A program made the position numbers and the translations under genes. The notes beneath the pieces are model-generated. The model worked only from the letters and a program-made list of their open reading frames with translations, was not told where the DNA came from and did not search any database. 64,000 nt of DNA from Tubiluchus corallicola (taxonomy: Eukaryota > Priapulida > Priapulimorpha > Priapulimorphida > Tubiluchidae), in the NCBI GenBank assembly GCA_030141605.1, contig JAQGDQ010000734.1:1-64000 (forward strand), in the 5' to 3' direction. This document shows positions 1 to 64,000 of the stretch, piece after piece (the stretch's first letter is position 1; each line of letters opens with the position of its first letter).

Positions 1-919
1 TTTTTTATAGAAATGACGTATAAAACGCTACAATATTTTGTTGGAATATGGCAGTCATTGATTGTAGTACATTAGGCAATGTCATATTTTGAAGCACAAG
101 AAAACATTGTTCGTAAATAAAGCTTAAAGAATTCGTCTTGCAATTTGTGTCATCTTATTGTATACAGAGATTGTGTTAATAGTTAACTCTCGCGATGACT
201 GTTAGGTGCAGCCATGTTAAAGGTGTCGTTTAAAACAAGTTTACATAGCATTGCATAAAGGGAAAAAAATTATCAGAGCATTACAAATGCGTCCATTTCA
301 CTAACTAAGCAAAGGCATAAATTACTGTATCTTGTCAGTAATATTTAAAATACGCTTTTTGATGAGTCAGTGATACATGCTGGGAAGGTGAGTCAGTGTA
401 GATATTACAATTTGTCCGAACATTTCAAATTACGGAGAATTTTTTCTAGTTACGCAAATCTTTCAGCAGGTAAACGTAAAATGTTAAGTAATATAACTTT
501 GAGTGAAGAGTTTTTTGGGCCACACTTTAAAATTGCCTTCTCTTCTCCTTTAACACACTAGAAGGAAAATTACAAAATGATTGATTTACAAAAGAACCAC
601 ATTATTGCGCCTGCATGTTTTAATAATGAAACTAGGGTAATATAAGGTTATTATATAAACTGCAGACAGCTGCTACCGCGTGTCCTAGACATTAATGGCT
701 AGGTCGTAAATCGCACTGCATGCCGGGATATGATGTAGGCTCTCGTTAATGTGTCTCGTTAATTATCGTTTATGGCGAGTTTGTGATCTATTGCCGTTAT
801 TTAACGTTTTGCTCACAAGTAAATGTAACCGTTGTGAAAGTAAATTCATTTTCACATTTCATTTATTTTAGTATTTCATGCGTTCAGAAAAACTTTCTTA
901 CCTAACCACTGAATCCGGT
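1..919. other. Unassigned flank
   Basis: AT-rich sequence with only short open frames that resemble no protein I know. No gene, RNA or repeat is recognised. Confidence 0.4.
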
Positions 920-1425
920 CAAAAGCTTGTCTTGGATACGCCTTTTTTACTGCTGCATTGCAATGTCATGTTTGATTGGTGTGAAACTCGGACTTGGATA
1001 CGCCTCCTGTAATGCTGAATAGCAGTGTCATATGTGTTTGGGGTGAAACTCAGTTTTGGATACGCCTTCTCTACTATTGTAATGCAGTGTCACGCTTGAT
1101 TTGTGTGAAGCTCGGTCTTAGATACGCCTTGTCTGCTGTTGTATTGCAGTGTCACGTTTGATTGGTGTGAAGCCCGCTCTTAGATACGCCTTCTCTGCTG
1201 TTGTATTTCAGTGTCACATTTCATTGGTGTTCAGCCCGGTTTTAGATACGCCTTCTCTGCTGTTGTATTTCAGTGTCACATTTGACTGGTGTGAAACTCA
1301 GACTTGGATTCGCCTTCTCTACTATTGTATTTCAGTGTCACATTTGATTGGTCTGCAGCCCGGTCTTAGATACGCCTTCTCTACTATTGTATTTCAGTGT
1401 CACATTTGATTGGTGTGAAGCCCGG
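920..1425. repeat. Diverged minisatellite, about 62-bp unit
   Basis: About eight imperfect copies of a unit containing GATACGCCTTCTCT and CAGTGTCACATTTGATTGG. Copies towards the right are more alike than those at the left, as in arrays growing from one end. Confidence 0.85.
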
Positions 1426-1745
1426 TAATGTGGACATTAGTGATGCATAATGGCTTCACTGATGAGAGGTTACGTAACCTCCGTGAATTAATGTTGGCTT
1501 GGGTTAATTAGACTCATCCTTTTCCCGGCTTCCTCAGTAACTTGCCCTGACTAGGAGAAGCTGTGTAAACTGTTGTTTCGATGTTCAAATGCGACAGTTG
1601 TGTAATTTTCGTGTTAGTTTGCAATTTACTTTTTATTTTTTGTTTGTTTGTTTGCTTCAGTTGTAAGTTGTTGTTGCATAAACAAGATACTGACTTCAAT
1701 GCAGTACATAGTTAATTTCATATAAAGGTTTAGAAACGTTGGTGA

Positions 1746-1967
1746 TTGTTTGCTTTGGCTCTCTTGAATTCTAAAGCAACTAATATATTCTGCATTGTGA
1801 CTATAACTGGTGTTCCCCAAGGGTCTGTAATTGCTCTCACGTTATTTCTGCTGCTATTCATCAACGACCTGCCAGAGTCTGTGCTCTCTAAGCGCCCATC
1901 TGTGTTAATGATACTTCACTTAGCATGCTATATTAGTCGTACCTTCACTTTTTATTGTAACTCCTAG
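1746..1967 (+). mobile_element. Non-LTR reverse transcriptase remnant
   Basis: The translation contains GVPQGSVIALTLFLLLFIND followed by LPESV, matching the core GVPQGS-x-L-x-P-x-LF-x-L-x-IND motif of LINE reverse transcriptases. The catalytic YxDD segment and the rest of the ORF are missing, so this is a short dead fragment. Confidence 0.75.
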
Positions 1968-4465
<2,498 letters not shown>

Positions 4466-5385
4466 GACAACACCGAGAATGATTTGTTTAATTTGTCTGT
4501 GGTTTACAGTTGATTGATGAATGCAGGGCTCGGCTGTATAGCTGCTATTACTTTAAATCCGATTATCCGACGATATGTCGGATCCAGTTCAGCGCTCACG
4601 TGACAGAACAACATGCTGGGAGAATTCATGTTCTTCTAGAGTCCGGGGGGGGGTTAATAGTGCAGTAGAGTGTAACTGTAGTAACCGTGAGAGCAGTGAG
4701 GTGTGACTGCTAGTAAGGCACAGATGACATAAGCTGGTGTCGAGAATTTTGCTCTTTGCTTTAAAGAGACGACTTTAAAGGGTAGCAGGTTGCACTACTT
4801 CATCATTTTTGTCAGTAGATGTCGCCACCCTGTGCAAAATGCTATAGCAGTGTTTACACGTTCTTTTCAAGATTGTTTTGTTGTCATTTAAAGTACATAC
4901 AAACATGCTATAGAAATAAAAATAGAAAACTCTATTTACAATAATTTCATGATTCAAAACGTCAGTGAATTTTAAAAAAGCGACTTTTGTAATTTGCGAA
5001 GGCTTATTTAGCCCTTACTTGTCCCCTGAAATTCTGCAACAGTCAGTTAAAATGCAGTAAATCTGATATCAAATCGGTCATCAATAAGAAGCGGTGATGC
5101 ACAGTGGGTAGATGAAATGCATAAAATACTTTGTTGAGATGAAATACACTTATGTGGGAAGCTGCATCAATAGCTTGTTTAATTCTAGATGTATGTTTTA
5201 AAGCATCGATTGAATGCGCTTTGAACAGACGACGATAATTTATTCCAAACAACAGCGCCTTAATGCCTAGTAAATTACAGATTTACGAGATTTATGCATT
5301 TAGTAAGATGATTATCGTTTAACGATTCTCTTGTTTCACAAGAATGTCATTCTCTCTTTAGAAACAAAAAAGATATTTGATTGTA
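4466..5385. other. Unassigned flank
   Basis: No feature is recognised apart from an eight-base G run near 4644. Confidence 0.35.
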
Positions 5386-5950
5386 AATTTTTAGTGTAAC
5401 TTTTGGTTTGATAGTAAATTATTAGTGTTAACTGTGCGCTTGATAGTAAATTGTGAGTATGCAGTTAGTTTGCTTACTATGCAGTCAGTTTGATTGTAAA
5501 TCACTAGTATCGACCCTTGGTTTCATAGTAAATTATGAGTACTGACTGTTGTTGTGATAGTAAATTACTAGTATTAACTGTTAGTTTGATTCTAAATTAT
5601 TAGTGTACAGTTAGTTTGTTTACTATACAGTTATTTTGATAGTAAAGCGTTAGTATTAACTGTTGGTTTGATATTAAATTATTACTGTTAACTGTTAATT
5701 TGATAGTAAATTATTAGTGTACAGTCAGTTTACTTACTATACAGTTATTTTGATAGTGAAGCATTAGTATTAACTGTTGGTTTGATATTAAATTATTAGT
5801 GTTAACTATTAATTTGATAGTAAATTATTAGTATTGACTGTTGGTTTGATATTAAATTATTAGTTTTAAGTATTAGTTTGATAGTAAATTATTAGTGTCA
5901 GTTTTCTTACTATTCAGTTAGTATTAACTGTTGATTTGATAGTAATTAAT
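5386..5950. repeat. Degenerate AT-rich tandem repeat, about 30-bp unit
   Basis: Many variants of TTTGATAGTAAATTATTAGT followed by a GTTAACTGTT-like piece. It is old and irregular, with some units carrying a TTACTATACAGTTA variant. Confidence 0.75.
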
Positions 5951-7094
5951 ACTCAACTATCTTACAACGCAAGCTGATGTGAAAGAGAATTAAAAACAGC
6001 TTATTGTAATAGCCGATAAGTTTGCACATCTTACAATGATTTGAAATAAATGCATCACTATTCACCAGCCGTAACTAATCGAGCGATGGTGCCTACAGAA
6101 AACTTTGCTGCCCATTAGGATACGGATCACGATTTTCGATATTTTTGAAAATGGAAAAGCGACTGAAGCGTATAGTAAACGCGCTGGCGTCATCGTACCA
6201 GGCGCAGCTAACCGATCTTTACCAGGGGTTGAATCTACGAAGCCATGTGCTACGGTAGGCTTCTTTGGTCTATATTACGTGATAAGGTGATACGGTGAAT
6301 AACGATGAGAGTTGAAAGTCAATAAGAACGTTGATGTTACCAGGAAACTCGTATTTGCACAAACAGTACCTACATTTGCTGCATCAATCATAAGAGCACG
6401 TAGCAAAAAGCAGGACGGTTAATAAAGGAGGGCGTTCTTATGTTATTGTAGCTGTGTTTGTTGAACTGTAATCTTTCAGTTCGTAATAATATGATAGTAA
6501 TATGGGATAACTAATCCCACTTTACATTGCAGAATGAATGAACATGAAGTAGTATCTGTAATGTTTTATATTTCTTGTGTGGTATCTGTAATGTTTTATG
6601 TTTGTGGTGTTTATTTGGACCTATATATATATGCAAGACGCAAAAAGCAGGATTTTTTATTTATACATCGAAGTAATCGTCTATGATCTGTGTTTTATTC
6701 AGATTTAACTAGATACAGAACAACTGCTTATAAATGCATTTTTTTCCTTTTGACCACCTATCTGAGGAATTCATTACAAGATGTTGTTTTGCTGTTAATG
6801 ACGAACAACCGCTTCAAGAAAATTTGGTAATGAACTTGATTCCATCAAGTGGTTTCCAAAATTGTGGTTTTCTGATTCTGTTGTTATCTTCCTACTTTAA
6901 CCCTTATCCCAAGTCACCCACCGGTCCTCAGAAAATGTTACCAATAGAGTTTTTGCTCGTTTTATTTTCATCGTTGATGAAAATATCAACGCGTGGGTTT
7001 GTTTGTGTGATAGAAAATGTGTTTCTCTTTTTGTTAGCAAGAGAGTCTGCTTACCAACATTCTTAACTGAGTTCCTGTGATCTGGCATTATGCT
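5951..7094. other. Unassigned flank
   Basis: Nothing recognisable. The open frames at 6105-6290 and 6734-7066 have no family resemblance. Confidence 0.35.
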
Positions 7095-8354
7095 TACTTT
7101 GTAAACTAATGATGTCATCTCGCGACTTTGTAAACTAATGATGTCATCTCGCGACTTTGTAAACTAATGATGTCATCTCGCTACTTTGCAAACTAATGAT
7201 GTCATCTCGCTACTTTGTAAACTAATGATGTCGTCTCGCTACTTTGCAAACTAATGATGTCATCTCGCTACTTTGCAAACTAATGATGTCATCTCGCTAC
7301 TTTGTAAACTAATGATGTTATCTCGCTACTTTGTAAACTAATGATGTCATCTCGCTACTTTGTAAACTAATGATGTCATCTCGCTACTTTGCAAACTAAT
7401 GATGTCATCTCGCTACTTTGCAAACTAATGATGTCATCTCGCTACTTTGTAAACTAATGATGTTATCTCGCTACTTTGTAAACTAATGATGTCATCTCGC
7501 TACTTTGCAAACTAATGATGTCATCTCGCTACTTTGTAAACTAATGATGTCATCTCGCTACTTTGTAAACTAATGATGTCATCTTGCTACTTTGTAAACT
7601 AATGATGTCATCTCGCTACTTTGTAAACTAATGATGTCATCTCGCTACTTTGTAAACTAATGATGTCATCTCGCTACTTTGTAAACTAATGATGTCATCT
7701 CGCTACTTTGTAAACTAATGATGTCATCTCGCTACTTTGTAAACTAATGATGTCATCTCGCTACTTTGTAAACTAATGATGTCATCTCGCTACTTTGTAA
7801 ACTAATGAAAACTAATGATGTCATCTCGCTACTTTGTAAACTAATGATGTCATCATCTCGCTACTTTGTAAACTAATGATGTCATCTCGCTACTTTGTAA
7901 ACTAATGATGTCATCTCGCTACTTTGTAAACTAATGATGTCATCTCGCTACTTTGCAAACTAATGATGTCATCTCGCTACTTTGTAAACTAATGATGTCA
8001 TCTCGCTACTTTGTAAACTAATGATGTCATCTCGCTACTTTGCAAACTAATGATGTCATCTCGCTACTTTGTAAACTAATGATGTCATCTCGCTACTTTG
8101 TAAACTAATGATGTCATCTCGCTACTTTGTAAACTAATGATGTCATCTCGCTACTTGAAACTAATGATGTCATCTCGCTACTTTGAACTAATGATGTCAT
8201 CTCGCTACTTTGTAAACTAATGATGTCATCTCGCTACTTTGTAAACTAATGATGTCATCTCGCTACTTTGTAAACTAATGATGTTATCTCGCTACTTTGT
8301 AAACTAATGATGTCATCTCGCTACTTTGCAAACTAATGATGTCATCTCGCTACT
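7095..8354. repeat. 29-bp minisatellite, about 43 copies
   Basis: The unit is TTTGTAAACTAATGATGTCA plus TCTCGCTAC. Copies are nearly identical; changes are mostly TGTAAA/TGCAAA and single-base variants, with a few small insertions or deletions near 7807, 7852, 8155 and 8182. Each unit holds the near-palindrome TGATGTCATC. Confidence 0.97.
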
Positions 8355-9289
8355 TGCTTCTGTTCTCACGTGATAAGGCCAGGTTTACTACTAGCTATGT
8401 TGTTTACACTGTACACATATTAGCCACAGTTACTTTGTGGTTAGTGTGCAAAATCTTTGCTTAGCGCGCTTTATATTACCATCGGTATGTAATAAACCGT
8501 GGCGGAGATATTTGCCAGTATTTCTTCTGCAACATGGGAAATCTTTTTTAAAGATAATTAGGTTACTGCAGGAAAATGTTTTTAGATGTTTCGGTTGCTC
8601 GCTGTGTAAAACGCCTCATCTTACTGTAGAGGGTTTTGCGAATATTTTGGCTAATGCCTCACCTTTAGCAACCTCGTAATGGATCCACCATCTGTTGAAT
8701 TCCCCGCGGGGCCCTAATCTATACGTAGCGATGAGTTCTACCGGGTGCTTTGCTTTTCTGTTGATTGACTACTGGAATATGATGACACACCAGACAGTTG
8801 TAATCGCAACATTACTCTACCAGGCGCAGTCAGTCAATCACGCAATAGTATTTGGACAAGATGACATGTAATCATATCAAGGTGAAGTAGGGTTTATTTT
8901 GGATGAACGGCGTAACTGTAGTTTATTGTTTGATAAATGATGAAAGAATGAGGATAACGGGACTGGGATTTGGTACTGATGCTGTGCGCTGTAATAATAA
9001 ATACTTATTAGTAATGATATATGCTGATCTCTAAGTGACTGTTATTACTACTGAGTACTATAGCAGTGCAAAGCTGTTTTTCTGTCAAGACAAAAGAAAA
9101 ATTACTACATTGTGCGTTGAATTTTTTATACACAATTTCTTTTTCCTGTCTTTACATGAAATATATTAGTTATGAAAAACAGGTGAAGAGGTTGCCTACT
9201 GATTAATTGCAATGATTAATTGTGTCAGTAGATTTTATGATACCTGCATTTTTATCACTTTACATCTGGCAACAAATTTAAAAACAGAC
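8355..9289. other. Unassigned flank
   Basis: Nothing recognisable; the frame at 8437-8679 has no known homologue in my judgement. Confidence 0.35.
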
Positions 9290-9740
9290 GTCTAATCTGT
9301 AGTTAAAAACAACACAGCTTACATTAAAAACTTACATTAAAAAGCTAAAATCATGTCAAACGTTTCGACAGGCTGTTGCTGTCATCATCAGTGGTAAATT
9401 TACAAGCATAGAATCAGTTTATATAGGCAGAGCCTATTATACACTAGTTAAGTAACCAACGAGAGGCAAATAGGTAAATACATAATTAATTGGTCTTTTT
9501 AAATTTGATACGTATTTGGCTTCTGTTGACTACTTAATTCTGTAATGTATATTGTATACTGTATATTGTAATGTATATTGGCAGAGCCTATATAATTCTA
9601 ATAAACTGCTTGTATATTTGTAAATTTACCACTGATGATGACAGCAGCAGCTTGTCGAAACGTTTGACATGATTTCTACATTTTATAGCAAAAAGCTTTA
9701 ATAAAGTTGTTGTTTTTAACTAAAAGTCTAATTAGTAGAA
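9290..9740. mobile_element. Inverted-repeat element A (about 450 bp)
   Basis: Two arms of roughly 150 bp, at about 9290-9450 and 9580-9740, are inverted copies of each other; the inner ends carry GGCAGAGCCTAT. Each arm holds CCACTGATGATGACAGCA followed shortly by TGTCGAAACGTTTGACATGA (right-arm orientation). Related inverted pairs lie near 20985-21290 and 27620-27790, so this is a dispersed family. Confidence 0.8.
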
Positions 9741-10470
9741 CGCGATCTTTCTATGTTGATTAGGAAATTTGTTCCATAATTGTTCCAACATGGTATTATC
9801 GGAGGAAGGTAGACATTTTTCAAGCTTCTTGATGAGTTTATTACTGTTTTTGTACTCCTTTGTTATAAATTTATCCACGATCACTTCTAGTCTTATGCAT
9901 AGGTTACGTATCTGAAGTTTCCATTAAGAGATATTCTTCCAGCAGCCTCCTATCCATGAACCAACCAAATCCATCAGCTTTGATAAACCAAGTTTTACTC
10001 TATGACATTTGTAATGTAACAAATTGATTCGGGATAGGCTTCAGGCACTTGAGAAAATATAAAAACATTGCTCTAATAGTTAGTTTTGTTCTTAATAGGG
10101 CCTATTATGAACTGCTGTTATTTGTTTGTATTGATAATCAAGCAGCCCTTTAATTAAGTTACTTCAAATGCTTGTATGCTCATTTACTACTAGTACTTTT
10201 TGGATTGATTGCGCCTGGTTGGTGATGAGGATAGAGAACTGGATGCTGCGCACGGCAGTTGCTATGTGGTGAGTCATCGAGTGTGTGCGCGTATGTAGTG
10301 TGTGCTTAGCATAATGATACAATGTGAAAATTACGAACATTGGCAGTCATATTGTCATTAATTAAGCTTGCTGCATTGTGCATTAGTAACGGATGAGAGT
10401 CAATTACTTTTGACCAAGTTCCTTCAGTTTGCGGTATGTAGAAATTCTTTGCCCTCGTTCTCTGTCTGTT

Positions 10471-10473
<3 letters not shown>
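9741..10473. other. Unassigned flank
   Basis: No gene or repeat recognised. Confidence 0.35.
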
Positions 10474-10530
<57 letters not shown>

Positions 10531-10582
10531 TTCTCTCCCTCTCCTCTCTCTCCCCCTCTCTGCCTCTCTCTCTCTCACTCTA

Positions 10583-10642
<60 letters not shown>
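10474..10642. repeat. (CT)n microsatellite
   Basis: CT dinucleotide tract with TTTC and CCCT interruptions. Open frames through it are composition artefacts. Confidence 0.97.
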
Positions 10643-10643
<1 letters not shown>

Positions 10644-12544
10644 ATTGCACCTTTGCTTTTATCTCTCCCACTTTCCCATGCATTTTTCCATCTTGCTGGC
10701 CTAGTGTCTTTCTCAAGAGTTTGTTTTATTTTTACCTTTTTTATCATTTTCCTCTTGATCGCATCTTCTTTTTAACTCTTCCTGCAATTCTTTCATTTCC
10801 ACTCGTTTTCGTGGTTTTTCTTTTTTCAAGTTTAGCCGAAAGTCCAGCTTTGCTGCCCCCACAAAGCAGTTGTTGTCTCCCCCCTCCCAAACAATACACA
10901 CTCGTACACCCCCCCCCCTCCTCGCACACAAACACGCTGTCGCTTTTCGCTGCATTTAATTTAGTGTGTAAGCCGAGCATTTCCATTGCCTAAAGCTCCT
11001 CTAATCTTCACAAACGCTGGTTCATACGTTCGTATAGAGACGTTGTTTCCAGGTTATTACTGTAATGTATGCCTTCGAAGATTAAACAAGGTTTACCAAC
11101 GGCTCACGCGTTCTATACTACGGTTCTCATTTCTGTAAATACGATGCGTCATTTTGCTGCAGGAAATCACACACAGATTCAGCCTTTTGGTCGAGCATTG
11201 TTTACAGTCTACTGTAGAAGTGTACGAACTGAACCAGGCATGAGCAATACATAATTTAGCTGTTCAGAATTGGATTTAAATAACTGCATAGGGAATAGTT
11301 GCTTATTCGTTTAGGCGTATTATTTAGTGTAGTTAGAATTAAATTTTAAAACTGCCTGAATGAATGACTGGTTGGCTGTTCGATTAGCTGACCGACCGAC
11401 CCACTGGTTGACTGACTGACTCACTAACAGAGGGGTGACTTCTGGTTGACTAGCTTGTATGTTGCATAATGTTATCGTTTCTCTCTCTTTGCATAGAGAG
11501 CGAGTCGCATATTTTTAACAAAGGCGTTTTCTTTGTAACAGCAGTATAACAGGCGTAATAATCTCAATTTCTGTAAACGAAGCCAGTTTTTGCTCTTCAA
11601 GACATTTCCGCCGGCTTCATTTAGCGCAGCGGAGATGAGACTGTGCATTTGGCTTCATTGCAGTGAGACAGTGAAAAGTTTTAGTTGAATAAAATTACAC
11701 AGATGATGCTCAGTTTGTAATAATATACATTCCAGGGGAGATGTGAGAATCTTGTGTTTTTCAGTAAATGTGTGATGTCATTCTGCATGTTCCATATCGA
11801 AAGTGAGACGTTTACATGCTTATACTATTGCGTGCGCTCAAATGTACTGATTTATCACTAGAATTTTTATATAAGACTATAGAGTGATATCCAAAATTTA
11901 CTTGGCTATATTCTGTCAATTGATCAATTTGATAGGGTTGGGTGTCCTGCATCCGCAAAATTTTGAGTTCGTATCTTGGTTGGCTTACAGTTTTGAACCA
12001 CGTTCCTGCTTCATTAAATTGGGTTAGGTTCAGTTCAGTTAGGTTAACTATTGTGAGGATGTATCTCATGGGATACTGGACTTTGAGGTCTCGATGACCT
12101 TGATGAACTTTGCTGTTATTGGTCATATTGCAAGTAATAAGCATCTGTTGTTTGGGAAAGTAATGAGTATTTACTAGTTCAACAGCTACAGGTGGTTTTG
12201 GGTTTCTTTCTGAGAAAAAAAAACACATTTTTGTAGCTCGACACAGCTTTATACTGCTCCTTACATAGTAGTGTCAAAACCATGTATCACGGATCTTTTT
12301 ATCTGTCATCATAAATAATTTTATGTTTCTGGTGGTGACGAAATTCTAGCACCTTAGTGTGTCTGGAGCCGCATCTTATTAGATGCTGCTTATAACAATG
12401 ACTCCTGCACAGGCTAATAAGCATAAGCCACACTGCCACAGATCATGTTAATAGAATGGTTTCCGGGTAGGCGCGTTTACGTCCTTGTCACACAAGTAAT
12501 TTGCTAGTGTAATTTAATTTGCGACAGGTGTACGGGATGGTTTG
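10643..12544. other. Unassigned flank
   Basis: Contains a C-rich stretch near 10910 and a minus-strand open frame of 138 codons (11812-12228) that I cannot relate to any family. No RNA gene seen. Confidence 0.35.
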
Positions 12545-12700
12545 GTCCAGGTGTTGTTGTTGCTGCTGTAGTTACAGCTATGGCAGTCACATCCACCTGT
12601 CCTGTGTTGCTGCTGTAGTTACAATTAGGACATTGTGACAGTCACATCCACCTGTCCCGTGTTACTGCTGTTGTAACAGCTAGGACATTGTGACATTGTG
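12545..12700. repeat. Short tandem repeat, about 60 bp, 2-3 copies
   Basis: Copies share TGCTGCTGTAGTTACA and CAGTCACATCCACCTGTCC. Small and imperfect. Confidence 0.7.
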
Positions 12701-14439
12701 AAACACCATATTTCATTAGAAATTGCATCAGGTGACTGGACTGTCATTATCTGCTGCCCTGGCTGTTTTATTGATCTAGTCAGGATAAGAACGATTCCTT
12801 CTTTCTCCCGTTCTTTTTGCTTCTAAGCAGTTGATATCCAGATAAACTTTCACTGGTTAGTAGATTCTTGGGGCTTTGTTCTAGTCCAGTAACTCCATTA
12901 AGTTGTGATCAGCATGGAGGTATTAATAACATAGAATTAATATGGCCTTAATGTTGCATATTGTCTGTATTTCCTCATAACAATCATTTGCTTTTGTGTA
13001 TCTTGAAATGATATTTACGGCTATTTGATAAATAAATGAGTTTTTGGCATTATCATTATCCTTACAGACTCTTAGTTCAGCTGCTCCGTACCCGTCACTG
13101 TTCACTTGTTTCAATGTTATAAAAGCGTTGTCTACGTGTATTGCTACTGTTGAGGAAAAAAACTAAAATCAAATGATTTTCTAGATTTTTCGACCAGTTC
13201 ATGATTATCTATAGCAATGGGTTCTTTTTGTTTGTGTTGCTGGTTTTCAGAAACTTGGAACTTTGATGTTACAGGTGCTGTCTCTCTTTCATCGTCCATT
13301 TAGCACCTTGAGGTTGAAGGTATTCTCTTCAGCTCAGATCTCTACGAGCAGGTGCAGTTTTTCCCTGTTTAACTTAAGTGTGTTTTCATAATGCTCAATA
13401 TGTTTGCTCCTATTGTCAGCTAGTATTTGGCCAACACTGGTTGTTTATTCTAGGCCTCTGAGGTTTTCACGTGCAACTTGTAGCCCTCTGTGATTGTCAG
13501 TGAAACGAGAAAAGCGTCTTTACTCATTTTTCAATTCAATTCAATTTTTTTATTTGGGTAACTAACATCATATAAAATACAAATACAGTAGTAAAATGAA
13601 ATTGAATACAATGGAATAAAAACTACAAAAAAAGTAAATATATGTATACGGGGTTAGTAAATTAAAAGCTTACTAAATTATGTAGATATTAAAAATTAAT
13701 AAATTATCTAATTATGTAGCTTAATAGACGCTAATTATGTAGTAATTCGTTCCATTTTACAAACAAGCAAGATTTGACAAGTCTATGTGAGTTAATAATA
13801 GCAGTCATAATACGATTGCCAGTATACAGTAGTAATAACCTATTTCGAAAGCTATAACATGATCTTCTGCGAATATGACTAAAATGTAGTAGATAGACGT
13901 TTACATACATGCTATAACTACTGCAATCGTAGATAGGTTTACACATCTGCTAGAAGTACTGCAATCGTATTTTTATTTGTTTTCTCGTTCATATTTGGCT
14001 GCATTCTATAGGACAGGTATTTAGGAAATATTACACTGCCGATATTACAAGGTCGTAGTATAACAATTTTTCGTCTTGTAAATAAATTGTGCCTGTATAG
14101 GCCAGGGTGTGTTTCCGGTGACCGGTAATAAAGTTACAGGAAAAAAGTTTCAAATCATATTTTTATTTTTAAAACGAAAATATTCTTCGGCAGACAGCAA
14201 TTTTGTTGATACTACGCGCCACTTGTTTACAGCATCATAGAACCCAAGCGCAAGTTAAACAAAACAACAACAACAAAATCAGGGTTACGATGAAACAAAC
14301 ACCTAATAGACAGATTGAAGCAAAAGGTAAGAGAGAGGAATTGTTATTGTGGTTAGTCTGGAGAAAATCCTTTATTAGCACCAATAAAATTTTGAACTAA
14401 GTTAACTACAATAACATTTTGATCATAATTAAGTAATGC
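12701..14439. other. Unassigned flank, possible retroelement debris
   Basis: From about 13530 to 14140 the style changes (TTCAATTCAATTTTTTTATTTG followed by AT-rich sequence), resembling the reversed 3' ends of LINE copies seen elsewhere in the window. No coding remnant is legible. Confidence 0.3.
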
Positions 14440-14790
14440 ATTACCATACTTCTTCTTCTTCCCAGCTTTTCCCTATGCGGGGTCGCCGTTGTGAATGAGT
14501 CTTCTCCACGCATTCCTGTTGTTGACCATCTCTTCATTTATGTTCTTCTCTCTAAGGTCTCCGTTAATACATTCAAACCATCTCCGCTTGGGTCGTCCTC
14601 TTCTTCTATTTCCCAGCACTTCCATTTCCATGACCTCCCTTTCCACGTGATCTTCACCGACTCTTCTTTTCAGGTGTCCATACCATCGCAATCTTGCTTC
14701 TTGTATCTTTTTCGAGCTTTCCACTACTTTCAATGCATTCCCAGACAACGTGATAGAAATTTTATACCGTGGATTCATGGAACTGATGTT
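14440..14790 (-). mobile_element. RTE-type LINE, 3' end with ORF C-terminus
   Basis: The minus strand reads ARLRWYGHLKRRVGEDHVER, then RRRGRPKRRWFECINGDLRE and ends NNRNAWRRLIHNGDP-A-stop. This RLRWYGH...GRPKRRW...RRLI pattern is the C-terminus of RTE/BovB-like retrotransposon polyproteins. It is 5'-truncated; upstream sequence (beyond 14790) is unrelated. A second copy lies at 39077-39575. Confidence 0.85.
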
Positions 14791-17443
14791 GTTTGGAAGG
14801 ACATTAGAAACATACTGGTCATCAAAATTGCACTACAATTGCTCTCTGCTCTCTGCATACAAAGGGTAGCCAAGCAAATAATGTTTTATGTCTTTAGTAT
14901 GATAAGCACTGAACAAATACATCTAGGACTAACAACGTTAGACAATATTACCAATGCTGCTCTTGCTACGGTGGTTGTGTAAGTGCTTGTTTAACTGAGC
15001 AAGGTAAGGTTAGGCTTAGGGTTAGGGTTTTGGTATTTCTTTTTCCCGATGCCTTTTTTCCTGTGACTCTTTCTTTGATTTTTTTTACCTGTGGCATTTT
15101 ACCTGGATTCTTCTTAACAGTTTATGGAATTTTCCCAGTTTTGTACAGCGGATAAGAGGATTTAAGGATTCTCAATTGGTGTATATTGTTCACTTTTTGA
15201 ATTTTCATAATAAAAGGTTCAATCAAAAATATTAATGCATTAGAATCTAGACTAGAGGTTTATATCTGTCTGTAGTTATGCAAACGTGAATTTTACTTGC
15301 ACCCTGCGTATTGCAGAGCTGTGCATGTGAGAGAACGGTGGGTGACTTCGTGTCTGTCAGCTACTTCAGAAAAATGAGATTTATGGTGTTTAATGGAAAG
15401 TTGAATGTAAAACTTGAAGACTGTTGGCAGTTGTGTTGAGTTATTTGTAATGGCGGTAATGATGCTGACTGTGAAGCTGACAGCATAATGAGAGAAATAT
15501 GTCAACTCTTCTGTGATACGGTTTTATGATTATGACGATGACTACGGCGACAACAACGATGATCTTTGATCGTGGTTAGACAAGACCCTGTTCATTACTT
15601 GTTACGATACGTTAAGTACAATTATTTCTATCTTGCAACCGTATCTTGATTTTTGTAATTATTCAGCTGTTCAATAAAACGAGTTATTAATGTATAGATC
15701 AGGCATATTACCTGATTTAGTTAATAAAGCAGCTGTATTGGAAAGTCAAAGTTATATTCTACAATCTAAACGTGAGATATGCCTTGTGTGCTAACAGTTA
15801 ACATCTCTGTTAGTAGTTGTAATGAACTGTTATATAATGAATGTACAGCCGCTGCCAGTCCTAAAGATGTTCTCTTTTAACCACCTAGAGAGGCTAATTT
15901 ATAATTTTTAATGAGCTTAATTAGTTTCAGTGATTCTGGTGTCAAATGGATATAAAAAATTCAAACATGTATCAGAAAAGATACCCGTTGGGGTTTTATT
16001 TTTAATTGTAATTGTAATTGTAATTTATTATCACTTCAGCATGTATTTTTACATTACAATTTGCATTATTATCTTTATAACTATTATGCCCTATAACTAG
16101 AAAATGAAATATAGTTAAAATAATTGTAACAGAACTACATTAGTATACTATTAGTTAGGGAAAAAATTCCAAGTATAATTACAAAAATTTAACAGAAGTG
16201 TACTAACATAGTTACTAAACTACATAATAGTTTGTCAATAAGAAATAGATGCTGCATGGTGTGGTCAAGAAGCAAAGCTTGTAAGAAGTTCAGCAGAGAC
16301 ACGATGCAAAAGTATAAAAATGTAAACTGCAAAGTAACCAGTCGCGGCATTTTCTGTGACTATCGGCAAAACCCATAATTCTGATAATAACAGAACAGAA
16401 AAACCTTCAATATCAACATGTAATAGTTGGCGTGGTGAAAAAGGGTCTCCAAGTCGAGATACCTAATGTTCTCCTCCGTAATTTTATTCTGTCAGAAGTT
16501 AAGTCTGTAATGATAATGGCATGCTTCGATAATGCTTGACATTTGCAGATAATTTTGAGCTACTGTTGACCCCAGACTTGTTATTGCGCCGTTGTTCCGG
16601 GAAGTGATACTATTTTCCATTCGGTTGCCATGGCAACGATTTAAACTGAGCTCAAGTATGGCGTTTAAAGTGCGTTTATGGTCGGGTTGTATAATAGTTG
16701 GTAGTTTGGCGGGCTGGTAAAAGGTTTTAGTTTGAGAGGTTTCTATAATTGGATTTGAAAATCGAAACGACAGACTTGGCAGTGGAGAGAAGCTTTTTAA
16801 AGGCTTTCCTGTCCATTGTTTCCTGCCTGCTCATTGTTCTTGGATTGTTCATTTCATGCGTTTTGTTCTTTAGCTATTCACAGTTTACTGTTCCATGCCT
16901 TTTATATTTTTATATACAGTGACTTGTTCATCGTTTCTTTGTTCCACGTCTGTCTGATTCATTTGATGTTTGTTGTATCATTCTCATTGTTTGTTTGTCC
17001 GTTACATTGTTTACTGTTTTATGCATGTCAAATAACTGTTTAGCATTGTTTCTTTTTCAACGTGTTCTGTTGCTATAGCTAGCATGTTTTTCACTGCATG
17101 TTTGGTTTTTCATAAATCTTCTAAGTTATTTTAATTTTCTTCTGTTTTATTTTAAATTTGTTTGTTTTTTGTTCGTTGTCTCTTGTTTTCCATACCAAAC
17201 TTTTGTTTGACATACATACATGAGAAACTCGGAGTGGCACGTTCAAATCCCCATCAAGATGATTTATAATGTAGAAAATTCCATTCTGTCTTCAAATTAA
17301 TAAGAGTCGTCGATTCTAGGTAAATAGAAATACAGAGGAAAAAGGCACAAGAAAGAAGCAACAACTCTTGCCTTAATCCTAACTGTGACCATAGCCAAAA
17401 TTATTGTGCACAGTTATATTGAAGAGAAACTAAACGTTTTAGC
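14791..17443. other. Unassigned flank
   Basis: A run with two TTAGGG-like units at about 15008-15030 and a short ATTGTA repeat near 16000-16025 are seen. No gene is recognised; the frame at 16816-17043 is composition-driven. Confidence 0.35.
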
Positions 17444-17757
17444 TGTCTGGACATCATGGAAAGAAAGTAGATTCAAACTTTCAGCGAATCAGTTTGTCTG
17501 GACCTCATGGAAAGAAAGTAGATTCAAACTTTCAGCAAATCAATTTGTCTGGACATCATGAAAGAAAGTGGATTCAAACGTTTAGCAAATCAATTTGTCT
17601 GGACATCGTGGAAAGAAAGTGGATTCCAACTTTTAGCAGATCAATTTGTCTGGACATCATGGAAATAAAGTGGATTCAAACTTTCTACGAATCAATTTGT
17701 CTGGACATCATGGAAATAAAGAGGGTTCAAACTTTCTAGGAATCAGTTTGTCTGGAC
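17444..17757. repeat. 51-bp minisatellite, about 6 copies
   Basis: The unit contains TTTGTCTGGACATCATGGAA and GATTCAAACTTTCAGC. Because 51 is divisible by three, an open frame of 81 codons runs through it; this is not evidence of a gene. Confidence 0.92.
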
Positions 17758-19509
17758 CTTGGAAAATGTCATTAAACATTTCTCTTTCATTTTTCTAAGA
17801 CTGTCTTCCCAGTTATAAACCGTCATATTTGAAGTAAAACGTTTTAAACTTCAGCAGCTGTGAAACGTCGGCAGAAATTTTATTGACGGAATCACGTGAT
17901 TGATGGAGTTTCTCTGTTTGTCTAGCATTGATTTTAACCAGTGCAACTAGGTAGGCTTTGCTAGGAAAAACATTGCATAGACTTTCCTACTTCTCTTTGA
18001 ACTTTCGTCGATCGATTAGTTAGTCCTGGAGGGCAATGACTCATTTATAAATTGCTACTCTACTAGATTTCAACGACTTCGGCCCAACGGCGTTTTTGAC
18101 TTTTAAAACCAGTTTTACGATTGTAATTATCCGGCTCAACTTTAAATAATATTGGTATTTATGAATGGGGGAGCTTGTAGTACATTGCTGTCTGCGGAGA
18201 GAGTGGGTGTTGTACAAGCGAGCGTCACATTTTTCTTTGGCTAACCGTCAAGTAATTTTCCAGTCGTAAATGTAGCTACTGTACGTAACAAAGCTTGGCA
18301 CATTGCCTTTATTTCAGCAACTTAACATCTATTCTCACAGCGATAAATGTGAGGTTTATGAGGGTCCACTGGTCCCTCAACAACATTTATTCTTTGGTTA
18401 TTCGTTTATTCATCGTCCATTTTCTCGCTCAGTAACATTATCATGCAATCAGTTGGTTCCTCGGCCCTATGGCTATAGTTTTCAAATTTCCAGATTTCAA
18501 GCTCTTTTTCCTTTTCCACATTGAATCTTTAGTCCTCAAAGTCGGCGGGTCGTCTCACCGTGATATTTGATATTTGCATAATTTATTCATTAAAAAAGCT
18601 GCTATTGCTACTACTGTATTGAACATCTGTCATAGTGACAAGAAGCCAATTATTGCTATTAAGTGGACTGTTTATATGAAACACGCCGATGAGTCATATG
18701 CTGTTTTACCAATACAAAAGTAATTGTGAAATTTTAATGTGTCTTTGTGTGTGTATTGTACTGGTTGGTCAATACTAGTTCACTGGAATATTCGTGAACG
18801 TTTGCTTATTCGTGAACTTAAATAAATAATTGCATAATATTAAATATGATTTAATAAGTTCCTGCTGTACTTATGAATAGTTTGTTTGATTGCCACATTC
18901 TTAATGTGTTCTACTGGTATTTGGTGATAAAGGTAACCAACCAACCAACCAAGTAACTAATCAGTCAGGCAAGTAAGCAACCAAACACCTAAACAACAGG
19001 CTAACAAACCAAGCAAACAATCAACGATCCAGGCAACCTACTAACCAACAAATAAACTGAGCAGCTAGTCAGCCAGGAAGCTAGCCAACCAGCCAATCGA
19101 CAAGCAAGCAGCCAAACACAAACAATGTGTTTTTAATAAGCTATTTGTTTGTTAAAAATCAATGCAAAGCATTTAGTGTATTTTTGTTTACTTACCAATG
19201 TGTAAACTATACGCATTTTTACACAATCTTGAGTAAAATTGTTCCAAGCAAAAAACTGACATTTTTGGAATTATAGACAACTTGTGAGGCAACCTGGCGA
19301 AGCAAAAAACATAATGAGTAGTTTTTAAAAAGTATCGGAAGTTTACTTCAATTTAATCAGTTGTTTATGTCTGGTGATGCTCGTTCAGTATCTGGTATGA
19401 AGTTTGCTGCACTTCATCTAACAAAACAAAATATTGTAATTTTCTCAGATCGTTTGCGCTTCTAGGCCAGCTGGTTTCCAAAACTCAACAAAGATGTCTA
19501 CTCAATGTA
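17758..19509. other. Unassigned flank with a decayed (ACCA)n-like tract
   Basis: From about 18938 to 19120 the sequence is a degenerate array of CAACCAAC-type words. Nothing else recognised. Confidence 0.4.
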
Positions 19510-20085
19510 CGTGATTGTAGCAGGACAGGAACGTAGGTTATTATCAAGGCATAGTCCGCTAAGAGATGACCCTGGGCTAGCTGAGTAGCTCTGATGGTCA
19601 CATTCCGTTGTGTACACATTCCTCTCATCCCTCAGTTGAAAATGTAGTTTTGACACGTGTAGCAGGACAGGAACGTAGGTTATTATCAAGGATAGTCCGT
19701 CAAGAGATGACCCTGGGCTAGCTGAGTATCTCAGATGGTCACATTCAGTTGTGTATACATTCCTCTCATCCCTCAGTTGAAAATGTAGTTTGACACGTGT
19801 AGCAGGACAGGAACGTAGGTTATTATCAAGGATAGTCCGTTAAGAGATGACCCTGGGCTAGCTGAATGTCTCAGACGGTCACATTCAGTTGTGTATACAT
19901 TCCTCTCATCCTTCAGTTGAAAATGTAGTTTTGACACGTGTAGCAGGACAGGAACGTAGGTTATTATCAAGGATAGTCCGTCAAGAGATGACCCTGGGCT
20001 GGCTGAGTATCTCTGACGGTCACATTCAGTTGCGTATACATTCCTCTCATCCCTCAGTTGAAAATGTAGTTTGACACGCGTCCAT
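19510..20085. repeat. About 140-bp tandem repeat, 4 copies
   Basis: Copies start near 19516, 19658, 19797 and 19938 with GTAGCAGGACAGGAACGTAG and carry CATTCCTCTCATCCCTCAGT. Copies differ by a few substitutions and one- to two-base indels. Confidence 0.93.
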
Positions 20086-20984
20086 TCTGTATGGCAACGT
20101 GCTTTTAAGCTTTTTGACGTGTGACCCATCCAGCTTTTTACGACCCACTTTACGCCTGCCATAAGCCCATTAAGGCTAAATGCTCGAGTATAAAATGTCA
20201 ATTCTGTACAATTTGCCTAGCGCGTGAATATAACTTGCAGCATCATCAACGTCAACAGATGATGATAAATCTGCCTCAGCTGCCGCCCGAGAAGACGCTG
20301 GAGAAGAGTTGGACTGCTGCGTTGCTATGGACACCGTGCAGGCTCTGCATCTTGTCTTGTTTGATAATTCGCACCTGTCTCGTTACGATAGTTGAGTTAT
20401 ATTTAATTGGTCGTAATTACAGATTGATTAATTTCACGCAATTTAAAAGTCTTACCTGGCGTTACCATGGTAACAAATTGGCATTATAGTCATCAACGTA
20501 AAGCGATATCGCATAATACGTATATACCTTTTTTCTAGCAAAGTTTTTTAAGGGTTATTATTATCATCATCATTGTTGGCATCGTCGTCGTCATCGTCAC
20601 TGATGCTGACTTACTGTTTTCGAAAAATCTGGTCACCTGCTTTCTCTTAGTGGAGTTTCAGTCCCTGTGCTTGTGGAGTATTGGAACTAATCGAGATACA
20701 TGTCACACACTAAACATAGAAAGTTGTCTGTTTCACACTCTGCCTGGGTTTTTGGTTGATTGCAGGTGATAGAACAATTAAAATTGGGTGGTTGTACTTT
20801 AATGCTAGCCGTGCGTGGCTGAATATGTCCAGAGGTCACTCTGTGCTATTGTAAACTTTAGGAACTAATTCTGTCCCATTGGGCGTGAAATGCATTTCGT
20901 AGATTTTCAAACACCGTCCCTAGTGTTTCGTATGTAACCCTTTCATTTAAAGTGAATTTATACAGACACTTACAGTGTCATAAA
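20086..20984. other. Unassigned flank
   Basis: No feature recognised apart from a short TCGTCGTCATCG run near 20583. Confidence 0.35.
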
Positions 20985-21290
20985 AAGGAAATAAATTTTA
21001 TTAAAAGTGTATAAAACGTTAAAAAGCATGTCACAAAGGTTTCGCCTGCAGCCTGCAGTCATCATTAGTGTAAGATTCCACAAACAAACAACCGGTTATA
21101 TAGGCAGAGCTCACAATTTGTTTATTCGTTGCATTTTGGCTTCCTTGTAAGTACATAATTAGTGAATTTCTGTGCTGTAAGTTCTGCTTATATAGCTAGT
21201 TGGTTGTTTGTAGAACGTTACACTGATGATGACTGCAGATGACAGAGCTTTTTAACTTTTTATAAACTTATTTGGTACATCTCTCATTGA
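20985..21290. mobile_element. Inverted-repeat element B (about 300 bp)
   Basis: Inverted arms at about 20990-21110 and 21180-21285 share TATAGGCAGAGC / GCTTATATAGC inner ends and an ACTGATGATGACTGCAG-type core. It belongs to the same general family as the element at 9290-9740 but is more diverged. Confidence 0.7.
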
Positions 21291-21297
21291 TATAATC

Positions 21298-21762
21298 TTG
21301 CACGTAGTACACCACAAACAGTTTTCTGACGTAATCTGCAGTTGATTCACTTTCTGTTGCCGTTGTTATACAATACTTAGAATAAACTCTGTTGCACGTA
21401 GTACACCACAAACAGTTTTCTGACGTAATCTGCAGTTGATTCACTTTCTGTTGCCGTTGTTATACAATACTTAGAATAAACTCTGTTGCACGTAGCACAC
21501 CACAAACAGTTTTCTGACGTAATCTGCAGTTGATTCGCTTTCTGTTGCCGTTGTTATACAATAGTTAGAATAAATTCTGTTGCACGTAGTACACCACAAA
21601 CAGTTTTCTGACGTAATCTGCAGTTGATTCGCTTTCTGTTGCCGTTGTTATACAATAGTTAGAATAAACTCTGTTGCACGTAGTACACCACAAACAGTTT
21701 TCTGACGTAATCTGCAGTTGATTCACTTTCTGTTGCCGTTGTTATACAATACCTAGAATAAA
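21298..21762. repeat. 94-bp minisatellite, 5 copies
   Basis: Nearly identical units contain GCACGTAGTACACCACAAAC and TTTTCTGACGTAATCTGCAG. It begins just beyond the right arm of inverted-repeat element B. Confidence 0.95.
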
Positions 21763-22188
21763 TGCTTGATTTAATTCCACCTGGGGGAGGATATTCACCA
21801 GATATCCATATCACTCAGTTTCTCTTCATGCTATTGTGCTGAGGCTATTTCGATTTTCTGATAATCTTTTTAACCGATTCAAAGCCTGCAAAATGTCGTA
21901 TTTGTGACGTAATTGTAGATTTTGTAGCTGGTTTGTTGAACCGGGTGATTGTTATTGTGGGTATAGGTGATTATTTTTTTTACATTTAGATTTATTTATT
22001 CATCCATTTAGCACTTACAAAACCAAAAGTTTTAAAATTACTAATTAACTGTGCATTACAGTGCTATGAGCGCAGCAGAAGAAATTAAGTTATGAGCTAC
22101 AAAAATACATACATATATTATATAGTTGGTGCTGGTGCAGTGTTCTGCTTGGTCGATCCTGAAGAATCTAAAGTAGAACATCTTGAAA

Positions 22189-22192
<4 letters not shown>
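21763..22192. other. Unassigned flank
   Basis: Nothing recognised. Confidence 0.3.
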
Positions 22193-22240
<48 letters not shown>

Positions 22241-22285
22241 GGGGGGAGGGAGAGAGAGGTGGGAGAGAGTGAAAGAGAGAGATCA
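22193..22285. repeat. (GA)n microsatellite
   Basis: Pure GA from about 22193 to 22238, then interrupted by GGGG and TG variants. Confidence 0.95.
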
Positions 22286-23225
22286 AATTTCCCATTAGGC
22301 AAGTGTTTTTTCCCCTTTTGTGTGGCAAAGTGGTTTTTGGGCAAGCAAGATTTGGAAAAATGTCTGACCAGTACAACAGTTGTTTTTCAAGGTCATTAAA
22401 ATACTAGCTTTAATTTTTTATATTACAAGCTTTGGTAAGTTTTTTTCTCACAGCAGATGCTTAGAGTACGAGAAACAGAATAGTGCATTTATTGCATGTA
22501 ACATAACGGATTAGACAGCAGAATTTCTTGTTAAGCTCTAGAGATTACTGGAGGACATATGCCGCCGTTCTGATGCATACTGCGGTTCTATGCCTTGCTT
22601 GGTCGTTTTTCGGAAAAAAGTGGCAAGGAATGCACAGTTTGTCCAATCTGGTCGTGCCTTGTAAGAAACCTTTTTAGGAAGCGCTTCTATAGGGGTACTC
22701 TGCTTTGCTGTGGATCTTAGAACTCCTCACACATAAAATATATAAGTGAATTTTGGACTAATTGAATAAGGTTAGATGGAATGAATAATTTTGAAAAAAT
22801 TATTGAACAAATTCCAATTACAAATGGAATAGAAAGTGAATTGCTAATTGCGATGGTACAATTTCTATTAAGTCTGAATCCGCAGCGTGGCGCTGGCGGC
22901 GCTTTTATTATTTCTAACTTAATTGGCAGTTAGTTTTTTTGAAGTTTATGATTGTTATGATTGTTGAAGTCGTTGACCTTCTTTACATCAACAAGAAAAT
23001 GATTATTAAAATTTCACGTGTCTCGCCATCTCAAAGCGTTTATTTTCCTTTCTTTCAAGATTTGAAGATCTGACATTTGCAAACGTAAACTGCTTTTAAG
23101 CGTAAATAATCTTCATCACGAAAGATAATTCTTCGTAAGCAGGATATTAAAAAGAGCAGCGTAACTGCCATGCTCTTAGGAGCAATTCGTTGAACTAAAA
23201 AAGAGTTTTTTAAACCCTTTGGACT
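22286..23225. other. Unassigned flank
   Basis: Nothing recognised; upstream of a LINE fragment. Confidence 0.3.
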
Positions 23226-23775
23226 ATTGGTGGAATATTTTTGTTCAAAAATTTATTTTTTTTCGCTTTTAAATCATGGTTTTCTCAGAAGCAGTGACAA
23301 CAAAAACTCTAACTTTGAAACATTGAAGGACGTTTTAACAACATCCCTTACTGTTTGGTATGACGCTACCAAGCTGGGAGATCGCAATGCTCTTGATCAA
23401 GTTGTTAAATCCGCCTCAAAAATTGTAGTAATTCAACAGCAATCTGTAGCCTATTTGTATGAAACTAGGAAAGAAAGCGCAAGTTATCATGAAAGATGAA
23501 TTCCATCCAGGTAATAAATACTTTGAAATGCTCCCCTCTGGTCGTAGATTTCACTCAATTAACGCTAAAACTACAAGAGCTTTAAATACTTTCTACCCCG
23601 TTGCAATTCGCACCATCAACAGTAAATGTCAGTAAAACTCCAATATTAATTCTCTGTCACTGTACAACTGATTGAATTATTTGTGTTGATCTCCTTGTTG
23701 TTTCCATAAGTTATTGCTGTACGTAAAACCACATGAATTTCATTGTATGTATTATGCTATAATTACAATAAATTG
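23226..23775 (+). mobile_element. L2/CR1-type LINE, decayed ORF2 C-terminus and 3' end
   Basis: Frame 1 reads LTVWYDATKLGDRNALDQVV-KSASKIVV; after a frameshift near 23465 it continues MKDEFHPGNKYFEMLPSGRR and FHSINAKTTRALNTFYPVAI. This matches the LT-x-WY ... VVK-x-A-x-KI ... HP ... LPSGRR-x-R-S ... FYP-x-AI series at the end of L2/CR1 polyproteins. It is frameshifted and 5'-truncated. It lies about 250 bp before coding exon 1. Confidence 0.85.
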
Positions 23776-24011
23776 CTTACAATCCTTTGTAGATGGAACC
23801 ACAGGAATTGTACAGTTCAGCTCACCAAACTGTTTATAGCAGATGTGTCTCCATCTATGAAAAGTATTAGCTAAATGATAGCTAAATAGTAGCTAAATGA
23901 GGCTTGATGTTTGTGGAACTGCAATATAACAAGCCTTAGTTGTTTCTAAAATTACATTTTTATCGCTGTATTGATATTTTTTGTTTTAAAGATTTTCCTG
24001 TTTTTTTTCAG

Positions 24012-24127
24012 ATAACAGATGGCACTGACGAGGTTATGGACGAGCCTGGTGCTTGCCATTTTTACCATTGTGATTGTACAGTCTAGAATTCCCGGGAAAG
24101 ATCCTGAGTTACCCGATGTTGTTAAAG
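24012..24127 (+). CDS. Nrg: Exon 1 (first coding): signal peptide
   Basis: The ATG is at 24019, shortly after a strong acceptor (a pyrimidine-rich run ending in CAG at 24011), so a 5' noncoding exon should exist upstream. The 36 complete codons read MALTRLWTSLVLAIFTIVIV followed by QSRIPGKDPELPDVVK: a basic residue, a hydrophobic core of about 14 residues, then polar sequence, as in a cleaved signal peptide (cleavage probably near Q21/S22). The donor is AAAG|GTGTGT and exit is phase 1, which fits exon 2. The open frame continuing to 24372 is intronic read-through into a CT run. Confidence 0.85.
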
Positions 24128-27100
24128 GTGTGTCAGTCTCTTTCTCTCTTGCTTGCTCTTTTGCTCTCTCTCTCTCTCTCTCCCTCTCTCTCCATCCTCT
24201 CAATTACACTTTTGCTGTCTTCTTCCTCTGTGTCATCTGGATAGTCTTGAGACTTTCCTGTTCCATTGTTTGCCATGCCATTCACCGGTTTGGCAGAATG
24301 CCAGTATGTATTAAAAAACAATTATGGAAGTTTCCACCATTCAAGTACTTTATTCCATTTCTGACAGAATGAATTATAATTTTTTACACTTCTGTCCGTG
24401 CTTATTTTGGATAATTAGTTTCTTTTTCAAGTTTTGTGGTGTTCGTCATTCAGTTTAACCTAATGTACTTCTATGTAGTCACTGAAAGAGATTTACGGTG
24501 GCTTTCTAAGCCGCTGGTGCGATTATTATTAGTTCTGTTTCGCTCTTGTTTCTGTTCCACTAGTTCTGCTAGTGAATTTACATGTTCTGTTTTCCATCAA
24601 CGCATCTCATTCGCTTCGGGCAGTTTCGGCACCTTATTCAGGGTCAAAAATTGCCATTGAATGTAGCGTACTTGTTGAGGTAATGAATCACAGGCCATGT
24701 TTGTGCTTCCCATGAATGGAGGGCCGTGTTTGCTTGGGGCTCGCGTTGCTTTGCGTGATCTAACCCACATTTTCACATCATTTTTGCCGATTTGTCATTT
24801 TTCTTTCCTTTTTGTTTGTTTGTTTGTGCGTCATTTTTTAATTATTCGATCATTTTAAATGCCTTTGTTTACTATTGTGTTCAGTAAAGCTCTTTTCTTA
24901 AAAAAAACGTAAAAATTGCCTGTAATGTCGTTTTTGCACTAGTTGTTCCTCGCATCTGGTTGCCTAGCAACGAATATTACGGCATGGGCAAATTAACGTG
25001 AAATAATTTAGTTATATGCTTTGTAATTTCGCTCAAATTAATATGCAGTTTATGAGAGAACTGTTAGCAATTTGATTTTAGTATTTTCTGGTAATTTATA
25101 GACAATTTCTGAAAAATTATGCTGTTGGGATTTCGCTGTGACGTGTGCAGCTGTTTGTCACGTGACGGCAATGCATTATGGGCAGACTTAATCCCCGACT
25201 GTCGTTGTTTCTCGTAAACTATGAAATTGAAGTATGATTTTACCGTGGATACTGTACCATGTTTCGAAGTAAATACCTTATTCATGGTTTTATTCTCAAG
25301 ATTATCATCGAAAGATTTAAACGGCAGTTTTAAGACTTTTCACATCTGTTCTTTTCGAACTAATTTGACTTCAAACCAAAAATTTCTTTAAAATTTGGTC
25401 GTAATGACCTCTTACCTGTTACCTAACTTTATTCCTCTTGTTGTTTTTGAGTTAACTTCTTTGCAGGATTATCCAGGGTGATGGGGAAGGATCCCATCTC
25501 CTCCCTACAACCATTGATAATTAACAAATTCTAGATTCTGAAAAAATGTTAACTATATTATTCTGTTAACTAACTGACAATTACATTAAGACCACTTTAA
25601 ATTTGTTTTTAATTTCGACATCGTCCATTTCAAAAAATTACAATATGTACTGTATAAATTTAAAAATTAACGACTCTAAATTCAGTCATATTAATTACTT
25701 TTTGTAACGAGTTTACAACGACCAGATGTCCCCCTGTCATATTAAAGTTTGAAGTACGGGAAGAAGAGATCAGAAAGCTTCCCGCCATATTTCGCTACCT
25801 GTACCTCTACATTTTCTAATCAACTTTATAGTTACAGAAGCTTTTCACGGAGAATGAGCATGGTCACTAGTAGAATTTTGCCAAAAACACTTTTAAATCA
25901 AGTAGTATATATTTACTGCAATAAGTGTGGTTCAATCATTTATTTACATAGTATAATTTAGTATGAAAATTGCAGGAACATTCCAACTAGTTAAAACGTT
26001 AAAACCGCGTGTAAAGTCTCTATAATTTACCCGAAATAATTAATTAATTAGGACTGTGGTTGCCATAGTTTTTATAAAATATTGCGATTATTTTACCAAT
26101 TATTGACCCATTGCGAGTAATGAGCTAGAGAAAGAAGTCACTGAAGAATTTTGGAATAGTCGGGATTTGAACCCGAGACCTGCGATTACCTACCAGCCCA
26201 GCCTGGCAGAGCAAGCCTAAGATTTCCTCCTAAAAATCCCTTAGAATATTATACTAGCTCATAGGATCATCCGGCCTGCGTAAGAACTTATCAGACGTGT
26301 TCAGTGGTTTCTACTATGTAAGTAAGAAGCTAAGCTATGTATGGTTTGTCCGGCCTTGACTGTGTCGGCTTCTGCTCCACGAATGTCAATCCGTCATGAC
26401 CTGGTTACCTCCTGCACGGTTTGAATTTGGCATGAGCAGGAGTTAGATTACCTCCACATGGCAGAGGCAGGGCAAAGACACAGTCCAGATCTGTCAGCAC
26501 TCTGGACCTGTGTGGGAATCGAAGAGGATGGCATTTTAAATATGAGAACCGCCAGGGATGACTATCTCCACGTGGGAGAGGCAGCGCAGAGACTCTGTCC
26601 CGTTCTGTCAGCACTCTGGACTTGGGACTGGACAAGGATGGCATTTTAAATACGAGAACCGTCAGGGATGACTATCTCCACGTGGCAGATGCAGCGCAAG
26701 GACTCTGTCCCGTTCTGTCAGCACTCTGGACTTGGGACTGGACAAGGATGACATTTTAAATATGAGAACCGTCAGGGATGACTATCTCCACGTGGGAGAG
26801 GCAGCGCAGGGACTCTGCCCCGTTCTCTCAGCACTCTGGACTTGGGACTGGACAAGGATGGCATTTTAAATGTGATACCCGTCAGTGGCGAGTCAGGGAT
26901 ACCATGATTACCACGTTTACTCAAATACGAGGACCACCAGATATAGAACAAGGGCTCAAGCATTAACCTGGCTGGGCTCAGGTATTGCTAAGCTAAGTAA
27001 CATGACAACAGTCGAAGACTTGCATAAAATTACCTTGTTTAGTAGAATTGCATTCGTTACTTTGTTTGTTTCGTGCTTTCTGTGTAAAATTGAATGTAAG

Positions 27101-30100
27101 TGAGAATTAAGGGGTCACATAAGTGTTCTTCTTTGTTCTTTGTTCTTCTTGAATTTTCTAATGTTCCACCTAGATTTCACATCAAATATTTTTTTGTAGA
27201 AAGGTAAAATTTGAGATATTAACTTTTTTCTTGATTAGATAGACGTTTTACTTTGCCTACTGTTTTAAAAAATCAGGAAAAGAGGTAATCCTTAGCAGAC
27301 ATGCATGTTCTGTTGAGCATTCTAGGTAAATCAGTCTTCTGATTTTGAAGCCACGCCATCATGTGACTGAACTTTGTACTGTTACATTGTGGTTTATCAT
27401 CTCTGAAGCCATTCAGCTATATAGTGAGGGTAAAGAGTTGAAGACCTGCACTGTAGTTTATGTTTGATGTTTCCTTTGGGAGAAATTTTCTCATCTAAAC
27501 TAATTGCTAATTACGTCTGGAAGCCATTTGCCAGGTCGCGCTGAGTACTCTGCGATCTAGTGTCTGGCTTCCTATGTACTATCATTATGTCGTGGACTAG
27601 TAGACTGGCATAGGTTAGTTCTATTATACCATATTAAAAAGCTGAAAGATCCATCCTTTGTAATCAACATGTTTATTGAGCGTTTCGACTGTAACAATCA
27701 TTGTCAGTACTATTAAGATTATGATTTGTAGCATTGTGGATGAGTGTCATGGTCGAAACGTTTATCTACGCTCAATAAACGTGCTAGTCCACACATATTA
27801 CTCCAGTAAGTTTAATACATTTCATTTAAACTTATTCTGCACGGGATTTCGTTTCCAGTTCATAATTTCCTGTAAAAACCATGGCAAACTTCGCTTAAAC
27901 AATTAAGGTGCGTTCACATTAATGAGATTAAGTTAATGAATCTTGCGAGCTAATGACTGGACTTGCCTACCTGTTTACAGACTATCGGAGTATACCTCTG
28001 TAGGTTTTTACCAAATCCATGCATTCCTTCACCAAACATTCTTCTGTATTTCAAGGCTACTCAGCCGTGTAGCAGCCTCCCGTGTTGCTGTTTATACATC
28101 AGGGTGTTTCCCCCTAAAACTCTGCATCGCTATGCAAAATATTGTAAACATAATTAAATTGTTTGTGTTTACGTTTTCCTGCTGAACTTATTTTAAATTA
28201 CGCCAACGAGGTCATGCAGACTATGATGCTGCTTGCAAATAACGCAGTGCATTGTGGGAAAAGGCATCGTGGGATTGTAGTGCATCGAACGGCTAGTGCT
28301 TTTAACTGGAGATTCCAGCATCGAGGGGTAGGGTTGTGTATTTTGTAATATACTTCTTTAATTAAAGAAAGGCACACCCTTAAAGGAAATGTATTATGTG
28401 GTGAAATGGTATTACGTCATGAAAAGTAGTACATCAAGGGATAAAACACAGTGTATCGTGGGGTAGTCAATGCGTAGACATTGTGATTGCAGCAATGCAG
28501 TATGGCAGTGCATCTTGGATTGCAGCAATGCAGTATGGCAGTGCATCATGGCTTGCAGCAGTACATCAGATAAGGCAGTGCATTATGGGCATTCAGGCCA
28601 TTGTTGCCTAGTAACTGGCTGACTCTCTTATATATTGTTCTTTCAATGAAATGAAAGTTCTTTGAAAACTCTTACCCAGAATGCATCTGGTTCTTGCAAT
28701 GTTTAACTGAGTTCTATTGCCATTTGGGGACCAGTGCTGTTATTCCCTCTTTCCAAGAACCAGCAAATTTTTGGACGTTTTTCAGGACATCTAAAAGCTG
28801 ATAACTCTAATTGCCTCAAACAATCAAACGTTATTTGTGGAGGCTGTGCAATGCCATGTAATTACGATTTCCCATTAGATCTGAACATCAGATAATGCAG
28901 AGGAGACTGATTTCATTCTCTCTTTCTCCCTCTCTGTGAGTCTCCTGAGTTTTGATTCACTACAATTGAATGCTTTGAAGCTGAAGCAAAGTGGTTTGAA
29001 ATATCGTAACTGTTAAACTGCTTTTAGTTCCATTTGAAATTGCTACCCGCTGATGACATCTGATTGGAGGACACAAGTTGTGTCACTTGTGTACGGTTTT
29101 TGCACACGAGTCGTGTCACTTGTGTACGGATTGCAATTGCTACCCGTTGATGACACGGGTTCGACACAAGTCGTGTCACTTGTGTAAGGATTGCCGTGTC
29201 ACTTGTGTACGTCGTGTCACTTGTGTACGGATTGTCGAGTCACTTGTGTACGGATTGCCGTGTCACTTGTGTACGGATTGTCGTGTCACTTGTGTACGGA
29301 TTGCCGTGTCACTTGTGTACGGATTGCCGTGTCACTTGTGTACGGATTGTCGTGTCACTTGTGTACGGATTGCCGTGTCACTTGTGTACGGATTGTCGTG
29401 TCACTTGTGTACGGATTGCCGTGTCACTTGTGTACGGATTGCCGTGTCACTTGTGTACGGATTGTCGAGTCACTTGTGTACGGATTGCCGTGTCACTTGT
29501 GTACGGATTGCCGTGTCACTTGTGTACGGATTGTCGTGTCACTTGTGTACGGATTGCCGTGTCACTTGTGTACGGATTGCCGTGTCACTTGTGTACGGAT
29601 TGCACGTCACTTGTGTACGAATTGCCGTTTCACTTGTGTACGGATTGCACTCAAATGACCGAGGTTTTCTGCTTGAATTGCAAATAGCTGAGGTGTTGTG
29701 AGATTTTTTGTATTCATTTCACAAAAAATAAAGTTTTTACTATTGCTACCGTACATACCATTGCATTTATCAATTTCAATGCAGTTTTACAAAGATTATC
29801 AGATGGGACACCAAAACCTTCACTTTGCCAGAATCAGCATACGAATGTAGACTGAAATTTGGTTCAAAAGCAAAGTCAGGTATCAAGTTGCAGTCAGTCA
29901 GTGGTTGATTCTGCAATTCGTAAACGCAGTTTTACTCTAAAATGCAGCCTGTGTAAAGTTCTACCAATCCAAATTTTTCAAAGTCATTACAATGTGTAGC
30001 ATTATATTTGGAGGTAAGGTGAACCCAAACTTTCAAGAAAGTACGTTACTCTGAGAAGCAAAACCCAATATTAGCGACTAAAATTTAAAGTTGAACAGTC

Positions 30101-33100
30101 CTATCTTGCTAGGAAATTGACTTGAGTCCATGACTGTTGCCAGATCTCTTCTATTCTCTGCATAAATCTCACTCAGAACAGTGTTTAAAGGGATACCAAC
30201 TTGTAGTGGTTCCTCTTCTTTAACAGTAGATGTCACTACCGTATTCACCTGCTAGTGACTACACTCTTCGCTGGTGCTAAAATTGCTGAAATTTGCTAAA
30301 ATTGACAGAAAATTATGGACGTTTTCGGGCAAGGCTTTCTTTGCCCATCTAAATGTCGATTGTTTAATGTTAATTTGATAATCATGCTGAGTGCGCTCCA
30401 ATTCTGGTGTGGAATTTACTAAATAAAGTAAAATAAAAATAAAAGTTAAAATGAAATAAGTTAAAAATAAAATAAATTTAAAATAAAGTTCATTAATGTT
30501 TACCTAATAAAGTAAATTGAGTAATAATGTGAAGTATTACATGGAAAAATAGTTGACTAAGGTAAAGTGTATCTGTAATTACCTTCACCTGCTTGTATTA
30601 AGTCACCTGCTCACCTGCGTTTTTTCTCTGATGCTAATTATCAAGGAAATGAGAAACAATGCAGCCGTGCGTACTGAGGAATGATTACGATACAGGAAGT
30701 CGTGCTTCCTGAAATTCCCCTCATCACATTGCACGTGCAGCTTTGTTATCCATGGTTTCCAGGCTGTTGAACCAAGGTGTTGTATTGATTTTGTAATGTG
30801 GCTGTTTGAGGCAGCTGTATTGCTGACCGACTGACTAGCGTCTGCCTGGGTCACGTGACCTGCTGATGGCAGACGGGATTACAGTAAATCACCTGCTATA
30901 ATTAATCTGTTTGACATTAATAGCTGAATCGTAGTAGTACTTAAGCTGGGTGAAATCTTGTGGGTGAAAGCTTAATGAAAACAGGGGTGGGAACACTGGG
31001 CGGGAAATCTTTTCCTGGGGCACTTCACACATAAAGCACTGGGTTGGGCTTGTACTAAATTTATTTGGAATAATTATTACAATCAGTGACTAAAATTTAA
31101 TGCTGTTTTTGTTGTTTTTCATTTTCATTTTTTCTTTGGTTTGTTTGTTTGTCTGCGGATTTTCCTCTTTATAACAATCCTTCAGATCATTTGCAGCCAT
31201 TTATCAAGTAAAGTGTTATTTGTTTGTTTGTTTGTTTATAATCATCAATATCTGTACATCATTCATTCATCCATCCATTCATTCACTCATTCATTCATTC
31301 ACTCGTTCATTCGTTTAGTCATTCATTCATTCATTCATTCGTTTATTCTTTCATTCATTCACTAATTCATTCATTCATTCAATCGTTCATTCATTCATGC
31401 TTTCTTTTATTTGCACTGTTCAGAAGTATCGCGCACCATCCAAAGCGAGTGAACAACATGTCAGCTGAAACAAATGATTTTCTAAGCATAACTTCGCGAC
31501 ATTTCGTATGTGTATCGTGGCTTTCCGTAAGCGTGCATTGCTTAAAATAATTCAAATTTCTGCAGCTTATCTAATTTTCATGCAAAAGCATCACAAAATT
31601 ACCCATCTAGTTTTAAGCTAAAACTCATTAAACTTTTGAAGGAAATTGACAGCGTCCTGCAGGCGTTTCTTCAATTGTTGGATGACGTCATTGGTGGAAG
31701 ATTAAGTGTTCAAAATGGGAGCCCCAAACGTGAAATGATTTCAATTTTAAAGTGATTTTACTAAATACATGAGGCGCTTATCACACTTAAACTAAATCCT
31801 TCTAACATTTTTCACGAACATTGAAATAAGCCTAACTTTTCTTCAATAATCAGTTCAGAACAGAAAACAAAAACATTGTGAAGAAATAACTTTATTGTTT
31901 GTATTTAGTGTTAAACTGTCTTGTTTACTGATTAAAGTTTGTTTTTCTTTCAGTATCAACGCCTCCAAGTTTATTAAATCAATCAGAACAAGATGTTATC
32001 ATAAGAGATAGATTACAATGGAGTTTAACGTGTGAGGGAATGGGATCTAGTACACCCCAAAACAAGTTAAAGTAAGTAAAGAGTATGTCAGCAGTAGGAT
32101 GTGATCTAACACAACCGTGGAAAAAGCAGAGATGTATGTAGTTAACATTTAAAATTTGAAGCAGAAAAATTTTGAGAATGAAAGTCAGTGTTAGATTGTC
32201 AACCCTTTCTGTAATGAAGGTGAAAGTCAGTGTTAGATTGTCAACCCTTTATGTAATGAACGTGAAAGTTAGTGTTAGATTGTCAACCCTTTCTGTAATG
32301 AATGTGAAAGTCAGTGTTAGATTGTCAACCCTTTCTGTAATGAACGTGAAAGTTAGTATTAGATTGTCAGCCCTTTCTGTAATGAACGTGAAAGTTAGTG
32401 TTAGATTGTCAACCCTTTCTGTAATGAACGTGAAAGTTAGTATTAGATTGTCAGCCCTTTCTGTAATGAACGTGAAAGTTAGTGTTAAATTGTCAACCCT
32501 TTCTGTAATGAACGTGAAAGTCAGTGTTAGATTGTCAACCCTTTCTGTAATGAACGTGAAAGTTAGTATTAGATTGTCAGCCCTTTCTGTAATGAACGTG
32601 AAAGTTAGTGTTAAATTGTCAACCCTTTCTGTAATGAACGTGAAAGTCAGTGTTAGATTGTCAACCCTTTCTGTAATGAACGTGAAAGTTAGTGTTAGAT
32701 TGTCAACCCTTTCTGTAATGAACGTGAAAGTTAGTGTTAGATTGTCAACCCTTTCTGTAATGAACGTGAAAGTTAGTGTTAGATTGTCAACCCTTTCTGT
32801 AATGAATGTAAAAGTTAGTGTTAGATTGTCAACCCTTTCTGTAATGAACGTGAAAGTTAGTGTTAGATTGTCAACCCTTTCTGTAATGAATGTAAAAGTT
32901 AGTGTTAGATTGTCAACCCTTTCTGTAATGAACGTGAAAGTTAGTGTTAGATTGTCAACCCTTTCTGTAATGAAGGTGAAAGTCAGTGTTAGATTGTCAA
33001 CCCTTTCTGTAATGAAGGTGAAAGTCATTGTTAGATTGTCAGCCCTTTCTGTAATGAACGTGAAAGTTAGTGTTAGATTGTCAACCCTTTCTGTAATGAA

Positions 33101-36100
33101 CGTGAAAGTGAGTGTTAGATTGTCAACCCTTTCTGTAATGAATGTAAAAGTTAGTGTTAGATTGTCAACCCTTTCTGTAATGAACGTGAAAGTTAGTGTT
33201 AGATTGTCAACCCTTTCTGGAATGAAGGTGAAAGTCAGTGTTAGATTGTCAACCCTTTCTGTAATGAAGGTGAAAGTCATTGTTAGATTGTCAGCTCTTT
33301 CTGTAATGAACGTGAAAGTTAGTGTTAGATCGTCTACCCTTTCTGTAATGAACGTGAAAGTTAGTGTTAGATCGTCAACCCTTTCTGTAATGAACGTGAA
33401 AGTCAGTGTTAGATTGTCAACCCTTTCTGTAATAAACGTGAAAGTTAGTGTTAGATCGTCAACCCTTTCTGTAGTGAACGTGAAAATTATTGCTGTATTT
33501 GTTTTGAGTCTGCAATTTTATTGAAAAAATATTTAAAAATTTAATTGGCGTCGAGGAAAACAAATTCTTAAATTGAAAATAACAGTCAGCTTAACAAAAG
33601 ACATGGCAAACTAAGTCGTAACAGCCAGCACCAACTTAATTTTACTTTTTTATTTTATTACAAAGACACCAAACAACAATACAATATAGCAAAATACATT
33701 ATGATAACATGGTGTACATAGTTACGCTAATTTCCTAATAAAATCGACGTGGCATGATATTTATGTAAATTGTTGCTTGCATTATATTCAGAAGCATTAC
33801 TTGTGTGACTATAATAAGCAAAGACATGGCTGTTATTACTTGGGAAACTGATTGGCGATAGGGAAACCAAATTCTTAAATCGTCTTTGTTTACCATGCCT
33901 TTGCTTAAGTCCATGCTGGCTGTTATTTTCATTTTAAGAATTTGTTTTCCCCTTCACCAACCAAATATTTATTTATTTTTCCATAAAATTACAAAGTCAA
34001 AAAGGATGTTGCAATAACTTTCACTTTTACTTTCATTTCACAATGTTGTTTACAAAAAAATTGTTATAAATTTTAAATTATCTCATCATCACTTTGTTGT
34101 TATTATTATTTGTTATTACTGTGATAACTTTGCTGTGAAATAGAAAGTTATATTTTCACCTGCAACATTATTTTCTATTTTTTATTTTTCGTGCAACAAC
34201 TTAGAACTGTTGAGATTCTTAAATCATGCTTCTTTTTCTACTCGTCAATACAAGCTAATTGGTTTTATTTTCACGTGAACAGATTTAGGTGGAAAAAAGA
34301 TGGCGCTTATTACAAGAAAGATAAACGACGGGTATACCAGTCGGACAGTTCCGGGCAGTTAGTATTTACGCTAGCCATGAAAGAGGACGCAGGCGAGTGG
34401 CAGTGTGAAGTGTCAAACGGTCGTGGTACTGCCGTGTCACAAATAGCTGTGGTCAAATTTGGCTGTAAGTATCTTTGCTGTAAATAGATTAGATTCGGAG
34501 CACTTCTGAATTTGCTTGCACATGCGTAATGTGAATTTGTGTATATAATTGTAGAACGTGTACACATGTGCACGCGTGTATTATTGCAAGAGTGTGGAAG
34601 GGTTGCCAGATACATAAAGCAAACAATAGCTGATTAGTTGATGAAAACTACTGTCTTGGCAATCCAATGAATGTCTGTGGTAGGGTTGCCAGAGTAAACA
34701 AAACCTAATTTGTTGATTAGCGTCAGCTGATTTGTTGATAAAAACTACTGACTTGGCAATCCAATGAACGCCTGTGGTAGGGTTGCCAGATATATGGAGT
34801 AAACAAAACCTGATTTGTTGATTAGCGTCAGCTGATTTGTTGATAAAAACTACTGACTTGGCAATCCACTGTTTGTGGTAGGGTTGCCAGATATGTATGG
34901 TTAACGAAAGCTGATTAGTTGATAAAAATTACTGACTTGGCAATTCACTGAACACTGTGTGGTTGGGTTGCCAGATATGTGGAGTAAACAATAGCTGTTT
35001 GGTTGTTGAAAACTACCTGGCAATCCACTAAACACCATTCTCTGTATTGCTCGGGACTAACATGATAAGAAAGCGACATTTTAGCTGAAATAGCCACCAA
35101 CATTTCTTGTGTTTTTTTGCGTTTATGAGGATTAGAAGTGACAAAATTAGCAGTTTCCATTTTTGCAATTTTGCCTTTAATCTTACTTATTTTGTGTTGT
35201 AATTGCTTTTTCTTCGCTGTTTAATGAATTCTTATACAGTGCACACTCGTTACAAGAATCACACGTATAAGAATCAGCTCGATATAAGAATCAACATCGC
35301 GTTTCCCGAATTGATTCGGCATTTTCCTAGTGAAAATCCGCTTGTATAAGAATCACCCTTCTTTCGATAGTAGAATCAATTTTGGCGCCAACTCCATTGT
35401 CTCTCACGCCCTGCTTACAAGGTTCTGCGCAGTGGGCGTGGCGGAAAAAAATTATGTGCTTTAAAAAAATTTTAAGGCAATTCTGGCATCATGAAATATT
35501 TACCCAACCATGAAATGAAAACATTAGTCTAGTAGTTTTTAGGTCCTTTTTAGGCCAGAAAAACATTATGCTGTTTCATGTCGTTTCTAGCGTAATTTCG
35601 GGAAATAAATAATTTTTATGTGCATAAAAATTTTTTAAAGCAATTCTGGGTCATGCTCGTTATAAGAATCGCTTGTTATAAGAATCACTTTGTCTTCTCC
35701 CGAGGTGATTCTTATAACGAGAGTCCACTGTATTCTCACAATAAATTTCAGATACTAAATTGACTTTAGATTTTGTCATTTTTTTGTGACTGGGCTGTCG
35801 ATGCGACTGTTCTGCTATTAACGGCTGTTGTTCTTGTTGTTGTTTACAGCTATTAACGGCTGTTGTTGTTGTTGTTGTTTACAGCTATTAGCGGCTGTTG
35901 TTCTTGTTGTTGTTTACAGCTATTAACGGCTGTTGTTCTTGTTGTTGTTTACAGCTATTAACGGCTGTTGTTCTTGTTGTTGTTTACAGCTATTAACGGC
36001 TGTTGTTCTTGTTGTTGTTTACAACGGCTGTTGTTGTTGTTGTTGTTTACAGCTATTAACGGCTGTTGTTCTTGTTGTTGTTTACAGCTATTAACGGCTG

Positions 36101-39100
36101 TTGTTGTTTGCGGGTTTTCCTCGTTATAACAATCCTTCAGGTCATTTGCAGCCATTTATCAAGTAAAGTGTTGTTTGTTTGTTTGTTTATAATCATCAAT
36201 ATCTGTACATCATTCATTCATCCATTCATTCACTCATTCATTCAATCATTCGTTCATTCGTTTAGTCATTCATTCATTCATTCATTCGTTTATTCTTTCA
36301 TTCATTCACTAATTCATTCATTCATTCAATCGTTCATTCATTCATGCTTTCTTTTATATGCACTGTTCAGAAGTATCGCGCACCATCCAAAGCGAGTGAA
36401 CAACATGTCAGCTGAAACAAATGATTTTCTAAGCATAACTTCGTGACATTTCGTATGTGTATCGTGGCTTTCCGTAAGCGTGCATTGCTTAAAATAATTC
36501 AAATTTCTGCAGCTTATCTAATTTTCATGCAAAAGCATCACAAAATTACCCATCTAGTTTTAAGCTAAAACTCATTAAACTTTTGAAGGAAATTGACAGC
36601 GTCCTGCAGGCGTTTCTTCAATTGTTGGATGACGTCATTGGTGGAAGATTAAGTGTTCAAAATGGGAGCCCCAAACGTGAAATGATTTCAATTTTAAAGT
36701 GATTTTACTAAATACATGAGGCGCTTATCACACTTAAACTAAATCCTTCTAACATTTTTCACGAACATTGAAATAAGCCTAACTTTTCTTCAATAATCAG
36801 TTCAGAACAGAAAACAAAAACATTGTGAAGAAATAACTTTATTGTTTGTATTTAGTGTTAAACTGTCTTGTTTACTGATTAAAGTTTGTTTTTCTTTCAG
36901 TATCAACGCCTCCAAGTTTATTAAATCAATCAGAACAAGATGTTAACACAAGAATCGCTTGTTATAAGAATCACTTTGTCTTCTCCCGAGGTGATTCTTA
37001 TAACGAGAGTCCACTGTATTCTCACAATAAATTTCAGATACTAAATTGACTTTAGATTTTGTCATTTTTTTGTGACTGGGCTGTCGATGCGACTGTTCTG
37101 CTATTAACGGCTGTTGTTCTTGTTGTTGTTTACAGCTATTAACGGCTGTTGTTGTTGTTGTTTACAGCTATTAATGGATGTTGTTCTTGTTGTTTTTACA
37201 GCTATTGGTGACTTTCCTCCCGCGGAAAAAAAGGAGTACGTGGGTGAGAAGGGGGACCCATTTAAGCTCGAGTGCGGAGACGTACCAGAAAGCATTCCTC
37301 AGGCACAGGTAAGCAATATTACTGCAGGTAACTTTCCTCAGATGTCTTCCAGGCACAGGTAAGCAATATTACTGCGGGTAACTTTCCTCCTCAGGTGTCT
37401 TCCAGGCACAGGTAAGCAATATTACTGCAGGTAACTTTCCTCCTCAGATGTCTTCCAGGCACAGGTAAGCAATATTACTGCGGGTAACTTTCCTCCTCAG
37501 ATGTCTTCCAGGCACAGGTAAGCAATATTACTGCAGGTAACTTTCCTCCTCAGATGTCTTCCAGGCACAGGTAAGCAATATTACTGCGGGTAACTTTCCT
37601 CCTCAGATGTCTTCCAGGCACAGGTAAGCAATATTACTGCAGGTAACTTTCCTCCTCAGATGTCTTCTAGGCACATGTAAGCAATATTACTGCAGGTAAC
37701 TTTCCTCCTCAGGCTATCACACTCTTATTGCTAAATCTTAACATTGTTCCCGAACATAGAAATAAGTATAGAAGGCGCAGTTTTATGAAATAACTTCCCC
37801 GAAGGTTTGGCCTTCACTTTAAAATAAGTTAATGTCTCTGTTTATTTTTAAAACGTTACATTCAAGTTCATTAACAGCACCACAGCTATTAAACTTGCTG
37901 CTTCGTTAAACACGAAATTAATGAGGTAATTAAAGAAAGTGCTTTGCGCTAATGTCTGGAATATTCTCCAGTCACAATAGATCATTAATTAAATTTACAC
38001 TTTGTGCAATGAAAGTTTATTAAAAATTTTACGGCTGCTTTATCGTATTCATTGCTGCATTAATAATTCATTTCAGCATTTTAAAACTTTACTTAAATTC
38101 AGTTGTGATTGGTTAAATTCATTATCTGCATGTACATATTCATGTAGGCAGAATATTTTACTTAAACTACGTCATTGTGATCTTGGCGACAACTTTCATT
38201 TGTTTCAACCAGATGACCTGCTGATTAAGGTCACTTTCTTAACCTCCCGATTGTGAAATGGTAAATTTAAATGTTTTGTAACTGGAAGATGGTTAACTCT
38301 TGTGTTTCTTTTTATTTTATATTTTATTTTATTGCACCAGGTAATTTAAAACACACATAAAACTACCTATAGGTTTGTCTAAAATAGTTTAGCGAGTATA
38401 CATTAAGAGAGAATTTCTAACTCTAATTGGTAAGAATAACAGGCCTTCAATTAATTAGCTACATGGTATAGGGACATAGTATTTGCTGCACATGTTTTGA
38501 GTTACAAAGCTTGTACAAGTTTGTTGTATTTGCTGCACATGTTTTGAGTTACAAAGCTTGTACAAGTTTGTTGTATTTGCTGCACATGTTTTGAGTTACA
38601 AAGCTTGTACAAGTTTGTTGTATTTGCTGCACATGGTTTGAGTTACAAAGCTTGTACAAGTTTGTTGTATTTGCTGCACATGTTTTGAGTTACAAACTTG
38701 TACAAGTTTGTTGTATTTGCTGCACATGTTTTGAGTTACAAAGCTTGTACAAGTTTGTTGTATTTGCTGCACATGTTTTGAGTTACAAAGCTTGTACAAG
38801 TTTGTTGTATTTGCTGCACTTGTTTTGAGTTACAAAGCTTGTACAAGTTTGTTGTATTTGCTGCACATGTTTTGAGTTACAAAGCTTGTACAAGTTTGTT
38901 GTATTTGCTGCACATGTTTTGAGTTACAAAGCTTGTACAAGTTTGTTGTTTATCAAAGCATTGATTGGAGAAGATTTTATGGTGGACTCATGAATTGCTT
39001 GTCTTGTCACAGCATATCCATTCTGCTGACAACTCTCTATTATCGGGGAAACTTAATTATTATTTTTTTTTTTCATTTGGGATCTTCTTCTTCTTCTTCC

Positions 39101-42100
39101 CAGCTTTTCCCTATGCGTGGTCACGCATTCCTGTTGTTGACCATCTCTTCATTTATATCTTCAATTCCCACATGATCTTCACCGACTCTTCTTTTCAGGT
39201 GTCCATACCATCGCAATCTTGTGAGGCTTCCACTACTTTCACTGTTCCTCTGATATTATTATTTCTAATTTTATCTCTTCTTGTTATTCCCACCATCCAT
39301 CTCAACATCCTCATCTCCACCACACCCATTTTCTTCTCTTCGGTCTTCTTTAGAGAAGCTGCTTCCAGCCCATAGATTAGAGCGGGTCTGACCACTTCTT
39401 TGTGGACTTTTCCTTTAAGTCTCACCGACTCATTCATAGAAGGTTTTGGCACAGTTTTTACAGGTGGATGCCCTTCCTGACCCTAACCCTCCCTATTTAT
39501 CTGAACTTGGGACCGGCACTGAGTTGGGCTGGCTTGCCCCCCCCCCAGTGGCTAGGTTTTTTTTTCATTTGAGATCATTTATGAAATACATTTTTAGGAA
39601 GGAAAATGGCAGCAGACACATTGCACTTATATTTGCCATACAATACAATATTAAAATGGAGAGACACTACATTCATTAAAGAAAAACTAGCTTACATAAA
39701 ACAATTAAAATGGCAGTAGCGTAAAAACTTGCTGCTTGTTAGTCTGCTGTTGATTAAACCACGTCATAATTAAGATCATTCTAGATGCGGACTACTTTAT
39801 TTACGAACGAATATCTGTATACACGTAATCTATAATAATTATGTTTGAACAATTTGTAATTGTGACCACAAATTTTGGATAGGAGGACAACATAAGAAAT
39901 CATCAAATGACAAATCTACTAATTTATAGCATGTTAACAATTTTATAAACAATAAGATTAAGATGAAGAAGATAACCAACTTAAACAAAGACAAAACTTT
40001 TTGTTTCGCACACACTTCTGCAACATTTCAACCATAACCTAGTCATGATCACAGAGTATTACCAACTAAAGCTGTAATGTACAAAATTAATAATTAGGTT
40101 CAAAAACCCAATAATGAAGAGCAAACAAAATTTTACTATTCAAAAAATTGTTTTGTTTGCTTTTCATAATGTGGATTTTTGAAGCTGAACATTCATTTTC
40201 ATACATTATGTTTTCGTTTGGTAGAATTGCATAATCATGATGACATTATGGCTGAAACACTACAGATGACTGTGTTGAAATAAATATCCATGTCTTTGCT
40301 TAAGTGGGTGCTTGCTGTCATTTTCATCTCATAAATTCTTAATGTTTATTTACCAGAACCGTGCTATGTATTCTTGAGCTTCAGTTGGCTTGAAAATATA
40401 AGATTTGTTGCTGCTAGATTTTAATGTCCGAAAAATTGTTTGCTGTTTGATAACTTGAAGAGGATAATTAAATACTACGTTTTGTTCAGATCATGTGGAC
40501 CGTCGGAGCGGAGGCGGGTAATCTAGATACGCTGCCGGATTCCGTACGGGAGGACAAACGAGTGGCCTACGACGGAAAGGGCAACCTTTACTTCAGTTAC
40601 TTGATTGCGGAAGATATGATGGGAGGTCAAAGTTACGCGTGCACGCTGTACTCACGATGGTTGAATACGCTGAAGATTGGTTCTGCTCACCGATTAAGAG
40701 TTTCCAATGCAGGTTAGTATGTCAATTTATTTAAATTTTATGAAAGAATGTTAAATGATTTATCAGTTTATGAGAGTAGCATCTATCCTAAAGCAGTACT
40801 CTTACTTGTGAAATATATTAGTAAGTGATTGTAAATGTCTAAACATCTGTTTGTCGACTGCAGATAATAGCTTATTTGCTAGTGTTTCTGAGTTAGTGTA
40901 AGTTAACTAATTATTGTCGTAACATTTTTTGCTACAATGTTTTATTGCAATATGCTTTGGAAACCATTTTTATAGGAAGAATGATTAGTCGTATGTGCTT
41001 AATACTTAATTTTGTGATGAATTTTTTGTGTTATCAGGTTTTTTGCAAAATCGCTTTAGTCTTTTGCAATTTCTAGCAAAGCGTTTTAGTAGTAAATCTA
41101 TCCTAGTTTTATGGCTAAGAACTTTGGAAAGCCAGAGTCAACCACATGTGTAAAAGTTTGTTTGTCTATGGCCTGGAAGGCCAGAGTCAACCACATGTGT
41201 AAAAGTTTGTTTGTCTATGGCCAACTGTGGCTAAGAACTTTGGAAGGCCAGAGTCAGCCACATGTGTAAAAGTTTGTTTGTCTATGGCCAACTGTGGCTA
41301 AGAACTTTGGAAGGCCAGAGTCAGCCATATGTGTAAAAGTTTGTTTGTCTGTGGCCTGGAAGGCCAGAGTCAACCACATGTGTAAAAGTTTGTTTGTCTG
41401 TGGCCTGGAAGGCCAGAGTCAACCACATGTGTAAAAGTTTGTTTGTCTGTGGCCTGGAAGGCCAGAGTCAACCACATGTGTAAAAGTTTGTTTGTCTGTG
41501 GCCAACTGTGGCTAAGAACTTTGGAAGGCCAGAGTCAGCCATATGTGTAAAAGTTTGTTTGTCTGTGGCCAACTGTGGCTAAGAACTTTATAAGGCCAGA
41601 GTCATAGCTGCACAAGATAACATAGCTGCACAAGGTATATATACAGATATACAAATTTAGTTGTAAACTCCGTGAAGCGAAAAAACGATTTACTAAGCGT
41701 TTGTACACATGTGATAAACAAATATTGTACCTATATGATAATCACAGTGATGCGGTTATGTGTCCGCTAACAAAGCTATACTATTTAAATCACAAATCTA
41801 TGCATACAGTCGTAAATGAAATTTCCAATTGACATTAATTCTCCATCAAATAAATTTGCAATATTGCTATAATTTAACGCGTACAGTGATCTATAAAGTG
41901 CATTTTCATGGCACTCGCACAAAAAATGCTCATCTGTCTGAATTTCTCCACAAAGACATAGCCTGCGCTCGCGAGGTACATTTGCCCAACGACCTGTTTC
42001 TACAAGTTGGACATGCGATAGTATCCTGTGTCTTTGATTCAGCATGTACTTGTTTGCTCATGTTATTGTAACATATTAGAAATAGCTGATCATGTTGTTT

Positions 42101-45100
42101 GTTTTTTGTTTTCAGATGCCGAGATAAACGGACGGCGTCCGAGGATACACTACAAGGAGGAGAACGTGTTAGCATTGCGTGGAGGAAATGTTACTCTCAC
42201 CTGCATCTTCTCTGGATAGTAAGTAGGGCTTCATCTCGAAGCATTTCTTAGGTCACTGTGTAATGTTCCTTTTTTAAAGAAAGAATGTGAAATCAAAAAA
42301 CAGTAGAAAAGATTTCTTCTCGGCCAGGACTCGAACCCATGTCCTCGCATTCTTAAGAGACAGGCGTACGATCAACTGAATCGTTGTGACAAACTTTTCT
42401 GTCCTTGAGCCTTGCATTTGATCTTGCTGCTGCATTCACTACTTTTCTCCAGATGAAAATCACCCAGAAGCAGGTGATTCAGTGGTCGTCGATCCTTTTG
42501 CGAACCAGGCTTATTGTTGCATAACTTCAGCAGCCGAGCATTTACTGTGTTTCTTCCATCTATTCATTTTGCTTTTATTTCCTTATTAAATATATCCACA
42601 ATGATCATTACAGCATTGCACATGTTCTTAAATTCTTTTGTGTGCAATGCTGTAATGATCGTTGTGGATATATTTAATAAATAAATAAAATATCGATGAG
42701 TATTCCTATATAAGTGGCAAACTTGAACAGTTATGTAAACAATCACCGCACGAGAAAGTAAAAGATTCTTAATTATAATGATAAAAACATTTTAAAATTG
42801 TCCGGTCGCTAATGTTAATTTGGTAATTTCAGTCCGGCACCTGACGTGGAGTGGAGGCGGACGAGCGGCGAATTGCCCAGCGGTCGGCACACGATACGTC
42901 ATTTTGGACGTCAGTTGAGCTTGATCCACGTCCAGACCGATGACGCAGGGATGTATGAGTGCATCGGTGCAAACGGTCAAGGTTCACAGGCCGAGCGTAT
43001 TGTTCTCAATGTTGAATGTAAGAAATTTGCAGAAAAACTGTCTGTAAAACATAAACTTAATTTATGCTATCGTTGTATAGTAGTTTTCAGGCGTTTTGGC
43101 ATCTGCCTCCACTGACGTAACTGGTGGAGTTTATGACTTTTCTGCCTCCGCTGACGTAACTGGTGGAGTTTATGACTTTTCTGCCTCCGCTGACGTAACT
43201 GGTGGAGTTTACGACTTTTCTGCCTCCGCTGACGTAACTGGTGGAGTTTATGACTTTTCTGCCTCCACTGACGTAACTGGTGGAGTTTATGACTTTTCTG
43301 CCTCCGCTGACGTAACTGGTGGAGTTTATGACTTTTCTGCCTCCGCTGACGTAACTGGTGGAGTTTGTGACTTTTCTGCCTCCGCTGACGTAACTGGTGG
43401 AGTTTGTGACTTTTTTGCCTCCACTGATGTAACTGGTGGAGTTTGTGACTTTTCTGCCTCCACTGACGTAACTGGTGGAGTTTGTGACTTTTCTGCCTCC
43501 ACTGACGTAACTGGTGCAGTTTATGACTTTTCTGCCTCCACTGATGTAACTCTTGGAGTTTATGACTTTTCGTAATCACATTGTGGCTTTACATAAGCAT
43601 GCACTGCTAAAACTTATTCAAACTTCTGCAGCTTAGCTTAACGTTCATGCAAAAGTATCTTAAAATTATCCAACTAATTTTTTTGTAAGAACTTACTGTA
43701 CTTCTGACGGAAGTTGGCAGTGCACTATTTTCGTCAGCTAACGAGCAACGTGATTGGTGGAAGAATGGGTGTTCAAGCATGAAATGATCACAACGTTAAA
43801 GTGATTTTACCAACCAAATGAGGCGCTCATTACACTTTTATTACTAAATCCTTCTAACATATTTCGGGAACATTGAAATAAGCCTAACTTTGCATTTTGC
43901 TTTTTTATGGTTTTCCTATTTTTGAGTATCTGTGTGATAGTTATCAGATTCAAAGGCTTGGTGACATTATTACCTGGTGATGTGCAATACAGTGAAGGCA
44001 GCAGTTGTTCTGTACTTCGTTTTACTGATCTTACTGCCCTGTTTTAAATGTTCGTTTATCTAATTAGGCCATTATTCATGCGCAAAGTGCCGTTGAGCCA
44101 TTCGTCCATTATGTGCATTGTCCAATGTAGAAATATTCGTTTGTGTTATACTTTCCATTTTCTGTTTCTTTCTTTGGACATTTTTGTGTAGGGTGATTTA
44201 CAATCTTTTCATTATTCTATGTTTTATTGGTTAAAATTATAGTTCACACTTTGAGTTACATGCATCTAGCTTCATGTACGAGTGTGAATTTCTTTGGCTG
44301 ATAAGTCATATCGTATTTTATGGTTGGCATGTTTGTCCAGCTGACGAAAGACGCATGTTCAAACCCTAGCTTGAACTTACTTTTTCCTTATTTCATTCAC
44401 TGATTTGTTTCTCTTTTAGCTGCACCGTATTGGGTTGATGAGCCAGAGAACACCGTGGCTTCCGTCGGAGAGAGCCTAAGCATCAAGTGCGAGGCTTCCG
44501 GAAATCCGGAACCTTCTTATGAGTTTTTCAAGGATGGGAGACCCCTCAATGACAAAGGTTTGCATACATGTAGCTGTTGTAAAGTAGTGACCATTCTGTC
44601 CATTCGTAAGGTTTTATATAATGACCATTCGTAAGATTTGTATATAAGTATCATGACTTTTTTAGGCCAAAGGGGTTTTGAAAATTTCCACCTTGTCAAC
44701 AATTTATTTAACTCTTTAGTTCACTTCTGTGGTAAAAGTCTGATCTTTTTTCGTTTCTTAATTGACTGACTTTGGAGAATTTTCTGGAGTCTTCACTTTG
44801 CTTGCCCAACCCTGTTTTTTCCATGTTTTTGAAATGAGTCTGCATTTATGCAGCTCAATTGTAAAAGTTGAATGATTGAACCACGGAACAAAATTGCTGC
44901 AGATCTTGTAGTTATTCTTGTCACATGCCGATACTGTCAATTGTGGCATAGGCAAACGTATAATTGAATCATTTGTCAAGGTGTTTTTTTTGGTATGATG
45001 TGTAACGACGCCTTTTTTATGCACTTGCTCCCCTAATTTCAGAATCCGGCGACACCCTTGATGGTGTGTAAATGTTTAAAGTTTGTTTCGTGAAAAGCAA

Positions 45101-48100
45101 AATGTATTGGAAGACGATTTTTTGTCAAAAAACTTCTTACTTGCGACATAAAAACTTCTGTAGAGCTGAACTTTGGCAAGCCTGTTGTTGGGCTTAAAAT
45201 TACGAAGATAGCTTATTCTAGGATAAAACTAAGGCGTAGCAAAAGTACTTGTTTGACCTTGAGAAGGTCAGGTCTTTTTTTGAAATAACTTTGATTCTCA
45301 TGGGCGATGTGGTTAGTGTTAATATTGATGTGTATTAGAAGCACGTAACTATAGAATTTTGAATATTTAGTTGACTGCATCGCATTAATCGTATTGCAGC
45401 TGCCGGCGACTTCGACTCACGGATCATCATCCAGGGTCCGAAACGCAACGAACTCATCATCGCTGACCTGAAGAGAGATCTGGACACGGCCGTCTTTCAG
45501 TGCAAGGCCACGAACAAACACGGTTACATTTGGACGAACTTCTACGTCAATGTTCTTGGTAAGTTCTTCTAGTGTCGTTACTTTTCTGAGTTATTTTCTT
45601 CAGTTTTTCTTAACCCTTTCACTATGTAGTTGCTTTTTAACTGGGCCACTTTGACTTTTGCTCGATCTACAAGTGATTTTGCGTATGAACATGAACCATA
45701 CAGTGCACCATTGTGGAATGCGCCTGGCTTCAGATTCTGATTTCCTGCTTAGCCTTACTAGTTGCGAAGCAACCCCAACCCCCCCGGCCTTTTAAACTTT
45801 TCTACAATGTTTGCATGGGCGTAACATTGAAGTAAACAGACCTGGGTGACTGCGCTTAGTGCTGAGCTTGAGCAGTAATCTACCGCCTTCCGTACGGCAT
45901 TGTGCCGCCTTCTGTAGTGAAGTGGCTAAGCCTATGTAAGCTCTGTGTTGCACACCTACATTGTCAGCAGATTAATCAGATTATGTAATCAGATTGCATT
46001 AATAATACTGCCATATTTTTTCTGCTATTTAGCAGCTCTTTAATTTATCAATTTTATGAAGAAGAAAAACGATATACAATTCAAAATACATGATAATATT
46101 ATGCAATATGTATTCTTTCACAGTACAATGGGTTTTAATAAGTAGTTTTATAATAAGTAACTCTGCATGTTATAAAACACTGAAGCATATGTGATACCAA
46201 AAATAATTCTTTGCGAACAAAGGTTTTGAAGCTCATTTCACGAAAGTTTAGCTCACACTTTTTTCCTCATCACAGTATGCTGCTTAGCTTGTGATGCCAT
46301 CTTATTACATGTTATTGTCTTGTTACTAAAGTTACTTAAGAAACACAGTCCATTTATTATCACAAGTAGGCCAGCAAATTAGCCAAGCATCATTATTATA
46401 ATTAAAGTTTTACTTTGTTTTTACCCTGGCACATTTACCTGAGATGCTCAAGTGCCTCACCTGTAGAGGTGAGCTGAGTGTGAAACCATGGTTTTGTTTG
46501 TCATTATTACCTGAGATGCTCGATTGCCACACCTGTAGAGGTTGGCTGAGTGTGAAACCGTGGTTTCGTTTCTGTACGTGAATGTGCTGTAGACGTTAGC
46601 TGAGTGTGAAATCGTGGTTTTGTTTCTCTACATGAATGTGCTGTAGACGTTAGCTGAGTGTGAAACCGTGGTTTTGTTTCTGTATGTGAATGTGCTGTAG
46701 AAGTTAGCTGAGTGTGAAACCGTGGTTTTGTTTCTGTATGTGAATGTGCTGTAGACGTTAGCTGAGTGTGAAACCGTGGTTTTGTTTCTGTATGTTAATG
46801 TGCTGTAGACGTTAGCTGAGTGTGAAACCGTGGTTTTGTTTCTGTATGTGAATGTGCTGTAGGTGTTAGCTGAGTGTGAAACCGTGGTTTTGTTTCTGTA
46901 TGTGAATGTGCTGTAGACGTTAGCTGAGTGTGAAACCGTGGTTTTGTTTCTGTATGTTAATGTGCTGTAGACGTTAGCTGAGTGTGAAACCGTGGTTTTG
47001 TTTCTGTATGTTAATGTGCTGTAGATGTTAGCTGAGTGTGAAACCGTGGTTTTGTTTCTGTATGTGAATGTGCTGTAGACGTTAGCTGAGTGTGAACCCG
47101 TGGTTTTGTTTCTGTATGTTAATGTGCTGTAGACGTTAGCTGAGTGTGAAACCGTGGTTTTGTTTCTGTATGTGAATGTGCTGTAGGTGTTAGCTGAGTG
47201 TGAAACCGTGGTTTTGTTTCTGTATGTGAATGTGCTGTAGACGTTAGCTGAGTGTGAAACCGTGGTTTTGTTTCTGTACGTGAATGTGCCGTAGACGTTA
47301 GCTGAGTGTGAAACCGTGGTTTTGTTTCTGTATGTTAATGTGCCGTAGACGTTAGCTGAGTGTGAAACCGTGGTTTTGTTTCTGTACGTGAATGTGCCGT
47401 AGACGTTAGCTGAGTGTGAAACCGTGGTTTTGTCTCTGTACATGAATGTGCCGTAGATGTTAGCTGAGTGTGAAACCGTGGTTTTGGTTCTGTATGTTAA
47501 TGTGCTGTAGACGTTAGCTGAGTGTGAAACCGTGATTTTGTTTCTGTACGTGAATGTGCCGTAGACGTTAGCTGAGTGTGAAACCGTGGTTTTGTTTCTG
47601 TATGTGAATGTGCTGTAGGTGTTAGCTGAGTGTGAAACCGTGGTTTTGTTTCTGTATGTTAATGTGCCGTAGACGTTAGCTGAGTGTGAAACCGTGGTTT
47701 TGTTTCTGTACGTGAATGTGCTGTAGAAGTTAGCTGAGTGTGAAACCGTGGTTTTGTTTCTGTACGTGAATGTGCTGTAGACGTTAGCTGAGTGTGAAAC
47801 CGTGGTTTTGTTTCTGTATGTTAATGTGCTGTAGACGTTAGCTGAGTGTGAAACCATGGTTTTGTTTCTGTATGTGAATGTGCTGTAGACGTTAGCTGAG
47901 TGTGAAACCGTGGTTTTGTTTCTGTATGTGAATGTGCTGTAGACGTTATCTGAGTGTGAACTTGTGGTTTTGTTTCTGTATGTGAATGTGCTGTAGAAGT
48001 TAGCTGAGTGTGAAACCGTGGTTTTGTTTCTGTATGTGAATGTGCTGTAGACGTTAGCTGAGTGTGAAACCGTGGTTTTGTTTCTGTATGTGAATGTGCT

Positions 48101-51100
48101 GTAGACGTTAGCTGAGTGTGAAACCGTGGTTTTGTTTCTGTATGTTAATGTGCTGTAGACGTTAGCTGAGTGTGAAACCGTGGTTTTGTTTCTGTATGTG
48201 AATGTGCTGTAGGTGTTAGCTGAGTGTGAAACCGTGGTTTTGTTTCTGTATGTGAATGTGCTGTAGATGTTAGCTGAGTGTGAAACCGTGGTTTTGTTTC
48301 TGTATGTGAATGTGCTGTAGGTGTTAGCTGAGTGTGAAACCGTGGTTTTGTTTCTGTATGTGAATGTGCTGTAGGTGTTATCTGAGTGTGAAACCGTGGT
48401 TTTGTTTCTGTATGTGAATGTGCTGTAGGTGTTATCTGAGTGTGAAACCGTGGTTTTGTTTCTGTATGTTAATGTGCTGTAGACGTTAGCTGAGTGTGAA
48501 ACCGTGGTTTTGTTTCTGTATGTGAATGTGCTGTAGATGTTAGCTGAGTGTGAAACCGTGGTTTTGTTTCTGTATGTGAATGTGCTGTAGGTGTTAGCTG
48601 AGTGTGAAACCGTGGTTTTGTTTCTGTATGTGAATGTGCTGTAGGTGTTATCTGAGTGTGAAACCGTGGTTTTGTTTCTGTATGTTAATGTGCTGTAGAC
48701 GTTAGCTGAGTGTGAAACCGTGGTTTTGTTTCTGTATGTGAATGTGCTGTAGACGTTAGCTGAGTGTGAAACCATGGTTTTGTTTCTGTATGTTAATGTG
48801 CTGTAGACGTTAGCTGAGTGTGAAACCGTGGTTTTGTTTCTGTATGTGAATGTGCTGTAGACGTTATCTGAGTGTGAACCCAGAGTTTTGTTTGTCATTA
48901 TTTTAGTTTGCCAGCCATTTTATCAATCTATTTTGTTAAGAATTTATTCTTGTTTTTAGCCATTCCACCTAAATGGATGAAGAAACCAGAAAAAGTTTAT
49001 GAACTGATAAACAATAACAATGGAGAGTTACACTGTGAAACGTTTGGCATGCCAAAATCTAAAGTTGTCTGGTTTAAGGACAAGAAGAAACTGAACGATG
49101 AAAGTGATGACCGCCTGGAGGTAAGAAATTTTCTAGATAGAGTTTGTGAATTCAGGGATAATTTAGAAATTGTTTCTTCCTAAATTTTTGTTTGTTTAAT
49201 ACATGAAAGATCGGTTTTCTTTGTCTGTCTGTCTGTCTGTTTGCATCAGTTTGTTCCAAAGTTTTGTTTGATATTTGCAACTAGGGAAGAAGCTATTGAC
49301 ATCACAACATCTACTTGACTACAAAAGTTGAGCAGTACTAGGCTTGTTCAGTAAATAGACTGGGTAAACCCTTAGAATATCATAGTGTCTTTGGATATTT
49401 ACTTAATGGGGAGAACTGTACTTTGATAATAATAAAACTCCAATGCTGTACATGCATACATATGTCGCTGCTTCCTTCCGCTTCTTCGCGTTTGATAATT
49501 TGTCAACTTGTTTGACTTTTTCTACAGATTATGGAAAACGGGAACCTGCAAATCAATGGAGTCAAATTCTCGGATAGGGGTAATTACCTCTGTAACGCCT
49601 CTAACACCTTCGGCTCTGAAAATTCATCGACCAAAGTTATTGTGAGAAGTAAGTTGTCTTTTATTCATTAATTTTTTTTGTTTATTTTTGTCTATTTGTT
49701 CAAATAAGGACAAGATAAAGAATTTTATTTGATTTATTCATCAGTGCACTTCCTTACTCATTTAGTTATCTGTTTTTTTGTTCACCTCACCCATCTATTA
49801 ATTGACTCAAATATGTATTTATTTGTCTTTTCTTTCATTCATTCATGCATTTATTCATTCATTAATTCATTCATTCTTTCATTCATTCATTTATTTATCC
49901 ATGCATTCATTCTTTTATTCATTCATCCATTCATTCATTTATTCATTCATTCATTTATTCATTTATTTATCCATGCATTCATTCTTTTATTCATTCATCC
50001 GTTCATTCATTTATTCATTCATTCATTCATTTATTTATCCATGCATTCATTCTTTTATTCATTCATCCGTTCATTCATTTATTCATTCGTTCGTTCGTTC
50101 ATTTATTCATGCATTTTTCTTTTTCGTAATTCATATCATCATTTATATGTCAGTTTACTTACTATTTTACCTTTTTTGTTTTAATTTCATTTTCGTCATT
50201 TACTGATTAATTAGTCATACAGTTTCTCATCTTGTTTCTTTCTTTTTTAAACTAGTAAATATTTGTAACTCACGCGGTGTTATATTTAGCATTACGTAAA
50301 TTAATACTAAGTATGGCAGAATGTTTATCGAAACAAAATTTGTACCTATGACCCAAACTTTGAGCAATTTGCAATATGGATGAATAACAGTAATCTTGTA
50401 GTTGACTATCATTGTACATTGTAATACTCGTTTGCAGAGAAGACCGTATTTGAAGACGTTCCATACAAGCAACAGGCAGAGAAGGGAGAGAATGTAGAAT
50501 TCAAATGCAGCGCTAAGGGAGATCAGGCATCACGGATTATTGTTTGTAAGTTTTGCTTTCAGTCACTTGATGCTAAGCATGAGTACGTTTTAATGGTGGT
50601 AAGTAGGTAATTTGACCGGATAGTCCTTTTTGTTTGACCATTTGATTTTGGTAATTTGACAGGATAGTATTTTTGGTTTGACCATTTGATTTTGGTAATT
50701 TGACCGGATAGTCCTTTTTATTTGACCATTTGATTTTAGTAATTTGACCGGATAGTCCTTTTTGTTTGACCATTTGATTTTGGTAATTTGACTGGAGTCC
50801 TTTTTATTTGACCATTTGATTTTGGTAATCTGACCGGATAGTCCTGTTTGTTTGACCATTTGATTTTGGTAATTTGACCGCATAGTCCTATTCATTTGAC
50901 CATTTGATTTTGGTAATTTGACCGGATAGTCCTTTTTATTTGACCATTTGATTAACTAACTTGTAGAAAATGAAAGAGGTGCTTCTTTTCATATTATAGT
51001 CATTTTTTCCGGATGACTGACTAGGTCAATGAAGCTGGTGTTTGGTTTCAGAATTTTCATAAGTTAGTACTGAACTCATCAAGTTTAGTATTTGAATTTC

Positions 51101-54100
51101 CCATCCATGTGAAAGCTACATCAAATTTTGACATTAAAACTTTTGTACCTTTCAAAAAGAATAACTTGAAAATTAGCATGTTCTCAAATCTTTTTCAGAA
51201 TTGATGTCAAATTTTTTTACTAAAATTTATTCAATTCTGAAACTAAATAAAGTGTTAAACTACTTACAATGTTGCACAGAAGATAATAAGTCTTGGCTTT
51301 TCATTCTCATTTCAGCCTGGCAGAAAGATGGAAAGCCTGTCAGTTTCATTGGTCGCATAAAGCATAAATCGTCCGATCCGCCGGACCCATCCCTCTCCAA
51401 GTTAATGATAGCCGATGTCCAGTACGAGGATCGTGGGGAGTATACGTGTACGGTGACGACTTACAGCGATGGTAGCGTGCAGAGCATGGACACCGTCCTT
51501 GATGTAGCCAACGCTACGGCTAAACTGAGCGTGCTCGGTATGTGTAAAAGTAACATTATCATAGACATTAATATATGTTGTTCTTATCAGTGTCTTCATT
51601 TGAGAAAATTTTATTTCTGGGTTGTGACAGAAGATTTATGGCAGGCAACTATTAATGATCATTGTCGGAGCAAGAAAACTATTTGTATTTGTTTATACAA
51701 GGCTGGTGAAAGGGCAAGGTGACCTAGACAATTGCCTAGGACCTCGCATTTTAAGGGACCTCGCGCTTTGACCCTCAAACTTTTTGTGTCTCCTACGTAT
51801 TTACAGAGTGTATTCGACTCGAATTTCCGAATCCTGAATGCCTGAAAAATGTTTTTTTAATTTTAGCCACGAAATACATTTGAATTGCTCTAAGGGCCAT
51901 CGAATTTTACTTTATCCCTGGACCCATTGGGAACTTAGCCACCAAACCCCCTCGCCCGGGGGCTTCGGGTTTCCTCTCACTGACCCATAACAGTTCGTAG
52001 ATAGATATGAATGTTTAAGATTTTTGAATTCTGTTTTGAAAAGTACTAAAATTGTGTTTTATGCTATGTATACGTGAAAATGTCCTGCACAATCAATTCA
52101 TTGCATCCAGTAAACTAGGTTTCATTTTACCATAAAATGCAGCATTTTAATTCAATTTAATGTTGATAGAATGAACAATTAAATTTGCATTATGTCATCA
52201 TTTCTTGTACGTACTTTCTTATATTCGTTATCCAGGTTTTCTGATTGTCCCTTCATTGGTTTGGGGCGGGAGGGGGGGGAGAAGAATGTTGTTGTGGGTA
52301 ACTTGGCACAGTTGTAATTGTTGTCGCTGTTGCCATCGCTGCTGCTGATGCTGCTTGTTACTGTACAGCCATGTTAGGGTTTCGTCAATATGCTGTAACT
52401 TTTGTTTCATTCACCTATCACAGGACCACCCGACCCGCCCACCGATGTTGAACTGAAGGAGTGTTTAGACCACACGGCTGATATCACCTGGGAGCCGGGC
52501 AGCGATAACGACTCGCCTATCAAAAATTTCATGATTCAACACAACACGGCCTGGGAACCGGACAACTGGATTGACGTCACTACCAAAGTACCGAGTGACG
52601 GTACGTTGAACTTTTTCTGTTTATATGCTTAATTATTGCCCATCTAATCTTTAGCTTTCTTGTTGGCTTGATAGTCTTAAAGGAAAGGAGAAGCCGTTTA
52701 TCTTGTTGGGTTTATTTTGCACTTGTCACTTAAACTTAGAAAAATATAACAAACAAATTTGGAAAAAAACTGTCTATAAAGCATGAAGTTAATTTATACT
52801 GCGGCTATATGGAAATGTTGAGGTGCAGTGATAGTTGATGTTCACTTGAAAATTATGCTGTAACTGATGAATTTCGTGAGTTTTTGTAAGCACATCGTGG
52901 CTTTCTGTAAGCTGCGCGCTGCTGTAACTGATGGATTTCGAGAGTTTTTGTAAGCACATCGTGGCTTACTATAAGCTGCGCGCTGCTGTAACTGATGGAT
53001 TTCGTGAGTTTTTGTAAGCACATCGTGACTTTCTGTAAGCTGCGCGCTGCTGTAACTGATGAATTTCACGATTTTTTGTAAGCACATTGTGGCTTTCCGT
53101 AAGCTGCGTATGGCTGTAATTGATGGATTTTGTGATTTTTTGTAAGCACATCGTGGCTTACTATAAGCTGCGCGCTGCTGTAACTGATGGATTTCGTGAG
53201 TTTTTGTAAGCACATCGTGACTTTCTGTAAGCTGCGCGCTGCTGTAACTGATGAATTTCACGATTTTTTGTAAGCACATTGTGGCTTTCCGTAAGCTGCG
53301 TATGGCTGTAATTGATGGATTTTGTGATTTTTTGTAAGCACATCGTGGCTTACTATAAGCTGCGCGCTGCTGTAACTGATGGATTTCGTGAGTTTTTGTA
53401 AGCACATCGTGACTTTCTGTAAGCTGCGCGCTGCTGTAACTGATGAATTTCACGATTTTTTGTAAGCACATTGTGGCTTTCCTTAAGCTGCGTATGGCTG
53501 TAATTGATGGATTTTGTGATTTTTTGTAAGCACATCGTGGCTTACTATAAGCTGCGCGCTGCTGTAACTGATGGATTTCGTGAGTTTTTGTAAGCACATC
53601 GTGACTTTCTGTAAGCTGCGCGCTGCTGTAACTGATGAATTTCACGATTTTTTGTAAGCACATTGTGGCTTTCCTTAAGCTGCGTATGGCTGTAATTGAT
53701 GGATTTTGTGATTTTTTGTAAGCACATCGTGGCTGTCTGTAAGCTGTGTGCTTACCTCCTAATTAGTTCACAATTGCCAATGCATAAGAAATGAATTCAC
53801 GAAGTAGAAAAGGATTAGGATTAGGGTTAGGGTTAGGGTGGGTTAGGATTAGAGTATTTGAATTGTGTAGGGAATTGTAAACAAGTTCAGATTTTTTTGT
53901 TTCACTCGGCTTGTTAAATGCAGATCAAATGTTCATTTACTTATTTGCTTGTGTTTTTTGTTAATCAGATGAATTTGAAGTTTTTTGTAGAAAAATGACA
54001 AAACTCTTAGGCCTCAAGAATTTGTTGGATGACTTGCTGACATCAATATTAGTTGTAAAGAAAAATTATGAAAAATTTATCAAATAAATTGTTGAAATAA

Positions 54101-57100
54101 AACACATGAGCACATTTTCGATATCAAACATTTTTCAGCTCGGGAATTTCGAGTGGATCTTTCACCTTGGGCACAATATACATTCCGCATCATTGCACGA
54201 AATGAGATTGGCAACAGTGATCCAAGCGACGTAACAGACATCTGTGCCACGCCCGCTGCACGCCCGTCCAAGAATCCGGACAATGTGCGTGGCAATGGAA
54301 CTACTCCAAACAATCTTGTGATTAGCTGGGATGTACGTAGAACTTAATTTTTCTTATTAAAAATTTGGCAAATTTAAACGTTTTCATAATAATACAATTT
54401 GCTGATGCGAACTGATTTTATTTGTCGTTTTACCGGATGTTTTTGTCTGAATTACTTCTATATTTTAGCTTAAAATTAAATCTTATTTTTTATTGTTGTT
54501 TCCTTTCTCGTTAATGGTTTTTAGTGTTATGTTTTCATTTATTTATTTTATTCATAAATTAATCAATAACGATCCGGTTTCAAATCCCGAGATCTGGTAA
54601 TTTTAGTGGATCTCAATCCGATCATGATCCGGCAGAAATGTTTGTTCGATTTTCGCTGTTTGTATTTCTGTAAAGTGATTGTGAAAATAGCTAGTCTTGG
54701 TAGGAAAAAAATACACAACAGTTTCATCAGACTTGATTTTTTTAATAATTTGAAAGATTTCTTTTAAAATCCTCCATAATTTATGAAGATATCGCTTAGT
54801 TTTATGCTGCCGTGATTGTAATGCACGCAATTGTCGTTGTGAACGACCGAAAATCATAAAAAATACATTTAATTTGCAATTATATTAATAACCTGTAAAA
54901 CAGCTATTACTGTAGTAGATACGGCTTCTATCTATCTGTTACCTATTCTAAAAATGTGTTTAACCTAATAGTGAACGGTTGCTCTAGTTTTGCTATATTC
55001 TCTACTACCAGTTGGCTTTTACAACACATTATGTGCAGACATCATTTTACCTGTAAGCTGTGGAATTTCTGTCCAATTTCTGTGGAAACTTCTGTATCAA
55101 TAAACGTTTAAAGTATATTCTACTGTTATACCTTTTGTCAACACGACAGCAATACCAGCAATCTTCACACTGTGGTTTCTTGCTGAAAATAGCACGCAAA
55201 GATAGCGCTATTGCCGCAAAAACATCTGGTAAAAATTTAGAGCCATCTACTTCCATTAAAAGTATGTTTCATTGTTTTTGGTTTACACTCAACAAAAAGA
55301 GACGATACTATATGTGGCATATGTAATAAATGTTCAGATCAAGTGTTCAGAATTTCAGCACAGCAAAATTTCCCAGTGACCCTGAAAACGAACATCATTT
55401 ACATTAAACTGTAGGCTCGGAACCGGATCCGGATCCATCACATACTGGTACGGATCCCATCCGAGCCGGCAAAAAATATGCTTTGTTTTAGTGTTTAAAA
55501 TGTTGCCAGTTGTGACATCATTAACATCCATGTTTGATTCTTTCGTAGTTTAAAGAAATTTTATGACTTTGACGTTTCTGTTTGTTTCGTTTGAAGGAGA
55601 TGGAAATGTTGGAGCAGAATGGACCTGGATTCTTCTACCAGGTGGAGTACAAGCCGCACGGTGCCGGCGACGATGAATGGGTCACAGTCAACATCACTGA
55701 CCCAAAGAATACCTCAATAATGGTGCATCCAACGGACACGTATCAACCGTACGACATCCGTGTTGAGGCTCACAACGACATGGGTTCCGCCATCGTGCCT
55801 GCGGTGGAGATGGTTGGCTATTCGGGTGAAGACAGTAAGTAAACAGCTGAAAATATTCAATCCACATACTGATACCCCTGTGTGCTTTTAGCCTCACATA
55901 CCCCTGTGTGCTTTTAGCCTCACATACCCCTGTGTGTACTTGTTAGTAGTTTTCCTGATCACTTGCTTCATTGTACTTCGTTGCTTTTGCTTACGTGATT
56001 TTTAAAATACATTTCCAAATCAGATCTTCGCAGCTGCAGATGAAACACGGTAGGATTTTTCTAATATTTTTCTGTACAGTCTTAATTATTTGACAACTGA
56101 ATTTATCTCTTATGTGTCTGGTGGACAGCATTTAAGCTGATAATACACCTCGAGTATTTGCAGTGTTCCCTTACTTATCGCGGGTGTTCCGTTGCAGGCC
56201 CACCCGCGATAAGTGAATTTCCGCGAAGTAGGGACTAATTTTAGTAGTCTCACGTCGGTTAGTAGCATCTCAAGCGGGCGCAAGTACTACATTTCGTTTT
56301 TGGTGTGTGTTCATCCGCCGAATAAATACACTATTTACTATACATAGTAATTTTTTATGATTTATAATATTCTTTTAATGTTAGAATTAATATTTTTAAT
56401 ATATTTTTATACATTTTGTGATTTCTTGTGCAAAGTCATCAAATCTATACATTACTGTACAATAAGAATTACGCATGTGCAAAATCATAATTGTAAGTTG
56501 ACCTAAAACGACAACAAAAATCAGGAGGAGGATGAAAGGAACATGTAAGATAGACTGAAATGAAAAGGCAAGAGAAAGCAGGATCAATTCAGTTATCCAG
56601 GGGAACTTGGTTAGTTATGTTAGTTTTTATTCGAATATAAAAAAATTCAAAGTGAATTGGCCGACTTGGCCTAGACTTCATTTTTGCTGTTTCATTATTA
56701 TAGACCTGTTTATTTAATTTATTTCCTAAATGCGATAAATAATATATTGTTACTTACGTTACAGTCAAAATGTTACAACTACAAAACAGAACAGAAATTA
56801 AAGTTTCACTAAATATTGAGAATCGGCACAGGCCAAGAAGGTAGACTTGTTCAGGCCTTAGGAGAGGCAAAATGGAGAGACATAGATGGGTGAAAATAAA
56901 GTAATCGGGGCGAATGAAATGCCAGTATGATTGTAAGAGTAATGATAATGACAAGTGAATGAGATGATTATGAAAATGAAGATTAGATTTCACATGAAAA
57001 TATAGGCCCAAAGAGAAGTAGATCAATCAGCCTGCTCATAAATTGCTACTATGATGTAAAACAGTCGTGTGTATAGATTTTAGGAACCAGTTTTTTGCCT

Positions 57101-60100
57101 TGGTACAAAATATTTTAAGTTAGCTGCAGAGCTTTTGTCACATTTATTTTATTGATGTTTATTTTTTGGTTTGTTTACTGCACCAAACATTTTTGTTTTC
57201 AGAATCCAATTACATTTCTGTGCCATCTCCACTACCTTCTCCATCGTCTACAACTCCATCGCCGTCAACAGTACCTCCACCATCTATTCCCGTGCGGAGT
57301 AACTTTTCAACTCATTCATCACGTAACCTTTCCCTGTCTGCCGTTCCTGACATCATCACCTCAATGTCGGACAGCCTCGCTACCATATCCAGTACACTGT
57401 CCACCATGTCGGACACCATTTCCTTCATGTCCAATGTCCTGTTGGACAAACCGGAAGCGGCATCCGCCGTGTCCGAGTCAATCTCTGCTATGTTGCCATC
57501 CATCTCGGCAATGTCGGACACCATTGTTACCATGACTGACACTCTTTCTGCCGTATCTGATACAGTGTCTACCCAATCACCGGTTAACTGTACACAAAGT
57601 GTGGATACGATGTCTTCTGCTTCCGACGTAGCTGAATCCGAGTCCGCTTCCCAGAATACAGTGTTAGATGAGACATCAAAGACGACGGATTTTGTATTTC
57701 CATTATCTGCATTCAGCACGGAAACGATTGTAGATTCTTACCTACCAAATAATCTAAGCAGAGATCCTAATGTCGACCCTTTCATTTTGCTTTCGAATGA
57801 GTCGTCTGTTGATGTTTCTCCACCGTCTTCAAAAACTTTGAACGTCTCTGACAAATCATCCACTTTTATTAACCTGAATTCTTCAGCAGTTGCTGACATG
57901 TTCATTTCGAAAACGGAACGATTGCCAGTCGAGGAAATAAACTTGCTTGTGGAGGCTGCAAGCTTGCCTCCTCTCAGTACTAATTCTTTTGCTATTACCG
58001 AAAGCTCATCAGCCCAGGTTTTGAGTTCTCCTGGAAATCAATTAAACCGTTCATCACTCAACACGCCACGCTCTTCTGCTAAGATTGCACACTCGCCTGC
58101 AAAGAGTGCAAGCTTATCTACTACATCTGAAAACGTACCCGTGCAATCTGCTGATGCATTTACTAAGACTGTAGGTGCATCTGCTGACATGCCATCTGAA
58201 CCTGCAAGATTACCAGGTGAGGTTGCAGATGCATTTGTGAAGAATGCAATCACATCTGTCCAGACTCCTATTTTATTTACGGAAACAGTAGATGCATCGT
58301 CTACTGATTCCGCAATCTTGTCTCGGACGAACTTTGGCACATCTGACAGTGCGTCTAGGACATCTACAAAAACTATGGAGAAGTCTTCAAGATTATCCTC
58401 GGACACTGTCCAATCAAGTCCATCATATTTAGAATACATTGCAAGTGCAACGTCTCAGCAAGCTGCTGTTGCAGTAGCTAATGCTATGAAGTTGTCCCAG
58501 CACCTTGGTGATTCAGTCGATGTTCCAACTGAAGATGTTGTTGAGCCTGCTAACACATCTCACTCTGTTTCTGAAGACCTTTCTTTGCTCACCTCCAGAG
58601 CTATTGACATGCGACAGAACTTCTCTAATGTACTGGTGACCCTGAATGCAATATCTGAAGCGCAGGAAATGATGTCTCAACCAAACTCTTTTGTCCCCGA
58701 CGTTCTAGCCATGATGGCCTCGGTCCTTTACTTGATATCGGAGACGTTTCCAGTTATGTCAGAGATAATTTCAGTGCTGCCAGAAACTGCCTTTACGGAG
58801 CCGGCTTCAGATTCCATGACTCCGACCGTTGTGGCTATGTCTGACACCATGTCCGTAATATCTGACACCCTCTCTGTGATGTCTAATACACTCGAAGCGA
58901 TGATTGTGGAAAATTTTACCGATTTGGTCGTCAATGCCACGTTGGACGACATTGATCCAGTCATGTCAGATGTGAATTCAACATTGCAAGACATCGTTTC
59001 TAGGATCAAAGATGTCAGTTTTTCAATTCGGACAATGAACAAAACAAAACCGAATTATGGCCCAAATAACGAAACCAAATCAACTTTCCAACTGATTAAT
59101 GAAACAAAGTTAAATTATGAAGTAAATAACAACACCAAGCTTAAGTACGGTCTGATTAACGAAACCAAGCTAATGCATGAACTAAACAATGAAACCGAAC
59201 TAAAATATGAACTGAATAATGAAAGCGAAGTGAATATTGAAAGCGAACTAAAATACGAACTGAATAATGAAACCAAATCAGAATACAGACTGAATAACGA
59301 AACCAAATCAGAATACAGACTGAATAATGAAACCGACTCATATGATGAAATGGAAACACTAGATACTAATTCGTCGTCTTTGGATCTCAATTCGTCAACA
59401 TTAGACGGTATTTTTGACGTCAAGCCAGAAGCTGACCTGTCTAATGCAACTTCGCCTCTTCTCTTTAATTTCTGGATTATACTCGAATTCGGCAATGGTA
59501 CCAGACCATTTGGAAGTACATAATGGTTCTTTCCTTCCTTTTTCATAATTGATTGAACGTTATTTTACTCGTTTTTAGTTCCGTGTTATTGACAATTTTG
59601 ATTTGTACATTTTTGGAATTTTTGTACCTTTTTTAATTTTGTTGATTTTTTTGTTAATTAAGAGCTTAGGATTGAGGAAGTCATCAGCTTTTGAGATGAG
59701 TGCATTCGTTCTTTCCCGTCGGTTTGTTCCTTTTTAGAATCAGAAAAATTATAATTTTCTTATTAGGATTTGTGCAATAAATTATTAGTTTATCAGTTTT
59801 TGATTTTTCTACTGGCTACTGCTGTCCACCTCCACCATCACGAGTACCACCATTTACATCAATATCAGCTTTATCACGTCATTTCAAAAATAGTTTTGTT
59901 TTGTATGAAATAATTTAAACATTTTGCAAAATATAAAGTAGAAAAGTCGTATAACAATACGTCATTGCTCATTCAGTAATAACAACAACATTTTCTGCAA
60001 GTCTCGTCCATGTTTTTGGCTTTACACGTTTTGTGGTCACTTTTTGGTCAACAGAGGACAGCACCACTGTTTATTTTCAGTAGCCTGATTCATGAAGTGT

Positions 60101-60997
60101 GCCTGCTATGTGCTGGTATTATTGCTACTAGTGAACTCGTCAGTTAATTTGCATATTAAGCATGACAGTATAGAGATGTGGTTCAGGCAGTGAAGTGATG
60201 GAGCGGTTTCTTTTATTCATTGACTGTCAGGATCATCTGCTTCCTCTGCTTCCTCGTTTTCTCTTCACTTAAAATATTAAATTACGTTGTTGTTGTTGTT
60301 ACTTGTTTGTTTTACTAAACCTATTTCAAATTGAGAATTTTGAGTATTATTTCTTTGTTAATGTTGCCTTAATGATGCTTGTTAGTACAACCACTATGTT
60401 GCGCACTTAGTTTAATTACAACAGTATAATTCACTGAAATCGTGTCATTAATGCTTTTTTTCTCAAACATTTACAGTTATGACATGTTTGAAGTTACTGT
60501 TGTTCATTCAATTATTCAGCCGACATATGTAGTATCCATGCTTTTCCAGAGCCGGAAGTAATCCCACAGGAATTCCAGGTGGCACGCGTGTTAGGTCCTC
60601 GCGAGGCAGAGTTTGCCTGGAAAAAAGTAGAAAATGACGTTAGCAAAATTAAGGGAGCTTTTGTCGGATACAAGGTAGGTTATAGTTTTTGTTTTTGACA
60701 GCTATTAGTTCTAGTGGTGAGTTCACATGTTTTGTTCCTTTGTTTCTTTTCTACTGTCTAATACTCTGATTATTTTTTCAAACTTTACACAATGTTATCT
60801 AAACTTGTTTCAAATGAGTTGTCATCAAAATAGCTGCGTCTAACGGTCATCGCGGAAGGTTAAATATACATGTCTTATACAGCGTTATCGCCGACGCAAG
60901 TCTGGCAAAATGCAAAATGCAGTATGTAAGTGGTATAAAACTGCAAGACGAATTTTTTAAGCTTATGTTAAGGTAGGGTTTTCTTGTGCTTTAAGGA

Positions 60998-61058
<61 letters not shown>

Positions 61059-62031
61059 GTCATAACTTCTAAGTGGGTAGCATGTGTTGACTTTCTTTCT
61101 TGTCTGTGGTATTTTCTTCTTCTTTAAATAGCTTAAGTTGTACATTTTCACATTCATACACTTTCTCATTTATTCATTATCATTTATTTCAACATTCGTT
61201 ACAAGTAAAAGTGCATTCCGTTATAATCACACTTACATTAAAGTCAAAAAGTCTAGTCATGGAGAACACCACTAAAGCGACTTACCTTTTGAAGCCACAA
61301 TTTTTCAACAAGAAACAGTGCATTGCAGTGCCACCTATAGTAATGTTTTGAGTTTAGTTGAAGAGAATGATACTTTAACTTTTGTTTCAGATTCGGACGT
61401 GGACGAAAGACGAGGGAAAGGATAAGGCCCGTGTGACACTGATCAAGCCTGACCAGACGACAGCCAAGGTGGAGAATCTCAAGCCTTTCTCGGAGGTTCA
61501 CGCAGAAATTGTGGTTTACAACGGCGTCTATGAAGGAGAGCCCAGCGAACAAGTTACATTTGAAACACCGGAAGGACGTAAGGACAACTAGGCTCATATA
61601 CACTTGTTACAGCATTCAGAGTGCTAATAAAAATAGACATACAGAATTGTAAAAAACAGACATACAGCCTGGTGAAAATAGACATACAGAATTGTAAAAA
61701 AACAGACATACAGCCTTGTGAAAATAGACATACAGAATTGTAAAAAAACAGACATACAGCCTGGTGAAAATAGACATGCTGACTGGTAAAAAAGAGACGT
61801 ATTTAGCGGAAAAACAGACTTATTCACAGGTAAAAACAGGCATATTTAGTAGTAAAAATAGATGTACTAGATTGCTGTATTCATTGTGCTGTAATCGTTT
61901 CTTCAGCTCCTGGTCCAGTCAATGGTCTACAAGCTTACCCAATTGGATCAAATTCAATGTTGTTAGAGTGGCAGAAACCCATGGAACCGAATGGTAATCT
62001 CACTGGTTATGTGATCGTGTACCGGACTACG
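24012..62031 (+). CDS. Nrg: L1CAM/neuroglian-family cell adhesion molecule, split gene (5' exons; 3' part outside window)
   Basis: Whole-gene entry; exons follow separately. The spliced exons give a secretory signal, six Ig domains each with its cysteine pair, FN3-1, FN3-2, then either a mucin-like terminal exon or FN3-3 and half of FN3-4. All splice phases are compatible (coding lengths sum to 2545 nt, phase 1, after FN3-2; 994 codons to the last visible exon). Members of this family are axonal and glial membrane proteins with 6 Ig plus 4-5 FN3 domains, a membrane span and an ankyrin-binding tail, acting in homophilic adhesion and axon guidance. Neuroglian-like landmarks are PSKNPDNVRGNGTTPNNLVI in FN3-2, FVGYK-IRTWT in FN3-3 and the FETPEG-PPGPVNGL linker before FN3-4. 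Assignment to the family is secure; one-to-one orthology and the symbol are inferred. 5' noncoding exons and promoter were not identified. Confidence 0.93.
24128..26429. other. Nrg: Intron 1, first part
   Basis: A short CT run follows exon 1 (24166-24190). From about 26140 to 26200 a minus-strand B-box-like string (GGTTCAAATCCCG) suggests a tRNA-derived SINE scrap. No further exon is recognised, and the phases of exons 1 and 2 need none. Confidence 0.5.
26430..26895. repeat. About 108-bp minisatellite, 4 copies
   Basis: Units contain GATGACTATCTCCACGTGG and GTCAGCACTCTGGACTTGGG. The first copy is the most diverged. It lies within intron 1. Confidence 0.93.
27620..27790. mobile_element. Inverted-repeat element C (short)
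   Basis: ATGTTTATTGAGCGTTTCGAC at the left is mirrored by GTCGAAACG ... GCTCAATAAACGTG at the right. A stem of about 20 bp flanks a loop of about 60 bp, resembling the GTCGAAACGTT ends of element A. Lies in intron 1. Confidence 0.6.
27791..29064. other. Nrg: Intron 1, middle part
   Basis: Holds a short imperfect repeat of GCAGCAATGCAGTATGGCAG at 28488-28600 and otherwise nothing recognisable. Confidence 0.4.
29065..29655. repeat. 23-bp minisatellite, about 20 copies
   Basis: The unit is GTCACTTGTGTACGGATTGC plus CGT (or TCGT/TCGA variants). A stop-free unit whose length is not a multiple of three leaves all three + frames open for 155-207 codons, so these open frames are not coding evidence. 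Irregular founder copies with CACAAGT lie at 29075-29190. Confidence 0.96.
29656..31143. other. Nrg: Intron 1, late part
   Basis: AT-rich with an AAATAAA-type tract near 30420-30500. No gene recognised. Confidence 0.4.
31144..31996. repeat. Duplicated segment A, original copy (includes start of exon 2)
   Basis: This stretch contains a (CATT)n-like tract at 31255-31400, about 500 bp of unique intron and the first 43 nt of exon 2. It recurs almost base for base at 36104-36944. The intact exon 2 that continues past 31996 marks this as the source copy. Confidence 0.93.
31954..32071 (+). CDS. Nrg: Exon 2: Ig1, first half
   Basis: Acceptor is TTTCTTTCAG at 31944-31953, donor TTAAA|GTAAGT. Entry phase 1, exit phase 2. 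It encodes VSTPPSLLNQSEQDV, then the Ig B-strand cysteine in WSLTCEG, ending in NKLK. With exon 3 it forms Ig1 (about residues 37-136). The STPP start resembles the pre-Ig1 proline motif of neuroglians. The first 43 nt of this exon and about 0.8 kb of the preceding intron are duplicated at 36.1-36.9 kb. Confidence 0.9.
32178..33490. repeat. 42-bp minisatellite, about 31 copies
   Basis: The unit contains GTTAGTGTTAGATTGTCAAC and CCTTTCTGTAATGAACG. A 42-bp stop-free unit yields a 450-codon frame on + and a 343-codon frame on -, both periodic and coding for nothing recognisable. It lies in the intron between the two Ig1 exons. Confidence 0.97.
33491..34282. other. Nrg: Rest of intron 2
   Basis: Contains about 300 bp (33640-33960) related to sequence at about 40270-40345 (shared words around CTTTGCTTAAGT and GCTGTYATTTTCAT), so probably a dispersed, decayed element. 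Confidence 0.4.
34283..34464 (+). CDS. Nrg: Exon 3: Ig1, second half
   Basis: Acceptor GTGAACAG, donor GGCT|GTAAGT, phases 2 to 1. It carries the C-strand tryptophan (FRWKKDG) and the F-strand DAGEWQCEVSNGRG motif, the typical D-x-G-x-Y/W-x-C signature, which completes Ig1. The exon is GC-richer than the surrounding intron, as are the other coding exons here. Confidence 0.92.
34597..35035. repeat. About 90-100-bp tandem repeat, 4-5 imperfect copies
   Basis: Units share GGGTTGCCAGATAT, AGCTGATTTGTTGATAAAAA and CTACTGACTTGGCAATCCA. Lies in intron 3. Confidence 0.88.
35237..35730. mobile_element. Non-autonomous DNA transposon (MITE) with TA duplication
   Basis: The left end CAGTGCACACTCGTTACAAG-AATCA and right end TGATTCTTATAACGAGAGTC-CACTG are imperfect inverted repeats of about 25 bp, directly flanked by TA on both sides (35235-35236 and 35731-35732). 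CAGT-ends with a TA target are typical of the Tc1/mariner/pogo superfamily. It is 494 bp with no transposase frame. Its last 67 bp recur at 36950-37014. Confidence 0.82.
35664..35886. repeat. Duplicated segment B, first copy
   Basis: It runs from inside the MITE's right end into the first units of the 35-bp array. It is repeated at 36950-37170, immediately after duplicated segment A'. Confidence 0.88.
35819..36110. repeat. 35-bp array of exon-4-acceptor-like units (about 7)
   Basis: The unit is CTATTAACGGCTGTTGTTCT plus TGTTGTTGTTTACAG. Each unit reads TTGTTTACAG|CTATT, the same as the real acceptor and first bases of exon 4 at 37202. Confidence 0.93.
36104..36944. repeat. Duplicated segment A', second copy
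   Basis: A near-identical copy of 31144-31996, differing by a handful of substitutions and small length changes in the TTTG and CATT tracts. It lies in the intron before exon 4. Confidence 0.93.
36901..36944 (+). pseudogene. Truncated copy of exon 2
   Basis: Carries the exon 2 acceptor (TTTCTTTCAG ending 36900) and the first 43 nt, then breaks into the copied MITE end. There is no donor and the Ig1 cysteine is lost, so it cannot replace exon 2. Confidence 0.9.
36950..37201. repeat. Duplicated segment B' leading into the exon 4 acceptor
   Basis: Copies 35664-35886, then two more 35-bp units with TTACAG|CTATTAA, and ends with the genuine exon 4 acceptor. Confidence 0.88.
37202..37308 (+). CDS. 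Nrg: Exon 4: Ig2, first half
   Basis: Acceptor TGTTTTTACAG|CTATTGG, donor GCACAG|GTAAGC, phases 1 to 0. It encodes SIGDFPPAEKKEYVGEKGDP and the B-strand cysteine in FKLECGDVPES. Its acceptor lies at the end of a 35-bp tandem array and its donor at the start of a 53-bp tandem array; both arrays repeat the splice-site sequence itself (see findings). Confidence 0.9.
37309..37713. repeat. 53-bp array of exon-4-donor copies (7)
   Basis: Starts at the real donor of exon 4. Each unit carries AGGCACAG|GTAAGCAATATT and, before it, CTTTCCTCCTCAG. GT sites lie at 37359, 37412, 37465, 37518, 37571 and 37624; the last unit (37677) is altered to CACATGTAAGC. The first unit is 50 bp, the others 53 bp. Confidence 0.95.
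37714..38477. other. Nrg: Intron 4, middle
   Basis: AT-rich; 38300-38440 resembles a decayed element end (TTTATTTTATTGCACCAGG). No exon recognised. Confidence 0.4.
38478..38948. repeat. 47-bp minisatellite, 10 copies
   Basis: The unit contains TGTATTTGCTGCACATGTTT and ACAAAGCTTGTACAAGTTTG; ACTTGTACAAGT-type palindromes recur in each copy. Confidence 0.96.
39077..39575 (-). mobile_element. RTE-type LINE, internally deleted 3' fragment
   Basis: The minus strand encodes KVHKEVVRPALIYGLEAASL, then EMRMLRWMVGITRRDKIRNN and NIRGTVKV, the post-catalytic RPALxYG...EMRMLRWM...IRG motif series of RTE elements. The left 120 bp match the 3' end of the copy at 14440-14790, with the intervening C-terminus deleted. 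Its other end carries the conserved GGATGCCCTTCCTGACCCTA segment. Confidence 0.87.
39576..40489. other. Nrg: Intron 4, last part
   Basis: AT-rich, with probable dispersed-repeat debris (40260-40345 resembles 33880-33950). No gene recognised. Confidence 0.4.
40490..40712 (+). CDS. Nrg: Exon 5: Ig2, second half
   Basis: Acceptor TTTGTTCAG, donor GCAG|GTTAGT, phases 0 to 1. It encodes IMWTVGAEAGNLDTLPD, the C strand with Trp, then YDGKGNLYFSYLIAED and the F-strand cysteine in QSYACTLYS. Arrangement and spacing match Ig2 of the L1 family (about residues 137-246). Confidence 0.92.
41117..41605. repeat. Compound minisatellite with 49- and about 68-bp units
   Basis: All units share GGCCAGAGTCAACCACATGT and AAAAGTTTGTTTGTCT; some also carry an extra AACTGTGGCTAAGAACTTTG block. 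Lies in intron 5. Confidence 0.92.
41606..42060 (-). mobile_element. Retrotransposon C-terminal zinc-knuckle remnant
   Basis: The minus strand reads ILSHVQLVETGRWANVPRER then RLCLCGEIQTDEHFLCECHE. The C-x-C...E-x-HFL-x-x-C pattern is the C-terminal cysteine/histidine motif of several LINE groups. It ends close before the exon 6 acceptor, so part of the acceptor region is transposon-derived. Confidence 0.7.
42116..42218 (+). CDS. Nrg: Exon 6: Ig3, first half
   Basis: Acceptor TTTTGTTTTCAG, donor GGATA|GTAAGT, phases 1 to 2. It encodes DAEINGRRPRIHYKEENVLA and the B-strand LRGGNVTLTCIFSGY. There is one N-glycosylation sequon (NVT). With exon 7 it forms Ig3 (about residues 247-342). Confidence 0.92.
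42300..42405 (-). mobile_element. tRNA-derived SINE or tRNA pseudogene
   Basis: The reverse strand contains a perfect RNA polymerase III B box (GGGTTCGAGTCCT, complement of 42327-42339) about 35 bp after an A-box-like TTCAGTTGATCG. It is not a clean cloverleaf, so a SINE head is more likely than a functional tRNA. Lies in intron 6. Confidence 0.65.
42833..43017 (+). CDS. Nrg: Exon 7: Ig3, second half
   Basis: Acceptor GGTAATTTCAG, donor GAAT|GTAAGA, phases 2 to 1. It encodes PAPDVEWRRTSGELPSGRHT (C strand with Trp) and TDDAGMYECIGANGQGS (F strand with Cys), typical of an I-set Ig domain. A 39-bp minisatellite begins about 85 bp after the donor. Confidence 0.93.
43100..43575. repeat. 39-bp minisatellite, about 12 copies
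   Basis: The unit contains GCCTCCGCTGACGTAACTGG and AGTTTATGACTTTTCT. Being 13 codons long, it is open on both strands, which explains the periodic frames there. TGACGTAA occurs in most copies. Confidence 0.95.
43576..44419. other. Nrg: Rest of intron 7
   Basis: Bases 43580-43890 resemble, with many changes, segment A of intron 1 (shared words such as CATTGAAATAAGCCTAACTTT and AATGAGGCGCT), i.e. an older relative of the sequence at 31500-31840. A B-box-like GTTCAAACCC lies at about 44359. Confidence 0.6.
44420..44557 (+). CDS. Nrg: Exon 8: Ig4, first half
   Basis: Acceptor TTTCTCTTTTAG, donor AAAG|GTTTGC (a weaker donor), phases 1 to 1. It encodes SAPYWVDEPENTVASVGESL and the B-strand SIKCEASGNPEP. 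The C-strand position, normally Trp, is Phe (YEFFKDG). Exit phase 1 allows direct joining to exon 9 or to the microexon at 45043. Confidence 0.92.
45043..45063 (+). CDS. Nrg: Candidate 21-nt alternative microexon in Ig4
   Basis: It is flanked by a good acceptor (CTCCCCTAATTTCAG, with a nearby branch-point-like CTAAT) and a GTGTGT donor. Length is 21 nt, entry and exit phase 1, so inclusion adds seven residues (ESGDTLD with the shared G) between Ig4 PLNDK and AAGDFDS without changing frame. Its 5' end shares CCGGCGAC with exon 9, suggesting a short duplicate of that exon's beginning. L1-family genes are known for small alternatively spliced exons, but this one rests only on splice signals and frame. 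Confidence 0.55.
45400..45558 (+). CDS. Nrg: Exon 9: Ig4, second half
   Basis: Acceptor GTATTGCAG, donor CTTG|GTAAGT, phases 1 to 1. It encodes AAGDFDSRIIIQGPKRNELI, then DLDTAVFQCKATNKHG with the F-strand cysteine, and closes with the G strand FYVNVL. Ig4 spans about residues 343-441. Confidence 0.92.
45559..46464. other. Nrg: Intron 9, first part
   Basis: No exon or recognisable repeat. Confidence 0.4.
46465..48904. repeat. 54-bp minisatellite, about 44 copies (2.4 kb)
   Basis: The unit contains GTTAGCTGAGTGTGAAACCG and TGGTTTTGTTTCTGTATGTG. Edge copies are diverged (first two carry TGTCATTATTACCTGAGATG), the centre is nearly uniform with alternating AGACG/AGGTG and TGTGAATG/TGTTAATG variants. 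The 756-codon minus-strand open frame is a consequence of the 18-codon period. Confidence 0.97.
48960..49120 (+). CDS. Nrg: Exon 10: Ig5, first half
   Basis: Acceptor TTGTTTTTAG, donor GGAG|GTAAGA, phases 1 to 0. It encodes AIPPKWMKKPEKVYELINNN, GELHCETFGMPKS (B-strand Cys) and KVVWFKDKKKL (C-strand Trp). It follows directly on the 54-bp minisatellite, with only about 55 bp between array and exon. Confidence 0.92.
49528..49648 (+). CDS. Nrg: Exon 11: Ig5, second half
   Basis: Acceptor TTTTTCTACAG, donor AGAA|GTAAGT, phases 0 to 1. It encodes IMENGNLQINGVKFSDRGNY, then LCNASNTFGSENSS and the G strand TKVIVR. The DRGNYLC F-strand motif is canonical. NAS and NSS are glycosylation sequons. Ig5 spans about residues 442-535. 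Confidence 0.93.
49820..50115. repeat. (ATTC)n-like degenerate microsatellite
   Basis: TTCATTCATTCA words with TTTATTTATCCATGCATTCA interruptions in a larger period of about 70 bp. Lies in intron 11. Confidence 0.9.
50438..50545 (+). CDS. Nrg: Exon 12: Ig6, first half
   Basis: Acceptor CGTTTGCAG, donor GTTT|GTAAGT, phases 1 to 1. It encodes KKTVFEDVPYKQQAEKGENV and the B-strand EFKCSAKGDQASRIIV. With exon 13 it forms Ig6 (about residues 536-645). Confidence 0.92.
50603..50955. repeat. 44-bp minisatellite, 8 copies
   Basis: The unit contains TTTGACCATTTGATTTTGGT and AATTTGACCGGATAGTCC. Lies in intron 12. Confidence 0.95.
51316..51537 (+). CDS. Nrg: Exon 13: Ig6, second half
   Basis: Acceptor CTCATTTCAG, donor CTCG|GTATGT, phases 1 to 1. 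It encodes SWQKDGKPVSFIGRI (C-strand Trp), then YEDRGEYTCTVTTYSDGS (F-strand Cys) and a G strand ending TAKLSVL. The RGD integrin motif found in Ig6 of mammalian L1 is absent here. Confidence 0.93.
51538..52423. other. Nrg: Intron 13
   Basis: Contains a G-rich run near 52262-52282 and otherwise no recognisable feature. Confidence 0.4.
52424..52600 (+). CDS. Nrg: Exon 14: FN3-1, first part
   Basis: Acceptor CACCTATCACAG, donor GACG|GTACGT, phases 1 to 1. It encodes GPPDPPTDVELKECLDHTAD, then ITWEPGSDNDSPIKNF and IQHNTAWEPDNW. This fits the first FN3 repeat of neuroglian-type proteins, with its early Trp and the NDSPI turn. Confidence 0.93.
52855..53745. repeat. Higher-order satellite: 64-bp units in 192-bp blocks
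   Basis: Basic units contain GCTGTAACTGATGGATTTCG and TTTTTGTAAGCACATCGTGG. Three distinguishable units (TGACTTTCTG, CACGATTTTTTG and GTATGGCTGTAATTG variants) form 192-bp blocks repeated about four times with near identity, so the array grew twice: first by unit, then by block. Lies in intron 14, inside FN3-1. Confidence 0.94.
53812..53850. repeat. Short interstitial TTAGGG run
   Basis: ATTAGGGTTAGGGTTAGGGT and degenerate neighbours. A telomere-type motif, only three to four units; another pair of units lies at about 15015. Confidence 0.7.
54139..54332 (+). CDS. Nrg: Exon 15: end of FN3-1 and start of FN3-2
   Basis: Acceptor CATTTTTCAG, donor GGGAT|GTACGT, phases 1 to 0. FN3-1 ends with the Tyr/Arg core SPWAQYTFRIIARNEIGNSD. 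A linker (ATPAARPSKNP) is followed by DNVRGNGTTPNNLVISWD, which opens FN3-2. This junction is among the best conserved parts of the L1 family and is the strongest single support for the assignment. Confidence 0.95.
54333..55596. other. Nrg: Intron 15, with possible DNA-transposon debris
   Basis: Sequence words around GATCCGG recur at 54566-54630 and 55410-55470, roughly inverted, and may mark ends of a decayed element of about 0.9 kb. The minus-strand frames between (54603-54857, 55047-55256) are not recognisable to me. Confidence 0.3.
55597..55834 (+). CDS. Nrg: Exon 16: rest of FN3-2
   Basis: The preferred acceptor is TTTGAAG|GAG because it keeps the spacing SWD-EMEMLEQNGPGF expected for this domain; using the AG three bases later would only drop one Glu. 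Donor is GACA|GTAAGT, phases 0 to 1. It encodes FFYQVEYKPHGAGDDEW, then DTYQPYDIRVEAHNDMGS and ends VGYSGED (residue 848). Its phase-1 exit can join either 57203 or 60550. Confidence 0.94.
55862..55945. repeat. Short 29-bp tandem repeat, 2-3 copies
   Basis: CACATACCCCTGTGTGCTTTT then AGCCT is repeated immediately after exon 16. Confidence 0.8.
56161..56235 (+). mobile_element. Tigger/pogo-like transposon left-end fragment
   Basis: CAGTGTTCCCTTACTTATCG, CGGG..., then CCCGCGATAAGTG and CCGCGAAGTAGGGAC is the typical hairpin-forming left end of Tigger-type elements. No matching right end is found nearby, so it is probably a solo fragment in the intron before exon 17. Confidence 0.55.
56236..57202. 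other. Nrg: Intron 16, up to the exon 17 acceptor
   Basis: No exon or clear repeat. Confidence 0.4.
57203..59523 (+). CDS. Nrg: Alternative terminal exon 17: Ser/Thr-rich mucin-like tail
   Basis: The acceptor is a T-rich run ending TTTTCAG at 57202. Entry is phase 1, exactly that needed after exon 16, giving KSNYISVPSPLPSPSS and an open frame of 772 codons to TAA at 59521-59523. A frame this long by chance, in phase, behind a good acceptor and not a tandem repeat, is unlikely. The tail has a Pro/Ser/Thr linker, ten heptads at 57364-57573 (pattern M-S-D-T-x-S-x), a long Ser/Thr/Ala region, ten more heptads at 58690-58899, and about a dozen NxS/T sequons in 59038-59395 spaced mostly 10-11 residues apart. 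It ends SPLLFNFWIILEFGNGTRPF-GST; the hydrophobic piece is short and not terminal, so neither a membrane span nor a GPI signal is convincing. Spliced product would be 1621 residues. It could also act as an internal cassette through phase-1 GT sites at 59408 or 59498, both weak. Confidence 0.8.
59524..60549. other. Nrg: Presumed 3' UTR of the exon 17 isoform, then intron
   Basis: About 250 bp of T-rich sequence up to AATAAA, then AT-rich DNA up to the exon 18 acceptor. No coding exon seen. Confidence 0.45.
59776..59781 (+). promoter_or_regulatory. Polyadenylation signal AATAAA after exon 17
   Basis: The hexamer lies about 250 bp after the exon 17 stop codon, followed by T-rich sequence. It supports 57203 onwards being a terminal exon. 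No transcript evidence is available, and AT-rich DNA yields such hexamers by chance. Confidence 0.5.
60550..60674 (+). CDS. Nrg: Exon 18: FN3-3, first half
   Basis: Acceptor CATGCTTTTCCAG, donor ACAAG|GTAGGT, phases 1 to 0, so it joins exon 16 directly (split codon AAG). It encodes KPEVIPQEFQVARVLGPREA, then EFAWKKVENDVSKI and GAFVGYK. The FVGYK/IRTWT junction corresponds to the F-x-G-Y-x-I-x-x-W motif in FN3-3 of neuroglians. Confidence 0.93.
61001..61055. repeat. (AT)n microsatellite
   Basis: Uninterrupted AT dinucleotide run in the intron between exons 18 and 19. Confidence 0.98.
61391..61577 (+). CDS. Nrg: Exon 19: FN3-3, second half
   Basis: Acceptor TTTTGTTTCAG, donor GGAC|GTAAGG, phases 0 to 1. 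It encodes IRTWTKDEGKDKARVTLIKP, NLKPFSEVHAEIVVYNGVYE and ends with the conserved FETPEG linker. The reading frame through the donor stops after KDN. Confidence 0.93.
61625..61855. repeat. Imperfect 46-bp tandem repeat, 3-5 copies
   Basis: Units share AAAATAGACATACAGAATTG and AAACAGACATACAGCCTGGT; the rightmost copies are diverged. Begins just after the exon 19 donor. Confidence 0.85.
61907..62031 (+). CDS. Nrg: Exon 20: FN3-4, first half (last exon visible)
   Basis: Acceptor GTTTCTTCAG, donor ACTACG|GTAGGT, phases 1 to 0. It encodes PPGPVNGLQAYPIGSNSMLL, EWQKPMEPNGNLTGY and VIVYRTT. The second half of FN3-4 and everything after it (remaining FN3, membrane segment, ankyrin-binding tail) is not in the window; nothing resembling the next exon is seen up to 64000. 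Confidence 0.93.
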
Positions 62032-62504
62032 GTAGGTAACATTTATACCTTAAAACGCTGTTAGGCTAGAATAAATTAGGTAGTGGTTAGATTGAATGAA
62101 TTTAAAATTCACTGCGTTGAATAAAATTGTTAACGTTATTTCAAAATAGTTTGCTTTGGCTTGAATTGTGCAGAAAATGTAGCAGATAGAATGATCTTTC
62201 TATAATATCATTAATATAATTATTATGAAACAATTTCCGACTGTTTTTTCAGTGATTCTTACCTTCTTAAAATTTTTAGTCATTTTTCTAAAAATATCAT
62301 TAATATGTTACTGTTATTTATTATTCATCTAGTTTAAAACCATTATGGCCTTACAGGTACATGCAACTTTTGCTTCTTTTTAGTTTTGCTGTTGCATAAG
62401 CAGGTTAATTTGTTAGCTATTGTGCTTTTAATTAGTTAATTTTACCCATAGAGTTCTGCTTTTTTAATTTTTTCATTTTGTTTGTCCTAAATTTGCATAA
62501 TTTT

Positions 62505-63700
62505 ATTTTCTGTAATTGTTTGCCATCAATTTAATTTTGATCTATTTTCCTTCCCATAATTGTTTGCCATCAATTTAATTTTGATCTATTTTCCTTCTCA
62601 TAATTGTTTGCCATCAATTTAATTTTGATCTATTTTCCTTCCCATAATTGTTTGCCATCAATTTAATTTTGATCTATTTTCCTTCCCATAATTGTTTGCC
62701 ATCAATTTAATTTTGATCTATTTTCCTTCCCATAATTGTTTGCCATCAATTTAATTTTGATCTATTTTCCTTCCCATAATTGTTTGCCATCAATTTAATT
62801 TTGATCTATTTTCCTTTTCATAATTGTTTGCCATCAATTTAATTTTGATCTATTTTCCTTCTCATAATTGTTTGCCATCAATTTAATTTTGATCTATTTT
62901 CCTTCCCATAATTGTTTGCCATCAATTTAATTTTGATCTATTTTCCTTTCCATAATTGTTTGCCATCAATTTAATTTTGATCTATTTTCCTTTTCATAAT
63001 TGTTTGCCATCAATTTAATTTTGATCTATTTTCCTTCTCATAATTGTTTGCCATCAATTTAATTTTGATCTATTTTCCTTCCCATAATTGTTTGCCATCA
63101 ATTTATTTTCGATCTATTTTCCTTCCCATAATTGTTTGCCATCAATTTATTTTCGATCTATTTTCCTTCCCATAATTGTTTGCCATCAATTTATTTTCGA
63201 TCTATTTTCCTTTCCATCATTGTTTGCTATCAATTTAATTTTGATCTATTTTCCTTTTCATAATTGTTTGCTATCAATTTAATTTTGATTTATTTTCCTT
63301 TTCGCAATTGTTTGCCATCAATTTAATTTTGATTTATTTTCCTTTTCATAATTGTTTGCCATCAATTTAATTTTGATCTATTTTCCTTTTCATAATTGTT
63401 TGCCATCAATTTAATTTTGATCTATTTCCTTTTCATAATTGTTTGCCATCAACTTAACTGCGGTCTATTTTCCTTTTCATAATTGTTTGCCATCAATTTA
63501 ATTTTGATCTATTTTCCTTTTCATAATTGTTTGCCATCAATTTAATTTTGATCTATTTCCTTTTCATAATTGTTTGCCATCAACTTAACTGCGATCTATT
63601 TTCCTTTTCATAATTGTTTGCCATCAATTTAATTTTGATCTATTTTCCTTTTCATAATTGTTTGCCATCAATTTAATTTTGATTTATTTTCCTATTCTGT
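62505..63700. repeat. 44-bp minisatellite, about 27 copies
   Basis: The unit contains CATAATTGTTTGCCATCAAT and TTAATTTTGATCTATTTTCC. The 3' half is more variable (TTTCGATC, CTTAACTGCG variants). Lies in the intron after exon 20. Confidence 0.97.
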
Positions 63701-63734
63701 TCCTTATTTCATGATAATAATATTTGTTCGCCGT

Positions 63735-63890
63735 GCTGAAATTACTAGACTTACTATTTAGGGATGGCAGACTGGATGGCCATTTGGTGTTTCGCCATCC
63801 TGTCCTCCTTAAATTTTGTAACTTATTGTTATATACTATTCTGTGATTGTTATTTTGAAGACAAATAAATTATTATTATTATGATTGGCT
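63735..63890 (+). mobile_element. Probable LINE 3' tail
   Basis: GGATGGCAGACTGGATGGCC followed by a short hairpin-like stretch and a terminal AAATAAATTATTATTATTAT run, which is how many LINE 3' ends look. No coding part is attached. Confidence 0.45.
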
Positions 63891-64000
63891 TATCGGAATG
63901 ACTTGTTAAAATGGTAACCTTACTATATTGATGATGCCTGACCAGCTTAGACTATGATTAGATGAGGCTAATTTGAGCATCCTAATGCGCAAGTACTGTT

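Follow-up and report, generated by a model that had tools for sequence, protein, structure and literature searches.

Cell adhesion proteins of the L1 type signal mostly through homophilic binding at the membrane. Several departures from the ordinary membrane form have been described among these proteins and related adhesion molecules. In NCAM, the SEC exon is short and bears a stop, and it gives rise to a secreted Ig/FN3 adhesion molecule. Leech tractin, an L1-type protein, has an additional stretch of repeats within its FN3 domains' region; we know of no terminal truncation in that protein. The PAT domain of neurofascin lies close to the membrane.

Secreted IgSF forms arise from splicing or cleavage, according to passages of PMC4810158. 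Soluble human and mouse L1CAM, known as L1-deltaTM, is described in sections of PMC6398979 as a case in which splicing yields a secreted L1-type protein active on other cells. The neurofascin PAT domain is a spliced ectodomain insert in an L1-type protein, and exons 26-29 encode PAT together with the fifth FN3 domain (PMC5595909, in part). Passages of PMC2346466 name leech tractin as an L1 homologue. The closest system by gene family is Drosophila neuroglian, for which sections of PMC8904962 describe ELAV-regulated Nrg167 and Nrg180 forms that depend on an alternative last exon and on the choice of a proximal poly(A) site. Soluble L1 made by splicing, ectodomain inserts and the choice of the nrg last exon are each already known. 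Among the matches listed from the open-access literature, none described a neuroglian or L1 protein cut off behind FN3-2 and completed by a long new domain, which is not proof of absence in print; neither "soluble neuroglian" nor "secreted neuroglian" appeared in the best 15 of 19 papers matched in one of these searches.

Here we describe a neuroglian locus in the priapulid Tubiluchus corallicola, located in a 64,000-nt stretch of contig JAQGDQ010000734.1 that was analysed as a whole and is hereafter called the window. Our favoured reading, which we consider likely, is that 57203-59523 is a coding alternative last exon of neuroglian, an exonised and selected minisatellite that would yield a secreted neuroglian.

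The host gene and its ordinary continuation

The host gene is assigned to neuroglian (L1 type). The FN3-1 and FN3-2 domains upstream of the long exon matched Drosophila neuroglian 1CFB through the final residues GYSGED (E 1.4e-43, the top of 46 matches with E ≤1e-5), and this match bears out the neuroglian-type gene proposed in a preliminary description of the same DNA. Reading the frames by eye in the window and in the downstream contig identified the L1/neuroglian domain set, namely Ig halves, FN3 regions up to the fifth, a membrane segment and a FIGQY tail. On the same contig 3' of the window, FN3 exons are found at ~64069, ~65125 and ~65937; the membrane segment (~73599) and a GSFIGQY tail (near 76006) also lie beyond the window. 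This domain reading starts at the second half of Ig1. Exon borders are based on by-eye reading of frames together with splice scans, and the exon numbers 16 and 18 used below are those of the preliminary description.

When five short exon pieces were compared with Pfam, one Ig piece passed the cut-offs of both ig and I-set; of the FN3 pieces, one passed the fn3 cut-off and two did not reach it. The FN3-3 half exon had no Pfam match at all; it has a counterpart with 46% identity in the paralogue described below. The canonical membrane protein looks intact from the second half of Ig1 onward, and the long exon is an addition to it. The features around the long exon are as follows, and a 576-codon open frame is also present 3' of the neuroglian gene (G000:C1316:91154-92881).

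55597-55834, plus strand: second-half exon of FN3-2 (exon 16), ending in GYSGED plus one base (phase 1), with the donor ACA/GTAAGT
57203-59523, plus strand: candidate alternative last exon, with 772 codons following the junction codon and then a stop, assigned from splice and phase fit and from its coding frame
59524-59800, plus strand: putative 3' UTR, 50% T, with seven T runs of at least 5 and AATAAA at 59776
60550-60674, plus strand: first-half exon of FN3-3 (exon 18), the ordinary continuation, in the same phase as the long exon

The long exon: splicing, coding signal and 3' end

The open frame extends over 799 codons from stop to stop (57124-59523), and from the acceptor at 57203 it encodes 772 residues followed by TAA. 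The acceptor, tttttgttttcag/AA, scored 5.5 on a generic matrix. On this matrix the values for nine further acceptors in the neuroglian gene were 3.0-6.0, a comparison that lacks the gene's weaker acceptors because only those above a cut-off of 3 entered the set. The exon ending at 55834 leaves one base, and the junction 55834/57203 reads A/AA (AAA, Lys), with the last codon as the sole stop; the junction 55834/60550 reads A/AG (AAG), likewise Lys. Acceptors 57203 and 60550 each contribute two bases to the junction codon, so the two exons are interchangeable in phase. Both the translation and the junction codon AAA agree with the earlier claim of a 772-codon open exon entered in phase 1, as the FN3-2 exon requires, and the two junctions support the proposal that the long exon and the FN3-3 exon are same-phase alternatives. 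Sequence features of an alternative last exon are present (a phase-compatible acceptor, an in-frame stop and AATAAA), the last of these being common in the window.

Given the frame's own base composition, the chance of 772 open codons is P 4e-19. The exon contains no stops versus 26.7 expected (SD 4.4, minimum 15) in 500 shuffles that kept the base make-up of each codon position, a difference that rules out a chance open frame. Three-base periodicity was 16.8-37.7 bits in seven 300-nt segments of the exon (57300-59399) and 1.8-6.6 bits in four 300-nt segments within 55800-56999. The intron segment 59700-59999 is an exception at 17.0 bits, and the 95% quantile over the whole window is 31.6 bits; segments of high periodicity outside the exon are probably due to minisatellites. 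GC content is 48% in the 100 nt after the acceptor at 57203, 27% in the 100 nt before it and 38% in the 100 nt preceding those. Synonymous codon preference, trained on 1068 host-gene codons from 20 of the 21 exon pieces (the tail piece was dropped for its stop), was -0.022 per codon in the exon frame and -0.053 to -0.075 in intron frames. The +2 frame of the exon (-0.001) and one reverse frame (+0.002) scored no worse than the exon's own frame, and the measure is uninformative because the host gene is almost flat. Judged from its sequence, 57203-59523 is protein-coding.

Downstream of the stop, the 277 nt rank in the top 0.3% of segments for T runs (seven) and in the top 3.2% for T content, and folding of the poly(A) region is ordinary (z 1.0). 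There are 65 copies of AATAAA on the plus strand of the window (~1 per kb), so the copy at 59776 alone is weak evidence; within the frame itself, AATAAA occurs at 57936 and ATTAAA at 58041. In Drosophila nrg, the choice of last exon depends on ELAV, which attaches to U-rich sequence in the intron and prevents use of the proximal 3' end, as described in passages of PMC8904962. By analogy, the U-rich stretch ahead of the proximal poly(A) site points to a possible switch like that of Drosophila nrg.

Segments, repeat ancestry and genomic copies of the exon

The exon protein can be divided into five segments that follow its first 42 residues.

57331-57576, plus strand: heptad block 1, exon residues 43-124, with a 3.5-residue hydrophobic period and 21-nt repeat ancestry
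57577-58572, plus strand: Ser/Thr-rich spacer, residues 125-456, with a weaker 21/42-nt signal, its frame kept, without protein-type codon-position bias
58573-59034, plus strand: heptad block 2, residues 457-610
59035-59364, plus strand: decapeptide array with Asn-Glu-Thr sequons, residues 611-720, with a 30-nt period
59365-59520, plus strand: C-terminal end, residues 721-772, with a short hydrophobic LLFNFWIILEF that is too short to span a membrane and is not at the very C-terminus

The preliminary description called the exon non-tandem. This holds for recent repeats, as Tandem Repeats Finder rows for the exon are confined to 59161-59334, but it does not hold for older ones, as a 21-nt periodicity spans residues 43-610. 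None of 2000 codon shuffles reached the observed 21-nt signal in residues 43-124, 125-290, 291-456 or 457-610; in residues 611-772 the signal is absent (reached by 1123 of 2000 codon shuffles). Identity one repeat apart at codon positions 1, 2 and 3 was 0.47, 0.69 and 0.33 in block 1 and 0.35, 0.54 and 0.33 in block 2, with 0.24-0.32 at other lags in each. Across the spacer (residues 125-456) the corresponding values are level at 0.35, 0.34 and 0.34, with no protein-type constraint visible; the second half of the spacer shows its highest identity at position 3 (0.35, 0.37 and 0.43).

A hydrophobic period of 3.5 residues was detected in residues 43-124 and 457-530 (shuffle p 0.0002 for both, the floor with 5000 shuffles) and in residues 531-610 (p 0.001), and was not seen in the spacer, residues 125-456 (p 0.90). 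The limits of the heptad blocks were picked after the hydrophobic profile had been viewed; in a whole-protein scan, which is free of that choice, the maximum was reached by 0 of 1000 shuffles. The heptad count used 13 units in a fixed register, taken from three runs chosen by eye; among them are VPDIITS, MLPSISA and MTPTVVA, which selection by an amino-acid pattern would have passed over. The +2 frame of block 1 is also heptad-periodic (10.3 vs 16.9 in its own frame), so part of the heptad period stems from the DNA repeat. Our reading is that an old 21-nt repeat would have had its heptads held at the protein level in both blocks, and that the spacer would have drifted and mainly been kept open. 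Helix convergence on similar amino acids would yield part of the codon-position pattern in the blocks.

The exon contains 27 N-glycosylation sequons versus a shuffle mean of 15.0, and only 3 of 2000 shuffles reach 27. Residues 1-600 hold 13 of these versus 8.8 (SD 2.5), and the excess comes mostly from the Asn-Glu-Thr array. Ser and Thr together make up 28% of the exon and Pro 6%, and the Ser/Thr-rich stretch is interrupted by the heptad blocks. The earlier term mucin-like may suit part of the exon, which also contains the two heptad blocks and the Asn-Glu-Thr array. A Pfam search with the exon listed two families, neither above its own cut-off (best E 0.074), and a PDB search gave five matches (E 0.01-0.016) that were judged to be chance. 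No membrane span was found in the exon; its top 19-residue hydropathy is 1.68 vs 3.56 in the canonical segment, which rules out membrane anchoring by the exon, and a GPI anchor was rejected by eye. FIGQY does not occur in the exon translation. Because the exon combines the lack of a membrane segment with N-glycosylation sequons, a secreted glycoprotein is the natural reading, and the secreted isoform on a glycosylated stalk that had been proposed earlier is upheld to that extent.

In a DNA search of the 343.5-Mb assembly, which passes over simple repeats and common words, the exon was found once, as itself. A protein-level search, in which 58 of 94 candidates were scored, gave 36 matches, consisting of the exon itself and 35 weak matches (E 3.1e-7 or worse); these weak matches map to the sequon array or its flanks, to residues 31-177 and, in one case, to 392-444. 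No second protein-level copy of the exon was found among the 58 of 94 candidates scored. With one DNA match and no such second copy, a transposon origin was rejected. The weak matches include ordinary 21-nt minisatellites readable as heptads, on contig C714 (20-22 copies) and, by repeated reading, on C53. Exonisation of a 21-nt minisatellite array would be the simplest origin of the exon. Longer internal exons are reported to hold more tandem repeats (PMC12457776).

Other repeats and open frames were observed as well. Two 21-nt repeat arrays in opposite orientation, readable as Ser-Arg-Asn-Ser-Asp heptads, are present at G000:C714:681-3713. The window abounds in repeat arrays; in it, a 763-codon open frame on the minus strand (46628-48919) lies within a 54-bp minisatellite of ~44 copies, and a comparable frame at 32160-33524 has a 42-bp unit in ~31 copies. 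One 69-residue reading occurs twice (31546-31752 and 36493-36699), ~4.95 kb apart and with neighbouring frames repeated too, and this pair is probably a segmental duplication. The frame at 1746-1964 bears GVPQGSVIALTLFLLLFINDLP, which looks similar to part of a LINE reverse transcriptase.

The genome contains a second, more compact neuroglian gene (G000:C2055:215202-230273), whose FN3-2 exons are 64% and 54% identical to those of the window. For 17 of the 21 canonical exon queries, the best match was on C2055, collinear and on one strand within a 27 kb region; among the remaining four, one matches another Ig exon, one is weak and on the other strand, and two have no match at E <0.05. The C2055 intron between the FN3-2 and FN3-3 exons (~0.65 kb) has no 100-codon frame, and the C2055 region has no significant match to the long exon (best E 2.1). 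The long exon is therefore not a feature of both neuroglian copies, and it would have been either gained in this copy or lost from the C2055 copy. Elsewhere, on the minus strand of G000:C2166:69341-72154, three FN3-like matches (E 4.7e-10 to 7.8e-7) fall in one 2131-codon frame, a giant FN3 exon.

Competing readings and known systems

Two donors inside the long frame bear on how the exon might be spliced.

58216-58217, plus strand: internal donor CAG/GTGAGG, phase 1, giving a 1014-nt in-frame cassette with 60550
58348, plus strand: second phase-1 donor candidate, ACA/GTGCGT

With these donors, 57203-58216 (1014 nt, 338 codons), or the stretch up to 58348, would be a cassette exon spliced at both ends into full-length membrane neuroglian, so that FN3-2 and FN3-3 would be separated by heptad block 1 and some of the Ser/Thr-rich spacer; we consider this form, which the preliminary description does not raise, unlikely. 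Donor 58216 is in the right phase and ranks first among the 4651 GT sites scored with a generic donor matrix, the join 55834/57203...58216/60550 stays open, and GTGAG is also found at 1 of the 18 donors read in the gene (65242). On the gene's own matrix, built from those 18 donors, donor 58216 scores only 1.0, which is below 15 of the 18 in a leave-one-out comparison and is equalled or beaten by 284 of the 4651 GT sites. Donor 58348 scores 2.7 on the gene's own matrix but 0.1 on the generic one. A cassette would also leave ~434 codons 3' of 58216, including heptad block 2 and the sequon array, open without reason. The cassette form and the last-exon form may coexist.

It is quite improbable that the exon is part of a nested gene, transcribed independently and starting either in the intron or at Met 54 inside the exon. 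From an intronic start at 56357, a frame with hydrophobic N-terminal residues leads to a good donor in phase 1 at 56492, and such donors are rare (two distinct ones on the plus strand of the window, 56492 included, and one on the minus strand). This first exon, 56357-56492, was rejected; its donor leaves T, and T/AA produces a TAA stop at the junction, so this one route fails; first exons outside the intron might still serve. Met 54 has no signal sequence by eye, and the 53 exon codons ahead of it are open. The 21-nt periodicity across residues 43-610 might also be taken to mark an aged non-coding minisatellite, open by accident, and both the 21-nt arrays elsewhere in the genome that read as heptads (C714 and, by repeated reading, C53) and the 763-codon minus-strand frame within a 54-bp array are in keeping with that idea. 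However, in the spacer and at position 3 of the blocks, repeat identity hardly exceeds the level found at other lags, and still the frame has no stop against an expectation of 26.7; in both heptad blocks position 2 is better conserved than position 3. We regard an accidental origin of the open frame as very improbable.

Under the favoured reading, a coding alternative last exon, the acceptor at 57203 would be used and the transcript cleaved after the AATAAA at 59776. The product would retain the Ig domains and FN3-1/2 and would lose FN3-3 to FN3-5, the membrane segment and the ankyrin-binding FIGQY tail. It would be secreted with a long Ser/Thr-rich, N-glycosylated tail of 772 residues, which the heptad blocks may cause to self-associate; in that case membrane neuroglian would meet the released ectodomain as a multivalent ligand or decoy. 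The proximal end might be the default and be turned down in places rich in ELAV/Hu protein. The exon would have arisen in, or survived only in, one of the two neuroglian paralogues. A fuller scenario, which we put forward tentatively and with considerable doubt, is that neuroglian was duplicated and one of the copies then recruited a 21-nt minisatellite in an intron as its last exon of 772 codons, that the two heptad blocks were selected, and that the result is a secreted, self-associating, multivalent guidance ligand or decoy beside the membrane receptor, the proximal poly(A) site being switched in the manner of ELAV.

A secreted form encoded in the genome, with the Ig domains kept and everything past FN3-2 replaced, would provide the receptor with a ligand or antagonist built into its own gene. 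The exon would also be a readable example of a long coding exon derived from a minisatellite, with its repeat ancestry and selected blocks still visible, and the C2055 paralogue, which lacks the exon, would be an internal control.

Compared with known systems, the Tubiluchus exon resembles the NCAM SEC exon in that a stop-bearing exon would produce a secreted form; however, SEC is short, whereas the exon described here encodes a 772-codon domain. In L1-deltaTM, the membrane exon is skipped as an in-frame deletion without a new terminal domain, whereas here a new terminal exon would be added. The neurofascin PAT domain depends on a choice between inclusion and skipping, whereas the Tubiluchus exon would be terminal; only the cassette alternative would be comparable to the PAT insert. 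A coral "neuroglian-like" skeletal matrix protein, described in part of PMC4043741, provides a precedent for a matrix location, without a link to this exon. In Nrg167 and Nrg180, the extracellular and membrane regions are identical and only the cytoplasmic end differs, according to passages of PMC2346466, whereas the Tubiluchus protein would be cut after FN3-2.
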